DNA from: Verrucomicrobiia bacterium
GTDB taxonomy: Bacteria; Verrucomicrobiota; Verrucomicrobiia; Verrucomicrobiales; DEV007
Direction of reading: 5' to 3'
DNA: 64,000 bases
Assembly (NCBI GenBank): GCA_030427505.1
Contig: JAUICH010000020.1
Coordinates: 1-64,000 of the forward strand
The notes beneath the pieces were generated by a model that was given only the letters and a program-made list of their open reading frames with translations, was not told the origin of the DNA and did no database searches. Made by a program: the position numbers and the translations under genes. Position 1 is the stretch's first letter, and each line of letters starts with the position of its first letter. Shown here piece by piece: positions 1-64,000 of this stretch.

Positions 1-192
1 CCGCTTCCACCGCCACGGCGGAAGTATCGGCGCTCCAGCGCGCGTCGTAGAAGGCAACCGTCGTAGCCGTAGTCCTACAACACTTGCTCACCCAAGGCCG
101 TCAAGGGGTGGTTCCCGTGACGCTTACTTATCGAGAGCTACTTAGCCTATAACACCGGCACGTCCAGCAATGACAACGACGTCAGCAACGAT

Positions 193-3000
193 GTGGTGCT
201 CGAGCAGGCGGTAACGGATTACGACCCGGCGGGCAATGTGATTTACGCGATTTCGTATCAACGCTTTCATGACGCCACTGGAAATGGTTCCCTAAATGGT
301 CCGAATGGGAGTCAACCCAAGGCGGTTCGAAGTTATCAACGAAGCTGGCACGACGGCATTAATCGCGTGGTGGCGGGCGCTAACTTTGGGACCAATGGGG
401 GGGCGGATCTGGAGAGACCCGACGTGGTGCCGGAGCGTAGCGATACGGTGCTGGTCAACAGCAATCGCTACAAGGGCGATGGGGAGGCCAATGCCTCGAT
501 TGATCCGATGGAGATCGAAACACGCTGGGAAGACGATCAGGCTAGGCGGCGAGTGCGGTTGATCGAGAACTATGACCAGGAAGCCGCGGAGGCTGACTAC
601 TCGGCGAACCGGACCACGGAATACGGATACGGGCCCGATGGCCAGTTAGAGCGTTTGACACTAATAAATAGCGTTACTGGCAACCAAGTCACCCGCTGGG
701 TCTATGGTACGACCCTAAGCGATAGCGGCGTGGCGCGGGCCGACCTGTTGCGGGCCAAGATTTACCCGATGAGCGACGATCTTGAAGATCCTCTGGGAGA
801 TGGGTTCGATGAGGAGTACGAGCGCATCGAGTATGAATACAATCGTCTCGGCGAGATAACGAAGATGAAGGACCCCAACGAGATCGTGCATGAATTTGAT
901 TGGGACAAACTGGGCCGAAGAACGCAGGACCGGGTTACTGCTTTTGGCAGTGGTGTGGATGACACCGTAAAGCGAATTGGCACAGCTTTTGATAATAAGC
1001 GCGGCTTGGTCGAAACGATTACCAGTCATGACAATGCAACCGTGGGCAGCGGGACGGCTCTGAATCAGGTAGGCTTCGCATACAATGACTTTGGTCAAGT
1101 GACAGCCGACCAGCAGGAGCACGACGGAACAGTGGATGGCTCGACGCCAGAGGTAGGCTATGGCTTCGCCGACGCCTCCAGTGGCAACACCATCCGGCAT
1201 ACCTCGATGACCTACCCCGATGGCCGGGTGATCGACTTCAGTTACGGGACGAGCGGCCAGGAAAATGATCTCTTAAGCCGGGTGGTGTCGCTCCAAGTCA
1301 ACGGGGAGGGAAGTCCCTTCGTCACTTACACTCGTGTGGGGCTTGCCCGCTATGTGGAAATCGGATATCCTCAGCCAGAGGTGGAACTCTCTTACCTTAA
1401 GGAAGGAAGCGAGCCGGTGGGTGACGCGGGAGATGCATATGTTGGATATGACCGGTTTGGAAGAACGGTGGATATGCGGTGGCAGACGAGCAGTGGCGGC
1501 GTGATGAAAGACCGGTTCCAGTATGGCTACAACCGGTCAAGTATGCGGACTTGGCGGATAAACTTGGTGGCTAGTACGGATCAAGACGAGCATTACAATT
1601 ACGATGGATTATACCAAATCACAAACTTTGAGCGGGGTAATCTGAATATTAACCGAACGGATATCGCCGCGATCCCCGTCCAAGAAGAGGATTTCAGATA
1701 TGATCCTTCCGGAAACTGGTACTCTTATGAGAAGCGAAGTGAAGGGTCAGTTGATCTCAGTCAAAGCCGTTCGAACAACCGCGACAATGAAATTACGCTA
1801 ATAGATGGCTCGAACCAAGGGATTGGATACGACAAGGCGGGAAATGCCACTCAATTACCTCCGGATAAAGACGGAGACTGGGAAAAGTTCTACAAATTGA
1901 AATGGGATGCCTGGAACCGTCTGATCGAAGTTCGGGATGACCACGACTCGCTTGTGGCCGCGTATGCGTACGACGGACGGTTTTACCAGATCACCAAGTC
2001 CGAAGGCGCGACCATGACTCACTACTACTATAATGACAAATGGAAATGCGTGGAAGAACGAAACGGCAGTTCTGCTGTGGGTATACAATACGTTTGGGGT
2101 GCTCGGTCGCAACATAGGGATGAATTGGTCTTCAGGGATCGAGATACTACTGGAGATGGAACATTTGATGAGCGTCTTTTCTGTATGATGGACTACTACA
2201 GCGCAACCTCAATTACCAATACGAGTGGTGATGTGCAGGAGCGCTACGGGTATAGTGCCTTTGGCGATAGAACCGTAATGAGTGCGGGCTTTGCCAATCG
2301 TTCGGCCTCTGCATTTGACTGGACATTCAGCTTTAAAGGGCAATTTCTGGATATTGAAACTGGGTATTATAACTACGGGTACCGCTATTATGGGGTAGAG
2401 TTGGGACGGTGGCTATCGCGAGATCCGATCTTCGAGAGAGATTCCAACAACTTATATATTTATACAATGAATAACTGTCCCAATGCCCTTGATCGTTTAG
2501 GTCTGGAGACTTGCAGTCAACCTAATAAGGCTAGGCTCAAATCTTTCGAACTAGTAACGGAACTCGGATCAGGGCGGAAGTTGAAGGCTAATGATCCCGC
2601 GCAATCCGTTTGGGGGTTCATTGGTGATTTGGCGAGTGCAAAGAAAGCAGAGAGACTCGCTGCTGGAAATGAAGTTTTGGAATGGTTTGAAAAGTTGGCA
2701 AAAACATCCTCAGGCTTTACCAAGCTTATTGGTTTCACTGCTGGAGAAGCGTTCCGCACGGATGGATTTCAAGTTGATGCAATCGAAATGGAGGTAAATT
2801 TTGATTGTTGTCGATGCGTGGATTCCCAAACTGGGCGCTATGAATGGGTTGAGCTTAAAGCATCCTATAGATGGGACGACTTTGGGACGATTCCTATTGG
2901 AAGTGATGACGCACTCAGGCTATTGCCAAGTTACTACTTTACCGTTATGGAGTATGCCGCCGAAGATCTTGTTTTACAATGTCCTGGTGGATTGGCCTAG
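193..3000 (+). CDS. RHS-repeat protein with variable C-terminal tip (5' truncated)
   Basis: Many YD-type repeats (for example YDPAGN, YDKAGNAT, YDGLYQ) run through most of the protein. The RHS-associated core follows at residues ~730-771, with RYYGVELGRWLSRDPI and a closing DRLGLE. The family encapsulates a C-terminal toxin or effector inside a shell. The tip after the core (~772-935) matches no toxin family I recognise; it has a CCRC cluster near residue 874 and is AT-richer than the repeats. The open frame extends upstream to 121 with RHS-like sequence but no usable start codon, and a TGA sits at 118-120. GTG at 193 is therefore only the first possible start, and the real 5' part is probably missing or out of frame. 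RHS identity is sure; the start and the toxin function are not. Confidence 0.85.
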   Translation: MVLEQAVTDYDPAGNVIYAISYQRFHDATGNGSLNGPNGSQPKAVRSYQRSWHDGINRVVAGANFGTNGGADLERPDVVPERSDTVLVNSNRYKGDGEANASIDPMEIETRWEDDQARRRVRLIENYDQEAAEADYSANRTTEYGYGPDGQLERLTLINSVTGNQVTRWVYGTTLSDSGVARADLLRAKIYPMSDDLEDPLGDGFDEEYERIEYEYNRLGEITKMKDPNEIVHEFDWDKLGRRTQDRVTAFGSGVDDTVKRIGTAFDNKRGLVETITSHDNATVGSGTALNQVGFAYNDFGQVTADQQEHDGTVDGSTPEVGYGFADASSGNTIRHTSMTYPDGRVIDFSYGTSGQENDLLSRVVSLQVNGEGSPFVTYTRVGLARYVEIGYPQPEVELSYLKEGSEPVGDAGDAYVGYDRFGRTVDMRWQTSSGGVMKDRFQYGYNRSSMRTWRINLVASTDQDEHYNYDGLYQITNFERGNLNINRTDIAAIPVQEEDFRYDPSGNWYSYEKRSEGSVDLSQSRSNNRDNEITLIDGSNQGIGYDKAGNATQLPPDKDGDWEKFYKLKWDAWNRLIEVRDDHDSLVAAYAYDGRFYQITKSEGATMTHYYYNDKWKCVEERNGSSAVGIQYVWGARSQHRDELVFRDRDTTGDGTFDERLFCMMDYYSATSITNTSGDVQERYGYSAFGDRTVMSAGFANRSASAFDWTFSFKGQFLDIETGYYNYGYRYYGVELGRWLSRDPIFERDSNNLYIYTMNNCPNALDRLGLETCSQPNKARLKSFELVTELGSGRKLKANDPAQSVWGFIGDLASAKKAERLAAGNEVLEWFEKLAKTSSGFTKLIGFTAGEAFRTDGFQVDAIEMEVNFDCCRCVDSQTGRYEWVELKASYRWDDFGTIPIGSDDALRLLPSYYFTVMEYAAEDLVLQCPGGLA

Positions 3001-3059
3001 CCGGTGGTTTGACAGGAAATTGAAGAGTAATGTGTTTGGGTAAAAGGAATTGTAATAGT

Positions 3060-3536
3060 ATGAGAAACCATATAGCTATTTTGTTGGTTCTATTGATGGC
3101 ATCTGCCTGGGGGCGATCTCAAGAGAGTAACGTTAATAGCGGAGATGTGAAGCTCGGTTATTATGAGAATCTGTCGCGAATGACGTTTTTTTGGGGGCTT
3201 GAGCTTGTGAAAAAGAGTGAGGATGACAAGCTTGTCCAGCGTGCATGGGTGGAAAAAGTAAGTATGATGGCATTTGTGTATTTTTTGTATGTGGAAGACG
3301 GTAAAATACAGCCATCGAAGGAAGTCCAAGATGCTATTGGATTGTTTTTTGAGGGAGTTGAGAAAATTGACGAGAACTACCTATCATATAGGTCGGATCC
3401 GTTGGGGTGGTTTGACAAGTCCAGGGTGAGGCTGGAGCTCATAGATGAGATAGCGGTATTGGAGGCTGACTACCCGCGACGAGCAAGGGAGTTTAGACGT
3501 TATGCAGAGCCTCCGGTTTTGCCGCCGGTACCATAA
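3060..3536 (+). CDS. Small secreted hypothetical protein downstream of the RHS tip
   Basis: The product is 158 aa. I chose the ATG at 3060 because AAAAGGAA lies about 9 nt upstream and the protein then starts with a typical signal peptide (MRNHIAILLVLLMASAWG). The 10 extra residues from the ATG at 3030 would spoil that signal. The mature part is charged and probably helical, and ends in a Pro-rich tail (PPVLPPVP). No family recognised. The gene follows the RHS stop by about 60 nt and shares its lower GC content, so it may have arrived with the toxin tip. It could be an immunity protein for a periplasm-acting toxin or simply a passenger; neither is shown by the sequence. Confidence 0.6.
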   Translation: MRNHIAILLVLLMASAWGRSQESNVNSGDVKLGYYENLSRMTFFWGLELVKKSEDDKLVQRAWVEKVSMMAFVYFLYVEDGKIQPSKEVQDAIGLFFEGVEKIDENYLSYRSDPLGWFDKSRVRLELIDEIAVLEADYPRRAREFRRYAEPPVLPPVP

Positions 3537-3830
3537 AAGTATATTCCATTCATTATCTGCCCTTTAAGAAAGACTGCATTTTGCTCTGAGGTATTCGATT
3601 TTGAGGCTAATGAAATATTCATTACTCTCTTGGATGATTTTGTAGCAATCTCAGAAAACCAATCGCGTTCTCCTTCGGTTTAGTAAGGCTTTTAAGAGCC
3701 CGCCTGACACGCATGTTTTTTTGGGGGGCAGGGATTGATCTCGGGCGAGCAGGATGGAATGAAGAATAGTTCGATCATCATCTTTGAGCGTCCCCGGCAG
3801 GGCGCTACAGCGCAATACTTGGCAGAATGT

Positions 3831-6059
3831 CTATTCTGCGCGGGATGGACTTTTTCGCTCTGATATATCGAGATCGTGTAGGATTTCATTCAACCCAAGT
3901 CGAAACGTTTTCGCTGATTTGCTAAGAATCTTGAGAAAGTGAACGTATCTGGAATGGCACTCGAAGTTGTGAAAGTATTTCTGGGCTTCGCTCAACAAGT
4001 GGAATTGAAATCCATTTTCGATCAAGAAATCAGCCCACTGAGAGATCAACTCCACAAATCGAGTATCATCCGCTCCTCCCAGTTGCCCTAAAGTCAGCGA
4101 CGTCAAGGAGAAGGAAGAAGAACTGGCATCAGTACTGTCGAGCCGTGAAATGAATAGAGCCCTTGCCGCGGAGGGTGGCCGAGATCCGTTGATAATCTCC
4201 ATCAGTTCGCCGGCGAAATGGTTTTCCGGGTCTTCACTAAGTTGCTTGATCGTCTTGAGAACGTCCGCTGTCAGGACAGGCGAGACCAAGCAATATTTTC
4301 GGAACGAGTTGTTGAATGCGGTTGTTACTCTAATCAATTCTTGGGCTTCTTCTGGAGCGTCTCCGTTGTGGCGACTTTGAAACTCTCGAAAGTTCTGGGA
4401 GGTAATGCGGCGGTCATCCTCGTGGTAGAGGTGGACCGCTTTTAATGGCAGGAAATGCGGAGAGGCCACCCGAGAGAGACGCGCGGCAAAGTCCATGTCT
4501 TCCCAGCCCCAGCCTTCATAGGATTCGTCCATTCCCCCGGTGGAGGCGAAAGCGGATTTGCTGTAGATTACCGACCCGGGGCCGAAGAGGTCCATGATTT
4601 GATTCCGGCTCACCAGGAAAGTGTCCAGATTGCAAATGGCACGTTCGTCCTCCGTCAAGGTGACAAAGTTTCGGGTGTCTCTTTCTGACAGCCGGAGGAA
4701 GTATTGGTAGGGTTTGATGACCGGTATCGACTTCGAGTGATAGATCGAAAGGTGGCGCAGAACCGCGGCAGGGCTGACGTAAATGTCCGCATCCAATTGC
4801 CAAACGTAGCGAGCGCCTAGGTTTTCAAATGCATGACAAGAGCCCCGATTGATGAGCGTAGTTTTCTTGATGAGGTCCGTTTCAAATGAAAAGCTCAGAA
4901 GGTGGGTATCGGCAAAATGCGAGGATATAAGTGCAGAAACAACGTCGTCTTGCTCCGGAACCAGCTGCTGAACCACAAGAACCTGGCAGTCAAACTGTGA
5001 CAGAACAGAGAGGAGGAAACGGAAGTTGCGGAACCGTAACGAATCGGCGGAACGCAGAAGAACAGGAATCAGGACCGCTACTGGCCCTTTATCGGGTTCG
5101 TGCCCGAAAGCATGAGCCGGCGCTAGAGACATTGGTGGCCGATAGTCTTTTAATTGACTTGCCTTGGAGCCATTGGCACCATTTGAACTTGAGCTACGGA
5201 CGGTTGGGGCCGAGGTGTTGGAAGGTGACGGATATCTGCCTAAAAGGCGCTCGACTGAATCCCGAAACTGTCTCCCGTAATACTTTCCGACCGTCGTAGC
5301 GTCCCGCTCATCGAGATAGGGCTTCGCTTTTCCCGCGAAGTGCAGGATTTTTGGAGGGGCAGACCGGCTGGTTAGTTTTTCCGGCGGCGTATTCCATTCG
5401 TCTGGTAACTGGCCCCAGTCCTGGTAGCAGGCGATGTTGAGCCCATACTGGTCAAAACAGGGAGGGTTACGGTCTCTTTGGCGATGGTACTCAAGTGTGG
5501 CCTCAATCGCCCTCCGGGGAATTTCCCGTTCCCGCCACCCCTGGGGTTGGATTAGGAGGACGCCGGAGTTGAAGTAGGGAGCACTGAGGTCGATCTCTGG
5601 AAGTTCAAATCCTCCCAGGCCCTCCTTGAGCGTGAGAATGAAGTCCTGGGCTGCGGTAACGGAACTCTCCGGGTCCGCGAGCGCATAGAGGTCCGCCACA
5701 TCGGCCATTACAAAAAGGTCTGAATCCAAGTAGAGTACCGGATCATTCCCCGGATAAATGGCGGGAATGAGCAGCCGGTCGTAGTGGCCGGAATTCCGCA
5801 GAAACTGAAAAGTGACGGGAATTTCACCGTATGTGAGATAGAGATCGAGGTTCGGTTTCAGAAATTCCAGGGAAAAACCACAATCTGAAGCGTGACATTC
5901 CAGCGCGTGCCGCGCATGATCAGAAAGACCCCGATCCATGATGGTGAAGCTGAGAGACTGGGGATTCCGGGAGGATTCCACGGTGGTCGCAACAGTGCCG
6001 AGCAACAGTTCTTCAAAGTTTCGATTTGCTGAACAAAAAATGGGGATCGTAGGTTCCAT
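3831..6059 (-). CDS. Bifunctional glycosyltransferase: GT8 domain plus second GT-A domain
   Basis: The product is 742 aa. Residues 1-275 look like a GT8 retaining transferase: YLDSDLF (DxD at D112/D114), FNSGVLLI (163-170), DQYGLN, and HFAGKAKPY (240-248), the HxxGxxKP metal and substrate motif. A Ser/Asn-rich linker spans 276-325. Residues 326-~560 form a second GT-A domain of GT2/GT7-C type, with QLDAD (421-425) and GWGWEDMDF (516-524). About 180 residues at the C-terminus are unassigned. The protein is probably cytoplasmic and adds two sugars to a glycan or a protein. It is divergent from the sulfotransferase fusion gene with only 42 nt between starts, which suggests joint expression. Acceptor and sugars are unknown. 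Confidence 0.85.
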   Translation of the reverse strand: MEPTIPIFCSANRNFEELLLGTVATTVESSRNPQSLSFTIMDRGLSDHARHALECHASDCGFSLEFLKPNLDLYLTYGEIPVTFQFLRNSGHYDRLLIPAIYPGNDPVLYLDSDLFVMADVADLYALADPESSVTAAQDFILTLKEGLGGFELPEIDLSAPYFNSGVLLIQPQGWREREIPRRAIEATLEYHRQRDRNPPCFDQYGLNIACYQDWGQLPDEWNTPPEKLTSRSAPPKILHFAGKAKPYLDERDATTVGKYYGRQFRDSVERLLGRYPSPSNTSAPTVRSSSSNGANGSKASQLKDYRPPMSLAPAHAFGHEPDKGPVAVLIPVLLRSADSLRFRNFRFLLSVLSQFDCQVLVVQQLVPEQDDVVSALISSHFADTHLLSFSFETDLIKKTTLINRGSCHAFENLGARYVWQLDADIYVSPAAVLRHLSIYHSKSIPVIKPYQYFLRLSERDTRNFVTLTEDERAICNLDTFLVSRNQIMDLFGPGSVIYSKSAFASTGGMDESYEGWGWEDMDFAARLSRVASPHFLPLKAVHLYHEDDRRITSQNFREFQSRHNGDAPEEAQELIRVTTAFNNSFRKYCLVSPVLTADVLKTIKQLSEDPENHFAGELMEIINGSRPPSAARALFISRLDSTDASSSSFSLTSLTLGQLGGADDTRFVELISQWADFLIENGFQFHLLSEAQKYFHNFECHSRYVHFLKILSKSAKTFRLGLNEILHDLDISERKSPSRAE

Positions 6060-6101
6060 CGCAGGTGTCTGAGCTAGCTTGGTCAGCAGGATTTTGATTC
6101 A

Positions 6102-8981
6102 ATGAAGCAGAGAAGTCACGTCGTAATCTCCGGAACGGGCCGGGCTGGGACTTCCTTTTTGATGCTTCTCCTCACCAGACTGGGTCTCGATACGGGCTTT
6201 AAGAAAAACAAGGAAATCAGTCTGGCCTGCAGGGCGGGACTGGAGAAAGACATCCGTGAGCCGGACGCCCCGCACATCGTCAAATCACCGGCTTTTTGTC
6301 ACTATGTGGGCGAAGTTCTGGCCCGCGCGGATATCCGCCTGGAGAGGGTCATTGTCCCGATACGAGATTTGAAAGCCGCCGCGGAGAGCCGGAGGCAAGT
6401 GACACAAGAAGCTCTGAGTAGGGGACGAAGACTGGAAGATGGAATCCCTGGCGGATTGTGGCGGGTAGAAAAAGGAGAGGATCAAGAGCAGGTTCTGCTA
6501 GAAGCTCTCTACAAGCTCTTGTTTCACCTGTCCAAAAGTAACGTGCCCATAACTTTGCTGCATTACCCGAGGCTCGTTTCCGATTCTCGCTACCTGTATG
6601 GAAAGCTTCGCCCAATCCTGGGAAGTATAACCTACCAGGCTTTTACGGAAGTCTTTGAGAGTGTCCTTCGGCCGGATTGGACGCATCAGTTCACACCAAA
6701 CGATCGGTGGGCGGCGGAAGACCGGCGCATTTCCACGGATCATGCCACGCCAGCCAGGAATGGAAGCAGGGATCTCAAAATAGAGGTTCTCAAGAACGAT
6801 GCCCCCCAGACGAAAGATCACGACTTCAAGGGCACGATCCCGCTAGTCTTTTTGACGCGATTCAACCTAGTGTTGCCTTTTCTTGAGGAACAGGGAGATG
6901 CGCCGCCCCCTGCATACTTTGACGAATGGCTTCACCATCGGACAGAGCTCTTTGAAGAATTCTGCCTGCCTTCGCTAAGAAAGCAGACCGACCAACGATT
7001 CTATTTGGCTCTTTTGCTCGACGAACACCGGACTCCAGATTGGCTAATGCGGAAGGTAAGGGAATGGGCGCTCTGGGAACCGCTTTTCCCATGCACGGTA
7101 AATGTGCCATTTTCCACAGACCTGCCCCCGCTATTCACTCGCAAGCTGCTTGAGGCTGCGGGGCATTGGCCTGTCAGGTATGTCGCGACGGGCTGGCTGG
7201 ATAGCGACGATGTGATTAGTCCTCGCTACGTCGAAAAAATGCGGCGGCATTTTCCGCGGGACGAGGAAGCTCTGTTGTGTTTTCCGGGAGGTTACCGCAC
7301 ATCGATCGAGACCCTGAGAGAGGGGCTTAGCAACTCGAAAAGTGGGGGTTTAGAAGTGACGGGCAAAAATGTCGCCGTCATCGATTGGCCCAAGCGGACA
7401 ACTGCCATGGTCAGGGTGGAAAAGGTTTCCGGGAATGGCCGATTTGGATCGGTCTTTGAAAAACCGCATCATCTCTGGGTAGACTTCAAAAGGGTCGAGG
7501 ACATTTGTCCTAGTGAAAGGCATTTCGTAAAGCTCGTTCATCCAGATGCCGTGATTAACATTCCGGAGCGCTGGTTTGGCCGGGGCGAAGGCGAACCCTT
7601 TAGAGCTTGGCGCAACCGCACCGAACTCATTGAGTGGCTGATTAGTCGATTTGGCTTCCAGAGCTACCTTGAGATCGGAATCGGAAATGGAAAGAACTTT
7701 GAGAACGTACCGGCTCGGAAGAAGGTAGGAGTTGATCCGAAAGCCTGCGAGATCGAAGGAGTGCTCCAGACCTCGTCTGATTCATTCTTCGAACAGAACC
7801 GGAACGGTTTTGACCTCATCTTTGTGGATGGGCTTCACGAGCGAGATCAGTTTTACAGGGATTGTGAAAACGCTTTGGCAGTTGTAAACGAAGGAGGTTT
7901 GGTTCTATGCCACGATATCAATCCTCGCAACGAAGTAGAACAACGGGTGCCCCGGGAATCGGGTGCCTGGACGGGGGACTGCTGGAAGGCCTGGGTAGAG
8001 CTCAGAAAGAGGCCGGATGTCGAGATGTTTGCAATCGATCTTGAAACGGGAATGGGTGTGATTCGTAGGGGACGGCAGATTTCGTTTCGTGTGCCCGGAG
8101 AGCTAAGTTGGCAACATTTGAAAACGAACAAACGCAAGTGGTTGAACCTGCAAAATCATCATGACGCGAAACGGCGTTTGACTCAATGGGCCCGAGACCA
8201 TGGAAACAAGAGCACAAGGACCGCCATTTCTAGAGTCTTCATTGCCGGCTTTCAGAAGTGCGCAACGACCGCAGTCTTTCGATGCCTCGAGGATCATCCG
8301 GATGTGGTCATTCCTCAGAAGACCGGGGACCGGTGGGCGCCTTTTCTTCCCAAGGAAACAGAGTTCTTTTCAAAGAATTTTGGGCGTGGACTTGCTTGGT
8401 ATGAATCTTTGTTTGTGGGAAAAGGATCGGTCACGCTCGAAGCGACACCGACCTATATCGCAAGCAGGGAAATTCTACAACGTATCGCCGAGTGGGCGCC
8501 AGACGCTAAGTTTGTCCTCATGTTGAGAGACCCCGTCGAACGGGCATTTAGCGCCTGGAATCAATGGAATCAGTTGGAAGACAAAGGAGTCTGGCGGATG
8601 CCTGTGCCTGATGGATCGTTTAGCGATAACATCCAGCGAGAGTTTGAGAAAAACCTGTCAGCCGGACCATATTTTGGTTTATTGAAGCACGGGCTTTACG
8701 TGAACCAGATCCGGCAACTTTTTTCTCTATTCGACCCGTCACAAGTTTTCATTGGGTTTAAGGAAGAACTGGATAAAAAGCCGGAGACGGTAACGTCTGA
8801 TATTCAGGAGTTTCTCGGACTGAGGCCGGTTCGTCTAAAGCTTCGACTCGCCAATCATATTCCCTATGTGGTTGGGAAGATGCCGGACAATGTCCAGAAA
8901 TGGTTGACCCGTTTCTATCGCGACAGCGTTCTTGAATTGAAGGAGCTTTTGGGCAGAGAACTGCCTTGGTCACGGTGGTAG
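6102..8981 (+). CDS. Multi-domain sulfotransferase / rhamnosyltransferase-like / methyltransferase fusion
   Basis: The product is 959 aa with four visible parts. (1) Residues 1-~225 begin with a P-loop of the sulfotransferase type, GTGRAGTSF (11-19). (2) Residues ~242-505 resemble bacterial putative rhamnosyltransferases, with FLTRFNL near the start and WLDSDD (366-370) as the DxD-like site. (3) Residues ~512-660 form a class I SAM methyltransferase: YLEIGIGNG (522-530), then FDLIFVDGLHE and LCHDIN. (4) Residues ~710-959 form a PAPS-dependent sulfotransferase with the 5'-phosphosulfate loop GFQKCATT (716-723) and 3'-phosphate motif RDPVERAFS (809-817). Known activities of these families suggest glycosylation, O-methylation and O-sulfation of one glycan by one polypeptide. 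Domain 1 may be a kinase or an inactive sulfotransferase. Confidence 0.85.
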   Translation: MKQRSHVVISGTGRAGTSFLMLLLTRLGLDTGFKKNKEISLACRAGLEKDIREPDAPHIVKSPAFCHYVGEVLARADIRLERVIVPIRDLKAAAESRRQVTQEALSRGRRLEDGIPGGLWRVEKGEDQEQVLLEALYKLLFHLSKSNVPITLLHYPRLVSDSRYLYGKLRPILGSITYQAFTEVFESVLRPDWTHQFTPNDRWAAEDRRISTDHATPARNGSRDLKIEVLKNDAPQTKDHDFKGTIPLVFLTRFNLVLPFLEEQGDAPPPAYFDEWLHHRTELFEEFCLPSLRKQTDQRFYLALLLDEHRTPDWLMRKVREWALWEPLFPCTVNVPFSTDLPPLFTRKLLEAAGHWPVRYVATGWLDSDDVISPRYVEKMRRHFPRDEEALLCFPGGYRTSIETLREGLSNSKSGGLEVTGKNVAVIDWPKRTTAMVRVEKVSGNGRFGSVFEKPHHLWVDFKRVEDICPSERHFVKLVHPDAVINIPERWFGRGEGEPFRAWRNRTELIEWLISRFGFQSYLEIGIGNGKNFENVPARKKVGVDPKACEIEGVLQTSSDSFFEQNRNGFDLIFVDGLHERDQFYRDCENALAVVNEGGLVLCHDINPRNEVEQRVPRESGAWTGDCWKAWVELRKRPDVEMFAIDLETGMGVIRRGRQISFRVPGELSWQHLKTNKRKWLNLQNHHDAKRRLTQWARDHGNKSTRTAISRVFIAGFQKCATTAVFRCLEDHPDVVIPQKTGDRWAPFLPKETEFFSKNFGRGLAWYESLFVGKGSVTLEATPTYIASREILQRIAEWAPDAKFVLMLRDPVERAFSAWNQWNQLEDKGVWRMPVPDGSFSDNIQREFEKNLSAGPYFGLLKHGLYVNQIRQLFSLFDPSQVFIGFKEELDKKPETVTSDIQEFLGLRPVRLKLRLANHIPYVVGKMPDNVQKWLTRFYRDSVLELKELLGRELPWSRW

Positions 8982-9005
8982 AAAGCTTGCCGAAAATGCT
9001 ACAAA

Positions 9006-9422
9006 TCAAGGCGCGTTCCTAAAGAGTCGGCGCAGGGCTCTTCTACGCGAAGCAGAGATCCCCTTGGATGCTTTTCCTTCTTTCGATGGTGGACCATTGC
9101 GGCCTTTTCGCCCCGCTGACGATGGTGTGATCCGCCTCTTTAAGATAGCTTCGATCCAAACATTTCCGCCCTCATTCTTCCGAGCTGAGGCTACTTTCTT
9201 ATCCGCCTTGAGTTTGACACAAGCTGCGGCACCGTTATAGCGGCCAGCTTCGCCCAAAATGCGTTCCACTTCCGAGACTGGAATCATCACCCGGCCATAC
9301 TGGGTGATGGCTTGAACTTTGCCGGCATAGAGTTGGCGGTAACCCCAGGTTTGGGACTTTCCAAACAGGGCGGCGAATTCACCGGGGGTGAGGGCGACTT
9401 TGTTTGGCATGGGTTCGTTCAT
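9006..9422 (-). CDS. Excisionase-like HTH DNA-binding protein
   Basis: The product is 138 aa. Residues ~10-60 fit a MerR/excisionase-type helix-turn-helix (HTH_17-like): LTPGEFAALFGKS, YRQLYAGKVQAI, and GRVMIPVSEVERIL, where a helix follows the wing. The C-terminal half is very basic and disordered-looking (KGRNGPPSKEGKASKG, RRRALRRLF), which suggests DNA or RNA contact. The start lies 9 nt after the stop of the restored ParE frame, so it is the third gene of the antitoxin-toxin transcript. It could be a recombination directionality factor for the nearby integrase or a co-regulator of the toxin-antitoxin pair. Confidence 0.7.
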   Translation of the reverse strand: MNEPMPNKVALTPGEFAALFGKSQTWGYRQLYAGKVQAITQYGRVMIPVSEVERILGEAGRYNGAAACVKLKADKKVASARKNEGGNVWIEAILKRRITPSSAGRKGRNGPPSKEGKASKGISASRRRALRRLFRNAP

Positions 9423-9431
9423 GGCTGCGGT

Positions 9432-9756
9432 TCAGTTTTCTTCATGCAGATAGCGTCTGGCGCCGTGCCGAACTTGGAGGACATGCACAGTGCCGTTCAC
9501 AATATGAAAAAGAATGCGGTATTTCGAGGGGTAATCCTGAAAAAGCAATTGCCGTAGTTCTTCGGGTCCCCATTTGCCAATTTTCTGGAGCCAGAGGACA
9601 CCGGCTGGGCAATTCGGTCAGGCTTTCAATCGTTTCGAGAATGGTGTCGATCCATTCGAGGGCTTTCTCGGATGAAGCCCTTTCCGCAATCCAACTGGCG
9701 GAGCTTTCGATGTCTTCGCGGGCGGTGGGATGAATGCGGATTTGGAATGCTGCCAT
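9432..9756 (-). pseudogene. ParE/RelE-family toxin, frameshifted
   Basis: The N-terminal part (to about 9570) reads as a ParE-type plasmid-stabilisation toxin: IRIHPTAREDIESSASWI and LTELPSRCPLAPENW. After the Trp the frame runs into non-homologous residues. The next frame carries the expected ParE C-terminus, EELRQLLFQDYPSKYRILF then VHVLQVRHGARRYL, ending at TGA 9432-9434. The joined region is 325 nt, one base more than a whole number of codons, so one inserted base (or two deleted) near 9558-9576 explains it. That stretch contains short GGG and CCCC runs, so a sequencing error is possible. Intact, it would poison gyrase or mRNA, depending on subtype. Confidence 0.8.
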
Positions 9757-10043
9757 CAGCCTGCCGTGAATCGCTCCCTCAGTTTGTTGCGAGCCTCACC
9801 CAGGGGAATGCCCTCTTCACCATTGCGCAACGCTTCGAGGGCGTTGGCCAAACGGCGGTCATCCTCCGCTTGGGTGACCAGGTTTAGAAGAGCCTGGTAG
9901 GATTCAGCGTCCTGCACCACTACCGCGGCTTCTCCGTTCACGGTCAGGACTTCAGGTTTGCCGGATCTTCGCAATCCGGCGATGTGCGCTTTCGAATTCC
10001 GCAGAAAGTCGGTCAGTGGCTTAATGTCGGTGAGTTCTATCAT
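9756..10043 (-). CDS. Phd/YefM-type antitoxin
   Basis: The product is 95 aa. It starts with MIELTDIKPLTDFLRNSKAH and has the Phd/YefM beta-strand region KPEVLTVNGEAAVVVQDAESY (about residues 28-48), the N-terminal DNA-binding fold of the family. The acidic and basic C-terminal tail would wrap the ParE toxin. The stop overlaps the toxin start by one base (9756), the standard antitoxin-first order. A perfect 14-bp palindrome lies 2 nt upstream of the ATG, consistent with autoregulation. Since the toxin frame is broken, the antitoxin may now be an orphan. Confidence 0.88.
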   Translation of the reverse strand: MIELTDIKPLTDFLRNSKAHIAGLRRSGKPEVLTVNGEAAVVVQDAESYQALLNLVTQAEDDRRLANALEALRNGEEGIPLGEARNKLRERFTAG

Positions 10044-10045
10044 CG

Positions 10046-10059
10046 CAAATAATTATTTG
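10046..10059. promoter_or_regulatory. Palindromic operator of the Phd-ParE operon
   Basis: CAAATAATTATTTG is a perfect 14-bp palindrome immediately upstream of the antitoxin ATG. It is nested inside an outer inverted repeat, CTATCAT (10037-10043) and ATGATAG (10068-10074). Phd-family antitoxins bind such palindromes to repress their own operon. Here binding would also cover the ribosome-binding region. The role as operator is inferred. Confidence 0.65.
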
Positions 10060-10117
10060 TTAATTCTATGATAGCAGATTCAAAAGGAATATTCAAGAGC
10101 TCTGAACTGAGCTGCGT

Positions 10118-11224
10118 TTACGAGAAGGAAACCTTCTTTGCCTGGGAAAGGCTATGCTCGTTCCGGAGATGTCCGTAAACCTTCATCGCCAAGGCGCCGC
10201 CGTCTTTATGCCCCAGCCACTTGGAAACCGTGGGAATGTCCACTCCGGATTCAATGCAGGTGGTGGCAAAAAGATGGCGGAGGTCGTGATGCGTAATGGC
10301 GGCCATTCCGACAAGATCGGCGGCGCGCTCCATGGCGTCCTTGGCCGTGTTTACTTCACAGACATAGTCGTCAGGTTGTAGATTCCGCCCTCGGCGTCGC
10401 ATGGATTCTAGAAGCTTTTCAAGCGGTTCGATTATCGGCACTCGCCGCGAAGTGCGGTTTTTGGTTCCGGTTTCCGGGTCGCCTTCCACAACCAGTTCTC
10501 CGCGCTCGAAGTCGCAGTGCTTCCATTTTACGTGCCGTGCTTCACCTTTGCGGAGGCCCGTGTAGGCGAGAAACTCCACGAAGTCAGCGCAGGCTTCCCC
10601 CCACCGGCTCGGGGATTTACGGATTTCGGTCACCCAGTCGTGAAACTGTTGCCTCGTGGGCAGCCGGGCAGTGAGGTCTTTCTGGGACGGCTTGAGGCGT
10701 TTGAGTTTGGAGGCCGGATTGGAGTGGCGGATGCCGTGATCAACCGCGATGGCGAATACGTGTTTGAAACCGGTGATCGTATTGTTGAAGCGGGTCGCCG
10801 AGAATTTCATGGATAGGCTCCGCGCCCACCGCTCGCACTCATGGGCTTTAACCGATCTGGCCAGCCGGCCGGAAAGCCCCGGCCAGCTTCGCAGCAAAGC
10901 TTCGAATATCTCGTGCCAATACTTCTTGGTTCTGGGCTTTAGGGAGGTGTCGTTGTCGATCCGGGAAAGCCTGATCGTGATCAACTGCCCAACGGTGACA
11001 GAAGGGGAGAGGGGGTCGGAGTCTTCGAGCACTTCTTCGGCGGCACGGGCTGCCTTGAGGTGCTCTTCCGCCAGTGATTTGGCAATCTCCAGAACCCGCG
11101 TGCGGAGGCTTCGCCACGACAGCTTGCTTCCGGAAGAGATGCGGACATAATAAACGCCCGACTGATGCCGGTAGATGTTCCGGTATCGCGTGGATTGCCA
11201 GGTCTTCGATTGAGTGCGGCTCAT
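10118..11224 (-). CDS. Tyrosine recombinase / integrase
   Basis: The product is 368 aa. It has an N-terminal SAM-like core-binding domain (~75-180) and a C-terminal catalytic domain. The active-site set is complete: R225 in TGLRKGE, K255, H313 and R316 in HHDLRH, H339 in WLGHK, and nucleophile Y350 in KVYGHL. Enzymes of this family catalyse site-specific integration or excision of islands and phages. It is the first gene of a minus-strand block with the toxin-antitoxin and HTH genes, and its 5' end faces tRNA-Leu 108 bp away. No other phage functions are seen, so this is a remnant or a very small element. Confidence 0.93.
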   Translation of the reverse strand: MSRTQSKTWQSTRYRNIYRHQSGVYYVRISSGSKLSWRSLRTRVLEIAKSLAEEHLKAARAAEEVLEDSDPLSPSVTVGQLITIRLSRIDNDTSLKPRTKKYWHEIFEALLRSWPGLSGRLARSVKAHECERWARSLSMKFSATRFNNTITGFKHVFAIAVDHGIRHSNPASKLKRLKPSQKDLTARLPTRQQFHDWVTEIRKSPSRWGEACADFVEFLAYTGLRKGEARHVKWKHCDFERGELVVEGDPETGTKNRTSRRVPIIEPLEKLLESMRRRGRNLQPDDYVCEVNTAKDAMERAADLVGMAAITHHDLRHLFATTCIESGVDIPTVSKWLGHKDGGALAMKVYGHLRNEHSLSQAKKVSFS

Positions 11225-11332
11225 GAGAATCCGGGCGGAAAGCGGATTTACGAAGCTACTGTATAAAAATGCTGTATAATATCAAGTTTTTCCCATACCG
11301 TGATTTCGTAAATCTCTTAGGATAAACATCTT

Positions 11333-11417
11333 GCCGGCGTGGCGGAATGGTAGACGCAACGGACTTAAAATCCGTTGGAGGGCAACCTCCGTGCGGGTTC
11401 GAGTCCCGCCGCCGGTA
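11333..11417 (+). tRNA. tRNA-Leu (anticodon UAA)
   Basis: The 85-nt cloverleaf has acceptor arm GCCGGCG/CGCCGGT (with a G-U first pair), D-arm GTGGCGGAATGGTAGACGC, and anticodon stem ACGGA/TCCGT with loop CTTAAAA, giving anticodon TAA at 11366-11368. A long class-II variable arm (GGAGGGCAACCTCC) and the T-loop GGGTTCGAGTCCC follow. The discriminator base is A, as for leucine tRNAs. CCA is not encoded. Confidence 0.96.
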
Positions 11418-11454
11418 CTTCTTGAGACCGCCGAGAAAGCGATGGTAACGGTTT

Positions 11455-11484
11455 CTCTCAACTGGCTGAGAGTGTGTTTTGTCT
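11455..11484 (+). terminator. Putative rho-independent terminator after tRNA-Leu
   Basis: CTCTCA (11455-11460) pairs with TGAGAG (11467-11472) across a 6-nt loop and is followed by the T-rich run TGTGTTTTGTCTT. The stem is short, so confidence is moderate. Confidence 0.5.
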
Positions 11485-11618
11485 TCAGGTTTAGGCTGTT
11501 CTGAGGTAAACAGGATAGGGGGGCATTTACGCGCCTTCCTAACCCAGGTAATTGTCATGCCATGAGGAGATCACCCGCCAAATCGTAAGGCGACTCTAGG
11601 AATCAAACGGGGCCTTGT

Positions 11619-12662
11619 ATGATGGAGAATCGGCTGAATTCTGAGGGTTCCGTGAAGGTGGTTGTTGCTTTCCGAGGAGTATTGCGAGTAGTCGCTTCCG
11701 CCTTCGCTGCTTTTGTGGCGCTGGAATTGGTGGGAGCATTTTTGAGCGCCATCTACCTGTCAGCATCATCAGGCAAGATCGTTCGTGTGGTGCCTGCAAT
11801 GGCACTGACCGTGGCACACTTTTTCCGTCTCCAGGCTTTGGTGGGAGCGGTTCTGTTAACGGGGGCCTGTCTTGTTCTTCGAAAGCTCGGTTGGAACAAG
11901 CCGACGCTCTATTTGGTTGTCGTGACAATTGCCGGAGTCGCGTTTTCAATAGAGATATTCTCAAAATCAGCCTCGTTGACCGAGGCGATCTCTGCCTCCG
12001 GATATAGCTCGAAGGACTATTCGCTACCTGAGACGAAGTTTTCAGTCGCGCCGTTCGTATTGGCGTCAATGATCGCAGCCTGCGCTGCAACTTGGGTTTG
12101 TCTAAGGATACTGGAGAGAGATTGGGAGATGTGGAAATCGCCGAGGGTGCGCCGGGCTTTTAGCCGGGCGTTTTTTGTGACATTGGTGGTTGGGCAAACC
12201 CTGGGCGCGATATACATCGCAGTCTATAAGATCGTGTTTTACCAAAGATCGCCCGGATTGGAAGTGTTTCTCATCGTTGGCGGCATAGTAGTCACATTTC
12301 TACCGACTTTGATCTTTGCGGCTATCATCACGGAGGTTTCTGTTCGCACCATTGAGCGAAAGTGGAGCCCGGATATTCCATTCTTGGTGGCCATACCTTT
12401 GGCCTATTTAATGTTTGAAATCTTTATCAGCCTGACTCCGGCTACAATAGTGCAGTACACTGATTTTCGGTTCCGGCCTCCTCCGTATGTAAAGAGGCCT
12501 TTTCTAATTCCGGAAGAAGTACCCCATGTATTTATCTGTATCTTCGCCGGAAGAAAGGGCGTGAGGGCTTGCTTGCAAAAACTAACGGAAGAAAAAGGTG
12601 TCTATATCCCGTCGGAGGAAAGAAGGAAGCCTGAGAAAGTTTCAGTGAATAGTGGGGAATAG
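11619..12662 (+). CDS. Polytopic membrane protein of unknown function
   Basis: The product is 347 aa with about seven hydrophobic segments, near residues 23-48, 66-87, 94-113, 142-164, 185-207, 214-240 and 255-275. A ~70-residue charged C-terminal tail rich in Glu and Lys follows. I recognise no family motif. The start could be Met1 or Met2 (ATGATG). It ends 18 nt before the convergent sulfatase stop and appears to be a single-gene unit between the tRNA and the sulfatase. A role in transport or sensing is possible but not indicated. Confidence 0.75.
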   Translation: MMENRLNSEGSVKVVVAFRGVLRVVASAFAAFVALELVGAFLSAIYLSASSGKIVRVVPAMALTVAHFFRLQALVGAVLLTGACLVLRKLGWNKPTLYLVVVTIAGVAFSIEIFSKSASLTEAISASGYSSKDYSLPETKFSVAPFVLASMIAACAATWVCLRILERDWEMWKSPRVRRAFSRAFFVTLVVGQTLGAIYIAVYKIVFYQRSPGLEVFLIVGGIVVTFLPTLIFAAIITEVSVRTIERKWSPDIPFLVAIPLAYLMFEIFISLTPATIVQYTDFRFRPPPYVKRPFLIPEEVPHVFICIFAGRKGVRACLQKLTEEKGVYIPSEERRKPEKVSVNSGE

Positions 12663-12680
12663 GGAAAGGTCTCCCTTGGA

Positions 12681-14723
12681 TCACTTCTCTGGCCAGTGAG
12701 CCACAACGGCTCCTCTAGCATCCAACACCCTCAGTCCTCGAACTCGGGCCGTTCCGGGAGATGAGGAGGGATCGAAACGCAGGGCGGCGAGGGGTTTCTC
12801 TGTATCCAGAGTTAGGGAGAAGCTTTCCCAGTCTCCGCTGTGTTTTGGGGTGAAAGGAACGCGGGTGCCATTCGGTAAGGTGGTGTCCTCGTCCGTGGTA
12901 AAATAGATCTCGCCTTCGCCGGTGGTGGCGTCGCTGGAAAGTTCGAAGGTCAGGGTGTAGGGGCCGCTGGCGGATTCTTTGAGGTTCAGGTGATCGAAGG
13001 CGAGGCCGGAGTCGTCGCCGGTGCAGGTGAGGACGAGGAGGCCGTCTTCGATCTTGAGCTTGGTGTCTTTTCGGGCCCGGACAGCTTGGGAGGTTTTGGT
13101 TTTCGGTTTCTTGGCGCCGGGCTCGGCTTTTCCTTTGAGTTTTCGCAGGCTGCTGGCTTCGGGAGAATCGTAGATCGTCCACTCGGGATTCTCGTAGGGT
13201 CCTGATTTTGCGGAAACGGGCGGCAGCTTGGCGCGCAGTTCTTCTTTGGTTATGCGGTCCCATAGGGCGGCCATTTCCGCGACGCGGTCGGGATATACCT
13301 CGGCCAGGTTGTGCAGTTCCGTGCGGTCGTTTGCGAGGTCGTAGAGTTCCCAGGCGGTTGAGCGGAAGCTGACGAGTTTCCAGTTGTCCATCCGCAGGCC
13401 GCGGTCTTTGGAATACAGCAGGTGAATGGGCGGGCGCTCCTTGAGTTCGCCGCCGGCGAAGATAGGGGCGAGGGACACGCCAGCCAGGGCGCTGGGTTCG
13501 CGGTCCGGCCAAGTGGCGGGAATTTCGGCCTGGGCGATTTCGGCAATGGTGGGGAGGACATCCACCAGGTGTGCGGGGGTGCGGTTGATGGAGCCCGGTT
13601 CCGTTTTCAGGCCGGCGGGCCAGTGAACGATGGCGGGGGTGGCGACGCCGCCTTCGAACTGGTTCTGCTTATAAAAACGGAAAGGGGTATTCCGCGCCCA
13701 GGCCCAGCCGGTGCTGTCGCTCCACTCGGTGTCTGGTAGGTAGGGCGCTTCATCGATGCCGATGGAGCGCCGGTCGTAAGGGCAGGCTCCGTTGTCGGAG
13801 AAAAGGAGAATGAGGGTATTGTCCAGTTCGCCATGGGTTTCGAGATCGGCGATGAGCCGGCTCATTTCCTGGTCGATCCGGTCGATCATGCCGGCCAGGG
13901 CAGTCATGCGCCGGTTTTCCCATTCCTTGAACTCCGGGCTCAGATCGTTCCAAGCGGGAACGTGGTCCGGGCGCGGGCTGGCCTCGACGGAGGCGTCGAA
14001 GAGACCGATCTCCTTTTGCCGCGCGACGCGGGCGGCGCGGATTTCGTCCCAGCCTTCGTCATAGCGGCCTTCGTATTTCTTGTAGTCTTCTTCCAGGGGC
14101 TGGAGCGGCGCGTGCGGGGCATTGAAAGCCAGGTAGAGGAAATAGGGTTGAGCGTTCTGGCGGGCTTCGTTCAGGAAGTTCAGCGCGTAGTCCACATTCG
14201 CCACGGTGGTGTAGAAACCCTCGTCCGGAACCTGCCACGGCTCGCCATTCAGGCGGAAGGTGTCGTCGCCTTTGTAGTAGTTGCAGGCTCCGGAGAGGTG
14301 GCCGAAGTAGCGTTGGAAGCCGAAGTCAGTGGGCTCTTTTTTCAGGTGCCACTTCCCGGCCATGGCGGTGAAGTAACCGGCTGGTTTGAGCACTTCCGGC
14401 AGGATGACGGCCCGGGTCAGGGCGGTGTCTCCGGCCTGCATGCACCAGCGGCCCGACAGCAGGCTGACGCGGGAAGAGTGGCATTTGGCCGTGTTGTAGA
14501 ACTGGGAAAAGCGGAGGCCTTCCGCAGCCAGCCGGTCCAGGGTAGGCGTCTCGATTTCGCTGCCGTAGCACCCCAGGTCAGAATACCCGAGGTCGTCCAC
14601 CAGAACGACGATGACGTTGGGGCGGTTGCTGTCCTTCTGTGCCCAAGTCGAAAAGAATGGCGATAGAGTCAGGGACAGAGCGATGGCGGCCTGCCAAAGG
14701 TTGAGGGAGTGGGTTTTCATCAT
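12681..14723 (-). CDS. Secreted arylsulfatase (formylglycine-dependent)
   Basis: I chose the ATGATG at 14718-14723: a signal peptide follows (LWQAAIALSLTLSPFFSTWA), while the longer open frame upstream is not protein-like. The product is about 680 aa. Hallmarks are RPNVIVVLVDDLGYSDLG (metal-binding Asp pair) and C81 in KCHSSRVSLLSGR, the Cys converted to formylglycine. Others are GKWHLK, the FNAPHAPL histidine, and LFSDNGACP with its metal-binding Asp-Asn. Residues ~535-680 after a Lys-rich linker form an extra beta-rich domain, possibly carbohydrate-binding. It probably desulfates polysaccharides in the periplasm or outside the cell. The needed formylglycine-generating enzyme is not in this window. 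Confidence 0.92.
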   Translation of the reverse strand: MMKTHSLNLWQAAIALSLTLSPFFSTWAQKDSNRPNVIVVLVDDLGYSDLGCYGSEIETPTLDRLAAEGLRFSQFYNTAKCHSSRVSLLSGRWCMQAGDTALTRAVILPEVLKPAGYFTAMAGKWHLKKEPTDFGFQRYFGHLSGACNYYKGDDTFRLNGEPWQVPDEGFYTTVANVDYALNFLNEARQNAQPYFLYLAFNAPHAPLQPLEEDYKKYEGRYDEGWDEIRAARVARQKEIGLFDASVEASPRPDHVPAWNDLSPEFKEWENRRMTALAGMIDRIDQEMSRLIADLETHGELDNTLILLFSDNGACPYDRRSIGIDEAPYLPDTEWSDSTGWAWARNTPFRFYKQNQFEGGVATPAIVHWPAGLKTEPGSINRTPAHLVDVLPTIAEIAQAEIPATWPDREPSALAGVSLAPIFAGGELKERPPIHLLYSKDRGLRMDNWKLVSFRSTAWELYDLANDRTELHNLAEVYPDRVAEMAALWDRITKEELRAKLPPVSAKSGPYENPEWTIYDSPEASSLRKLKGKAEPGAKKPKTKTSQAVRARKDTKLKIEDGLLVLTCTGDDSGLAFDHLNLKESASGPYTLTFELSSDATTGEGEIYFTTDEDTTLPNGTRVPFTPKHSGDWESFSLTLDTEKPLAALRFDPSSSPGTARVRGLRVLDARGAVVAHWPEK

Positions 14724-14880
14724 GGGAAAAAGCCCCGGAGGGGTTTGGCCGGGAACGTGATGATACCAAAAGCGGTCGATCAAGCCACCGCGCAAATGCG
14801 TCCTGTCCTCCGGGGTTGCCAGGAAGCAAAGAAACGTCGCCGGTCTGTCTCGCCGGATAAGAAGGGAAGGCAGGTTGAGT

Positions 14881-16032
14881 TCAAGGCTCGTCTGATTGAT
14901 GCAACAGACGGCCCAGGAAATTGCCATCGTTTTCGGATGGAGAGCTGTCCTCTTTCTCCGCTTTTCGCGAGGCATCTTCCAGGTCGATGGTGCCTTCGAT
15001 GTCGCCCTCAAACGCTTCAACGAAGGCATGGCGAAAGACATTGCCGATGGTGGGCAGCACGTCCGGTCGGGGATCTTCATACCGGCCGGACAGCGGGATC
15101 TTGGTGGCGAAGGTTTCGCGGGGCTGATTGCGCAGCAGTTTGGACAGGCCGCCAACCAGGCCTTCCCACACCACGTGGATGGGGCCTTCCTTGGCGTCGG
15201 ATTCCAGCTTGAGAATCTTCATCTCGTTGAAGATGGGCTTCACGTAACCTTCGAAGTTCCCTTCCGAGGACGCCATCTCCGCGGCCACGGTCAGCGTGCC
15301 CTGTTCGAAGTCGAATCCCGCGTAAGCACGGGTCAATTCGTTTAATTTGGTCAGGCTGAGGGTGTCCATCTTCAGGTTCAGGTCGAAGGTGGGCTCCTCC
15401 GCGTAGGGATCCAGCTTCATGTCTAGGTTCGCGGGGGCTTCCTGGAGGACGCGGCCCGTCATGGCGAGGTCCGCCACCAGGGTTCCGGAAAGGTCTTCGC
15501 TGTTGGTGAGGTTCGTGGCGGTCAGTTCGACCTGGTCGATCATCACGTCCACCTTTGGAGAGGCGTGAAAGTCGCGGTAGTGGATTTCGCCATTCGTGGC
15601 GCTCAGCCGGTTGATCTTCAGGGGGAACAGTTCGCGGACGGTATCCGTCCAGGGCTTGTCGACACCCACCTGTGTGGTGGCTTCCGTGGGGCCTTTCACG
15701 AAATTGATCTTGGGGGATTTGAAATCGATCTCTCCCACCAGGGCGCCTTCGAACAAGGCGCCCCACTGCACGGACAGGTCCACGGTTTGAGCGGAGAAGA
15801 AGGGCACCGGCACGTCTCCGCTGGTTTTCAGGATATCCACGTCTTCGATCTGGTAGGCGCCGCGAAAGAGATGGAGATCGATCTCCCCAATCCGCCCGCT
15901 GTATTCCGGCACTTCATCCAGTTTCCGGTTCACGTAGCGCTGAATGAGGGTGGGGAGGGCGGCCCGGATTCCAATGAGAACCAGGAGGACCGCGAAGATC
16001 AGGTAGCGCTTTTTGCCTTTGGGGAATTTCAT
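14881..16032 (-). CDS. DUF748/AsmA-like membrane-anchored protein
   Basis: The product is 383 aa from MKFPKGKKRYL at 16032, or 392 aa from the ATG at 16059. One N-terminal transmembrane helix (YLIFAVLLVLIGIRAALPTL) precedes a repeat-rich beta domain. Phrases typical of AsmA/DUF748 proteins occur, such as GEIDLHLFRGAYQIEDVDI, LVGEIDFKSPKINF, and INRLSATNGEIHYRDFHA. These proteins extend into the periplasm and are linked to lipid movement or envelope assembly. It lies upstream of the sulfatase on the same strand with a 157-nt gap. Confidence 0.8.
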   Translation of the reverse strand: MKFPKGKKRYLIFAVLLVLIGIRAALPTLIQRYVNRKLDEVPEYSGRIGEIDLHLFRGAYQIEDVDILKTSGDVPVPFFSAQTVDLSVQWGALFEGALVGEIDFKSPKINFVKGPTEATTQVGVDKPWTDTVRELFPLKINRLSATNGEIHYRDFHASPKVDVMIDQVELTATNLTNSEDLSGTLVADLAMTGRVLQEAPANLDMKLDPYAEEPTFDLNLKMDTLSLTKLNELTRAYAGFDFEQGTLTVAAEMASSEGNFEGYVKPIFNEMKILKLESDAKEGPIHVVWEGLVGGLSKLLRNQPRETFATKIPLSGRYEDPRPDVLPTIGNVFRHAFVEAFEGDIEGTIDLEDASRKAEKEDSSPSENDGNFLGRLLHQSDEP

Positions 16033-16196
16033 GGGATAGAAATGGCGGACCCGGTACACCAGCCGCCGGAAGGGATTCTACCGATGGATACGTTCTCAGT
16101 TCGCCGCTTTGATGACAGACGCGACCGCGCCGGCGCATTTCGGCTGTTCCACCGCGTCCTGCTTTCGTAACCTTTGGAGAGGAGGAGGGTGAGTGC

Positions 16197-17474
16197 TTGG
16201 CCACTGCTATTCTCCTTTTCCCCAATCAGATTGACCCCATGTCCGAACCCGACCTGACTCCCTCAAAACGTCACCCCGGTCCCGAACGCCTGGATCCTGA
16301 ATCACTGGCCTGCGAGCGGCTTCTAAAAGAAGCCCTGGACCGCCGGGCCACGGATCTGCACCTGGACCCCACCATGCGCGGTTATGAACTGCGGTACCGC
16401 ATCGATGGCCGCCTGGTGGAGATCGACCGGCTGACGCGGGAAGTTGGGGAGACCATTCTGAACCAGTTTAAGAGCGAAGCGGGCATCGATCCCGGCATCC
16501 TGGTGGCGCCCCGGTCCGCGCGCCGGACCTATGAGTTTCAGGATCGCGTCCTGGATGTGCGCTACACCTTTGCCACCTGCATCAGCGGGCAGAAACTGGC
16601 TTTGCGCCTGCTCGATCCGGTCCGGGTCATGCACCAGGTTTCCGATCTGGGCTTGAGTGAAGACGGCCTGGAAAAGGTCACCGCCTGGTTGAGAAACCTG
16701 AATGGCATGTTCCTCGTGACTGGCCCGACAGGTAGCGGAAAGACGACGACTCTCTATGCGCTGCTGCACGAAATGGCGGGCCGCGACCGGCACATCCTGA
16801 CCATCGAAGATCCGGTGGAGTATGAGATCGACGGCATCAACCAAATCCAGGTCGATCCGCGGCATGGCGTCGATTTTGCCAATGGTCTGAAAGCCATGCT
16901 GCGGATGGACCCGGACTTTCTGATGATGGGAGAAATGCGGGAGGCCGAGGCGGCGGAAGTCTGCGCCCGGGCCGCCATTTCAGGTCACGTCACGTTGAGC
17001 ACCCTGCATGCGCGGAACGCGGTGAGCGCCGTCACCGCTTTGCGGAACCTGGGGCTGACCGATCACCAGATTGCCGTCAGCCTGTCACTGATCGTTTCCC
17101 AAAGGCTCGTGCGAAAACTGTGTGAATCCTGTGCCCGGCTTGCTAAGCCCAACGCCAGGGACCGTCAATGGCTTGAAGTTTTCGGCTTGGAAGCCCCGGA
17201 AGAAGCGCGGGAAGCGGCGGAAGGAGGGTGTGAAGCCTGCGAGGGCCGGGGCTATCTGGGCCGGACCGGAGTCTTCGAAATCTGGCACTTGGACGAGGCG
17301 GACTACGAAATGCTGCTGGCGGGCGCCGACGAACACACTCTGTGGCGAAAACTCATCCAGTCCGGCCACCGCCACCTGCTGAACCAGGCGCTGGAGAAAG
17401 TGAAGAGCGGCGTAACCTCCCTGGATGAGATTCGGGGGTATGGGGAATCCGTCAGGATGATTGCCAATCTGTAG
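16197..17474 (+). CDS. Compact GspE/PilB/PilT-type secretion ATPase
   Basis: The product is 425 aa. It has Walker A GPTGSGKT (176-183), Asp box TIEDPVEYEIDGINQIQV, Walker B PDFLMMGEMRE (239-249), and His box LSTLHARNA. A CxxC-x~30-CxxC zinc site starts at C309/C312. The start is either TTG at 16197, which has a strong GGAGAGGAGGAGGG upstream, or ATG at 16239, which has no Shine-Dalgarno; I prefer TTG. It lacks the N-terminal MshEN domain, so it is shorter than typical GspE/PilB. No pilin, GspF or secretin gene is adjacent, so it works with subunits encoded elsewhere, in a type II secretion or type IV pilus system. Confidence 0.88.
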   Translation: MATAILLFPNQIDPMSEPDLTPSKRHPGPERLDPESLACERLLKEALDRRATDLHLDPTMRGYELRYRIDGRLVEIDRLTREVGETILNQFKSEAGIDPGILVAPRSARRTYEFQDRVLDVRYTFATCISGQKLALRLLDPVRVMHQVSDLGLSEDGLEKVTAWLRNLNGMFLVTGPTGSGKTTTLYALLHEMAGRDRHILTIEDPVEYEIDGINQIQVDPRHGVDFANGLKAMLRMDPDFLMMGEMREAEAAEVCARAAISGHVTLSTLHARNAVSAVTALRNLGLTDHQIAVSLSLIVSQRLVRKLCESCARLAKPNARDRQWLEVFGLEAPEEAREAAEGGCEACEGRGYLGRTGVFEIWHLDEADYEMLLAGADEHTLWRKLIQSGHRHLLNQALEKVKSGVTSLDEIRGYGESVRMIANL

Positions 17475-17499
17475 GCAATAGCCGGCTTCGCCGTGCCCG

Positions 17500-18609
17500 T
17501 CAAACCGCCTGGGGGTGAGCCGAGCGGTAATCGGACAGGGCGGAGTTCGCCATGATGTACTCCGTCACGTTTTCCCGGGTGAGCAGGCCGGCCAGGGTGC
17601 GGCCGTCGGGACCCAGGACCGCCAGGGTGGTCACGTTTTTCTGGTTCATGGTCATGAACACATCTGACAAGTGGGACAGGGGTGAGGTGACGGGACCGTC
17701 GACAGTCATCACGTCGCGGACGGAGCCATCCTGACCCAGTTCGGCCAGAGCTTTGAACAACGTGCCGCGCGTCAGCAGGCCCAAGTAGGCCTGGCCGGCA
17801 TCCACCACGGGAAAGTCATTTTGGGAACCGGCAAGCAGGGCATCCACCGCTTCCTTCAGCGTGGCGCTGGAAGGCAGCGCCACAAAGTCCGTCAGCATGG
17901 CGCGGGAAACGGGGGCATTCGAAATGAAGGCTTCCACCTTGGTGACGTTCGCCTCCTGAGCCGCCGCCATGAAGATGAAGATCGCGACCACCATCAGCAG
18001 AATGTGACCGCTGAGGAACCCGATAACGCCGCCCAGCACCGCCAAGCCCTGCCCGATTGTGGCGGCCAGGGAAGTCGCCCGCGCATAGTCCAGCCGCATG
18101 GCCAGCAGGGCTCGTAACATGCGGCCGCCGTCCATGGGGAAGGCGGGAATCAGGTTGAACAGGACCAGCCAGATGTTTACCAGCAGCAGCGACTCCACCA
18201 GGGAGATGTGCTGTTCCAGATTCGGTTCGAGATTGATGTTGGGAAACCCACCGTTCACCAGGATGAGGATGCCGGCGATGACCACGTTCACCAAGGGGCC
18301 GGCGATGGCCACGACCAGTTCGTGGACCGGGTTTCTGGGCATGCGCTCCAGGCGCGCTACCCCCCCAATGGGCAGCAGGGTGATGTCCGGCGTCTTAATG
18401 CCGTAGCGAAGCGCCGCCGTGGCGTGGCCAAATTCGTGCAGCAGCACACAGAGGAACAGCAGACAGAGAAAGATAATCCCACCCAGGGCGGCCTGCGGCC
18501 CGTCCTGCATCCAGGCGACGATTCCCAGGTAAGCCAGCAGGATGAAAAAGGTAAGGTGAACACGGACTTCCGTGCCGCGGATGGTGGCGAGTTTGATCGA
18601 CCATTTCAT
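17500..18609 (-). CDS. Site-2 protease (M50) with two CBS domains
   Basis: The product is 369 aa. It has the zinc motif HEFGH (58-62) in a transmembrane helix and FNLIPAFPMDGGR (151-163), which carries the third ligand D160. Around six hydrophobic helices end near residue 220. Two CBS modules follow (~230-285 and ~295-355), which bind adenine nucleotides in related SpoIVFB-like or Rip3-like proteases. Such enzymes cut membrane-bound regulators; the substrate here is unknown. It is divergent from the UspA gene across a 219-nt gap. Confidence 0.92.
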   Translation of the reverse strand: MKWSIKLATIRGTEVRVHLTFFILLAYLGIVAWMQDGPQAALGGIIFLCLLFLCVLLHEFGHATAALRYGIKTPDITLLPIGGVARLERMPRNPVHELVVAIAGPLVNVVIAGILILVNGGFPNINLEPNLEQHISLVESLLLVNIWLVLFNLIPAFPMDGGRMLRALLAMRLDYARATSLAATIGQGLAVLGGVIGFLSGHILLMVVAIFIFMAAAQEANVTKVEAFISNAPVSRAMLTDFVALPSSATLKEAVDALLAGSQNDFPVVDAGQAYLGLLTRGTLFKALAELGQDGSVRDVMTVDGPVTSPLSHLSDVFMTMNQKNVTTLAVLGPDGRTLAGLLTRENVTEYIMANSALSDYRSAHPQAV

Positions 18610-18828
18610 GGTGAAAGTTCTACAAGGGTAATGACAGGCAGAGAGAGGCGAGCCTTACGCTTCCTGGCGGGTTTTTGTTCTGGAAGAATACGAGTATCGG
18701 AGGCGTTGCGTGAGGGAAAAACGAATCAGGTTCCATCTTTGCCAAGATTCAAGAGCCGCCGCGCAAAAGCTGCCCAGCCCGGGAAGTCAGTGATTTCCAG
18801 GGCCGGAGGTTGGGTATAGGCTGTTGTC

Positions 18829-19743
18829 ATGAAAAACCTCCGTTCGATAGTGGCCGGCACGGACTTTTCCGAAGCCGCGGAAAGCGCCTTGGCGGAAGCC
18901 TTTCGGATTGCGGCCTGGGACCGGACGGAATTGACCGTTGTCTACGTGGTCGATGCCCAAGTGGTGGAGGAAACTCTCGACCAGGTGGACGTGGAAAAAT
19001 CTTCCCTGCTGGAGAGCGCGGAGCGGAAGCTCAAGGAGCAGGTCCTGGCGATCGTGGGCGATGGCTATCCCTATGTGGCGGAAGTGAGGCTGGGACATCC
19101 GTTCGAAGAACTCCTGGGGGTGTGTCAGGAAAAGAACGCGGATCTATTGGTGCTCGGCGCGCAGGGGAGTAGCCGGGACGAAAAGCGTGTCGGCGTGCTG
19201 GCCACCAGTTGTGTAAGGAAAGCGCCGCTGCCGGTCTTGCTGATCCGTTCCGCCCAGGCGCAGCCGTTTGGCAGAGTGGTGGCGTGTATCGGCTCAAACG
19301 AGACGTCCCGGGACCTCCTTCTCCGGGCCTGGGAGATCGCGGAGCAAGATGGAGCGGAATTGATTGCCCTGTCCGTGGTGCGCCCGGCGGTGTCTTCCCT
19401 GGGCGAAACCGGCCTGGGCCTGCTGGAGGTGGATATGCCCCCGGGCCGGGATGACTATCAGCGCACCCTGGCCCTGCGCAGGCTGGAGGACTTGGTGGAC
19501 GACGTGAGAGAGGAGCGCGGTTTTCGCTCCCGGGTCAAAACGGCTGCCGTGTTGGACCCGAGGCCGGACACGGCCATCATCAACTACCTGAAGAAACACG
19601 ACGCGGACCTGGCCGTGATGGGTACGGTGGGCCGCACGGGGTGGCGCCGGCTTCTCATGGGGACCACGGCGGAACATGTGGTCCAGAAGGCTTCCAGTTC
19701 CGTCCTGGCGATCAAGCCGGACAACTTCGAGTTTCATCCCTGA
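18829..19743 (+). CDS. Tandem-domain universal stress protein (UspA family)
   Basis: The product is 304 aa made of two Usp domains (about 1-145 and 148-300). The second has the ATP-binding signature GTVG, nine residues, then GTT (G-2x-G-9x-G-T); the first has a degenerate form (GAQGSSRDEKR). Start MKNLRSIVAGTDFSEAA is typical. Such proteins act in the cytoplasm under starvation or energy stress. It is followed 15 nt later by the alcohol dehydrogenase gene, so they are probably cotranscribed. Another Usp gene lies at 24.2 kb. Confidence 0.92.
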   Translation: MKNLRSIVAGTDFSEAAESALAEAFRIAAWDRTELTVVYVVDAQVVEETLDQVDVEKSSLLESAERKLKEQVLAIVGDGYPYVAEVRLGHPFEELLGVCQEKNADLLVLGAQGSSRDEKRVGVLATSCVRKAPLPVLLIRSAQAQPFGRVVACIGSNETSRDLLLRAWEIAEQDGAELIALSVVRPAVSSLGETGLGLLEVDMPPGRDDYQRTLALRRLEDLVDDVREERGFRSRVKTAAVLDPRPDTAIINYLKKHDADLAVMGTVGRTGWRRLLMGTTAEHVVQKASSSVLAIKPDNFEFHP

Positions 19744-19758
19744 CGGAGGCCGGGTGAG

Positions 19759-20757
19759 ATGAAGGCGGTGCTCTTCGAGGCGGCAGGTAAGCCGTTGCGG
19801 CAGGTGGACGATCATCCCGTCCCTGACGCCGGGCCCGGCCAGATCCGGGTGCGGGTACAGGTATGCGGTGTCTGCCGGACGGACCTGCACCTGGTGGATG
19901 GCGAACTGCCGGACCCAAAATTGCCGGTCATCCCCGGGCACCAGATTGTGGGCCGGGTGGATCAGGTGGGCGAAGGCGTCACCCACCTCGGGATGGGCGA
20001 CCGCGTGGGCATACCCTGGCTGGGCTGGACCTGCGGGACCTGCCGCTACTGCCAGAGCGGGCAGGAAAACCTCTGCCCGGAGGCGAAGTTCACCGGCTAC
20101 ACCCTGGACGGCGGTTACGCGGAGTATGCCGTGGCCGACGCGCGCTATGCCTTTCCGCTGCCGCCGGAAGACCGTTTCCCCGATCTGAGCGCCGCGCCCC
20201 TGCTCTGCGCGGGCCTCATCGGCTATCGCGCTTTGCGGATGTGTGGGGAAGACGCTCGGCGGATCGGTATCTATGGCTTTGGCGCCGCGGCGCACATCAT
20301 TACCCAGGTCATCCGTTACCGGGGCGGCGAAGTCTATGGCTTCACCCGGCCCGGTGACGATACCGCCCAGGCCTTCGCGAAGCGTCTCGGCTGTGTCTGG
20401 ACGGGCGGTTCGGACGAGACCCCGCCAGACGAACTGGACGCCGCCATCCTTTTTGCCCCCGTGGGCGCCCTGGTGCCGCAGTCCCTGAAAGCGCTCCGGC
20501 GCGGTGGCCGCGTGGTCTGCGGCGGCATCCACATGAGCGACATTCCGTCTTTTCCTTATCGCGATCTCTGGGAAGAACGCAGCATCCAATCCGTCGCCAA
20601 CCTGACCCGCCGCGACGCGGAAGAGTTCCTGGACATCGCGCCCAAGGCGGATGTAAAGACCGAGGTCACGGAATATCCCCTGGAGAAAGCAAACGACGCG
20701 CTGGAAGCGTTGCGGCAGGGGGAGTTTACCGGCGCGGCGGTTTTGGTGTGTGGGTGA
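19759..20757 (+). CDS. Zinc-dependent alcohol dehydrogenase (AdhA type)
   Basis: The product is 332 aa. Catalytic zinc ligands are C39 in VCGVCRTD, H61 in PGHQIVG and probably C150. The structural zinc site is the four-Cys lobe C92/C95/C98/C106 in TCGTCRYCQ and NLCPEA. The NAD-binding glycine motif is [11 protein letters not shown]. It would oxidise or reduce alcohols and aldehydes with NAD(P). A plausible Shine-Dalgarno (GGAGG) precedes the ATG. The upstream Usp gene suggests stress or fermentative expression; the substrate is not clear from sequence. Confidence 0.92.
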
Positions 20758-20851
20758 GGGGAGAGGAGAAGGGCTAAAGGTTAGATCAGTTGGCAGGATG
20801 CAAGCTAACCCTTCGGGCGCCATTCGGACATGGCCCGACAGCGGAGCGTAG

Positions 20852-20887
20852 CTCTTTGGACTGCGGCGATTCTTCGCCGCTTTCGCA
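20852..20887 (+). repeat. Hairpin repeat, copy 1 (REP-like)
   Basis: This 36-bp unit reads CTCTTTGGACTGCGG and then CGATTCTTCGCCGCTTTCGCA. It contains an internal hairpin, GCGGCGA-TTCT-TCGCCGC. It is an exact inverted match to 21206-21241. Similarity continues a little outside (GGAGCGTAG on one side, ATGCTG on the other). Confidence 0.85.
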
Positions 20888-21205
20888 TGCTGCGGAAACT
20901 CCCGAGTTCTCCTAAGCCTTCTTCTTCGGAACCACGTGTAGACGTCCCGCCCAATCACCAGCGATCGCCAAGATCAATAACGGACTGCGATTTGCGGTGA
21001 AGCACGGGTTGGTCACCTGTGCCAGGGATTACCCTTGGTGCTCAGCCGGCTGGCTTGAGCAGTCCGCGAGTCCGGCGTCTCAGAAGACTTTGGCTACTTT
21101 TAAGACGGACCGGGTGAATGTGCGGGATGATTTTTAAAAGAGGCGGGCGGGGAAACGCGAAAATTCGGGCGATTGCTTAAGATCACTCGGGCAGTTCATG
21201 CTGCG

Positions 21206-21241
21206 TGCGAAAGCGGCGAAGAATCGCCGCAGTCCAAAGAG
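21206..21241 (-). repeat. Hairpin repeat, copy 2 (REP-like, inverted)
   Basis: This is the exact reverse complement of 20852-20887, including the 7-bp internal hairpin. The two copies face each other with about 320 bp between them, so together they could form a very large stem or mark the ends of a small mobile unit. Confidence 0.85.
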
Positions 21242-21275
21242 GCTACGCCTCCCCGGGCGCTTTCTGGTAAGTAAA

Positions 21276-21737
21276 TCACGCCTCCTCCGTGCTCACCTGC
21301 TCCTTCCCCGCCAGGGCGGCGAGGAGGGTGTGCCAGGCGAGGGTGGCGCACTTGATGCGGGCGGGGAACTTACGGACGCCAGAGAGGGCGGCGAGGTCGC
21401 CGTATTCGGCGAGGTCCAGGGCGGGGGGTGCTTCCCGAGCGGTGAGGTACTCCAGGATTTGCTGGGCCTTTTTCCTGAGTTCGTCGCCGCTCAGGCCTTT
21501 GACGGCGTCGGTCATCATGGAGGCGGAGGCGCGGGAAATGGCGCAGCCTTCGCCGGAGAACTGGACGGCTTCCAGTTTGCCTGCGGGGTCCTGTCGCGCG
21601 TGGATGACAAGGCGGTCGCCGCAGAGTGGGTTGTAGCCTTCTGCATCGTGGGTGCGGGGGTCCAGGATGCCCTCATTGTGGGGGCGCTTATTGTGGGCGA
21701 GAATGATTTCCTGGTAGAGATCGGCGAGGTCGTCCAT
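21276..21737 (-). CDS. sufU: SufU-type Fe-S cluster scaffold / sulfur-transfer protein
   Basis: The product is 153 aa with the IscU/SufU fold. The three conserved cysteines are in NPLCGDRL, GEGCAISRASASMM and RIKCATLAWHTL. The insert between the second and third Cys marks SufU rather than IscU. It accepts sulfur from SufS for Fe-S cluster assembly. It lies 28 nt downstream of sufS on the same strand, the usual pair. Confidence 0.94.
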   Translation of the reverse strand: MDDLADLYQEIILAHNKRPHNEGILDPRTHDAEGYNPLCGDRLVIHARQDPAGKLEAVQFSGEGCAISRASASMMTDAVKGLSGDELRKKAQQILEYLTAREAPPALDLAEYGDLAALSGVRKFPARIKCATLAWHTLLAALAGKEQVSTEEA

Positions 21738-21765
21738 GGCGGGAAGGGCTTGAGTTCTGAGCTTC

Positions 21766-22998
21766 TCAGCTAAAGTACTGGTGCACGACTTGGATGGCTT
21801 CCACGAGTTGATCTACTTCGGCCAAGGTGTTGTAAAAGGCAAAGGAGGCGCGGGCGGTGCCGGTAAAGCCGAAGTGCGTCATCAGCGGCTGTGTGCAGTG
21901 GTGCCCGGCCCGGATGGCGACGCCCCGGGTGTCGAGGATGGTGCCGATGTCGTGAGGGTGAATGCCATCCATGGTGAAGGACACCACCGCCACTTTTTCC
22001 GGCGCGGTGCCATGAATCGTGAGCCCTTTTATTTCCGAGAGCCGTTCGGTGGCGCGTTTCAGAAGGGCTTGTTCGTGGGCGTGAAATTCCTCCCAGCCGA
22101 GGGACTGGAGGTAGTCGAAGGCCGCGCCCAGGCCGATGGCGCCGCTGATGTTCGGCGTGCCCGCCTCGAACCTTTCCGGAAGGCCGCGAAAGGTGGTCTT
22201 CTCCATGGTGACGCGTTCGATCATGTCGCCACCGCCCTGGTAAGGGGGCATGGTTTCGAGCAGTTCGTGCCTTCCGTAGAGTACGCCGATGCCGTCCGGG
22301 CCGAAGACCTTGTGACCGGAGAGAGCATAAAAATCGCAACCGATGTCCCGGACATCCACCAGCAGGTGAGGCGGTCCCTGGGCGCCGTCCACTAGCACGG
22401 TGGCGCCGGCTGCCTTGGCCAGACGGGTCATCTCTTTCACGGGGTTGATGGTGCCGAGAGCGTTCGAGACGTGATTGAAGGCGGCGAGTTTGGTCTTTTC
22501 GGAAAGGAGACTCTGGAAGGAATCCAGATCCACTTCCCCACTCGGGGTGACGTCCGCCCAGCGGAGGGTGAGGCCGCGTTCTTCCGCGAGGATTTGCCAA
22601 GGGACGATGTTGGCGTGGTGCTCCAGCTTGGTTATCAGGATTTCGTCCCCCGGCTGGAGACGGGCGCCGAAAGAATGGGCCACCAGGTTGATTGATTCCG
22701 TAGTACCGCGCGTGAAAATAATCTCCTGCTCGAATTCCGCGTTCAGAGCGCGGGCAATGGTGGCCCGGGCCCGGTCGTAGGCATCCGTGGCGTTCATGCT
22801 CAGGTAGTGCACGCCGCGGTGGATGTTGGCGTTTTCGTGGGCGTAGAAGTGGGACACCGTATCGATGACCGCCTGGGGTTTCTGGGTGGTGGCCGCGTTG
22901 TCCAGATAGACGAGCGGCTTTCCGTTCACGCTGCGGGAGAGAATGGGGAACTGGGCTCTGACGGTATCGACATCCATAATTGGGGGGGCTTCCACCAT
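21766..22998 (-). CDS. sufS: Cysteine desulfurase SufS
   Basis: The product is about 410 aa from the ATG at 22998, or 403 aa from 22977. The longer open frame to 23220 overlaps the zinc-finger gene and lacks protein-like character. The PLP-binding Lys is in ALSGHKVFGPDG, the catalytic Cys loop is AGHHCTQPLM, and the cofactor motifs are TRGTTESINLVAHS and DGAQ. It releases sulfur from cysteine as alanine forms and hands it to SufU. It is the first gene of the sufS-sufU pair. Confidence 0.94.
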   Translation of the reverse strand: MVEAPPIMDVDTVRAQFPILSRSVNGKPLVYLDNAATTQKPQAVIDTVSHFYAHENANIHRGVHYLSMNATDAYDRARATIARALNAEFEQEIIFTRGTTESINLVAHSFGARLQPGDEILITKLEHHANIVPWQILAEERGLTLRWADVTPSGEVDLDSFQSLLSEKTKLAAFNHVSNALGTINPVKEMTRLAKAAGATVLVDGAQGPPHLLVDVRDIGCDFYALSGHKVFGPDGIGVLYGRHELLETMPPYQGGGDMIERVTMEKTTFRGLPERFEAGTPNISGAIGLGAAFDYLQSLGWEEFHAHEQALLKRATERLSEIKGLTIHGTAPEKVAVVSFTMDGIHPHDIGTILDTRGVAIRAGHHCTQPLMTHFGFTGTARASFAFYNTLAEVDQLVEAIQVVHQYFS

Positions 22999-23082
22999 AG
23001 CGCCAGATGAGGCGGCGTCAGCCACGGATTCCGGGCCGCGGCTTCCGGAGCGCGGGAAGGGCGGGAAGGGCGGGAAGAGAAA

Positions 23083-23112
23083 GGCCCGCCCCTTTCCGGC
23101 GGGCCGGAGAAA
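23083..23112 (-). terminator. Rho-independent terminator of the DksA/TraR-family gene
   Basis: GGCCCGCC (23083-23090) and GGCGGGCC (23098-23105) form a perfect 8-bp GC-rich stem with a 7-nt loop. On the minus strand it is followed by TTTCTCTT. It lies just past the stop at 23115 and ahead of sufS, so it may separate the two genes. Confidence 0.7.
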
Positions 23113-23114
23113 AC

Positions 23115-23468
23115 TCAGTGCGCTCCGTTTTCTTTTTTTTCCTGACAGCCGACGCAGAGGGTGGCGGACGGCTTGGCCTGAAGCCGGGCCAGGGGGATTT
23201 CTCCGCCACAGTGTTCGCACAGACCGTAGTTGCCCTGGTCCATCCGTTCGAGGGCGTGACCGATTTTGGCGATGAGGTTTTCCTCGCTTTCGGCGATCTG
23301 GGCGTCCAGTTGGCTTTCCACGCGGTGCGACGTGGTTTCCAGGACGTCACGCACTTCGTCGGCGTGGTCGGAGGAAAGGCGCGTTTCGTGGGCGCTTGCC
23401 TTGGCGGATACCTGCTCCAACTGGTCCAGGAGCGATTTCCGCAACGTCTTGCGGTCCTCTTCAGTCAT
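23115..23468 (-). CDS. DksA/TraR-family zinc-finger regulator
   Basis: The product is 117 aa. The long coiled-coil N-terminus (residues ~1-75) carries RLSSDHADEV, like the coiled-coil tip region of the family. The zinc finger has cysteines in GLCEHCGGEI and LCVGCQEKKE, the C4 pattern of DksA/TraR. The protein may bind the RNA polymerase secondary channel and alter the stringent response. It is shorter than E. coli DksA (151 aa). A terminator follows. Confidence 0.88.
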   Translation of the reverse strand: MTEEDRKTLRKSLLDQLEQVSAKASAHETRLSSDHADEVRDVLETTSHRVESQLDAQIAESEENLIAKIGHALERMDQGNYGLCEHCGGEIPLARLQAKPSATLCVGCQEKKENGAH

Positions 23469-23509
23469 CCTTTCAGGATGACGCCAATTTTCCCGTTCAG
23501 CCAGGAAAA

Positions 23510-24127
23510 ATGGTTGGAATGCGAACGAGTTTGAGGGGCTGTGTACGTTTCTTGTTAAAAACAGGGCCTATTTTGGCTGAAGCTTGTGAAGCGTGTCTGA
23601 GAAAGGCTATTCTCTTCTGGAAACCCGTCCGTGACCCCCTTCCAGCGGATCTGGTAATGAAAGCCGCTCAGCTATCTGCGTTTTCTGGCGAACGCGAGTT
23701 CCTCCGGAGTTGGAAAGTCCAGCTTCAGGATCGCTTGGCTGCCCATGGCCTGCCGGAGTCGACGGATGCGGATTCGCTCATCCGGGAATGTTGGGAACAT
23801 ATTCAGCGGTTGATCCGTCTGCGGCAGGGACTGGAAGCGGAGCCGCCTTTCAATGAGGACCTCATGGACTGCCGCTATGTGAAAGACCATCCGGAATTGA
23901 CCATGCGGCTGAATGTCCTGGTTAGTGGGGAGAGAGCCGTAAAGTCTCTTCTCAGTTCCAGAAACAGCGCCGCAGCCGCTGAGATTGGCTGGCTCCTGCC
24001 CCGTATCTTGGGCGCGTTCCACTACCTGGAGCGCAATTTTCACGGAAACTTGTGTACCCGCTGCATGGAGGTCTGCTCGACTCGCGCGGTCTGCATCTAT
24101 GGCGGTCAAGGTGGGCTGGATGGATAG
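23510..24127 (+). CDS. Hypothetical protein with C-terminal cysteine cluster
   Basis: The product is about 205 aa from ATG 23510 (AGGA 4 nt upstream) or 202 aa from 23519. The open frame upstream overlaps the DksA-like gene and is not credible. Residues have normal protein composition with amphipathic helices. The C-terminus contains CTRCMEVCSTRAVC, spaced CxxCxxxC-x5-C, which recalls metal-binding or ferredoxin-like sites. No family recognised. A minus-strand open frame (23672-24211) overlaps it but looks like a shadow. Confidence 0.6.
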   Translation: MVGMRTSLRGCVRFLLKTGPILAEACEACLRKAILFWKPVRDPLPADLVMKAAQLSAFSGEREFLRSWKVQLQDRLAAHGLPESTDADSLIRECWEHIQRLIRLRQGLEAEPPFNEDLMDCRYVKDHPELTMRLNVLVSGERAVKSLLSSRNSAAAAEIGWLLPRILGAFHYLERNFHGNLCTRCMEVCSTRAVCIYGGQGGLDG

Positions 24128-24247
24128 CGGGGACGCGGTCCGTCTGGCGCGGCGGGGTGGGTCTAGGCCGGGTGGAAAAATTGGCGGGCAACGAGGCATT
24201 GCGTGGCGCATCCGTTGCCGCCATATTTCACTTCAGCGATCCTGAGG

Positions 24248-24685
24248 ATGAAACACATTACCGTAGGCCTCGATTTCACTCCCGAACGGGAAGCGGTCCT
24301 TGAAACCGCTTCCGGCCTGGCCCAGGCCCTGGGCGCCGAGTTGCTCGTTTTGCATGTTTGCGCGCCGGACCCGGACTTTGTGGGGTATGCCGAGTACACC
24401 TTTCCCGGGGAAGAAGAGCGGGAAGAAGAACTGCGGGACGAGGCCCGGGAGATCCGGAAGATCGTGCGGGACCTGCATGAGCGGGGGCTCTCGGCAAAAG
24501 GCTACATGCGCACCGGGAGGACCGTGGAAACCATCGTGGAGTTTGCCCGACGCCATGACTCCGCCTTTATTGTCGTGGGGCAGCATGGGCATGGGCTGAT
24601 GCACCGGGTCATCCTGGGCAGCATTTCTCAAGGAGTGGTGCACCACTCCAGCGTGCCCGTGGTGGTCGTTCCGGCCAGTGAGTGA
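24248..24685 (+). CDS. Universal stress protein (single domain)
   Basis: The product is 145 aa. I chose the ATG at 24248 because TGAGG lies just upstream and MKHITVGLDFTPEREAVLE is the typical Usp start. The ATP-binding signature GQHGHGLMHRVILGS fits G-2x-G-9x-G-S, followed by VPVVVVP, which closes the fold. It is a likely nucleotide-binding stress protein of the cytoplasm. The gap of 120 nt to the upstream gene leaves cotranscription open. Confidence 0.92.
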   Translation: MKHITVGLDFTPEREAVLETASGLAQALGAELLVLHVCAPDPDFVGYAEYTFPGEEEREEELRDEAREIRKIVRDLHERGLSAKGYMRTGRTVETIVEFARRHDSAFIVVGQHGHGLMHRVILGSISQGVVHHSSVPVVVVPASE

Positions 24686-25042
24686 CGGGGTGTAGGGCTT
24701 TTCTCGGCCGCCGTCCCGCCGTGGGAGGCTTTTTCTCCCGGTTCATGGGGCCTTCGCAGGGGACGCAGTTCCCCGGATGCCAATAATTGCGATGCCTTAG
24801 TCAAGGCGTGCGTAGTGGATCGTGCCACCGCTGCCTATACTGTTGCCAGATTTGTGAAGGGTTCGATGAGGTTGGTTTGGTAGTGGTGTTTCCTCAAAAG
24901 AATCTGCCTGACCCGAAGGGTTAGGTTTGGGAGTGAAAGCAGCAGCAAGCGGCGGCCGGTCATGGGCCTCAAGGTTCCGGGCCGGTCGTCGCACTTTCTC
25001 CACCAACGGCTCCGGTCCGCCGGCGAAAAGGGCAAGGTGGCT
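24686..25042. other. 357-bp gene-free region
   Basis: I see no credible gene. TCCC/GGGA with a short loop, followed by GGCTTTTTCTCC near 24711-24735, could be a weak terminator for the Usp gene. Near 24905-24917 lies CCCGAAGGGTTAG, the reverse complement of a segment at about 20808, possibly part of a dispersed repeat. Confidence 0.45.
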
Positions 25043-26266
25043 TCAGTTGGCCGGGCGCGCCCGGGGAGGCGTGGAATTCGCGTTGGTTCCCGGCTGGGGC
25101 AGGGAGACATTGAGCGGCTCGATTCCAAGTTCGATGTACTCGGCGGATTCGCGGTCGCGCACCGGAAGAATCAGGCTGACCTCGCTCCAGCGGACCGGAC
25201 CGATCGAGTCGTAGACTTTGATTTCGAAAGGCTTGATGTCGTTCTGCCATTCCTCGATGCGCTGGGCAAATTCGTCGGGATTCTCTGAGTCTTTCTTAAC
25301 CGGACGGGCAGGGCCGACGTTTCCCAGAAAACGGCTCTGCGCGATGGAAAGGCCCAGAGGGTTTCCGATGTTCATGGTCAGCTTCAGCAGACCGCTGTCG
25401 GTGGGTTCGGCGCTTTTGACCGCCAGCAAAAACGTGCCAAAGGCCGAACGGACGGGCCGGAATCCCGTCTCGTTGATGTCGATCAGGCTCAGATACTTTT
25501 CCGACTCCGGATCGCCCAAGCCGGCCCGGCGCACGTCCATGGCCAGTTGGGTGTATTCCAGGTCATTCATGGACGAGGCCTTCATCGGAAGGTCCACGGA
25601 CGTCCACTGGCCGGGCTGAAGTGTTTTCGAATAGGTTTCTTCAAACGGAATCCGGCTCGCAAACCACAGGTTCAACTTCTCCCGAAAGACTTCGGGGTCC
25701 TCTCCTGAATCGGGGACGGGCCGGGGAGGGCCGAAGTCTCCCGCCAGGACAAACTCATGCACCACCATGCCGGTGGTGTTTCCGACCTTCATTTTCAGGA
25801 CATAACCTTCTCCGGGCGCACTGACGGTGAAGTCCTGAATCCGGACCAGAAAGGTTCCAAAAGCATTCTGTAACGGCTGGGAGGTCTCCATCCCTGGCCG
25901 GATAATGGTGTAGGACACCGACTTGGACAGCTGATCCAGGGCTTCCTCCACATACTGAAGGCGGTTGTCTTTACCTTCAAAGTAAGTGGCGGAGGTCTCT
26001 TTCAGTTCCGAAGCTTGCCGCTCCGTCTCGGCCAGACGGTTGGTCAGATCGGTAAGAGTGGACTTGTTGGTTTCGCGCTCCAGATCGAGTTGGCTCTTGA
26101 GCTGGCGGAGGTCCGTCTCCAGCTTTTTGACTTCGCGTTCCAGTGCTTCCTGCTTGGCGGAGTCCGAACAGCCGAAAGAAAATGCGGCAAGAAGAAACGC
26201 GAGCAGACCCCCTTGAAACTGGGGGATGCCATGGCCACTCTGGGTTTGCCTGTGAGTGCGAGTCAT
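25043..26266 (-). CDS. Coiled-coil lipoprotein with duplicated C-terminal domain
   Basis: The product is 407 aa. The signal peptide ends in a lipobox, SFGC, with C33 as the lipidated residue. Residues ~38-100 form a coiled coil (heptads in EALEREVKKLETDLRQLKSQ). Two homologous domains follow. Both start with AFGTFLV or AFGTFLL, continue with GN(T/P)xGxx and G(D/N)xGPxRPV, and carry a long charged helix and a closing beta strand; each is about 115 residues. They resemble the DUF3251 domain of small enterobacterial lipoproteins. It probably sits in an envelope membrane. The function is unknown. Confidence 0.82.
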   Translation of the reverse strand: MTRTHRQTQSGHGIPQFQGGLLAFLLAAFSFGCSDSAKQEALEREVKKLETDLRQLKSQLDLERETNKSTLTDLTNRLAETERQASELKETSATYFEGKDNRLQYVEEALDQLSKSVSYTIIRPGMETSQPLQNAFGTFLVRIQDFTVSAPGEGYVLKMKVGNTTGMVVHEFVLAGDFGPPRPVPDSGEDPEVFREKLNLWFASRIPFEETYSKTLQPGQWTSVDLPMKASSMNDLEYTQLAMDVRRAGLGDPESEKYLSLIDINETGFRPVRSAFGTFLLAVKSAEPTDSGLLKLTMNIGNPLGLSIAQSRFLGNVGPARPVKKDSENPDEFAQRIEEWQNDIKPFEIKVYDSIGPVRWSEVSLILPVRDRESAEYIELGIEPLNVSLPQPGTNANSTPPRARPAN

Positions 26267-26402
26267 TGTTCGAAAAGGCTATCGTCCGGGAGAAGGGGGC
26301 TCAAACCAAATTGTCCCCGAATGCGCGGGTGAGACGTTTGAAAACCAATCTAACCGTGAAATCCGGGGCTGGTTTCGGCAAGAAATTCCGCGAAGTCCGC
26401 GC

Positions 26403-27509
26403 CTAACAAGACAACAAAGCGCGCCGCATGGGCGCCTCCCGCGCTTCAATGCTCTCGCAAAGCTTAAACTGCACGCGGGCGCGATTCAGGTTCTGCGCGT
26501 CGTAGCGGACTTTGAAGTAAACGTCTCCAGCCAGGTAGTCCGTGAAGAAACGCAGTCCTAATTCAAAGGTAATGAGGCGCACCGAGTCGTAGAGATAGTG
26601 ATGATCCGCCTCCGTTAAGAAAGACTTTGCCTGGCTGAGGTAGCCTTTGACCAGCCCCCCGAAAAGATCGGTATCCATGAAGACCTGGCTGAGGTCGGTG
26701 GCTTCTTCTCCGGCGGGATTGCAACTGGACCGGGCGCTGTCCCCAAAGTCGTAGTGCACCAGGCCGGGCTTCACGGTGTCCAAGTCCACGATGGAGGTGC
26801 CTTTCCCCGTGTAGTTGTCGATCATGATGTTGGTGATCTTGGGATCGCCGTGAATGGGGCGCAGGGAGATTTCTCCGTTTTCCCGGGCGGATTCGAGGAG
26901 GGCGCACAGGTCCCGGCGCTCTTCAACAAACCGGGTCAGGCGGCGGGCTTCCACGGAAGCATCCAGCCGCGCGCGTGCTCCCGTGCCGTTCATCACTTCA
27001 TCATACTGAGACAGGTAGAGAGGAGTGATGTGAAAACCGGGCAGGGTGTCGCAGAGTTCCTCCGGAGGCAGGTCCGAGATGAGCCGCTGGAAATGGCCCA
27101 GGACCACTCCGGCCTCCACCGCGTGATCCACGCTGTTGATCCGGTCGTGCGAGGTGGCGCTGGCGATCATGGAGAGGGCGCGCCAGTATTCCCCGTCTTG
27201 GTCGATGGCGAAGTCCCGCCCGTCTTCGGCGGGGATGACGCGGGGCAATTGCCAGATGCGGTCCGCCTGGTCCGCTTCGCTTTCGATGCGGCGGTGGGCG
27301 TGATCCGTCACCCGTTTCATGTTCGCCATGACTTTTTCCGGCTCCTTGAAGACGCGTTGGTTGATGCGTTGCAGGATGAACTGCTCCTCCGAAAAGGTCG
27401 TCCGGGAAATGACGCGGTAGGTGTCGTTCACGTTACCGGTATTGATGTTCTGCAGGGCGACAAGACGGCCGGGTACCTGGAACCGCGCGGCTACTTCTTC
27501 AGCGGACAT
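26403..27509 (-). CDS. Aminoglycoside-phosphotransferase-fold sugar kinase (N-acetylhexosamine kinase-like)
   Basis: The product is 368 aa. It has nucleotide-loop NTGNVNDTY (23-31), Brenner motif IHGDPKITNIMID (219-231) with catalytic D222, and metal motif VDLDTVKPGL (241-250). The phrase VHYDFGDSAR, together with that motif, is characteristic of the NahK N-acetylhexosamine 1-kinase group rather than antibiotic-modifying enzymes. It would make GlcNAc-1-P or GalNAc-1-P from free sugars, which could feed the adjacent polysaccharide locus. It is divergent from the 2-epimerase gene across an AT-rich promoter region. Confidence 0.82.
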   Translation of the reverse strand: MSAEEVAARFQVPGRLVALQNINTGNVNDTYRVISRTTFSEEQFILQRINQRVFKEPEKVMANMKRVTDHAHRRIESEADQADRIWQLPRVIPAEDGRDFAIDQDGEYWRALSMIASATSHDRINSVDHAVEAGVVLGHFQRLISDLPPEELCDTLPGFHITPLYLSQYDEVMNGTGARARLDASVEARRLTRFVEERRDLCALLESARENGEISLRPIHGDPKITNIMIDNYTGKGTSIVDLDTVKPGLVHYDFGDSARSSCNPAGEEATDLSQVFMDTDLFGGLVKGYLSQAKSFLTEADHHYLYDSVRLITFELGLRFFTDYLAGDVYFKVRYDAQNLNRARVQFKLCESIEAREAPMRRALLSC

Positions 27510-27656
27510 GGAGACAAAAAGTGAGAACGGGGGGGATTCGGGAAAGCGCGCACTCTACCACAGAGAAGCCGGAAGCCAATCCTGCCTGCAAGGAAGACCT
27601 CGTGGAAGGGTTTTTTTGGGCCTGGATCGTGATTTTCATAATTGCCAAAATTAAAG

Positions 27657-27684
27657 TTGCTATCAGATTTCTAAATTTTATAAT
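27657..27684 (+). promoter_or_regulatory. Predicted promoter of the epimerase operon, in AT-rich island A
   Basis: A -35 TTGCTA (27657-27662) and -10 TATAAT (27679-27684) are separated by 16 bp. They lie in a ~90-bp AT-rich island (about 27628-27720) surrounded by GC-rich DNA. A box AATTGCCAAAA is at 27640-27650, just upstream. The hexamers match those found before 50856 and 61684. Confidence 0.6.
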
Positions 27685-27758
27685 ATATCTAATTATTTAA
27701 GGTGGAATTCTGAATTTTGGGTTCCGTTTCAAACTTTTGCCTCCCAATAACGCGACCG

Positions 27759-28934
27759 ATGTCATCCGTGATAGAGAACTCGGGAAGACCGGCAGGCCCA
27801 GCGGGCCGCCGAGGGCCCGCTCTGCGCGTGCTTTCCGTCTTTGGGACGCGACCGGAGGTCATCAAGTTCGCGCCGGTGATTCATGCGCTTGAGAATCGCG
27901 GAATCGACACCATCAACGTTACCTCCGCGCAGCATCGGGATCTGCTGTATCCCCTGATCTCTTTCTTCAACCTGCGAATCGACCACGACCTGGAGGTCAT
28001 GCGGCACGGGCAGACCCTGAATGGCGTGGCTTCCCGCGTCATGGCGGCCCTGGACCCCATTCTGGAAGCCGAAAAGCCGGATCTGGTTCTGGTTCAGGGA
28101 GACACCACGACCGCCTTAGCCGGAGCCATGGCGGCATGGAACCGCGGCGTGCGCGTGGGCCACATCGAAGCGGGTCTGCGTTCCGGCAACCGGAACAGTC
28201 CTTTTCCCGAAGAGATGAACCGCCGTCTCATTACGCAACTGGCCAGCCTGCATTTTGCCGCCACGGAGCGGGCCCGGCAGGTTCTCCTGAATGAAGGGGT
28301 GGAAGAGACTTCCGTTTTCCTGACCGGAAATCCCGTCATTGACGCGCTGAAGCAGACCCTGGCGAAGAAAGATCTTTCTTCCCGGATGACCGATCTGCTG
28401 GGCCGGGTGGAAAGTCTCCGTCTGGTGGTCCTGACTACCCACCGCCGCGAAAACTTTGGCGACGTGATGGGGCGCAACCTTCAGGTCATGGGAGAATTTA
28501 TTCGCCGCCACTCGGACGCGGCTCTGGTTTTTCCGGTGCACCCGAATCCCCGCGTGCGGGAAGCCGTGGCGGAGCACCTGCCCGCCAGCGAGCGGGTTCA
28601 CCTGGTGGAGCCGCTGGACTACCCGGATTTCGTTCAGCTTCTCTCCCGCGCCTGGTTGCTGGTGTCCGACTCCGGCGGCGTGCAAGAGGAAGCGCCCACG
28701 CTGGGTAAGCCTTTGCTGGTCTTGCGGGAGAACACCGAGCGTCCGGAAGCGGTGGCATGCGGCGTGGCCAGGCTGGTGGGCGGCGATCCGGAGCTTTTGG
28801 AAAGGGAGTTGGAACAGACCTGGGCGAACCCCGCCTGGGAAGAGGAGACGCGCGGAGCGGTAAACCCTTATGGCGATGGCGCCAGCGGAGAACGGATCGC
28901 GGCGGTGCTGGAGGCACAGGCCGTGAGCGTCTGA
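27759..28934 (+). CDS. wecB: UDP-N-acetylglucosamine 2-epimerase (non-hydrolysing)
   Basis: The product is 391 aa from ATG 27759; a TTG at 27717 in the same frame would add 14 unlikely residues. Family motifs are FGTRPEVIKFAPVI (28-41), QGDTTT (113-118), HIEAGLRSGN (135-144), FPEEMNRR (149-156) and DSGGVQEEAPTLGKP (from 304). It converts UDP-GlcNAc to UDP-ManNAc, or a 2,3-diacetamido uronate equivalent as WbpI does. It is the first gene of the plus-strand sugar operon, and the next gene starts 6 nt after its stop. Confidence 0.93.
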   Translation: MSSVIENSGRPAGPAGRRGPALRVLSVFGTRPEVIKFAPVIHALENRGIDTINVTSAQHRDLLYPLISFFNLRIDHDLEVMRHGQTLNGVASRVMAALDPILEAEKPDLVLVQGDTTTALAGAMAAWNRGVRVGHIEAGLRSGNRNSPFPEEMNRRLITQLASLHFAATERARQVLLNEGVEETSVFLTGNPVIDALKQTLAKKDLSSRMTDLLGRVESLRLVVLTTHRRENFGDVMGRNLQVMGEFIRRHSDAALVFPVHPNPRVREAVAEHLPASERVHLVEPLDYPDFVQLLSRAWLLVSDSGGVQEEAPTLGKPLLVLRENTERPEAVACGVARLVGGDPELLERELEQTWANPAWEEETRGAVNPYGDGASGERIAAVLEAQAVSV

Positions 28935-28940
28935 ACCGGT

Positions 28941-30026
28941 TTGAGTATGGAATATTCACCGACATGGCAAACTGATTCCCCGGCGGTTTCCGGCACGCGC
29001 CGGAAGCCTTCGGTGTCTGTCATTGTGCCCGCCTATAACGAGGCCGGGCTCTTGCCGGGGAACTACGAAATCCTGCGCGAGTACTTGGAAACCCTTTCCG
29101 GCCAATACGAATGGGAACTGCTGTTTGTAAATGACGGCAGCGCTGACGAGACCGGCGCTCTCCTGGATGCCATCCAGGCCAAAGACGATCGCGTCCGTGT
29201 GATTCATCATTTGAAGAATCGCGGGTTAAGCGAGGCGCTTCAGACCGGCTTCGCGAATTGCCAAAGCGACTACGCGGTGACTTTGGATATCGATCTCAGC
29301 TATTCGCCGGATCATGTGGGCCGCTTGCTGGAGCGCATTGCCGGAAGCCAGGCGCAGGTCGTCCTAGCCTCTCCCTACATGAAAGGCGGCGAAGTTTCCA
29401 ATGTGCCGTGGAAGCGCCATCAGATGAGCTACTGGGCGAACCGCTTCCTTTCCTTCGTCTCTCCGGAACGGCTGTCCACTTTCACCGGCATGGTTCGCGC
29501 CTATGACATGCACCACCTGAAAGGCGTGGACCTGAAGGCCAAGGGGATGGATATCAACCCTGAGATTATTTATAAGACCCTCCTCCTGCGAGGCCGGGTG
29601 GAAGAGATTCCGGCCCATCTGGACTGGGGGCCGTTGCGCAAGGCCGAAAAGCCGCGCAAGAGCAGCATGCAGGTGCCGTGGCACACCTTGGCCATTCTGT
29701 TTTCCGGCTTCGTCTTCCGGCCTTTCATGTTCTTCCTGGCCCCGGGCGTGATCCTCAGTGGCTTCGCCGCCTACATGGCGGCGTGGACCCTGACACACAT
29801 CTCAACCGAATACCGGGGCCTGACCTCGGCGGGTTTCGAAGACCGCCTGTCCCACGCCGTGGAGTTGGCCTATCAGCACCACGGGCACACCTTTTTCGTT
29901 ACCGGTTTGCTTCTCATGCTGGCCGCGCAGTTCCTGAGCCTGGGCGTGCTGTCCATGCAGAACAAGCGCTACTTCGAGGAGTCTTTCCACCTCGGAACCA
30001 GCATCTACCGGCAGAGCCTTCACTGA
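28941..30026 (+). CDS. Family 2 glycosyltransferase with C-terminal membrane helices
   Basis: The product is 361 aa. The GT-A fold is marked by SVIVPAYNEAG, LFVNDGSADETG and the metal motif TLDIDLSYSPDH. Two hydrophobic stretches at the C-terminus (about 253-285 and 318-340) anchor it, as in polyprenyl-phosphate sugar synthases and ArnC-like enzymes. It probably charges a lipid carrier or elongates the repeat unit at the inner face of the membrane. It may start at the ATG at 28941 or the in-frame ATG at 28947. Confidence 0.85.
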   Translation: MSMEYSPTWQTDSPAVSGTRRKPSVSVIVPAYNEAGLLPGNYEILREYLETLSGQYEWELLFVNDGSADETGALLDAIQAKDDRVRVIHHLKNRGLSEALQTGFANCQSDYAVTLDIDLSYSPDHVGRLLERIAGSQAQVVLASPYMKGGEVSNVPWKRHQMSYWANRFLSFVSPERLSTFTGMVRAYDMHHLKGVDLKAKGMDINPEIIYKTLLLRGRVEEIPAHLDWGPLRKAEKPRKSSMQVPWHTLAILFSGFVFRPFMFFLAPGVILSGFAAYMAAWTLTHISTEYRGLTSAGFEDRLSHAVELAYQHHGHTFFVTGLLLMLAAQFLSLGVLSMQNKRYFEESFHLGTSIYRQSLH

Positions 30027-30054
30027 AACGTACCAATACAAACCAATAGCAAAA

Positions 30055-31281
30055 ATGTCAGCCGTCGCTTCTCCACCAAAAACCATGGTTCAACTGCCCT
30101 CGGACCAGGACGCCTCCGGGCGTACCCTGGGACAGGAGGAGATCGATCTTGTCTCCGCCGCGCTTCGCACTGGAACGCTGACGAGCACGAAGGGCGCCTA
30201 CGTAAAGCAGTTCGAAAAGGACTTCGCGAAACGCCATGGCATGCCCTTCGCCCACGCCTGTTCTTCGGGCAGTGCCGCCATTCACGTAGCGGTAGCTGGC
30301 CTGGAGCTGGAGCCGGGAGACGAGGTCATCACGACGTCCGTCACCGACATGGGAGCGCTCACGCCCATTCTGTTTCAAGGCGGCATTCCGGTCTTTGCGG
30401 ATGTGGATCCCTTGACCTACAACCTCACCGCGGAAAGCATTGCGGAACGCATCAGCGACCGCACGAAGGCCATCATCGTAACGCACTTGTTCGGTAATCC
30501 CTGTGACATGACGGGGATCCTGCGCGTGGCCCGCGAACACGACCTGCCAGTCATTGAAGACTGCGCCCAGGCCTTCCTCGCCACGCACGCCGGTTACCTG
30601 GTGGGCACGGCTGGAAACATGGGCTGCTTCAGCTTTCAGCAGGGCAAACACATCACCACGGGAGAAGGCGGCATGGTCCTGACCCGGGACAAAGACTTTG
30701 CCCGCTCCGCGTTTCTTTTCATCAACAAAGCCTGGGGCTACGGCGACGAAAAGCCGGATCACTACTACTCCGCTCTGAACTACCGCCTGACCGAGCTGCA
30801 GGGCGCGGTGGGTCTGGCACAGCTCCAGAAGCTGGACGAGGTTGTGGCCAGCCGCCAGAAGACGGCGGCCCGGCTGACTGACCTGATTAGCGGTCTGCCC
30901 GGCGTATCCGCGCCGCTTACCACGCCGGACTCCACGCACGTTTACTGGAAGTACTGTCTGAACGTGGACACCAGTCTGCACGAGAACGGCACGGTGCGTT
31001 TGGCCCAGTTTCTAAAAGAACGGGGCATTGCCAGCGCGCCGCGCTACATCCAGAAGCCGGCCTTCCGCTGCCAGGTCTTCGCGGAGCAGCGCACCCTGGG
31101 CAACAGCCGCTTTCCCTTCAACCTGGCCCGCAAGGAAGCCGTGGACTACAGCGCGGACAGCTATCCCGGAACCTTCCAGGGGCTCGAGCGCGTGCTCGTG
31201 CTGCCGTGGAACGAACACTACACGGACGAGCACGTCCGCTACCTGGCCGACTCCATCATCGAAGGCGTGGCAAAACTGTAA
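30055..31281 (+). CDS. DegT/DnrJ/EryC1/StrS sugar aminotransferase
   Basis: The product is 408 aa of PLP aminotransferase. The Schiff-base lysine is K198 in FSFQQGKHITTGEGGM. Also present are ACSSGSAAIHVAVAGL (cofactor phosphate pocket) and VIEDCAQAFLATH (Asp that pairs with the pyridine nitrogen). Such enzymes aminate keto sugar nucleotides. With the Gfo/Idh dehydrogenase and hexapeptide acyltransferase just downstream it forms an oxidise-aminate-acetylate trio like WbpB-WbpE-WbpD. No clear Shine-Dalgarno precedes the ATG. Confidence 0.92.
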   Translation: MSAVASPPKTMVQLPSDQDASGRTLGQEEIDLVSAALRTGTLTSTKGAYVKQFEKDFAKRHGMPFAHACSSGSAAIHVAVAGLELEPGDEVITTSVTDMGALTPILFQGGIPVFADVDPLTYNLTAESIAERISDRTKAIIVTHLFGNPCDMTGILRVAREHDLPVIEDCAQAFLATHAGYLVGTAGNMGCFSFQQGKHITTGEGGMVLTRDKDFARSAFLFINKAWGYGDEKPDHYYSALNYRLTELQGAVGLAQLQKLDEVVASRQKTAARLTDLISGLPGVSAPLTTPDSTHVYWKYCLNVDTSLHENGTVRLAQFLKERGIASAPRYIQKPAFRCQVFAEQRTLGNSRFPFNLARKEAVDYSADSYPGTFQGLERVLVLPWNEHYTDEHVRYLADSIIEGVAKL

Positions 31282-31324
31282 TGCCGCCAGCCCGGAAAAT
31301 TACTAACGAAGGACCAAGACCATT

Positions 31325-32392
31325 ATGATACGGAACGCCGAACCACAGGAAAACAACGCCACGCTCAGATTTGCCATTGTGGGCGCGGGCGCCATTGCCC
31401 AGTCCTACGGAGACGCCCTGAAGATTGCGCCTTCCGCGAATCTCGTCGCCGTGGTGGATGTGGATGAAGAGGCCGCGGCCAAGCTGGCCGAAAAGGCGGG
31501 CGCCGCGGCATACGGATCCGTCGAGGAACTGCTGGCGGCGGACCCGGCTTTGGATGGCGCGGTGGTATGCACGCCACCGGCCACGCATCCGGACGTCTGC
31601 ATTGACCTGCTCGAAGGCGGCGTGGACGTGCTGTGCGAGAAACCGCTGGCCATCAACATGGCGGGCGCCTACCGCATGGCCGAAGCCGCCCGGCAGTACG
31701 AGCGGCTCTTCACCATGGCCTCAAAGTTTCGCTACGTGGAAGACGTGCGGAAGGCCAAGGAGCTCTTGGACAGTGGCGCCATCGGAGACGTGATCCTGTT
31801 TGAGAACGCGTTTACCTCCTGCATCGACATGTCGGGCCGCTGGAATTCCAAGCCGGGTATCAGCGGGGGCGGCGTGTTGATTGACAATGGCACGCACTCC
31901 CTGGACTTGGCGCGTTACTTCCTGGGGCCGCTGGATGAGTTGCAGGTCATTGAGGGCAAACGCAGCCAGGGCCTGGCCGTGGAAGAAACCGTGTCGGTCT
32001 ATTTCCACAGCCGTTCGGGAGTGATGGGCAGCATCGATCTCTCCTGGACGATTCATAAAGAGCTACCCACCTACATCACCCTCTACGGAACCGAAGGCAC
32101 CATCTCTCTGGGCTGGAAAGAATCCAAAGTCCGGAAAGCCGGCGGCGAGTGGGAGATCTTCGGAAACGGCTACAGCAAGGTGGAAGCTTTCCGCAACCAG
32201 ATCGAGAACTTCGCCGGGGCGATCCTGAGCCGGGAAGACCTCGTCATTACGATGGAAGACGGCCTGGCTTCCGTTGCCGCCATTGAGGCCGCCTATGCCG
32301 CGCTGGCCCAGAATCCCTGGGTGGCCGTCCGCCGCGCGGGACGCGGAGCTTTCAAACCCGCCGCCAGCGAAACGGCTTCTCTGCCAGCCTGA
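31325..32392 (+). CDS. Gfo/Idh/MocA-family sugar-nucleotide dehydrogenase
   Basis: The product is 355 aa. The N-terminal Rossmann domain has FAIVGAGAIAQSYGDAL and the family signature CEKPLAINM (Lys-Pro). The second domain carries GGGVLIDNGTHSLDLARYFLG with the usual Asp/His catalytic residues. It probably oxidises a sugar nucleotide at C3, as WbpB does, to give the keto substrate of the neighbouring aminotransferase. The exact substrate is inferred from context only. Confidence 0.9.
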   Translation: MIRNAEPQENNATLRFAIVGAGAIAQSYGDALKIAPSANLVAVVDVDEEAAAKLAEKAGAAAYGSVEELLAADPALDGAVVCTPPATHPDVCIDLLEGGVDVLCEKPLAINMAGAYRMAEAARQYERLFTMASKFRYVEDVRKAKELLDSGAIGDVILFENAFTSCIDMSGRWNSKPGISGGGVLIDNGTHSLDLARYFLGPLDELQVIEGKRSQGLAVEETVSVYFHSRSGVMGSIDLSWTIHKELPTYITLYGTEGTISLGWKESKVRKAGGEWEIFGNGYSKVEAFRNQIENFAGAILSREDLVITMEDGLASVAAIEAAYAALAQNPWVAVRRAGRGAFKPAASETASLPA

Positions 32393-32424
32393 CCCCATAT
32401 CCTAACCAAAGCCAGGCGTATCCC

Positions 32425-33096
32425 ATGAGCGCCACCACCCCAATCCATCCTGACGAAGGAAAAATTCACGCCACGGCGCGGATCCATCCGGCCGCGTCGA
32501 TCGAGCGGAATGTCTTCATTGGAAAAGACACCGCCATCTGGGACAACGTACATATCCGTTACAACACCCGGATCGGCGAGCAGTGCATCATTGGCGAGAA
32601 AACCTACATCGCCTATGACGTGGACATCGGGAATCGGGTCAAGATCAATGCCGGCGTATACATCTGCACCGCCGTCACGATCCAGGACGGCGTCATGATC
32701 AGCGCCGGAGTGATCTTTACGAATGACCGCTTCCCCCGCGCCACCACGCCGGATCTGACCGAGCTGAAAGGCTCTGAGCCAGATGAAGAAACGCTGGCTA
32801 CGCTGGTGGAAGAGGGCGCCACCATTGGGGCGGGCGCCATCATCGGCTGCGATCTGCGAATCGGGCGTTTCGCGATGGTGGGGATGGGCTCGGTGGTCAC
32901 CCGGCCGGTGGACGATTTTCAATTGGTGGTGGGCAATCCCGCGCGGCTGATCGGTTATGTCTGCCGCTGTGGAAAAAGGCTGCCCTCCGAAAGTGGCGAA
33001 TACGATGACGAGGAACCCATAAGATGCCTGTCCTGCAAGAGAACCTACCTGATACAGAATCACTCCGTGACGGAAGTCAGACTGGCGAGTTTTTGA
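32425..33096 (+). CDS. Hexapeptide-repeat N-acetyltransferase (WbpD/WlbB-like)
   Basis: The product is 223 aa. Left-handed beta-helix repeats run from ~16 to 165 (for example IGKDTAIWDNVHI, IGEQCIIGEKTYI, VGMGSVVTRPV). A short C-terminal Cys4 segment (CRCG and CLSC) is typical of acyltransferases that work on 3-amino sugar nucleotides. It probably acetylates the amine placed by the aminotransferase. The 3' end overlaps the start of the next gene by 73 nt in another frame. Confidence 0.88.
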   Translation: MSATTPIHPDEGKIHATARIHPAASIERNVFIGKDTAIWDNVHIRYNTRIGEQCIIGEKTYIAYDVDIGNRVKINAGVYICTAVTIQDGVMISAGVIFTNDRFPRATTPDLTELKGSEPDEETLATLVEEGATIGAGAIIGCDLRIGRFAMVGMGSVVTRPVDDFQLVVGNPARLIGYVCRCGKRLPSESGEYDDEEPIRCLSCKRTYLIQNHSVTEVRLASF

Positions 33097-34421
33097 ACCG
33101 CCCCAAGCGGGTCAAACGCTGGGCCGTCGTGGGCGGTGGAATGCTGGGAATGACCCTCGCGTGGCGCCTCCGCCGTGCCGGGCACGAAGTCGTCTTGTAC
33201 GAAGCGGCGCCGCACCTGGGCGGTTTGGCGGATGCCTGGGAGTTTGGCGGCATCACCTGGGACCGGCACTATCATGTCACCCTGCTGTCCGACATGGCCG
33301 TGCGCGGCCTGCTCCGGGAACTGGACTTGGAAGAAGATATGCGCTGGGTGGAGACCCGGACCGGTTTTTATACCGGAGGAAAGTGGTTCTCCATGTCCAA
33401 TACGCTGGAGTTCCTGCGGTTTCCGCCCCTGAACCTGCTCGACAAGCTCCGCCTGGGCGGCACCATCTTTTTCGCCAGTAAGCTGCGAAACTGGAAGAAG
33501 CTGGAATACGTCCCGGTGGAAAAGTGGCTGACTCGTTTGTCAGGAAAGCGTGTGTTCCAGAAAATGTGGTTGCCGCTCCTCAAGGCCAAGCTGGGTGAGA
33601 ACTATCAGAAAGCTTCCGCCGCGTTCATCTGGGCTATCATCGCCCGAATGTATGCCGCGAGGCAAAGCGGCTTGAAAAAGGAGATGTTCGGCTACTTGCG
33701 GGGCGGGTATGGCCGCCTGTTGGAGGTTTTTGAACAGCGTCTCAAGGCCGCCGGGGTCGAGATCCACACCCGGACGCCCATCCGGTCCGTGACGGAACAG
33801 GGGGGGCTGGTAACAGTGAGCCCGGTTTCCGGTAGATCGGCGCGTTTCGATGAAGTCATTGTCACCACGCCCTGCCGCCAGGCCGCCAAGATGTGCACGG
33901 GCCTGACCGGCGCGGAAGTCGAGCGGCTCAAAAGGATCGAATATCAGGGCATCGTCTGCGTGTCCGTGTTGCTCAATAAACCGTTCAAGGGTTTCTACGT
34001 GACCAACATCACCGATGACTGGGTGCCTTTCACCGCCGTCATCGAAATGACGGCCCTGGTGGACCCGGAAACCTTTGGCGGAAAGCACCTGGTTTATCTT
34101 CCGAAGTACGTCAGTCCCCGCGACCCGCTTTTCGAACAGAGCGACAAGTCCATTGTGGACAGTTTCATTGGAGCCCTGCGGCGGATGAATCCGGAACTGG
34201 AAGAATCCGACATTCTCGCCACGCGGATCTCCCGGGTGCGGGAGGTCCTGGCGCTTTCAACTCTGAACTATTCAGTGCTGGCGCCACCCATGGAAACCTC
34301 GGTTCCCGGAGTATCGGTGGTGAACTCATCCCAGATCGTAAACGGCACCCTGAACGTGAACGAATGCGTGCGCTTGGCGGATGCCGCCATGGCCCAGTTG
34401 ACTGGAGAGGTGTCCGCCTAG
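33024..34421 (+). CDS. FAD-dependent amine-oxidase-type oxidoreductase
   Basis: The product is 465 aa. The FAD dinucleotide motif VVGGGMLGMTLAWRLRRAGH is followed by VLYEAAPHLGG. GGYGRLLEVFEQRLKAAGVEI and VNSSQIVNGTLNVNECVRLA complete the pattern seen in protoporphyrinogen-oxidase-like and UDP-galactopyranose-mutase-like proteins. In polysaccharide loci such proteins are common but mostly unassigned. About 30 residues precede the flavin domain, so a start inside the overlap, after 33096, is also possible. Confidence 0.85.
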   Translation: MPVLQENLPDTESLRDGSQTGEFLNRPKRVKRWAVVGGGMLGMTLAWRLRRAGHEVVLYEAAPHLGGLADAWEFGGITWDRHYHVTLLSDMAVRGLLRELDLEEDMRWVETRTGFYTGGKWFSMSNTLEFLRFPPLNLLDKLRLGGTIFFASKLRNWKKLEYVPVEKWLTRLSGKRVFQKMWLPLLKAKLGENYQKASAAFIWAIIARMYAARQSGLKKEMFGYLRGGYGRLLEVFEQRLKAAGVEIHTRTPIRSVTEQGGLVTVSPVSGRSARFDEVIVTTPCRQAAKMCTGLTGAEVERLKRIEYQGIVCVSVLLNKPFKGFYVTNITDDWVPFTAVIEMTALVDPETFGGKHLVYLPKYVSPRDPLFEQSDKSIVDSFIGALRRMNPELEESDILATRISRVREVLALSTLNYSVLAPPMETSVPGVSVVNSSQIVNGTLNVNECVRLADAAMAQLTGEVSA

Positions 34422-34434
34422 ATTTGCCCAAGTC

Positions 34435-35319
34435 ATGAAGTGCCCGGTATGTAAGAATGGAGGCGTTCCCTACTTGGAAGTGGCGGGGCACGTCTATCTG
34501 CGCTGCCCGGAGTGCACGCATCAGTACCTGCAACTGGAGACGGACGAGAGGCATACCCAGGAGGTGTACGGAGACACCTACTTTTTTGGCGGTGGCGCGG
34601 GCTACACGGACTATTTGTCGGAAGGAGAGCTTATCCTGGAGCGTGGCCGCGGCTACGCCCGCCGCGCGTCGCGGCTTATCCAGCCAGGTAGTCTCTTGGA
34701 CGTGGGGGCTTCCGCCGGTTTTGTCATGAAAGCCTTCCAGGAACACGGCTGGCGGGTGGATGGCGTGGAGCCAAACGCGCGGATGGCGGACCACGCCGAA
34801 GCGGCGACCGGAGGCAAGGTCTGGCGCCTTCCCCTGGAAATGGTGGAGGAAGAGGGGGAGTATGACCTGGTCACGGCCATCCAGGTGCTGGGGCATTTTC
34901 AAGATCCCCGCAAAGCCTTCGAAAAGCTCTCGCTCCTGGTGCGGAGCGAAGGCGTCCTGCTGGTGGAAACCTGGGACTGCCAGAGCCTGACGGCGCGGCT
35001 GCTGAAAGGGGGCTGGCATGAATACAGTCCGCCCAGCGTGCTCAACTGCTTTTCCCGGCAATCGCTGGATCACCTGGCGGCGCAGTTCGGATTCCAGCGG
35101 GTGGCCGGTGGGTTGACGTTTAAAAAGATCAACGCCGCCCGCGCAAAGTCGCTGATCCGTTCCAAGCGGCAAGACTCCTGGGTCAACCGGGCCGTGAGCC
35201 TGGGCGCGGAATTACTGCCGGACTCTCTGAACCTCTTCTATCCGGCGGACGATCTCTTTTGGGCCGCCTATCGCCGGGAAGAGAAAGTGGAAACCCCTTC
35301 CGGGGAAATGGCCGCGTGA
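34435..35319 (+). CDS. SAM-dependent methyltransferase with N-terminal zinc ribbon
   Basis: The product is 294 aa. An N-terminal Cys4 ribbon (C3, C6, C24, C27 in CPVC and CPEC) is followed by a class I methyltransferase domain, with motif I LLDVGASAGF near 85-94 and VDGVEPN as the acidic end of strand 2. This layout occurs in sugar C- and O-methyltransferases of polysaccharide clusters. It lies 13 nt after the oxidoreductase gene in the same operon. Confidence 0.88.
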   Translation: MKCPVCKNGGVPYLEVAGHVYLRCPECTHQYLQLETDERHTQEVYGDTYFFGGGAGYTDYLSEGELILERGRGYARRASRLIQPGSLLDVGASAGFVMKAFQEHGWRVDGVEPNARMADHAEAATGGKVWRLPLEMVEEEGEYDLVTAIQVLGHFQDPRKAFEKLSLLVRSEGVLLVETWDCQSLTARLLKGGWHEYSPPSVLNCFSRQSLDHLAAQFGFQRVAGGLTFKKINAARAKSLIRSKRQDSWVNRAVSLGAELLPDSLNLFYPADDLFWAAYRREEKVETPSGEMAA

Positions 35320-35344
35320 CCGGCTCGCAATTGGAATCGAAATC

Positions 35345-36319
35345 ATGAAAGAAAAGCCCTACGCCAGCCTGTCGCTCGACCTGGACAACCAGTGGTCCTA
35401 CATGAAGACCCACGGGGATGCGGGTTGGGAGAGTTTTCCCAGCTACCTGGACACCGTGGCGCCGCGTTTCCTGAACATGGTGGAAGACCTGGGCGTGAAA
35501 ATGACGGTCTTTGTCGTGGGACAGGACGCCGCGATTCCTTCGAATCACTCAGCTCTGAGGAACATCGCCGAAGCCGGGCACGAGATCGGGAACCATTCCT
35601 TCCATCATGAGCCGTGGTTGCATCTATACAGCCGGGAAGAGGTGGAAACCGAAGTCCGGAGCGCGGAAGAGGCCATTTACGAGGCCACCGGGCAGCGGCC
35701 CACGGGATGGCGCGGCCCGGGTTTCAGCTACGCTCCCGCGGTGCTGGAGACCCTGGGCCAGCGAGGGTATGCCTATGACGCTTCTATCTTTCCCACCTAC
35801 CTGGGTCCCTTGGCCAGAGCCTATTACTTCATGAAGAGCGGCCTGAAAAGGGAAGAGAAGGCCAACCGGAAGCAGCTCTTCGGGCACTGGCGCGAAGGGT
35901 TGCGTCCCTTGAAGCCCTTTCACTGGAACCTGCCCGGCGGCCGAACGCTGTTGGAGATTCCCGTCACGACCCTGCCGGTCATCAAGGCGCCCTTCCACCT
36001 CAGCTACCTGCTTTATCTCGCCACCTTTTCCGAAGGGTTGGCCGTGACCTACTTCAGGCTCGGACTCTGGTGGTGCCGGGTCTGGGGTGTGGCGCCGTCT
36101 TTTCTGCTGCACCCGCTCGATTTTCTCGGAGGCGACGACGTGCCGGAGTTGAGCTTCTTCCCGGCCATGAATCGTACGGGCGAATGGAAGCTGAAGATGA
36201 GCCGGCGCTTTCTGGAGATGCTGTGCGGTAGCTTTGAAGTGATCTCCATGAAGGAACACGTCCGGCGGACGGAATCGGCTGACATTCCTCTCAGAGACGA
36301 ATTGCTGGCGGAAGCTTGA
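35345..36319 (+). CDS. Polysaccharide deacetylase (NodB fold)
   Basis: The product is 324 aa. NodB motif 1 appears as SLDLDN (D12 and D14), motif 2 as NHSFHHE (H84, H88 as metal ligands), and motif 3 as WRGPGFSY. There is no signal peptide, so it probably acts on a nucleotide- or lipid-linked sugar in the cytoplasm. The phrase LDLDNQWSYMKTHGD is typical of deacetylases in exopolysaccharide loci. It overlaps or abuts the next gene. Confidence 0.9.
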   Translation: MKEKPYASLSLDLDNQWSYMKTHGDAGWESFPSYLDTVAPRFLNMVEDLGVKMTVFVVGQDAAIPSNHSALRNIAEAGHEIGNHSFHHEPWLHLYSREEVETEVRSAEEAIYEATGQRPTGWRGPGFSYAPAVLETLGQRGYAYDASIFPTYLGPLARAYYFMKSGLKREEKANRKQLFGHWREGLRPLKPFHWNLPGGRTLLEIPVTTLPVIKAPFHLSYLLYLATFSEGLAVTYFRLGLWWCRVWGVAPSFLLHPLDFLGGDDVPELSFFPAMNRTGEWKLKMSRRFLEMLCGSFEVISMKEHVRRTESADIPLRDELLAEA

Positions 36320-36336
36320 AAGGAAGATCGGGTATT

Positions 36337-37926
36337 GTGTTAGGCCGCCGAAACATCCTGTCTCCGGGCGAAAAGGGGCTTTTTGAAAAGCCCCTCTTTC
36401 TGTCTGCCGTGGTGGCGCTGACGGTGCTCGCCGCCCTGGGAATGAATGGATATTTCCTGCCGGATTTTCACGACAACATCACCTACTACTACGGTGCGAA
36501 GTCGATCCAGGAAGACGGTACCTATCTCTTCTTTGGCCGTCCCATCGCGGACTGGCCGCCGGTGTTTCCGGCCATGTTGGCGGCGGCTTTCGCGGTGGCC
36601 GGCAGTTCGGTGGTGGTGGCGAAGATCTTGTGCCTTTTCCTGGCGATCGGGACGCTTTTCGTTTTTGCCAGAGTGTTGATTCGGGAGGACCGGCCCCTAC
36701 CGCTGATGTCGGCGGCCATTCTTGCCCTGCTTCCCACCAGCCTCCTGATGGCCACGCGAATCGCTTCGGACTGGCCGTTCATTCTCTTCACGGGCTTGTG
36801 CTTCTTGTCTCTCCAGAAGCTGAATGAAAACCGCCGGGGCTTGTGGTGGCTGGCGGCGGGAGTGGCGCTGGGCCTGGCCGCATTGACCCGCCAGACGGGT
36901 ATTCTGTTAGGATTCGCGGTGGTTGCTCAAGCCATTCTCTGCTTTGCCCGTGGCCGGGGAAAACCGTTTCTGGCGCGGGTGACCTCCGTCTGGCCGGAAG
37001 TGCTGACGGGGGTCGTGGCGGCACTGATCTGGGGCGCTTGGATGGTCTACCTGTTTGTGGCGTTCGGAGACGCCGCGGAATCGACCGGTAACTATGAAAG
37101 TGAAGGTATCGGACTCTTTCAATATGTGGACGTTCTTCATACCGTGCGCAGTCTGTCGGATCTCTTGTTTCAGGTGCCCACGGTATTGGGAAGACTAAAC
37201 GTCACCGGCCTGACGGCGATTTCGGCGCTGGCCCTGGCGGCTCTTTCTCCTGCTCTGCTGGGCGTGGCCATCCGTTGGAGGCGGGGAGGCTTCCGGCCAT
37301 CCGATGCGTATGTCATCGCGACGGTGTTACTGATCCTCTCTTATAAGTGGAAAGAGTCTCGCTACTTTCTTCCAGTGGCGCCCTTCCTGATCTCCGATTG
37401 GCTGCTGGGAATTCAGACCGTGTTTGAGAAAGTGGCCGCCTGGGTCAAACAGGTTTCGCTCCGAAATGGACTGGTCCCGGCGGTGGGCCTCTGGTTGGTG
37501 CTGTGCCTGGCTTTTGACGGATACGCCATCGCCTTTGGCAATGGCAACGCCACGCACCGGGGACTGAGCCCTCTGGCCAGCCGTGGCCCGGACGAGTTTT
37601 ACCGGGCGGAATGGCTGGAGCTTTGGGAACTGTGCGAGAAAATCGATCGAGAATCGCCCGAGCCCGGCACGGTGGCCTGCTCCGGTTTCTATCTACGCTA
37701 CGCCACGGCTTTCCTGGACCGGAAGGTGACGGACTACGTGACGGAGCCTTCGAGGGAATCGCGCTTCGTCATTCGCTCCAAGTGGGATGAAGTAAAGATA
37801 CCCTCTCCGGAATACCCGGACCTGGTGCTAGAACGGGAGACGCCCACCTTCGAACTTTGGCGGCGCCCTGAAACGGAGCCCGGCCTCTCAGGCATCCATT
37901 TCAGCGAGAGCCAGGCGGCTCCTTAG
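36337..37926 (+). CDS. GT-C fold membrane glycosyltransferase (GT39/ArnT-like)
   Basis: The product is about 529 aa with 10-12 transmembrane helices. A first periplasmic loop after helix 1 carries acidic residues in PDFHDNITYYYG, the place of the catalytic Asp in GT39/ArnT enzymes. Starts are GTG 36337 (AGGA 12-15 nt upstream) or TTG 36316 (4-nt overlap with the deacetylase gene). It would transfer a sugar from a polyprenyl-phosphate donor on the periplasmic side. It is the last gene of the operon. Its final 26 nt overlap tail-to-tail with the GH9 gene. Confidence 0.8.
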   Translation: MLGRRNILSPGEKGLFEKPLFLSAVVALTVLAALGMNGYFLPDFHDNITYYYGAKSIQEDGTYLFFGRPIADWPPVFPAMLAAAFAVAGSSVVVAKILCLFLAIGTLFVFARVLIREDRPLPLMSAAILALLPTSLLMATRIASDWPFILFTGLCFLSLQKLNENRRGLWWLAAGVALGLAALTRQTGILLGFAVVAQAILCFARGRGKPFLARVTSVWPEVLTGVVAALIWGAWMVYLFVAFGDAAESTGNYESEGIGLFQYVDVLHTVRSLSDLLFQVPTVLGRLNVTGLTAISALALAALSPALLGVAIRWRRGGFRPSDAYVIATVLLILSYKWKESRYFLPVAPFLISDWLLGIQTVFEKVAAWVKQVSLRNGLVPAVGLWLVLCLAFDGYAIAFGNGNATHRGLSPLASRGPDEFYRAEWLELWELCEKIDRESPEPGTVACSGFYLRYATAFLDRKVTDYVTEPSRESRFVIRSKWDEVKIPSPEYPDLVLERETPTFELWRRPETEPGLSGIHFSESQAAP

Positions 37927-40900
37927 CTTGCAGGTGAATGTCGTCCGCATACCCAAGGAAGTGACCGACTTCCAGGAAGCGGTGGGGAGATTTCAGGAAC
38001 TCCTTCCAGACTTCCGGGTTCGGTAGAGTTCCTTGAGCGACTTCTTCGCCTTCGACGGCCAGTGTCCAGCCATCAGCGTCGGCCGTCAGGCTCAGGCGGA
38101 CCCATTGGCCCGGTTTGATCCGGTCTTTTAGAACTTCGGACTCCACAACCTCTTCATCGAAGACTTTCAGAGACAGAGATTTGTTCTGGTCCCAGTAGTC
38201 TGAAACGAGGGCGAGCAAAGGCTGGTGATGGTCGCTGCCGAACGACAAGACTTTCTGACTGGAATCGCCGGGCGAGAGGCGTTCGAATTGAAACCAGCCA
38301 CTCAACTCAATGCGGTTTTCCGGTGGGTCGGAAACACCTTCCTTTTTCCAGTGGAAGGTAAAGGCGTCGGTAAAGTTCTTGAAGCGAAGAGCGCTGCCTT
38401 TCGGAGTCTCCATCCACCCTAGATCGTCACCTGACAAAGCCGCTTCGCCGGAAGCCTCCACCGTGGCGGGCACGGTGGCGTAGGCCATGAGGAGAGGAGA
38501 GTCCGCGTCCCCGTGAATCAGCAGAGTGGTTTCCGGGAGGGGCAAGGCGCCGCGTCCGCCCTGGGCCCGGGCCACGGAAAACTCCCGCCGTTCGTAGGCC
38601 CGGTGCCCGTCCGGCCACTGTGCCTCCACCGCCAGGAAGTGGCTGCCGCTCTCTTGAGGAGTGTAAGTAATCCGCGAGCCCAGGAGGGGGTTCGGCAGGT
38701 CGCTGATCTCCCAAATGACCATGGCGTTGGTTAATGGCCGCGTGGATTCGAGGGAGAGGGAAATAGGTTCGCCTTCTTTGGGAGACGATGGAAGACCGGT
38801 GACATCCAGCGACATCGGGATGGGGTCCGGCCGGCCGGAATCTTGTTTCCCGGCGTAGTAAGCCACCGCGGCCAGGGCGCGGGCTTGGTTCACGATGACG
38901 AACTCCGTGGTCAGGTTGTAGGCGTCTCCCCAGCGGTCATAGATCGGGTAGGGCGAAACGCTGTCTTCGTCAGGTGGGAAGGTGAGAGCATTGATGAAGG
39001 GGCCGTAAGGCTGGCGCTCCTGAAATCCGCCCTGCAAGACCCCCAGGGGAATGCCGGCGATAGGCATTTGCAGGCCGTCGTTCTGGCCCCATTGGTGCAC
39101 GATTTCGAATTGCCGCCGGTGACCGAGTCCCGTCAGGAAGACCACATTGTCAGGGTTCGCGCCCAGTTCGTATTCGAGGTTCGCCAGGATGGCGTCGTTC
39201 AGTTGACCGGATTCCCGGGCCACGTTGGTGCAGACCGCGTCAAACATGTCCGCCGTGGCGAAGTGCCAGCCAGCTGTCTTGGCTTCCTTGGAAGGGGTGG
39301 GGTAGGAAAGGCCGTAGGCGCTGTCTTGGCTCCACTTTTCCAGGTCGCTGCCTTTCCGCCACAGCTCCGCGAGGCAGGCTTTTAGAAAGCCCTGGTTTCG
39401 CTTCCCGGCGGCGGGCCGTATCTCCGGGTTCGCGAGGGCATAAGAACGAATGGCGTTGCCGTAGCCTTCGTGCAGGCTGACCCAGCCCCAGAGATGCGTG
39501 CTTTCCGCCCGTGGCTGAAAGTGGCCGAGGAGATAGTCTTGATAGTCAGACTCGCCGGTGGCGAGAAACAGTTCGGCGGCTGCCCAGGCGATCTCGTCCC
39601 GGTCCATGTGCGCGTCTCCGTAGTGGCTGATTTTCTGGTAAGCGCCTTGCTCGCCATAGGCTTCGCGAGCCCGCATCAGGAACTCCCAACCCTTCCGGGC
39701 CTGATGGAGAAACTTATCGGCGGCATCGGGATCCAGCGCACGGAAAGCGGGGGAAGAGCCGATCTGGGCCAGCGCGGCAGTGGCCGCGGCCGTCGCTGAA
39801 GTGTTCTTGGGAAAGACCACCTGCGGGTCGCCGTGCTCGGGCGTGACCTCGAGTTCGTAAGGGCGATCCTTTGGATACACCAGGAAATAGAAACCGCCGT
39901 CGTCGTCCTGCATCTTGGAAAGGAACCGCGCTTCGTGAGCGGCGATTTGGATCAGGTCGCTCTGTCCGTCACCGCTTTCCGGCAGGTCCAGGCCGTCAAG
40001 ATCCGCCGCGCCGGGAAAGGCGTCCGCCGCCAGGGTCAGGGCATGGATGAGTTGCGCGGAGTTGATGGTGTATTTGCTATAGTCGCCCGCGTCATGATGA
40101 CCGCCCGACACATCCACCTGCCCCTGCCTGACAAAGGGATAGAGACTGCTCGATGGGCTTTTCAGTTGTGGCGCGGTGTGGTCGGGATTGTCGCGAAAGT
40201 TTTCCGACATCCCGCTGAGACTTTCCTTGGCTGCCTTGAAGTCATCCGTCGGTACCGAGGCAGGCGTGGTGTGACAGGCCCCGTGGGTGAACTGGCTGAA
40301 GGGAGGGGAAATCGCCACGCCGCAGCGCTGGTGCAGCAGCCCCAGGGAATAAGTGCGCGCCAGGCCGGTGAAGTAGTGGTCGCCCAAGTAAAAAGGGTAG
40401 GAACGGCCCAGGCCGGGCACTTCCACCACGTACTCTCCCGGCTCGTTGAACTGAGTGAAAACGCCCACCAGTACGTCCTGGTAACCCTTCGGCCTCAGGT
40501 CCCGTTCGCGGGAGGGGGTCAGGGTGCCTCCGTAGACCACTTTCCCGTCCGGCACGCGCCGCAGGGTGAAGATGGGCGTCTTATCGACGGGCAGTTCGCC
40601 CAGAGAACCGAGGTAGTATCCCACCCGAAAGCGTTTGGGGTAGCCCACCGGGTACCCCGCCTGGTTAACGTGGATCGCGGGCGAAAAGCGGTCCTCGGAG
40701 TTTTCGGCTTCAAACCGCGTCTCGGGGTCCGTCCACAGGTTGCCCGCGGGGTTGGTGACGGTAACCTTGGAGTTGTCCGGAAGGGGTTCTGTCAGCTTTA
40801 GATACAGGTGGCTGGCGACTCGCAGATCGTATTCGTCCAAGGGCGCATAAAGGGCACGCCGCTTGAAACCATAGTCCGCGATCTCCATCGCTGAGGTCTT

Positions 40901-41224
40901 TCCGGAGACTGTGACAATGAGGTCATCAGCCCTCAGGGTCTCGAACTTCCCTTGAGGAGAAACGAGGTTCCATTGCCATTGGGGATCATCCTTGTCGATG
41001 GCTTCCACCAAGGTCAATTCCAGGCAAGTGGGAGTGAGGATTCGCAGCCAGTGTTCGCCGGCCAGCGGCACGCGTACCTCCTCCGGTTGACGCCGGGCGA
41101 GGTCGAGCGGCTCTTGAGCCAGCGTGGAAAAGAAGAATCCAGGTATCAGACCAGAAGCGAGCAAGACCGCGGCGATGGCCGCCGGCTTCCATCGGGATAC
41201 GTGCGCTGGGGGAAACAGGTTCAT
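37901..41224 (-). CDS. Secreted glycoside hydrolase family 9 enzyme
   Basis: The product is 1107 aa. A signal peptide ends near residue 36 (FFFSTLA). Residues ~185-275 form an Ig-like cellulase N-terminal domain (IHVNQAGYPVGYPKRF). The GH9 (alpha/alpha)6 barrel spans ~285-795: catalytic Asp pair D378/D381 in GGHHDAGDYSKY, VFLTGLGHRRQ with the substrate-binding His, and probable acid E774 in NLTTEFVIVNQA. The C-terminal ~300 residues contain an Ig-like and a LamG-like domain. GH9 enzymes cut beta-1,4-glucans and related polymers; here it may trim or release the polysaccharide made by this locus. It overlaps the upstream GT2 gene by 4 nt (ATGA). Confidence 0.9.
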   Translation of the reverse strand: MNLFPPAHVSRWKPAAIAAVLLASGLIPGFFFSTLAQEPLDLARRQPEEVRVPLAGEHWLRILTPTCLELTLVEAIDKDDPQWQWNLVSPQGKFETLRADDLIVTVSGKTSAMEIADYGFKRRALYAPLDEYDLRVASHLYLKLTEPLPDNSKVTVTNPAGNLWTDPETRFEAENSEDRFSPAIHVNQAGYPVGYPKRFRVGYYLGSLGELPVDKTPIFTLRRVPDGKVVYGGTLTPSRERDLRPKGYQDVLVGVFTQFNEPGEYVVEVPGLGRSYPFYLGDHYFTGLARTYSLGLLHQRCGVAISPPFSQFTHGACHTTPASVPTDDFKAAKESLSGMSENFRDNPDHTAPQLKSPSSSLYPFVRQGQVDVSGGHHDAGDYSKYTINSAQLIHALTLAADAFPGAADLDGLDLPESGDGQSDLIQIAAHEARFLSKMQDDDGGFYFLVYPKDRPYELEVTPEHGDPQVVFPKNTSATAAATAALAQIGSSPAFRALDPDAADKFLHQARKGWEFLMRAREAYGEQGAYQKISHYGDAHMDRDEIAWAAAELFLATGESDYQDYLLGHFQPRAESTHLWGWVSLHEGYGNAIRSYALANPEIRPAAGKRNQGFLKACLAELWRKGSDLEKWSQDSAYGLSYPTPSKEAKTAGWHFATADMFDAVCTNVARESGQLNDAILANLEYELGANPDNVVFLTGLGHRRQFEIVHQWGQNDGLQMPIAGIPLGVLQGGFQERQPYGPFINALTFPPDEDSVSPYPIYDRWGDAYNLTTEFVIVNQARALAAVAYYAGKQDSGRPDPIPMSLDVTGLPSSPKEGEPISLSLESTRPLTNAMVIWEISDLPNPLLGSRITYTPQESGSHFLAVEAQWPDGHRAYERREFSVARAQGGRGALPLPETTLLIHGDADSPLLMAYATVPATVEASGEAALSGDDLGWMETPKGSALRFKNFTDAFTFHWKKEGVSDPPENRIELSGWFQFERLSPGDSSQKVLSFGSDHHQPLLALVSDYWDQNKSLSLKVFDEEVVESEVLKDRIKPGQWVRLSLTADADGWTLAVEGEEVAQGTLPNPEVWKEFLKSPHRFLEVGHFLGYADDIHLQAKEPPGSR

Positions 41225-42177
41225 TCACTATCTTTGGCTGTCGCCAGGGGTTGAAGACCGGGTGTGGAATTTTTGCTGGTAGATCCGGGCTGAACAGATC
41301 CGTTAAAGTGTTTCCACCCCGCCAGAGCTCCACGCCACTCGCCCAGCATCTGAGGCCAGCGGTGCGCGGGAATCCGTGGCAGACTGGTCCACCAGCTCAG
41401 ACGAGCCAGGCGGAGCGCGTCACGGACGCAGCGTTTGAAGTAGGGCCACAGGAAGCCGCTCACCGCATTTCCCGGCGGAGGGGTAGTGGCCAGCGAAGCC
41501 AAAGCAGAGGCGTCACCAAAGGAGCGGCGGTAGCGTTCTTTCCAGGTGTAGTTGTGGCTGTGCTCAACTTTTGCGTCAGGAACGTAGGCGCAGTGCCAAC
41601 CGTGCCGGGCCACCGCTTCCGACCACGCGGCGTCTTCGGCAAAAGTCAGGCTTTCGTCAAAGGGAACGGTTTCCCAGGCGGATTTCCGGATGGCGCTGCA
41701 CACCAGGGTCATCCATGAGGCGGCTCGCTCTCCCAATAAGTGACGGTTTTCAAAGGCGATGTGATAGTCCAGCCGCGTCATCGCGTTCGCGTCCTTCCTG
41801 GGCGCCTGGCGGGCGTAGGCTCCGGCGCAGGCGTTGTCTGACTGAATAGCCTTGGCCAGCTTCAGAAGGACATCTGGCTCTAACATCACCGCATCGCTGT
41901 TGATAAAGGCCACCAGTTCCGTGTTGGCATGCCGGACTCCCGCATTCAGCACGCGGGAGGACTGATAGGTTCCCGGCTCAAGGAACTCCAGGCGGTCGCA
42001 GCCGTACTCTTCCAGGATCTCCCGCGAACGGTCCGCGCTGGCGCTTTCGTAAACGTGTAGCCGGATGTCCACGCCGCGCTGAGCGTCCAGAGCCGCCAGA
42101 GTACGAGGCAGGATGGCCGCGTCGTTGTAACTCCGCATGACCACCGTAATGGGAATTCTGGCGGGTGTTTGCATCAT
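41221..42177 (-). CDS. Family 2 glycosyltransferase
   Basis: The product is 318 aa. It has ITVVMRSYNDAAILPRTL, YESASADRSREIL and the metal motif FINSDAVML, followed by SLTFAEDAAWSEAVARHG, where the ED pair is the usual catalytic base region. It resembles rhamnosyl- and galactofuranosyl-type inverting GT2 enzymes. There is no membrane helix. It sits 4 nt from the GT4 gene upstream and overlaps the GH9 gene. Confidence 0.88.
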   Translation of the reverse strand: MMQTPARIPITVVMRSYNDAAILPRTLAALDAQRGVDIRLHVYESASADRSREILEEYGCDRLEFLEPGTYQSSRVLNAGVRHANTELVAFINSDAVMLEPDVLLKLAKAIQSDNACAGAYARQAPRKDANAMTRLDYHIAFENRHLLGERAASWMTLVCSAIRKSAWETVPFDESLTFAEDAAWSEAVARHGWHCAYVPDAKVEHSHNYTWKERYRRSFGDASALASLATTPPPGNAVSGFLWPYFKRCVRDALRLARLSWWTSLPRIPAHRWPQMLGEWRGALAGWKHFNGSVQPGSTSKNSTPGLQPLATAKDSE

Positions 42178-42181
42178 TTTT

Positions 42182-43390
42182 TCAGGCCCGGACCAGAGGC
42201 TGAGAGACGGTTTGAGCGGTTGACCTGGTGATGACGGAACCCAGCAGTTCGATCAGGCGATCAATGTACTGGGGAAAGCGGTGGTTCTTCTGAACATGAG
42301 CCTGTCCTGCCCGGCCCTGACGTTCCGCGAGAGCCGGATCGCGCAGCAGCTTGAGAATGCCTTCCGCCATGATCTCTGTGTTGTGAACCGGTGCCAGGAA
42401 CCCGTTGACACCGTCCTTCAGCCAATAGGGAATGCCGCCCGCGTCGAAGCCTACGATGGGAATCGCGTGCGCCATCAGCTCGTAGGCCACCAAGGGCATC
42501 GGTTCCGGCCAGAGGGAAGGCACCACGGCCACGCGGGCCCGCAGGAACAGGTCGTTCAGGTCCTTCTTGTCCAGACGGCCCGCGAACTTCACCCGGTCTT
42601 CCAGTCCCAGTTTTTGGTTCAGCTTCTGGCAGTAGTCCAGGTGGGTGCCGTTGCCCGCGACGATCGCTTGCCAGTCTTCGTTTTCGATCCGTTTCAGCGC
42701 TTCCAGCATTCTGTCCGCGCCTTTACCGCGAATGACCTGACCGGCAAAGATGACCAGCTTTTCATCATAGCAGATCTTTTCCACCTCAGGCTCCGCCGGG
42801 GCTGGAGGATGAATGGTGATCTTGTCAGGATCGAACCCATGCAGGATAAGCTGGTCCGACATATAGTCCGCCACCGTGATGTTCAGTTGGAAGCGCTTGG
42901 AAAGTTCGATTTCCCGCAGCTTCTTCGCGGGCCAGGCGAACTTGACCGGAAGCGGACCTTCCCGGTCGCGCAGGACGCCGCAGGTCAGGGCGCAGTGGTA
43001 GCCCGCTTTCTTCGTGCAGATCTTCCGGTTCCAGGGGAAGTAGCGGGAACTGCGCTGGCAGTAGATGTCGTGGTCGTGCATCATGCGCACCAGCGGCTCT
43101 GGGCCGCGGGTGAGGGCTTCCAGCAGATCCAGGTGTCCCAGCTTGTGAACATACATCACGTCCGGCCGCCATTGGAGAGCCTGCTTCAGAGCCGCTTGCC
43201 AAGGTTGGGTGTCCCAGGAAAAGAGTGAATCAAAAGGTGCACGGAACTCCTCGACTCCCACACCAGTCTCCCGGCCATGGAGCAGGGCCACGGACAAACC
43301 GCGCTCGTGGAAGGCCCGGGCCACCTGGAGAAGATTGGTCTCGGCGCCGCCCTGTTTTCCGAGGACGTCGTGAACGAGGAGAATTCTCAT
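42182..43390 (-). CDS. Family 4 glycosyltransferase
   Basis: The product is 402 aa with the GT-B fold. The N-terminal domain starts MRILLVHDVLGKQGGAETNL. The C-terminal donor domain contains FAGQVIRGKGADRMLEALKR and the ExE-like signature PEPMPLVAYELMAHAIPIVG. It contains an internal Cys-rich stretch (CTKKAGYHCALTCG) shared by some GT4 proteins. A retaining mechanism is expected; donor and acceptor are unknown. It follows wzx at a short distance. Confidence 0.9.
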   Translation of the reverse strand: MRILLVHDVLGKQGGAETNLLQVARAFHERGLSVALLHGRETGVGVEEFRAPFDSLFSWDTQPWQAALKQALQWRPDVMYVHKLGHLDLLEALTRGPEPLVRMMHDHDIYCQRSSRYFPWNRKICTKKAGYHCALTCGVLRDREGPLPVKFAWPAKKLREIELSKRFQLNITVADYMSDQLILHGFDPDKITIHPPAPAEPEVEKICYDEKLVIFAGQVIRGKGADRMLEALKRIENEDWQAIVAGNGTHLDYCQKLNQKLGLEDRVKFAGRLDKKDLNDLFLRARVAVVPSLWPEPMPLVAYELMAHAIPIVGFDAGGIPYWLKDGVNGFLAPVHNTEIMAEGILKLLRDPALAERQGRAGQAHVQKNHRFPQYIDRLIELLGSVITRSTAQTVSQPLVRA

Positions 43391-43425
43391 GGTTCAGAAA
43401 TTGAAATAGTTAGCAATTAAGGTAG

Positions 43426-44919
43426 TCAGGCCCATAGGGCTTTCAGATTGCGCCAGTTCACCAGCAGGCAAGGGGTGACCAGCAGCGCGCCGCGCCAGCC
43501 CAGGCTGATCAGACTGGCGCTCTCCGCCGCCAAAGGCGACCACCAGCGGATCAGGAGGGCCAGCACGGCGAAGACGGCCACGGAAGGAGCGGCGGCGGAA
43601 AGAAACGTCCGGCCGAGATCGCGCCAGGAAGTGTCCGCGAATTGCCGGACCTTCGGCAAAAGTACGAACCAGTGGAAGACGATGCCGGTGACGGCGGTGG
43701 CAAAGGCGACACCCACCACGCCATGGGTGCGGGCCAGGACGATCGAAAGGACCAGATTGGCAACCGCGTGACCCGAGGTGATCTTGAGGAGGCTCTTTTC
43801 GTGGCCGCTCATCATGAGCACCCGCTTGGCGCAGCCCACGGTGACCTGTGCATTGAAGACCGAGAATACGAGAAGCTGACCAATGACGGTAGCTTCTTGT
43901 GGAACCGACTCCATACCAGTCAGCACGCGGATCAGCGGTTCCATGTAAAAGGCTGTCACCAGGTAGCAGGGCGTGGTCACGATGATCATGAGCCGCGAGG
44001 TTTTCAGCAGCAGGTCGCGCAAGCCATGGGTATCCTCCGCGCCCGCCATGTGGGCAGCGGCGGGCCCGACGGCCCGTTCGATTTGCTGCGAGAGATAGAG
44101 CATCATCTCGCTCAGTTTGTAGCCGGCTTGATAGATCGTCACGAAGGCGACGCCGAGCAGCGTGGCGATGACGGTCTGGTCCGTGCGGGTGAGCACCAGC
44201 GAGGAAAAGGTGATGAGGTAGGCCGTGATGGAGAAGGCCAGTTGTTCCCGGATGGCTTTCGGATCGAGGTGTCTTGGGTGCAGGCTCACGCCCTTCAGGA
44301 GACGCCAGGCAAAGCCAGCCGCGATGAGGTTCGGCACCAGCGAAGAAACCATGGCGAGAAGCATGATGTGGCTGAAGCTCCAGCCCATGCTCACGGCCAG
44401 CCACATGACCGTGAAGTGCAGCACCGCGTGCAGCGTGCGGATCCAGTTGGCAATATCCATGCGCTGAAGGCCGTCCAGCATCACCGGAAACAGCCCCACG
44501 GGCAGCGTGACTGCCAGCCCCCCGAAGAAGTAGAGATAGGCCAGCCCCAGGCCGGTTCGGTGTTCCGGAGGCACGCCGATGAGGTTTAGCGCTGGTTCCC
44601 GGACCAGCCAGGCCACCAGGAAGAGCCCCACGCCTAGGGCGGAGAACGTCCAGAAAACCGTGCTGAGCAGGCGGCTTAGCTCCGGAAGACGGCCCTGCGC
44701 GGCGTGGGTGCCGATGGATTTCTGCACCGTGATACCCAGACCAAAGTCCAGGAGAATGCCGAAGCCAAAGAGGGACCACAGCAGCGACCAGAAGCCGAAC
44801 TCCACCTTGTCCCAGGAGCCGAACAGCAGGCGGAACAGGAAAAGCCCCAGCGCCAGCCGCAGAAGCGTGGCGGCGTAGCTGCTTACGGTGTTCAAGAGGT
44901 ATTGCCGTTTCCAGTCCAT
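43426..44919 (-). CDS. Wzx-type polysaccharide flippase (MATE/MVF superfamily)
   Basis: The product is 497 aa with 12-14 predicted transmembrane helices spread over the whole length. The N-terminal pattern (LLNTVSSYAATLLRLALGLF, FGFGILLDFGLGITVQKSIG) is typical of Wzx/polysaccharide-biosynthesis flippases. It would move undecaprenyl-linked repeat units across the inner membrane for the Wzy polymerase encoded at 51.8-53.3 kb. It lies 10 nt after the upstream GT-C gene. Confidence 0.9.
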   Translation of the reverse strand: MDWKRQYLLNTVSSYAATLLRLALGLFLFRLLFGSWDKVEFGFWSLLWSLFGFGILLDFGLGITVQKSIGTHAAQGRLPELSRLLSTVFWTFSALGVGLFLVAWLVREPALNLIGVPPEHRTGLGLAYLYFFGGLAVTLPVGLFPVMLDGLQRMDIANWIRTLHAVLHFTVMWLAVSMGWSFSHIMLLAMVSSLVPNLIAAGFAWRLLKGVSLHPRHLDPKAIREQLAFSITAYLITFSSLVLTRTDQTVIATLLGVAFVTIYQAGYKLSEMMLYLSQQIERAVGPAAAHMAGAEDTHGLRDLLLKTSRLMIIVTTPCYLVTAFYMEPLIRVLTGMESVPQEATVIGQLLVFSVFNAQVTVGCAKRVLMMSGHEKSLLKITSGHAVANLVLSIVLARTHGVVGVAFATAVTGIVFHWFVLLPKVRQFADTSWRDLGRTFLSAAAPSVAVFAVLALLIRWWSPLAAESASLISLGWRGALLVTPCLLVNWRNLKALWA

Positions 44920-44929
44920 GATCGCAGGT

Positions 44930-47074
44930 TCAGGGCGCTTCCGCGTGCAGGGTTCTCAGGTCCCAGATTTCCCGGGACTCCGTGGTTTTCCAGGGTGTGG
45001 CCCCGGTGGCCTCGCGGAGGGTCTCCGCCGCTTCCGGCCAGGCTCCGTCCGGGGTGCGGGAGATCACCAGAAAATCAATGCCGCTTTGGCGCAGGTTCTC
45101 CAGGAAAGTATCGGCTGGCAGAGCGGTCGCGGGTTTGGGTCGCTCCAGATCCCAGAAGGTTTCTCCGCCTTTCAGGTGGGAGGTCAGGTCTCGCTGGTGG
45201 AGGGGCGCCATGGCTTGTCCGTCCGCCTCCAACCGCATGGGCTGGAGTTGGTAGCGGCGGCCGTGGAGCGTGTAAGCGGGAAAGAGCCAGTGATTGATCA
45301 TGCTGACGCGGGAGCCCGGAGGCAGTTCCGCCACGATCTCCTGGAGAGTGACCTGAGCGGCTTCGCCAGTCTTTCTCCAGTTGACCGGCCCTGACAAAGC
45401 CACCAAGCCCAGGGCCAGAGGCCAGGTCTTCTGAAAGAGTGAGGCGGGATTGGCCTGCGCGAATCTGGAAATCGGTGAGGATCGAACCAACCTTTCTCCA
45501 CACTCAAGCAGTACGAACGCGGCCAACGTGACCGTTACGATGACAATGCTCGCCGCGGAGCGAAGGGTTAGTAAAAATGGCAGAACAATAGTAGCGCAAA
45601 CGAGAAGGAAGACGGTCAACCGGCTGTAAAAGGTTCTGGGTTTCCAGCTGCCCAGGGCCAGGGGAAAGAGGATGGCTCCCGTCAGGAAAATGAGGTTCAG
45701 GTAGCGCCCGGTGACTTCCAGCCCTCCCACTTCATTCCGGCCGGAAAAAGGCATCACGGGAAAGAGAAGCACCGTGACCGCTCCGGCTGCCACCAAAACG
45801 AAGAGCCCCGAATTCTTGGTGGTGTCAGGAGTCTTGTCTTTGGCGATCAGGGACATACCAAATTGCCAAATCCCCACCGCGAACCCTGCGACGTAGAGGG
45901 CAAAAAGAGGATAAGGCTGATTTAGAAACCCTCGCACCAGGGAGCCGCGGCCTTCCGGGGACAAGCCTTCCCGGAGTACATGGATCAACTTGGTCGCGGA
46001 CTGTTCGCTGGCGGTGAAAGGCCCCGCAAACGGACCGATCTCCGCTGGGTAGAGCGGATTGCCAGTCGTGAACCAGTTTCGGAGATACCAGAAGCTGCCG
46101 CACAGAAACGCGGTAGCGCCAAAGATCATCCAGTTCTGAAGCCGTTTCGCCCATGAGGCCTGGCGAAAGCTTCTCGCCAGAAATACCAATCCAATCACCG
46201 CGACGGGTGGCACGCAGGAAACCTTCATGCCCACGGCAAATCCGGCGCACGCGCCCGCCAGGAGGGTCAGGCTGATGGATGGTTTCTCATCATCAGTGGC
46301 AGCAAGGGAAAAGAGCGCGGCGGCCAGCAGGGCGACGGGCGGAGAAAAGTCCATGTCCGTAAAGGACGTCAGTCCCAGAAAGAGGGGAGTCGAGCCCAAT
46401 ACCAGCAACAGGGGAACGGCTCGCCATAGCGCTGGAACGTTCAGCCGGCGGCAATATTCCACGCTCAGGCAGGTAAAGAGGAACAGCCAGACCAGTCCAT
46501 TCAGACTGACGAAGGCATCCGAGCGGACCGGCAACATATACCACAGGCTTAGCAACTCTCCATTATAGGGGTAGTAGGCCTGGTAGGTGAGAGGCGGAAA
46601 CGTGATGGCTCCTTCCTTCAGCCAGTAAGCCAGCGTGGCGGCGTGATAGGTGTTGTCGTCATTGGTGACGTAAGTGCCCATCAACAGGTTGCGGATCAAC
46701 CACCAGGAGGCAAGCCCCAGGGCGGGCGCCAAGACCATGCTGGCCTCCTTCAGATATGGCAAGGCCGAGGCAAGCGTGGGAGTCGCCTCCACGGCATGGC
46801 GAGGTAGAGATTCGGAACGGCGCCGCGCGAGGACTCCCCATTCCACCAACAGCAGAACCCCGGTGACGGCCGTGACGGCATGGGCATTGAGTAAGCCGAG
46901 TGCTCCAGCGGCGAGCGTGGTCAGGCTGCAGATCAGGATATACAGCGTGGTTGCCACAGCGAGCCTCAGCCAGGCGGAAAAGCGGTCCGCCGGAAACCAG
47001 CGCGTCAGGCGAATCGCCAGCAGAATGGCGAACGCGTTGCTCACGCAGAAAAGACAGTATCCGGCAACATTCAT
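44930..47074 (-). CDS. GT-C-like polytopic membrane protein, paralogue 2
   Basis: The product is 714 aa with about 12-14 transmembrane helices and a soluble C-terminal domain of ~150 residues. The first large loop has NDDNTYHAATLAYWL (138-152), with an Asp pair in the place of the GT-C catalytic acid. YQAYYPYNGEL and NWFTTGNPLYPAEIGPFAGP follow. It shares all of these, and its length, with the adjacent 47071-49215 gene. It may use a polyprenyl-phosphate sugar on the periplasmic side. The start overlaps the stop of its paralogue by 4 nt. Confidence 0.8.
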   Translation of the reverse strand: MNVAGYCLFCVSNAFAILLAIRLTRWFPADRFSAWLRLAVATTLYILICSLTTLAAGALGLLNAHAVTAVTGVLLLVEWGVLARRRSESLPRHAVEATPTLASALPYLKEASMVLAPALGLASWWLIRNLLMGTYVTNDDNTYHAATLAYWLKEGAITFPPLTYQAYYPYNGELLSLWYMLPVRSDAFVSLNGLVWLFLFTCLSVEYCRRLNVPALWRAVPLLLVLGSTPLFLGLTSFTDMDFSPPVALLAAALFSLAATDDEKPSISLTLLAGACAGFAVGMKVSCVPPVAVIGLVFLARSFRQASWAKRLQNWMIFGATAFLCGSFWYLRNWFTTGNPLYPAEIGPFAGPFTASEQSATKLIHVLREGLSPEGRGSLVRGFLNQPYPLFALYVAGFAVGIWQFGMSLIAKDKTPDTTKNSGLFVLVAAGAVTVLLFPVMPFSGRNEVGGLEVTGRYLNLIFLTGAILFPLALGSWKPRTFYSRLTVFLLVCATIVLPFLLTLRSAASIVIVTVTLAAFVLLECGERLVRSSPISRFAQANPASLFQKTWPLALGLVALSGPVNWRKTGEAAQVTLQEIVAELPPGSRVSMINHWLFPAYTLHGRRYQLQPMRLEADGQAMAPLHQRDLTSHLKGGETFWDLERPKPATALPADTFLENLRQSGIDFLVISRTPDGAWPEAAETLREATGATPWKTTESREIWDLRTLHAEAP

Positions 47075-49215
47075 TTCGTATGCTTTCCGTCCACGACCAT
47101 GTCCCGGAGGTCCCAGATCACGGCATCTTCCGACTGGCCGTAAATGGGTAGCCCGGTTTGTTGGAGCAGGTAGTGTTGAATGGGCCAGTCGCGCTCCCGG
47201 TGCGTGATGGTCAGGGTAATGATGAAATCGACGCCGGCTTCCCGGGCATTCCGGATGAGCTCCTCGGGCTCCGGTTTCGCCGCGGCTTGTCGAATGTCGT
47301 AAGAGTAGTCGAAGAAGCTGCGGTACTCGTCCCGGTTGTGGCGTTCGTGCAGGGGTGGGGAAGGGCGGCCATCGCCCAAAAGCCGCACGGGTTGATGCTG
47401 CAAGCGGCGGCCGTAGAGAGAATAGATTTCGGGCCGTAGATCCATGTACATCGCCAGGCGCGAACCTTCCGGCAGCCGCTCGATCTCATCATAGAGCCAG
47501 CGGCTGATGTGAGTTTCGTCCGTGGCGGTCAAGTTGATGGGAGCCACCGCGGCGACGTAGGCGAGCACGCCGGTTACCCCCAGAGGCAAGGCGGCATGAG
47601 TGCCATTCCAACGCTGGAATCGAGAGGCCAACGGGCGCCAGGGCGGCCATTCGATGAAGGCGAATGCCACCGCGGTCATGGTCAGTCCTCCCACCACGGC
47701 CATGGATTTCCGTTCGATGAAGAAGGGCAGAACGAAAAGGACCAAGAGAACCGCCAGCAGTCCCAGCCTTTTTGCCAAACGATCTGAGAATGGAGGGTTC
47801 TTCCAGGGTCTGAGACACCAGGCCAGCAGGAGAAATCCGCTCAGGTAAACGAAGGTGAGGTAGCGGCTGGAGCCTTCCACGTAGAATAGGCCATCGTCTC
47901 CGCGAGCCGAGAATGGCTGCATGGGAATGAGCGCAATGTAGAGAAGGGAAGAAAGAAACAGGCTCCGGACCAGAGCATTGCAGTCCCTTCGTATCCAGCA
48001 GCGGGTCGCGACGAAGACGATGGCGCCCAGGGCGATCAGGGCGTGAGACACCGGCCATTCGAAAACCGCTTCATACAGCCCTCGCCATTCCGCGGGACCG
48101 AACTCGCCGTGTCTTAGGGAATAGAAGAGGGTGGTCTCCGCCTGATCCACCAGAGAGAAGGGTCCCTCGAAAGGACCGATCGCCGCCGGGAAGAGAGGGC
48201 TCCCGGTCAGAATCCAGTTGCGAAGGTAATAGAATCCCCCCGTCAGCATGGCGGAGAAAGTGAAAAGCATTCCGGCGATAAGGGCTTGCGGGAGCCGCCG
48301 TAACCGGGCATCGCTTAACACCAGGTAGAGGAAACAGGCGGCCGCCAGCGGCGCCATGTTCACTTTCATCCCCACGGAGAAACCCGCCAGCAGTCCCGCC
48401 AGGGCCAGCCGGCGGTAGCTTGCGGCATTGGCTGGCTCTTGGGACGGCACTGCCTGCCGGACCGTACCCACGGCGAAGGCCGCCATGAGCATGACCGGCG
48501 CGCCGATATCGATATCGGAGAACCAGTCGCTCTGTCCCATGATCTCCGTGGAGCAGAGATAGAGAAACACCGGAACGTAGCGCACCCACGGAGGCAGCCT
48601 CCAGTGTTCTCCCAGGGTCAGCGAGGTCAGCAGAAAGATGGCGGCAAAGACCAGGCCGGACACCGGGACCGCCGCGTCCGTGAAGAAGGGCATCATCAGC
48701 CAGGTGCTGAACAACTCTCCATTCAATGAGTAGTAGGATTGATAGGAGAAAGACGTCAGGCTGACCTTGCCGGACAGAAGCCAGTAGGCCGCGTTGGACG
48801 CGTGATAGGTCTTGTCATCAAAGGTTAGGAAGGTGCCGCCCAGGGTGTACTTGACGAACCAGATGAACCCGAGACCCGCGGTCAAAGCCAGCAGGGGGGA
48901 GGCCCGGCGGATCTCGTCCCAGGCAGGAGCCTGAGGCACGAAGAGCTTCAAAGAAGCCGTGCGGTACAGATAGTAGCCCGCGATAGCTGCCGTGGGCAGC
49001 AGCAGGACCAGGGCGTACCCGGTTCTGAGATGTCCCAGGACTCCCAGGAGCAAAGTGCTGAGGGCCGCGACGACCACGTAGAGCGCCAGCGTGACCATCC
49101 AGCGCAGGCTCGCGAAACTTCCTCGCGGGCACAGCCACACCGCCAGGGCGGCGGCAATGGCCAGCGCCGCGAGGTTACGCGTGACAAACAGCAGGATGTT
49201 CAGAAGTTCCACCAT
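47071..49215 (-). CDS. GT-C-like polytopic membrane protein, paralogue 1
   Basis: The product is 714 aa, similarly organised: many transmembrane helices, FDDKTYHASNAAYWL (132-146), YQSYYSLNGEL, and NWILTGSPLFPAAIGPFEGPF. The C-terminal soluble domain begins near residue 560 and includes a LYGRRLQHQPVRLLGDGRP segment matching the paralogue's LHGRRYQLQPMRLEADGQ. Together they look like a tandem duplication whose members have diverged for two sugars or two linkages. It lies 23 nt after the HAD-UbiA gene. Confidence 0.8.
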   Translation of the reverse strand: MVELLNILLFVTRNLAALAIAAALAVWLCPRGSFASLRWMVTLALYVVVAALSTLLLGVLGHLRTGYALVLLLPTAAIAGYYLYRTASLKLFVPQAPAWDEIRRASPLLALTAGLGFIWFVKYTLGGTFLTFDDKTYHASNAAYWLLSGKVSLTSFSYQSYYSLNGELFSTWLMMPFFTDAAVPVSGLVFAAIFLLTSLTLGEHWRLPPWVRYVPVFLYLCSTEIMGQSDWFSDIDIGAPVMLMAAFAVGTVRQAVPSQEPANAASYRRLALAGLLAGFSVGMKVNMAPLAAACFLYLVLSDARLRRLPQALIAGMLFTFSAMLTGGFYYLRNWILTGSPLFPAAIGPFEGPFSLVDQAETTLFYSLRHGEFGPAEWRGLYEAVFEWPVSHALIALGAIVFVATRCWIRRDCNALVRSLFLSSLLYIALIPMQPFSARGDDGLFYVEGSSRYLTFVYLSGFLLLAWCLRPWKNPPFSDRLAKRLGLLAVLLVLFVLPFFIERKSMAVVGGLTMTAVAFAFIEWPPWRPLASRFQRWNGTHAALPLGVTGVLAYVAAVAPINLTATDETHISRWLYDEIERLPEGSRLAMYMDLRPEIYSLYGRRLQHQPVRLLGDGRPSPPLHERHNRDEYRSFFDYSYDIRQAAAKPEPEELIRNAREAGVDFIITLTITHRERDWPIQHYLLQQTGLPIYGQSEDAVIWDLRDMVVDGKHTK

Positions 49216-49238
49216 GGGCTACCAGTCCAGGATCCCGG

Positions 49239-50729
49239 TCAGGCTGGTTGACCGATCAAAAGAGACGCGAGAAAGGCCAGCCCCATGCAGGCGCCAATGC
49301 CCCAGCTCACCGGGTCTTTCAGGGAAAAGACAATGGGGTCGTCGTGCATTTCGCCGCGGCTGGTGGCCATCCACAGGCGGCATTGCCAGAGCAACAGTAG
49401 CGGCACCACGGTCCAGAGGGCGATGGGGGTCGCGTAGGCCAGCTCCGCGACGTTGCTGTTGATGTAGAGGCTGAGCACCACCACCGAGGTGAAACTGCTG
49501 GCGGTGCCGAACTTCTCCAGCATGGAAAGATCCGTCACGCCATAGCCCCGGGTGCCGAGGTGTTTCCTGCCCAGTTCGCGAATGCGGACGAGTTCCGAGC
49601 AGCGCTTCAGAAACGCCAGGCCCAGGAAAAGGAAACTGGAGAACGCCAGCAGCCAGATCGTGACGGGGTGCCCCGTGGCTTCGCCGCCGCCCACGACGCG
49701 GATGGTGTAGAGAAAGGCCAGGCAGAAGACATCCACCAGCAGCCGCTTTTTCAGGTGTAGCGAATACGCCTGAGAGACGATCACGTAGGCCAGCAGCAAT
49801 CCAGCGACCTTCCAGGAAATAGACAGCGCCAGAACCAGTCCCAGACCGATCAAGATCGGCGCTCCCACCAATCCATAAACAATGGGCAGGTTTCCACTGG
49901 CGAACGGACGGCGGTGCTTCCGGTAGTGAGCGCGGTCCGCGTTCAGGTCCAGCAGGTCATTACAGAGATAGATTCCGGACGCCACGGCGCACCACGCGGC
50001 GAAAAGGATGCCTCCGTTCGCAAGCACGGAACGGTCCTGAAAGTCGTGCGACGTGATGACCGGAACGAACACCAGGACGTTCTTCACCCATTGGTAAGGA
50101 CGCATGGCCCGGAGGAAGGCTCTCCAGCGGGAGTGTTTCCGGGGCAGGACCCGGACTTCGGAGTTCAGGCTGGCGGCCAGGCGGCACAGGCGGGCGCCGC
50201 CATCGACCACGATGACCCGCCGGGCATCGCGCCATACGGGCAGATCCGCCCGGGAGTCGCCCGCGTAGTCGAACCCCCCCTGGCCGAAGCGTCCCACCAG
50301 CAGAGCCTGCTTTGCCGCGCCTTTGAGATTCTGCCCGGAGTGGGACGCGATGACCTCATCAAAAAGCCCCAGGCGATCCGCGATCTGCTGGGCCAGGGGT
50401 TGAATACACGCCGTGACGAGCAGCACGCGGCGCCCCAGGGCGCGCTCCGTCCGAATCAGGGAGACGAGGTCCTCGTTCAGGGGCAGAAGTTCCGCGTCCA
50501 GCTCGCAGTGAAGGGCCAGCTGTTCCTTCAGGTGGGCGCGTCCCTTTAGCAGCCAGAAGGGGACCTTCCAAAGTTGGAAAGGGTGCTGCTTGAGGAACAA
50601 GGTGAAGCACTCAAAAAGCAGATCCGAACGCACCAACGTTCCATCCAGATCCACGCACAGCGGAACGCTGGCGGGAGAAGTCGCGGAAGGAGAAGGGGCG
50701 GATGGCGTTAGGGCGGGAGAGACACCCAT
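49239..50729 (-). CDS. HAD phosphatase-UbiA prenyltransferase fusion (DPPR-synthase-like)
   Basis: The product is 496 aa. The N-terminal HAD domain has CVDLDGTLVRSDLLFE (nucleophile D27, D29) and YAGDSRADLPVW. From ~205 on, a UbiA domain of 8-9 helices carries both Asp-rich motifs: the first is YLCNDLLDLNADRAHYRKHRRP (N-D-x-x-D-x-x-x-D), and the second is near DVFCLAFLYTIRVVGG. UbiA proteins of this subgroup transfer phosphoribose to polyprenyl phosphate; the HAD part could remove the 5-phosphate. The product would be a lipid-linked pentose donor for the two GT-C enzymes that follow. It is the first gene of the minus-strand operon. Confidence 0.85.
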   Translation of the reverse strand: MGVSPALTPSAPSPSATSPASVPLCVDLDGTLVRSDLLFECFTLFLKQHPFQLWKVPFWLLKGRAHLKEQLALHCELDAELLPLNEDLVSLIRTERALGRRVLLVTACIQPLAQQIADRLGLFDEVIASHSGQNLKGAAKQALLVGRFGQGGFDYAGDSRADLPVWRDARRVIVVDGGARLCRLAASLNSEVRVLPRKHSRWRAFLRAMRPYQWVKNVLVFVPVITSHDFQDRSVLANGGILFAAWCAVASGIYLCNDLLDLNADRAHYRKHRRPFASGNLPIVYGLVGAPILIGLGLVLALSISWKVAGLLLAYVIVSQAYSLHLKKRLLVDVFCLAFLYTIRVVGGGEATGHPVTIWLLAFSSFLFLGLAFLKRCSELVRIRELGRKHLGTRGYGVTDLSMLEKFGTASSFTSVVVLSLYINSNVAELAYATPIALWTVVPLLLLWQCRLWMATSRGEMHDDPIVFSLKDPVSWGIGACMGLAFLASLLIGQPA

Positions 50730-50746
50730 GGTTAAAAGTTTACATT

Positions 50747-50812
50747 AATTATGGAAATTACAATAGACTTGCTAATTTTACCAAAAAATTATATAATTTA
50801 CAATTACCAAAA
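50747..50812. promoter_or_regulatory. AT-rich divergent regulatory island B
   Basis: This strongly AT-rich 66-bp stretch lies between the divergent HAD-UbiA and glycosyltransferase genes. It contains AATTATGGAAATT (50747-50759), which is repeated exactly at 58277-58289, plus ATTTTACCAAAA near 50775 and AATTACCAAAA at 50802-50812. These may be binding sites of a shared regulator. Confidence 0.5.
50769..50797 (+). promoter_or_regulatory. Predicted promoter for the gene at 50856
   Basis: -35 TTGCTA (50769-50774), a 17-bp spacer and -10 TATAAT (50792-50797). An ACCA box lies in the spacer, in nearly the same position as in the 61608 promoter. Confidence 0.65.
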
Positions 50813-50855
50813 GTAAGAATCTTCTCGTTTCTCAGTCTCTCTCTTTTCGCCGCTC

Positions 50856-51812
50856 ATGAGCGCTGAACCTCGCCTCACCATCGTTTCCGCCGCGGATCGC
50901 CGTTTTCTTTGGGGTCTCTATCTTCTGGCCGCTTCCGTCGCGAGGGCCAACATGCCGGTGCGCTTCGTGGCCATGATCAAGGACTTCAGCGAAGCCGACC
51001 GCCAGCTGATCGATCAGTTTCCCCACTCCAGCACCTTTGAATTTTCGGCCGACAACCCGCGAAACCCCACCAACCGGAAAGCGGAAGTCTTTTCCAAGGC
51101 GGAAACCGAGTTCATCGCCTGGCTGGACGCGGACTGTGTATTGACGGGGGACTGCTACCAAGAGCTGATTCCGGAGAACGGAGATTCCATCTTCCGGTTT
51201 CGGGGTCCGGATGAGTTGGCCTACTCCTGTATGCGGGTCGCCCGTCCGGAAGATCCCCATGGCGAGATGCCCCGGCATGTTCTGGAAACTTGGCGTCAAG
51301 ATGTGGGCGAACGGGCGGAACCCCGCTTTCCTTCAACGGTTTCGGCGAACTGTTTCGTCATCCACCGGAAGCATCTGCCCTTCATCGAAAAGTGGGGCGG
51401 CCAAATTCAGAAGGTCGTATCCGCCGAAGATCGCGGCGTGGTGGATCACGGCCGGCCTGCTTACTGGATGACGGATGAATCCGTTCTGAACTCCGTGCTA
51501 CTCTTTTCCCATGACGCTCCGGATCCCGCGCCGTACCGGCTGGACCATCTCGACGGAGCCCATGTCGCCCACTTTGGCCTGTATCCCAAGCCTTGGATGC
51601 GTTGGACCAAGCGAGCCATTCCCTATTTGCCGTTCCTGCTGGACCTGATCGACTGGGCGAAAGAGAGCGGTTACGCCACGCCCGAGGTGCCACCCTCTCT
51701 TCAACGGCAGCGCCGCTGGATCGCTCCGCTCGAAGCCAACGCCATCAATCTCTACCAGACCAGCCGGACCCGGGCCGGCCGCCTCTTGCGCGGCATGGGG
51801 CTGGTTTCCTGA
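50856..51812 (+). CDS. GT-A-fold glycosyltransferase-like protein
   Basis: The product is 318 aa. It starts with LTIVSAADRRFLWGLYLLAAS and has the metal motif EFIAWLDADCVLTGD (DxD) near residue 90, the TVSANCFVIHRKHLPFI segment, and a late conserved HVAHFGLYPKPWMRW reminiscent of the GT8 HxxGxxKPW signature. It is probably a glycosyltransferase of this locus. It is the only plus-strand gene here and ends 2 nt before the stop of the convergent wzy gene. Confidence 0.75.
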   Translation: MSAEPRLTIVSAADRRFLWGLYLLAASVARANMPVRFVAMIKDFSEADRQLIDQFPHSSTFEFSADNPRNPTNRKAEVFSKAETEFIAWLDADCVLTGDCYQELIPENGDSIFRFRGPDELAYSCMRVARPEDPHGEMPRHVLETWRQDVGERAEPRFPSTVSANCFVIHRKHLPFIEKWGGQIQKVVSAEDRGVVDHGRPAYWMTDESVLNSVLLFSHDAPDPAPYRLDHLDGAHVAHFGLYPKPWMRWTKRAIPYLPFLLDLIDWAKESGYATPEVPPSLQRQRRWIAPLEANAINLYQTSRTRAGRLLRGMGLVS

Positions 51813-51814
51813 AG

Positions 51815-53284
51815 TTAGGTACCAGAAGAAGACTTGGCCGCGGCGGTCCGGGAGCCGCCCAAAAGCGTGGCGCCCGCGTTCAGGAGATTGACCAGCAGAT
51901 TGCGGTGCCGGGAATTTTCCACATAGACTTCCTTCATCACTTTGTCCCTCGCGAGCTTCGCCGACATGGCCAGGTAACACAGCCAGGTATACAGCGGCGC
52001 GGTCTGAAACAGGACGCGTTCCAACTGGCTGTGCAGGTAGGTCATCATCAGCGTGATCAGCAGGCCGTATTGGAAGAATCCGAAAATGCTGAGGTGATAG
52101 CGCCGGACGTTCCGGAGAATCCACCAGAAGGTCAGGCCCGTGAAGAGAATAAAGCCTAGCATGCCGGGCACGCCGTTTTCCGCCAGGATCAGCCAGTAGA
52201 GGCTTTCCGTGCAGGCGTTGGCCCGGTAGTGGCCCTCTTCGGGAGCGCCGCCCCGCATCTTGTCCCAGCGCTGGTAGATCTTCCAGTACTTCGGCTGAGG
52301 CTGGCTGTTGGCCAAATTGAAGTTATTCCAGCCAACTCCGATGATGGTGTCCTGGAACATTTCTTTCGAAACTTGATTCAGCGCCCAGCGGAAGTCGTAC
52401 TTGGGCGCGTCATAGTCCCGGGCTCCGGTGAAGCGTTCGAAGATCGTGTCTGCCGCCATGGAAATGGCGGCGATGCCGCCCACGGTGGCGAGCGCGGCCA
52501 CGCCAATACGTTTCCAGGTGAGTCCCGCGAGGAGACTGCCGCCCAGGATCAAGGCGGAACCCACGGCAAAGACCGCCAGGGAGGCCCGGCTCAGGCTGAG
52601 GATGATCAACACGCCTCCAGCGCCAAAGGCACTTAGGTAAAAAAGACTGCGCCAGGGCTTGCAGCGATTGGACAAGGCCACGGCCAGGAGGGGCAGCGCC
52701 AGGTTGTAGGTCCACATGGCCATGGAGTTCTGGTGATCGAACCAGCCGCGAATCTGGTAGTAGCCATCCAGGTAACGCATCTTCAAGCCCACCAGGGCCT
52801 GCATGATCAGGGACAAGGCAAAGGCAGTCAGGACGGTGTCCAGATCCTTCTCTTCCTCTAAAAAGTTGTAGGCCACCACATAGATCAGCGGCGCCTTGAG
52901 GAACTGGTACAGCGACATGATCGTGTACAGCTGGTTCACCGAGTTCACGATGGAAACCGTGCACAACAGACAGAACAGCACATAGAGCAGCAGACCCGGC
53001 GGGACGAACCGGAAGCGCTTGGGGTCCCGGAGATAGAGGGCCACCAGCAGAGCAATCAAGAGCATGTCATAGACCGTCACCTGGAACCCTTTGGTGTGGC
53101 CCCGGTAGGTCTCGATGGAGTGAACGTAAAACGTGGTGTAGTCCGCTGGAATGGCGATCAGGAAGATGGCCAGGACAAAGACCGCCCGTTGCAGCCAGGA
53201 CGCGCGCGCCATCATCACCCCCAGGAGCGGCCCGATGAGGAGATAGGCGGAAAGCCCGACGGCTATTTTGACAAGATCGCCCAT
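51815..53284 (-). CDS. Wzy-type polymerase / O-antigen ligase family membrane protein
   Basis: The product is 489 aa with about 11-12 transmembrane helices. The large periplasmic loop between ~285 and ~365 contains WALNQVSKEMFQDTIIGVGW and HYRANACTESLYWLILAENG, as in Wzy_C/O-antigen ligase proteins. The earlier loop carries RGWFDHQNSMAMW, the conserved HxNS motif. It would link repeat units flipped by Wzx. It is the last gene of a minus-strand operon that begins with the initiating transferase. Confidence 0.88.
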   Translation of the reverse strand: MGDLVKIAVGLSAYLLIGPLLGVMMARASWLQRAVFVLAIFLIAIPADYTTFYVHSIETYRGHTKGFQVTVYDMLLIALLVALYLRDPKRFRFVPPGLLLYVLFCLLCTVSIVNSVNQLYTIMSLYQFLKAPLIYVVAYNFLEEEKDLDTVLTAFALSLIMQALVGLKMRYLDGYYQIRGWFDHQNSMAMWTYNLALPLLAVALSNRCKPWRSLFYLSAFGAGGVLIILSLSRASLAVFAVGSALILGGSLLAGLTWKRIGVAALATVGGIAAISMAADTIFERFTGARDYDAPKYDFRWALNQVSKEMFQDTIIGVGWNNFNLANSQPQPKYWKIYQRWDKMRGGAPEEGHYRANACTESLYWLILAENGVPGMLGFILFTGLTFWWILRNVRRYHLSIFGFFQYGLLITLMMTYLHSQLERVLFQTAPLYTWLCYLAMSAKLARDKVMKEVYVENSRHRNLLVNLLNAGATLLGGSRTAAAKSSSGT

Positions 53285-53307
53285 GACGCGCGGGGCCGGC
53301 CCGGTAT

Positions 53308-54999
53308 TCAGACAGCGGCTTCCTGGGGAATGAAGTCGCGCGCCGGAAGACTGGGCGGCTGATTGTGCCGGTTGAGAATGCGGCGATAAACGCCGGAGTA
53401 TTGGCCGATGAGGTGTGGGTAAGTGTAGTGAGACCGGACCATGTCTTCTCCCGCCGCGGCCATGCGGGGCAGGGTTGACCGTTCCTGGTAAGCCCGGCGC
53501 ATGGCGTCCGCCAAAGCATTGACGTTCTCAGAAGGGAAGAGGTAACCGTTCTTCCCGTCTTCCACCAGGTTCGGATCCACCGCGTCGCTCTGGATCACGG
53601 GCGTGCCGCTGATCCAGGACTCCACCACCACGGCGCCGGAGTTCATGAAACGCACGGGGACGACGTGGAGGTCCGCATACCGCAACCAGCCGAGAGCTTC
53701 GTCCCGATCCACCATTCCGGTTTGCGTCACCTGGTCTTCCAGGCCGGACTTCTTCACCGTGGCCCGGATGGTTTTCAGCATTTCCGGCTCGTAGTCGTTC
53801 CTGCCCACCATTACGAGCCGGGCGTCCGGCATCTCTTGGGCAATTTGGGCAAAGGCCGCCACGCCCAGGTCTTGACCCTTGGTGTGCGAAACCCGGCCGA
53901 GCATCAGGTAAACGAAGTCCGTATCCGCGATGCCATACCCCGGCCGGGGGGAAGGTACCGCCTTGTCGTATTCATCCGGGTCCACCGGAACGGGGCTGTA
54001 GGTGGCGTACGGGTTGAACTGACGCAGGAAGGCCGTTTCCCGGTTGGAGATGGCGAAGAGCTGGTGAAACTGTTTGAAGAAAAAGCGCCGCCAGGGAGAG
54101 GGCCGGTAGCCTTCCAGCAGGTCCTGTCCCGGTTGGCGATTCCGCAACATCGGCGAGTAGTCCAGTAGATCGAACGTCACCAGGACGCGGCCCGCGCGGA
54201 TGAGCATGGCGGCCAGGCAGGCCAGCATGTTGTTGTGGTTCAGGGCGGGAAAGCAGTGCACCAGGTGGAAACCGCCGGTGACGAGATGCCAGAGCAGGCC
54301 GGGGCACAGCGTGGCGTTGTTCCGGTTCAGGACTTTGGGGAAGGGGTTTCTCCAATCGGTCAGACGGACGATCTTGAAACCCGCGGTCTCCTCGCGTGCC
54401 GGGGACTTCAGAGAGCGCCGGGGGCAGAACACCGTCACGTCGAACTGCTTGGCCAGTTCCCGGGCCTGAAAGTAAAGATTGTTTTCCGCGCCACCGATTT
54501 CCGGCCAGAAGCGGTTCACCACCAGAGCCAGCCGCAGGTTGTTCGGATGATAGTTCTCAATTTGGCTCAGCAGCGCTTGGGGCGCTTCATCCCCCTGAAG
54601 GTGGAGACAGCCGGTGCGCGGCAGGCGGGCCAGGCTTGGTCCGGGCTTGTGGTGCGAACGAAGGACTATTTTGGCGGTCAGGAGCGTCTTTCCCACTTCG
54701 CGGGCGAGAAGCCGAAGTTCCTCGCCTTCCAGGAAGACAACATCGTAGTCACCCTCCAGTAGAATGCCGCGCAGATTGGCCAGTGCCGCGCCGTGGAGCG
54801 TGATCGAGCCACTGAAAGTCTGGCGGCAGCGGAGGGAAAAAGTACGCAGAAAGGCGCTGCCGAGCGATGAAGATTCGCACTGACAGTTCTCGGCCACGGG
54901 GCACAGGGCCAACCGCTCCGCGGTGAAATGCCGGGTGAGCGGAGCGGCGGCGGCATTGTCCTGGTGCGGCCGGGCCGTTATATAGAGCAGCTTTTGCAT
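53308..54999 (-). CDS. Family 4 glycosyltransferase with N-terminal extension
   Basis: The product is 563 aa. The GT-B enzyme spans ~165-540: LALVVNRFWPEIGGAENNLYFQA, LMLGRVSHTKGQDLGVAAF, and SGAVVVESWISGTPVIQSDA in the donor site. About 160 residues in front do not look like the GT-B fold. They begin MQKLLYITARPHQDN and include a small Cys pair (CQCESS). They may be a partial second GT-B lobe or a partner-binding domain. It lies 23 nt upstream of wzy. Confidence 0.85.
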   Translation of the reverse strand: MQKLLYITARPHQDNAAAAPLTRHFTAERLALCPVAENCQCESSSLGSAFLRTFSLRCRQTFSGSITLHGAALANLRGILLEGDYDVVFLEGEELRLLAREVGKTLLTAKIVLRSHHKPGPSLARLPRTGCLHLQGDEAPQALLSQIENYHPNNLRLALVVNRFWPEIGGAENNLYFQARELAKQFDVTVFCPRRSLKSPAREETAGFKIVRLTDWRNPFPKVLNRNNATLCPGLLWHLVTGGFHLVHCFPALNHNNMLACLAAMLIRAGRVLVTFDLLDYSPMLRNRQPGQDLLEGYRPSPWRRFFFKQFHQLFAISNRETAFLRQFNPYATYSPVPVDPDEYDKAVPSPRPGYGIADTDFVYLMLGRVSHTKGQDLGVAAFAQIAQEMPDARLVMVGRNDYEPEMLKTIRATVKKSGLEDQVTQTGMVDRDEALGWLRYADLHVVPVRFMNSGAVVVESWISGTPVIQSDAVDPNLVEDGKNGYLFPSENVNALADAMRRAYQERSTLPRMAAAGEDMVRSHYTYPHLIGQYSGVYRRILNRHNQPPSLPARDFIPQEAAV

Positions 55000-55009
55000 C
55001 CGGTTCGGG

Positions 55010-56188
55010 TCAGGCGGGCAGCGCGGCCCGGGTGGAGGAGCGTCCTTCCGTGGAGGCGCGTTTCATCACGGGAAAAATGTCCTGCAGGCGGCTCGCCGAA
55101 GTCTCGGGATCGTTCGTCAGCCAGCAGCCGGAGGAGTCCACATGCCCAGGATCATAACCATGCATCCCGGTCACCCGGCTCTGGTTCATGAAAGACGGCG
55201 CGAAGAGGGTGCCGGGCTCCAGGAGGTAAAAGAGTTCGCCATAGGGACGTCCCGGAAAGAGACAGCCCCAGCGCTCCAGTTCCAGGTCCGTGAGGACCCG
55301 GCCTTCGGGCCGTCCAGCCAGCCAGTCACGCGTCCGCGCCAGCAGGTCCATGTTTCCGCCAAACCAGAAACGGACCATGGTGGAATCCCACACCGCCGTG
55401 TAGTCCCGGCCAAAGCGGTGCCCCTGGGCTTCCCAGTCCAGCATCATCGTGGAGACTTGCTGGGTGTCCGTCATGCCGTGGTCGCTGAAGACGAAAAACT
55501 TTACGTCGTCGTAGAGCGATTCGGCCACATGGTAGAGCCGTTCTATACGGTGCGCGAAATTAGTCAGCCAGCGCTTCACGCTGTCGCCCTGGGTGCCGTC
55601 CCGGTGCATGACGGCGTCGAGTCCGGCGGTGAAGAGATACCCCAGCTCGATTCGCCGTCCGGACACGGCTTTCTCGAATTCGGCCAGGTTGTGGTCGTCC
55701 CCGTTGCGCCAGTCCGACTTCAGCCAGGACCGGCCGCTCCTGCGCCAGTGATCGAAGATGGTTTCCTGGCCGTTGAGAATGCCGCCGGGTTCGTAGAGAT
55801 CTTTCTTTTCCGTGTAGTCCAGGTGAGGCAGGTAGCGGAACGGCACGTTGTAGAGCTGGAAATAGCCCGTCATGCCGGAGTGGCGGGCGATTCTGGCGCT
55901 GAGGCGGTGGCGCACCCGGTGGTGGCTGGTGAGGAAGGAAGGCAGCCACCTGAGCCTGGCCAGCCCCGCGAAAGGACTCGCGCCCTGGGCTTTTACAAAG
56001 CAGGAAAAGTGGCCGTGCTCCGCGGGAGAGAGGCCGGTCAGGATGGTCGGATCACAACTGGAAGAGTAGCCAAAGACCGTCTGGCACGCGTTGCGATTTG
56101 GCAAGAGGCTGGATAGAAAGCCGTGTTCGCGCACGATGCGCCAACCCAGAGCATCCACGAAGATAAACAGGCGGAGAGTATTCTTCAC
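55010..56188 (-). CDS. Alkaline-phosphatase-superfamily phosphodiesterase-like enzyme
   Basis: The product is 392 aa. The fold is shown by FIFVDALGW (first metal Asp), SSSCDPTILTGLSPAEHGH (nucleophile loop of the nucleotide pyrophosphatase/phosphodiesterase group), LDAVMHRDGT, VFSDHGMTDTQ (metal Asp-His) and GMHGYDPGH (last His ligand). There is no clear signal peptide. It could hydrolyse a phosphodiester, or transfer or remove a phospho-substituent of the polysaccharide. It sits between the GT4 gene and the hexapeptide gene with gaps of 10 and 1 nt. Confidence 0.82.
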   Translation of the reverse strand: MKNTLRLFIFVDALGWRIVREHGFLSSLLPNRNACQTVFGYSSSCDPTILTGLSPAEHGHFSCFVKAQGASPFAGLARLRWLPSFLTSHHRVRHRLSARIARHSGMTGYFQLYNVPFRYLPHLDYTEKKDLYEPGGILNGQETIFDHWRRSGRSWLKSDWRNGDDHNLAEFEKAVSGRRIELGYLFTAGLDAVMHRDGTQGDSVKRWLTNFAHRIERLYHVAESLYDDVKFFVFSDHGMTDTQQVSTMMLDWEAQGHRFGRDYTAVWDSTMVRFWFGGNMDLLARTRDWLAGRPEGRVLTDLELERWGCLFPGRPYGELFYLLEPGTLFAPSFMNQSRVTGMHGYDPGHVDSSGCWLTNDPETSASRLQDIFPVMKRASTEGRSSTRAALPA

Positions 56189-56189
56189 G

Positions 56190-57356
56190 TCAGTGACTGC
56201 CGGATGAGGTGCTGGTTGGTTCGTTTCGGGTCCAGATGAGTTTTTTCAAGTGACGCCGGCAAAGGGCATCCATCTGCTTTTTTGGATGGGTAGCCTGGTA
56301 AACGGCGTGAACGGGTTCGAGGTCTTCCCCCGCTTCGTGAAAGCCGAGCGTGTCGGAATAGGAAAACACCCCGGGCTGCTCGGCATTCAGGATTTCCCGC
56401 CATTCGGGCGACAGGTCGTCCAGAGACTCGCGGCTTCGCGGCAGCACGCCGAAGAGCTGGCGGCGTCCTTTTGTCACCTCCAGCAGCTCCTGATAGCGTT
56501 CCCGCCAGTAAACGCCGTTCTTGCCGGGCATCGCGGCGTCCTTCATGGAAAACGCCAGCCAGTAGCCCAGCGCGGACACGCGGTCTTTCAATGAAACCGT
56601 TTTTCGCTCCGGCGCCCGTTGGGTCTTGGAAGCGACGAAGGCGTCTTTCATGCGCAACTTCACCCGGTGTTTCCGCTGGATCAGGTAATCCCCATCCAGG
56701 TAAGCCGCTTCCACGCTGGTGTGCGCGCCGAGGAAAGTGTAGTCCTCGACCTTCGCATGGACGATGCTGCTGTTTCCCTCAATGACGGAGTGGTGGCCGA
56801 TGGAGGCATAGGGGCCGATCTCGCAGTTCGGGCCCACGTACACATTGTCCCCAATCCAGAGCGGAAAGTTTAGCTTGGCCGTGGGGTGCAGGTGGGAGAA
56901 GCGGCCGATCCAGAGCTCCAAATCTTCGGTGCGGCCTTCGAAGGGGTAGCGGTTGAAACACTCCCGCTCCAGAGAGAACCAGTATTCCAAGAGGTCCCAT
57001 TCGTTCTCGATCGCCGGCGCGGCCATGCCGGGGAATCCGGGAAGTGACGTGGCCTGGGGAATGTTTCCGGTGGGATGCGCCGCCGGTATCAGTTCCCACT
57101 CAATGGGCCAAAGCGTGGCGGCTTCCAGGGCGCGGCGGACCAGGTGCGGTTTGTCCGGGCAGTAAAGCCGCAGGGACGTAAAGCCTTCATTCAGAGCGTA
57201 GTCCAACCAATGGTGCAGCAGGGGTTGAAAGCCGACGCGCCAGAGCACAAAAGGCTCCTCTTTCTTCCAGTCGCCTTCCAAACCGCTCCAATCCGGAACT
57301 TCCAGTTCCATCAGGGAACGCTTGCGAAGCGGATGGTTAAAGTGAATCGCCGACAT
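56190..57356 (-). CDS. Hexapeptide-repeat protein related to sugar nucleotidylyltransferases
   Basis: The product is 388 aa. A central left-handed beta-helix region (~155-240) has LWIGDNVYVGPNCEIGPYAS, IGHHSVIEGNSSIVHAKVEDY and TFLGAHTSVEAAYLDGDYLI, as in GlmU/ManC-like C-terminal domains. The N-terminal ~110 residues (LHHWLDYALNEGFTSLRLYC) resemble a stripped nucleotidyltransferase domain lacking the GxGTRL signature. It is probably an acyltransferase or a regulatory homologue. It is adjacent to the phosphodiesterase gene by 1 nt. Confidence 0.68.
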   Translation of the reverse strand: MSAIHFNHPLRKRSLMELEVPDWSGLEGDWKKEEPFVLWRVGFQPLLHHWLDYALNEGFTSLRLYCPDKPHLVRRALEAATLWPIEWELIPAAHPTGNIPQATSLPGFPGMAAPAIENEWDLLEYWFSLERECFNRYPFEGRTEDLELWIGRFSHLHPTAKLNFPLWIGDNVYVGPNCEIGPYASIGHHSVIEGNSSIVHAKVEDYTFLGAHTSVEAAYLDGDYLIQRKHRVKLRMKDAFVASKTQRAPERKTVSLKDRVSALGYWLAFSMKDAAMPGKNGVYWRERYQELLEVTKGRRQLFGVLPRSRESLDDLSPEWREILNAEQPGVFSYSDTLGFHEAGEDLEPVHAVYQATHPKKQMDALCRRHLKKLIWTRNEPTSTSSGSH

Positions 57357-57382
57357 GGTCGCATGCTGAGAGTAGGGCGGAG

Positions 57383-58096
57383 CTAGTAAGCGCCGCGGCC
57401 GATCAAAACAGCGGGAATGGTTTTCAGAAGTAGCTTCAGGTCTTCCCAGAGGCTCTCGGAGCGGATGTACTGCAGGTCCAGCCGCACCTGGCCTTCAAAG
57501 TCGATGTCCGCGCGTCCGCTCACTTGCCACAGGCAAGTCAGGCCCGGCTTCACCCGCAGGCGGCGCAGGTAGGCGGCTTTATAGAGCACCACTTCCTGGG
57601 GCACGGGCGGGCGCGGGCCCACCAGAGACATGTCGCCCAGGAGCACATTGAAAAACTGAGGCGCTTCATCCAGGGAGTAGCGGCGAATGAAGCGGCCCAC
57701 CCGCGTCACGCGGGGGTCCTTGCGGAGTTTGAAGGTCACTCCGTCTTTGCCGTGCTGATTATTGTCGGCCAGTTGCATTTTCACGCTTTCCGCGTGGGCG
57801 ACCATGGAGCGCAGCTTAAACATCTGAAAAATCCGGCCGTCTTTGCCGACACGGGCCTGGTGGAAAAAGATGGGCCCGCCGTCTTCCAGTTTGATCAGCA
57901 GACCCAAGCAGAAAATCACCGGCCCAAGGATGGCGAGCCCCATCAAGCTTCCCACGATATCGATGGCCCGCTTAGCACCAGACAGCAGGCGTACGTAGGC
58001 CTGCCAGCGGCGGCTTTTGATCTGGCAACGCAGCAGACGAGCCCGCAGGGCGGCAGGGTCTTGGGCTTTGGCCCAATAGTCAACGGCAGATTCCAT
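57383..58096 (-). CDS. Undecaprenyl-phosphate sugar-1-phosphate transferase (initiating enzyme)
   Basis: The product is 237 aa. It corresponds to the minimal catalytic part of WcaJ/EpsE/ExoY-type polyprenyl-phosphate hexose-1-phosphate transferases. One hydrophobic segment (AIDIVGSLMGLAILGPVIFC) is followed by FFHQARVGKDGRIFQMFKLRSM, TRVGRFIRRYSLDEAPQFFNVL and GDMSLVGPRPPVP. It starts each repeat unit by loading a sugar phosphate on the lipid carrier. It is the first gene of its operon, transcribed from AT-rich island C. Confidence 0.94.
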   Translation of the reverse strand: MESAVDYWAKAQDPAALRARLLRCQIKSRRWQAYVRLLSGAKRAIDIVGSLMGLAILGPVIFCLGLLIKLEDGGPIFFHQARVGKDGRIFQMFKLRSMVAHAESVKMQLADNNQHGKDGVTFKLRKDPRVTRVGRFIRRYSLDEAPQFFNVLLGDMSLVGPRPPVPQEVVLYKAAYLRRLRVKPGLTCLWQVSGRADIDFEGQVRLDLQYIRSESLWEDLKLLLKTIPAVLIGRGAY

Positions 58097-58375
58097 GACG
58101 CGAGGGATTGCGCTTGTTATTAAAAATAATGGTAATTATATTAAGTATTACAGATTTAGAAAAGATCAAACCATTTCAGCGCCAAAACACCGGGCGAAGA
58201 CCGCTATTCTAATAATTGTATCAGTTTTGATTGACAGAATAGACAATCGCGGAATTTCTTGAAAAATAAACACGAAAATTATGGAAATTTGAGTCTCTGG
58301 TGCCCCTCCCGCCGCGTCCTGACCGTCGTGAATCGGCGGTTTCTTCCGGGCTGAGCCCGTTTCCCATCCTCTGCC
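58097..58375. promoter_or_regulatory. Divergent AT-rich regulatory island C (279 bp)
   Basis: No gene is present. The stretch 58111-58160 and again 58205-58292 is very AT-rich. It holds AATGGTAATT (58128-58137; reverse AATTACCATT) and the 13-mer AATTATGGAAATT (58277-58289) shared exactly with 50747-50759. A TATAAT on the minus strand (58136-58141) abuts the AATTACCA box and could serve the initiating transferase gene; TTGACA at 58230 could be part of a plus-strand promoter. Confidence 0.5.
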
Positions 58376-59467
58376 ATGATCTTTTTCATCGAGTCCTGTC
58401 CCGTCTTGGACAGCCGCTTGCGCGGTTTTCTGACCCAGGTGGCGGACAGCGCCCGGCGGGAGGTGCCTTCCTGCCAGGAGGCCATCGTGCTCGGCGGCGG
58501 CTACGGACGGGGCGAGGGCGGAGTGTATCGGGACGATAGCGGGGGTTCCGCTTTATATAATGACCTGGACTTTTTCGTGTTTTGCCGGCGCCGCCGGATC
58601 TCTCCCATCCTTCGGGAGTGGATCGCGGCGCAAAGCCAGGCCGGAGAAAGCTTGCTGGGCATTCATGTGGACTTCACCTGCGCGACTCCGGCGAACCTAA
58701 GCACGGCGGGACAGTCCATGATGTTTGCCGACCTGGCCCTGGGCCACCTGGTGGTCAGCGGCCCGGAGGACTATGTGTCCCGCCGGGCGGGAAAGGTGGA
58801 CCTGGAGAAGCTGCCTCTCTCAGAAGCCACCCGTCTGCTCTGGAATCGCGGTTCTGGCCTGTTCTTTGCCCGGCAGCGGATTGCCCGCCGGGAAGAGAGG
58901 GATTTCGTGGAGCGGAATCACGCCAAGTGCATGCTCGCCCTGGGCGACGCCGTTCTCTGCCTCCATGGCGCTTACCACCCCTCCTGCTTGGAACGCGCCG
59001 AAAGACTCGAAGCGTTGGGTGCAGAGCGCGCCGGCTCGCGGATCCTCGAACTTCACCGGCTGGGCGTGGAGTTCAAACTCCGGCCCCGCCACAGCCACCG
59101 TCCCTGGACCGAACTGGAAGCCGAGAACCGCGACCTCGCGGCCCTGTGGTTGGAGGTATTCCTGCGGGTGGAGTCCGTGCGCCTGGGATGTTCTTTCGAA
59201 ACTTTGTCTGACTACATCGGGTATTCCGGCCGCCTCATGCCGGAACGGCCGCTCTGGAAAAACCCGCTGCTGGCGGCGCGGGATCTCCTGAAACGCGGCG
59301 GCGCCCTGAAACCCGTTTGGGACTATCCCCGCGCGGCGCTCATGAGGAGCCTGGCCATCCTGAATGGAGGCGAGAAGCCGGGGGATCTGAAGCCTTTCCT
59401 GCCGCGGCTGGCGGCGTCCGGAGACGTGGAGTCCGCCTACACCGGATGGTGGACGCATTACCAATAA
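58376..59467 (+). CDS. Nucleotidyltransferase-like protein of unknown function
   Basis: The product is 363 aa. Residues 37-70 contain IVLGGGYGRGEGG and, after a short insert, NDLDFFVF (D63/D65). This is the GS-x-DxD-type active-site pattern of the polymerase-beta nucleotidyltransferase fold, with G-R-G-E in place of G-S. The rest is helical with no recognised domain. A role in modifying a sugar or carrier with a nucleotide, or in regulation, is possible. It begins the last plus-strand operon; the wecG-like gene starts 11 nt after it. Confidence 0.72.
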   Translation: MIFFIESCPVLDSRLRGFLTQVADSARREVPSCQEAIVLGGGYGRGEGGVYRDDSGGSALYNDLDFFVFCRRRRISPILREWIAAQSQAGESLLGIHVDFTCATPANLSTAGQSMMFADLALGHLVVSGPEDYVSRRAGKVDLEKLPLSEATRLLWNRGSGLFFARQRIARREERDFVERNHAKCMLALGDAVLCLHGAYHPSCLERAERLEALGAERAGSRILELHRLGVEFKLRPRHSHRPWTELEAENRDLAALWLEVFLRVESVRLGCSFETLSDYIGYSGRLMPERPLWKNPLLAARDLLKRGGALKPVWDYPRAALMRSLAILNGGEKPGDLKPFLPRLAASGDVESAYTGWWTHYQ

Positions 59468-59478
59468 GAAAGGAAGTC

Positions 59479-60438
59479 ATGAAACTCAGCGACGAAACAC
59501 CCCTGTCCATGGTGTTGGGACTGCCCTTTCACCGGCAGACCATGGCGGAAGCCTTGGAAGACAGCGTGGCGGCGATGCGGGACCGCGGCTCGTCCGCCTA
59601 CTTTGTAACCGCGAACCTGGATATCACCCGGCAGGCTTATCTGGACAGCCGGTTGCGGGAGATCATTTTTCGCGCGGACCGCGTTTACTGCGACGGCTTG
59701 CCGCTGGTGTGGCTGTCCCGGCTCTTTGGCGTTCCCCTGCCGGAACGGGTCGCAGGTTCGGACATGACCCCGCTCTTGTTGGAACGCTGTGCCCGGGAGA
59801 ACCTGCCGGTCTATTTCTTTGGAAGCGACAACCAGACCCTGAAACGGGCGGCCGCTGTCTTGAAGCACCGCTACACCGGACTCCGGGTGGTGGGCTGCTC
59901 GGCTCCACCGGTGGGCGAGATCGAGTCCTGGAGCAACGAGGCCATTGTAAACCAGATCCGCTGTGCCCGGCCGGCCCTGTTGCTCGTCGCCCTGGGCTGT
60001 CCCAAGCAGGAATACTGGATTTCCCAATACCTCGAGAAGACCGGGGTGCCGTTGGCCATTGGTATTGGCGCCAGTCTGGATTTCGTGGCCGGAAAGCAGG
60101 TCCGCGCGCCGCGATGGATTCAGGCTCTGGGCATGGAGTGGCTCTGGCGTTTCAGCCGGGACCCCCGCCGTCTGGGCCACCGTTATGCGAGCGACCTCTG
60201 GTATCTGCTGACCAAGGCCCCCCGGCAGTGGCGCTTCGAAAACCGTTTCATCAGCCAGGCCTACACCGTCTTTCGCCGGACCCTGGCGGAAGACCGGGCC
60301 TGGAACACCAAGTCTCTTACCCCAGCCATCCGGCACGCCTTCGTCTCCTTCCATACGGATGAACTGATGCGGCTCCATCCCGGACCGCCTCAGGAATCGG
60401 TTTCGGAGGCTTCGGAGGATCTGGTCGGAATCTCCTGA
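59479..60438 (+). CDS. WecG/TagA/CpsF-family glycosyltransferase (GT26)
   Basis: The product is 319 aa. I chose ATG 59479 because AGAAAGGAAG precedes it; the longer frame overlaps the upstream gene. Family features are FVTANLDITRQAYLDS, YCDGLPLVWLSRLFG, VYFFGSDNQTLKRAAAVL, LLVALGCPKQEYWI and AIGIGASLDFVAGKQVRAPRW. WecG-type enzymes add ManNAc(A) to the lipid-linked GlcNAc, which fits the 2-epimerase gene in the first operon. Confidence 0.92.
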   Translation: MKLSDETPLSMVLGLPFHRQTMAEALEDSVAAMRDRGSSAYFVTANLDITRQAYLDSRLREIIFRADRVYCDGLPLVWLSRLFGVPLPERVAGSDMTPLLLERCARENLPVYFFGSDNQTLKRAAAVLKHRYTGLRVVGCSAPPVGEIESWSNEAIVNQIRCARPALLLVALGCPKQEYWISQYLEKTGVPLAIGIGASLDFVAGKQVRAPRWIQALGMEWLWRFSRDPRRLGHRYASDLWYLLTKAPRQWRFENRFISQAYTVFRRTLAEDRAWNTKSLTPAIRHAFVSFHTDELMRLHPGPPQESVSEASEDLVGIS

Positions 60439-60452
60439 CGGCCTGACTTCCC

Positions 60453-61586
60453 ATGAAGGTTCTCCTCACCGCGGGCGCCATCGATGGCGGAAAGTCCGGA
60501 GTCGGCCGCTATGTCATCGAACTGGCCCGTGCTCTCACCCGTGGTTTTCCGGACCTGGACCTTCACGTGGCCGGTCTGGACCGCGACCGCCTGCTGTTTT
60601 CCTTTCTCGATCGCCAACGGTGGATATCCGTCCCGGCGGGCGCGGCGAAGGCGGTAAAGAGCCTGCTCTGGCACCAGACCGCGCTGCCCGGAATCCTGAA
60701 AAAGGGGGAGTTCGATCTGCTGCACACCCCGACCTACCGGCGCATCGTCCGGTTCTGCCCGGTCCCCCAAGTGGCCACCATTCATGACTGCGCGCCTTTC
60801 ATGATGACCGACAAGTACGATCCGCTGCGGGGATTATTCGGCCGGAAGATCGTGCCGGACCTGGCGCGGCGTTGCGAGCGGATCATTGCCGTCAGCCACG
60901 CCACCGCCGGGCATCTGGAGACCTTCATGGGCCTGGACCCCTCCCGGATCGAAACCATCTGGAACGGCATCGATCACCGGCAGTACCGGCCCCGTCCGGA
61001 GTCCGAAGTTCAGCAGTTTCTGCAGCGGCAGGAACAGCGGCATCCCTATTTTCTCTACATTGCCCGCTTCGAACACCCTGGGAAAAACCACATCGGCCTG
61101 GTGGAAGCGTACGAGCGTTTCCGCGCCTCTAACCCCGAACAGCAGACTGATCTGGTGCTGGGGGGCGCGGACTGGCATGGGGCCGTGGATATTCACCGCC
61201 GTATCGCGCGCTCGCCCTTTCGTCAGGACATTCGCACCCTGGGCTTCGTTCCGGAAGAGGACCTGCCCCTCTGGTACGCCGGTTGCCTGGCCTTGGTGAT
61301 CCCCTCCTTCTTTGAGGGGTTCGGACTTCCGGTAATCGAGGCTTATGCCTCGGGAGCGGCGGTAGCCCTGTCGGGCGCGGGCAGTCTCCGCGAAGTCGGT
61401 GGGGAAGGGGCGATGTATTTCGATCCCCACCAGCCGGAAGAAATGGTGGACTGCCTGGTTCGGCTGGCCGCCGAACCGCCCGCGGGCCGGGAGAAACGGC
61501 GGGAAGAAAACCTCTCCTGGGCCGCCAGATTCTCCTGGGATCAATGCGCGAAGCAAGTTTTCGGTGTGTATGGAAAAATTATTTGA
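60453..61586 (+). CDS. Family 4 glycosyltransferase
   Basis: The product is 377 aa. The N-terminal lobe opens with VLLTAGAIDGGKSGVGRYVIELA and TIHDCAPFMM. The donor lobe has YIARFEHPGKNHIGLVEAYERF and the E-x7-E signature region PSFFEGFGLPVIEAYASGAAVA. Such sequences fit the mannosyl- or rhamnosyl-type GT4 enzymes of exopolysaccharide loci. It lies 14 nt after the wecG-like gene. The final codons are AT-rich and run directly into regulatory island D. Confidence 0.92.
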   Translation: MKVLLTAGAIDGGKSGVGRYVIELARALTRGFPDLDLHVAGLDRDRLLFSFLDRQRWISVPAGAAKAVKSLLWHQTALPGILKKGEFDLLHTPTYRRIVRFCPVPQVATIHDCAPFMMTDKYDPLRGLFGRKIVPDLARRCERIIAVSHATAGHLETFMGLDPSRIETIWNGIDHRQYRPRPESEVQQFLQRQEQRHPYFLYIARFEHPGKNHIGLVEAYERFRASNPEQQTDLVLGGADWHGAVDIHRRIARSPFRQDIRTLGFVPEEDLPLWYAGCLALVIPSFFEGFGLPVIEAYASGAAVALSGAGSLREVGGEGAMYFDPHQPEEMVDCLVRLAAEPPAGREKRREENLSWAARFSWDQCAKQVFGVYGKII

Positions 61587-61607
61587 TTCAAAAGCGGGAA
61601 TTCTCTT

Positions 61608-61636
61608 TTGCAAATAATTACCATATCCACTATAAT
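61608..61636 (+). promoter_or_regulatory. Predicted promoter of the gumC-like gene in AT-rich island D
   Basis: -35 TTGCAA (61608-61613), a 17-bp spacer and -10 TATAAT (61631-61636). The box AATTACCATAT (61616-61626) fills the spacer, where a bound repressor or activator would directly control polymerase. The surrounding AT-rich island spans about 61585-61680. Confidence 0.7.
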
Positions 61637-61683
61637 TAATATCTTAGAATTCCAAATTTTATTAATTTCATAGAAATTTCGTC

Positions 61684-63705
61684 GTGCGAAGCAGGTTCAC
61701 GTTCCCCCTGGTATTCGATCCCTTGCGGATCGTTCTCGGGCTTGTCCGGAGCCTCTTCGGAATTGTGTTGGTCTCGCTCCTGTGCGGCGGGGTCATGCTG
61801 GCCGCGGCCCTCTACTTTGTGGACAGCCGCTATGTGGTGAGCGCCCAGTTGTTGGGAGAGAATCCCTACCGGCCCGAATCCGGAGACGGCCTGAAGAGCC
61901 CTTATCTGCCGATCCTGATGCAGGACGAGACCCTGATTTTCGGGGCCAAGAGTAGCGAGGTTCTGAAGGACACTTCCGAAAAACTCGGCGGCGCCATTTC
62001 GCCCCAGGAACTCTGGACCATGACCGAAATGGCCAAGATCGAGGACAGCGATCTCTTCGAATTGACCGTGACCCGTCCGGGCAACCCCGGAGCGGCGGTG
62101 GAACTGGCTACCGCCTGGGCCGAGGCCGTCATGGAATACACCGCCGAAGTGCGCCGCCGGGATGCCGAGGCCAAGATCGCGGCCTACCAGAAGCAACTCA
62201 CCGAAAACAAAGAGAAGACCGCGGCTCTGGACCGGACCTTGAGTGAATCCGGCCAGTCCCAGAATATCCTGGGAGAGGACACTCAGGCGACCGCCTTGCA
62301 GGCCACCATCCAGGCCCTGGAAAAAGAGCTGGCCGATGCCCGCGTGCAACTGGCGGCCAAGGCCAATCAGATCAGTGTCTATGACAACCAGGCCAAGGGC
62401 ACGGGAATGCTCCGGTCCATGCTGACCCTCCGGCAGCAGGAGCTACAGAAACTGCGGCGCACCTATACGGAAAGTCACCCCGAAGTGCAGGGCGCGGTGG
62501 AGGACGTGCAACTCCTGACCCAACTGCTCGCCAAGGCAGAGCGGGGCGAGGACTATGACTTGCGCGGCTTGAACAAGATCCCGGACCTGCCCAGTGAAGG
62601 GGAGTTCCAGGCCCAGGTCCTCCGTCTGAAAGAAGAGAAGGCCGCCCTGGACGAAAAGGTCACGGTCTACACTGACGAGCTTGCGGCAAAGAAACAGGAA
62701 ATGGCCGCGCTCCGGGGTCAGTCCCTCTCCCTTTCCGAACTGCGTTCGAACCTGAACGAAGCCATGCTGACCACGAACCTGCTTTCGGCCCGGATCAAAG
62801 AAGCCGAGTTCGTTCGGGACACTCCGCCTTCACAGCTCAGTCTCTTCCAGCCCGCGAGCCTGGCGGACGTGGAAGAGGAAAGCGGTCTTCTGAAAAAGGC
62901 CGCCGCCGTTTGCGTGGGTTTGTTAGGGGGCGCGGGCCTGATGATCCTCCGGGTTCTGGTCCGGGAGCTCCGCAGCGCCCGGTTGAGCACGCCGGTCCAA
63001 ACCGCTCTGGCCACCGGGCTCTACCCGCGCCACCGCTATCCCGAAAAGCGCGAAGCCGAAAGCCGCGCCGCCGTCCGGGAGCTGTGGCTGACCAGCATGG
63101 CCACGGACCTTTCGCGCCGCCGCCGCTTTTTCTTCGTGTTGGTGGGGGAAGTGCCGGGCGAGCAGCCCTTTTGGTGGGATCTCCTGAAGGTCATCAATGA
63201 AGACGGCTGCCGGATCGTCTTCGTGGACTTCGACCAGCAGCCCATGCCGCTGTCTCTGAATGGCTACACCATTCCGATGTATAACCATTCCCAGCCCTCG
63301 CCGGTATCGGTCATTCACCCTTTTGCGGAGCCCAACCTGCTGCAGACCCTTCAGGCCATCCCCCGGGACTCCGTGGTCATTGGCCGGTGGGGCATGCCCC
63401 CGGTGGCCTGGCTGGGACAGGTCCGGGTCTTCTTCGAAAGCGTGTTCCTCGTGGTCTCCGCCCAAGCCGGGAACCGCACGGAAGTGGAGAAAAACAGCCG
63501 GGTCTATCGCCAACTCCTGGGCGATCCGGAAGAGACCATTCTCGTGGAAGAAAAGGCCCCGGGCTTCTGGCTGCGCACCGTGCAGAACCTGGAAGACACC
63601 TTCTTCGACAAAGAAGATGAAGACGACTCGGATCCGGACCGCATGCCGTCCTACGAGCCGCGGCGGATGCTGCCGAATCACCAGCAACCTACCGATGTAA
63701 CCTGA
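61684..63705 (+). CDS. GumC/Wzz-type chain-length protein with degenerate BY-kinase domain
   Basis: The product is 673 aa with a GTG start. Transmembrane helices are near 22-45 and 403-424. Between them is a periplasmic Wzz-like region with a long coiled coil (~150-350) and a proline-rich pre-helix region. The cytoplasmic part (~445-640) follows the BY-kinase fold but lacks active residues. The Walker A place reads VGEVPGEQPFWWDLL (no Gly-Lys-Ser/Thr) and Walker A' reads IVFVDFDQQP. No Tyr-rich tail is seen. It would control chain length and export with the Wza-type protein encoded next. Confidence 0.85.
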   Translation: MRSRFTFPLVFDPLRIVLGLVRSLFGIVLVSLLCGGVMLAAALYFVDSRYVVSAQLLGENPYRPESGDGLKSPYLPILMQDETLIFGAKSSEVLKDTSEKLGGAISPQELWTMTEMAKIEDSDLFELTVTRPGNPGAAVELATAWAEAVMEYTAEVRRRDAEAKIAAYQKQLTENKEKTAALDRTLSESGQSQNILGEDTQATALQATIQALEKELADARVQLAAKANQISVYDNQAKGTGMLRSMLTLRQQELQKLRRTYTESHPEVQGAVEDVQLLTQLLAKAERGEDYDLRGLNKIPDLPSEGEFQAQVLRLKEEKAALDEKVTVYTDELAAKKQEMAALRGQSLSLSELRSNLNEAMLTTNLLSARIKEAEFVRDTPPSQLSLFQPASLADVEEESGLLKKAAAVCVGLLGGAGLMILRVLVRELRSARLSTPVQTALATGLYPRHRYPEKREAESRAAVRELWLTSMATDLSRRRRFFFVLVGEVPGEQPFWWDLLKVINEDGCRIVFVDFDQQPMPLSLNGYTIPMYNHSQPSPVSVIHPFAEPNLLQTLQAIPRDSVVIGRWGMPPVAWLGQVRVFFESVFLVVSAQAGNRTEVEKNSRVYRQLLGDPEETILVEEKAPGFWLRTVQNLEDTFFDKEDEDDSDPDRMPSYEPRRMLPNHQQPTDVT

Positions 63706-63707
63706 GA

Positions 63708-64000
63708 ATGCTCCGCGCCATCTACAGAGCCTTGGTCTGTCTGGCCGCCACCGCCACGCTGTTGGCAGTGGCCGCGCCGGGTGTTGCCCGCGCTCAAGGA
63801 AGTGAAGACTGGGGCTCCGCCTCCGTTCACGGCAATCAGATCGATCTGGCCCCCGTGGCCCGGGTCGGCCCGCCACTGGCGCCCCGCTCTTTTCTGCGCC
63901 AGGCTTTCCAGGAAAAACCGCGCATCAAACCGGACCCCAATCCCTCCTGGCAGCGCCGCTATGAGCTGGGGCCTGGAGACATCCTGAACTTCTCGTTCTA
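63708..64000 (+). CDS. Wza-type polysaccharide export protein, 5' part (cut by window end)
   Basis: The ATG at 63708 lies just after the gumC-like stop. A signal peptide follows (LVCLAATATLLAVAAPGVARA, cleavage near A30). After a ~55-residue linker, RRYELGPGDILNFSF is the classical start of the Poly_export/Wza domain. The frame is still open at the window end. This would be the outer-membrane channel for the polysaccharide. Confidence 0.85.
   Translation, partial: MLRAIYRALVCLAATATLLAVAAPGVARAQGSEDWGSASVHGNQIDLAPVARVGPPLAPRSFLRQAFQEKPRIKPDPNPSWQRRYELGPGDILNFSF

Follow-up and report, generated by a model that had tools for sequence, protein, structure and literature searches.

A single polypeptide of 959 amino acids, encoded at positions 6102-8981 (+) of the window (the whole stretch of 64,000 nucleotides analyzed here), joins four enzyme-like domains in an order that our searches of genomes, viral contigs, phages, and plasmids did not turn up elsewhere. 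From the N-terminus, these are a divergent sulfotransferase-fold domain, a glycosyltransferase, a methyltransferase, and a second, dissimilar sulfotransferase (Table 1). We consider it probable, although far from certain, that the protein is a soluble four-domain tailoring enzyme on an acquired island, acting on a lipid-linked or surface glycan together with a GT8-GT2 partner. The gene is a single open reading frame with an ATG start and 959 codons, and its frame is free of stops, which has a composition-based chance of about 1e-20; the five remaining frames hold 19 to 43 stops each. The preliminary description had named the four kinds of domain, in this order, from short signatures that start at residues 11 (GTGRAGTSF), 365 (WLDSDD), 522 (YLEIGIGNG), 716 (GFQKCATT), and 809 (RDPVERAFS). 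Pfam searches, alignments of homologues, and the predicted fold of domain 1 confirm this layout. The protein lacks a long hydrophobic stretch (the best 19-residue mean is 1.33) and is most likely a soluble enzyme.

Table 1. Positions in the window of the four domains and of the features around them.
Feature	Positions	Strand	Evidence	Remark
Domain 1, divergent PAPS-type sulfotransferase by predicted fold (aa 1-215)	6102..6746	+	Homologue alignment, AF2 model, structural matches	
Domain 2, PF11316-family glycosyltransferase with LDSDD acidic motif (aa 246-500)	6837..7601	+	Pfam, conserved columns, low-confidence model	
Domain 3, predicted Methyltransf_24 subfamily (aa 505-690)	7614..8171	+	Pfam, homologues	
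Domain 4, predicted heparan-sulfate-type sulfotransferase (aa 705-959)	8214..8978	+	Pfam, PDB relatives, alignment	
Divergent partner, GT8 (aa 7-250) and GT2/Glyco_transf_7C-type domain (aa 357-565)	3831..6059	-	Pfam	
RHS-type gene	193-3000			Contig starts 192 bases before
Phage-type tyrosine integrase	10118..11224	-	PF00589, 75.6 bits	
tRNA-Leu(taa)	11333..11418	+	ARAGORN	Beside integrase

The C-terminal domain matches two sulfotransferase families over residues 711-908, Sulfotransfer_1 (PF00685, 48.1 bits for a cut-off of 22) and Sulfotransfer_3 (PF13469, 43.1 bits for a cut-off of 27). Its full set of motifs (GFQKCATT, KETEFF, EATPTY, RDPVERAFS, and HGLY) aligns with those of its homologues and includes both the 5'-PSB loop, GFQKCATT, and the 3'-PB motif RDP..RA.S, here RDPVERAFS. 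The nearest solved sequence relatives are 3rnl, deposited as 'sulfotransferase', and the heparan sulfate 3-O-sulfotransferases (E 1.5e-13 for 3A1 and 1e-9 for isoform 1). The latter and the sulfotransferase domain of NDST (PDB 1t8t, 1vkj, 1nst), also one of the closest solved sequences, differ from our protein in being animal enzymes without a fused glycosyltransferase or methyltransferase. By family and motifs, domain 4 is thus predicted to be a PAPS-dependent sulfotransferase of the heparan sulfate type.

Domain 1 gave no match when its sequence was compared with Pfam (E 0.01), PDB sequences, and PHROGs. As a lone sequence it also gave zero matches in the viral contigs, where an alignment-based search was required to reveal relatives, in 12 contigs. 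Other homologues occur in five other Verrucomicrobiota genomes (40-46% identity) and in one Phyllobacterium plasmid, and the relatives are mostly stand-alone proteins of about 200 aa. The domain carries the motifs GTGRAGTSF, VKSP (aa 60), and RDLKAAAESR (aa 88). In an alignment of 16 rows, 15 columns are invariant, including R14, E48, K61, R88, and S96, and the residues of the P-loop and 3'-phosphate motif (G11-T12-G13-R14, G16, T17, K61, R88, and S96) are the same in 16/16 sequences. The AF2 model of the domain (pLDDT 86, pTM 0.81) retrieved sulfotransferases as all 50 of the 50 best solved structures with VIA-align (Z 11.4 to 9.2), with TPST1 and the curacin sulfotransferase on top (Z 11.4). 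Sulfotransferases were also the top matches with Foldseek, at modest E-values (best 2.3e-3). Glycopeptide sulfotransferases (Teg12, Teg14, and StaL) and sulfotransferase domains of polyketide pathways are among the structures matched. The likeness to TPST1/2 (PDB 5wri, 3ap3) spans 171 residues at 3.1 A, whereas identity is 14% and domain 1 is shorter. A profile alignment of domains 1 and 4 paired both motifs with an E-value of 2e-4, yet with a probability of 47%. The P-loop has an arginine in place of the usual lysine in a domain that is short (about 200 aa), but this does not represent decay, because the arginine is invariant across the entire family. On the strength of the modelled fold, domain 1 can be taken as a PAPS-type sulfotransferase from a conserved family overlooked by Pfam. 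Structure prediction gave no other fold, and the earlier reading of the N-terminal segment as a sulfotransferase was therefore right at this level.

The relatives of domain 1 in Verrucomicrobiota sit in cellular clusters of the LPS type, with WaaE-like glycosyltransferases, an O-antigen-ligase-like gene, and RmlC (neighbor labels read from sequence), and elsewhere a rhamnan synthesis F gene adjoins a domain-1 relative. Two relatives (L060:7337-8416 and L061:7838-8914) are fused to a C-terminal segment, which in L060 carries EF-hand repeats, an odd partner for a sulfotransferase-fold protein.

Domain 3 matches Methyltransf_24 over residues 556-606 (38.0 bits for a cut-off of 26.3). Its homologues are 40-51% identical and their alignment has about 50 invariant columns; the window copy keeps the invariant residues of its subfamily. 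Its motifs comprise YLEIG (the invariant SAM motif I), VDGLH, CHD, and GDCWKAW, and by these features it appears to belong to a distinct Methyltransf_24 subfamily with GDCWKAW as a hallmark. We examined the best 80 of 220 relatives in genome contigs and the best 80 of 417 viral stretches that encode them, such that rarer copies may have been missed in both sets. Among the bacterial loci examined, most came from SAR11 genomes (L067-L142, mostly Pelagibacterales). In bacteria as well as in phages, fusions of this methyltransferase family to glycosyltransferases are frequent: we found it joined to GT2, GT4, GT17, RgpF, or TPR proteins, for instance to GT2 in a viral contig (L037), to GT17 and GT2 (L193), to GT4 (L106), to an FkbM methyltransferase (L183), and to RgpF and GT2 (L042). 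In the tree of domain 3, viral and bacterial rows are intermixed. We considered a viral origin for the domain and did not retain it, as the tree leaves the window copy on a long, unplaced branch and does not put it within a supported viral group. Separately, several phage proteins annotated as 'DNA methyltransferase' or 'DNA methylase' (phrog_27561, phrog_2675, and proteins of the Cellulophaga phages phi12:1, phi17:1, and phi18:1) match the glycan-type Methyltransf_24, and their DNA label may be wrong; the Cellulophaga phage proteins are weak relatives of domain 3.

The match of domain 2 to Rhamno_transf (PF11316) exceeds the family threshold (58.4 bits for a cut-off of 23, aa 272-384) and covers only positions 31-139 of the 235 in the profile. 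The RFN and LD.DD columns are invariant among homologues. Four weak relatives of the domain occur in viral contigs. The structural model has a pLDDT of 50 overall. Its first 160 or so residues match GT2/GT-A structures and its C-terminal half is poorly modelled and divergent, for which reason the domain could be an inactive glycosyltransferase. Rhamnose, implied earlier by the label rhamnosyltransferase-like, found no support as the transferred sugar: the genome (96.5% complete) has no PF00908 match for RmlC, while a control search was positive in 11/14 genomes, and PF11316 is only a family label. Because the genome lacks RmlC, the name 'rhamnosyl' is doubtful and should not be read literally.

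All four domains have homologues encoded by separate genes. The full-length 959-aa query matched phages, plasmids, viral contigs, and relatives through single domains only. Domain 1 is present in 1/387 genomes of the order, the one studied here, and in 6/384 genomes of the class, this one included. Among the relatives found, none has a second of the four domains in its polypeptide. The statement that no described enzyme has this domain order agrees with the literature searched, where we found no paper describing such a four-domain fusion. In another genome (G030), a GT8 gene adjoins a relative of domain 4, beside a sugar transferase of the exopolysaccharide type. The divergently transcribed neighbor in the window, previously described as a two-domain GT8 protein, indeed combines GT8 with a GT2/GT7C-type domain according to Pfam.

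Several features suggest that the gene is carried on a horizontally acquired island, namely the low GC of the first 12.5 kb, the GC3 figures, the integrase, and the tRNA-Leu. GC climbs from about 0.53 to about 0.60 right of the tRNA-Leu. GC3 is 0.60, 0.59, 0.56, and 0.55 in domains 1 to 4 and 0.58 in the GT8-GT2 gene; the RHS gene has a GC3 equal to that of the four domains, and eight genes further along the contig range from 0.72 to 0.79. The integrase probably belongs to the island that carries the glycan genes, and the tRNA-Leu is a possible integration site. No convincing direct repeats were found to mark the island ends among 26 short families, and the left end may be missing, as base 1 of the window is also the first base of the contig. 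The typed neighbors encode RHS, HTH, ParE, integrase, and sulfatase proteins, and two further neighbors have no match. The HTH_17 (excisionase-like) and ParE-like toxin genes (9006-9756) lie between the 959-aa gene and the integrase, consistent with an island, while the sulfatase (PF00884, 12681-15155) is just past the tRNA-Leu, outside the low-GC stretch. The RHS-type gene is near the glycan genes, and in the same order another such gene (L039:14261-18001) lies near a 955-aa methyltransferase fusion of the genome G211, a coincidence that may be due to chance.

An assembly or binning artefact would also account for a fusion seen in one genome only, near a place where the assembly breaks, since only 192 bases of the contig precede the RHS gene. 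We regard this as extremely unlikely. The 959 codons run without a stop across three in-frame junctions, and GC3 is homogeneous over the four domains, equal to that of the GT8-GT2 and RHS genes and distinct from that of genes further along the contig. Because codon composition is uniform over the junctions, the gene is unlikely to be a chimera drawn from several sources. The preliminary description had raised the possibility of separate genes joined in this genome alone through an assembly error. The first part of this scenario stands, as the homologues are separate genes and the searches gave no other four-domain protein, whereas the error itself is unlikely.

Starting from the families of the four domains, their conserved nucleotide-binding motifs, and the capacity of the genome for PAPS synthesis, we propose the following scheme. 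The GT-A domain would take one sugar from a nucleotide donor and add it to a growing glycan that is probably lipid-linked and to which the divergent GT8-GT2 protein would supply neighboring sugars. The Methyltransf_24 domain would O-methylate the glycan with SAM, and the two dissimilar PAPS-dependent sulfotransferases would sulfate two different positions or residues. PAPS can be made, because the genome has an APS kinase, as the sulfation suggested earlier would require. The activity of each domain, a common acceptor, and a product at the cell surface are all presumed in this scheme. The acceptor glycan itself is a guess, since we identified neither a polymerase nor a flippase nor an ABC exporter in the vicinity of the gene. 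The assembly line suggested earlier, in the strict sense of a fixed sequence of reactions, gains no support from these observations.

Relatives of domains 1 and 3 also occur in phage head-gene blocks. In three viral contigs (L228/L229/L233:4286-5531), the gene for a domain-3 relative overlaps the neighboring gene for a domain-1 relative, and in L228, for which the context was read, they lie between a capsid-region gene and a portal gene. In another contig (L223:5001-5594), a domain-1 relative is between the portal and the head protease. Methyltransf_24 and sulfotransferase-fold genes in such blocks hint at a sugar or sulfate decoration of virions. The functions predicted for the 959-aa protein have a comparable set in separate genes of a further viral contig (L224:1694-9631), with two GT4, a GT2-like gene, a domain-1 relative, and a weak methyltransferase match, followed by two sulfotransferases, RmlC, and a nucleotide-sugar dehydratase. 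This run constitutes a viral sugar-sulfation island with three sulfotransferase-type genes, including the domain-1 relative. A broader interpretation, which we advance tentatively and hold to be doubtful as it stands, is that one polypeptide performs two different sulfations together with glycosyl transfer and O-methylation on one glycan, and that the modules of which it was assembled move between surface-glycan clusters of bacteria and head-gene modules of phages.

These loci raise the alternative that the target is something other than a bacterial surface glycan, for instance that the protein originated in, or works for, a decoration module of the phage type, which would place methylated and sulfated sugars on virion proteins or alter host receptors. 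The abundance of domain-3 relatives in viral stretches and the integrase and low GC around the gene would fit as well. Nevertheless, this seems unlikely, as virion genes are lacking among the typed neighbors, the Verrucomicrobiota relatives of domain 1 are in cellular LPS-type clusters, and the tree does not put the window copy of domain 3 within a supported viral group. It is also rather unlikely that at least one of the four domains is a non-catalytic binding or scaffolding module, in which case there would be fewer than four reactions. The degenerate C-terminal half of domain 2 and the P-loop arginine and short length of domain 1 point in this direction, but that arginine is invariant throughout the family, the motif set of domain 4 is complete, and domain 3 keeps its invariant residues. 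The tailoring of a small molecule, such as a glycolipid or secondary metabolite, instead of a polysaccharide is very unlikely: the fold of domain 1 does match that of glycopeptide and polyketide-pathway sulfotransferases, but the best characterized relatives of domain 4 act on heparan sulfate and biosynthetic core genes are absent among the typed neighbors.

Sulfated bacterial polysaccharides are poorly understood. If the broader interpretation given above holds, the protein would be the first enzyme described to link two PAPS-dependent sulfations with glycosyl transfer and methyl transfer in a single chain. The presence of these domains in one protein predicts which modifications occur on one glycan. 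The occurrence of the domain-1 family in both bacteria and phage head-gene blocks also raises the question of whether phages sulfate and methylate sugars on their virions.

Multi-domain enzymes for methylation and glycosyl transfer are already known, as are clusters with sulfotransferases, methyltransferases, and glycosyltransferases in separate genes. WsaE of Geobacillus stearothermophilus is a trifunctional methylrhamnan enzyme with one methyltransferase and two glycosyltransferases, encoded in an S-layer cluster with an ABC exporter (PMC2943079). Like the protein proposed here, it is a single soluble polypeptide with O-methyltransferase and glycosyltransferase activity on one surface glycan, whereas the 959-aa protein has one glycosyltransferase, one methyltransferase, and two sulfotransferases and is not surrounded by an exporter-bearing surface-glycan cluster. 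ORF6 of Klebsiella pneumoniae O7 joins a bifunctional methyltransferase-kinase terminator to two glycosyltransferase modules (PMC11231755). It is also a multi-module O-polysaccharide protein in which methylation is joined to glycosyl transfer, but it lacks the sulfotransferases present in our protein. The wps-1 cluster of Actinoplanes missouriensis, of the Wzx/Wzy type, encodes a pair of sulfotransferases from different families together with a methyltransferase and glycosyltransferases, which are predicted to make a sulfated polysaccharide, yet on separate genes (WpsB, WpsH, WpsF, and WpsA) and not in one polypeptide (PMC13390465). Finally, in the same phylum as the genome studied here, a cluster of Pontiella sulfatireligans has the same kinds of predicted enzymes for a sulfated exopolymer (a sulfotransferase, a methyltransferase, and glycosyltransferases), again encoded by separate genes where the window has a single one (PMC7356697).
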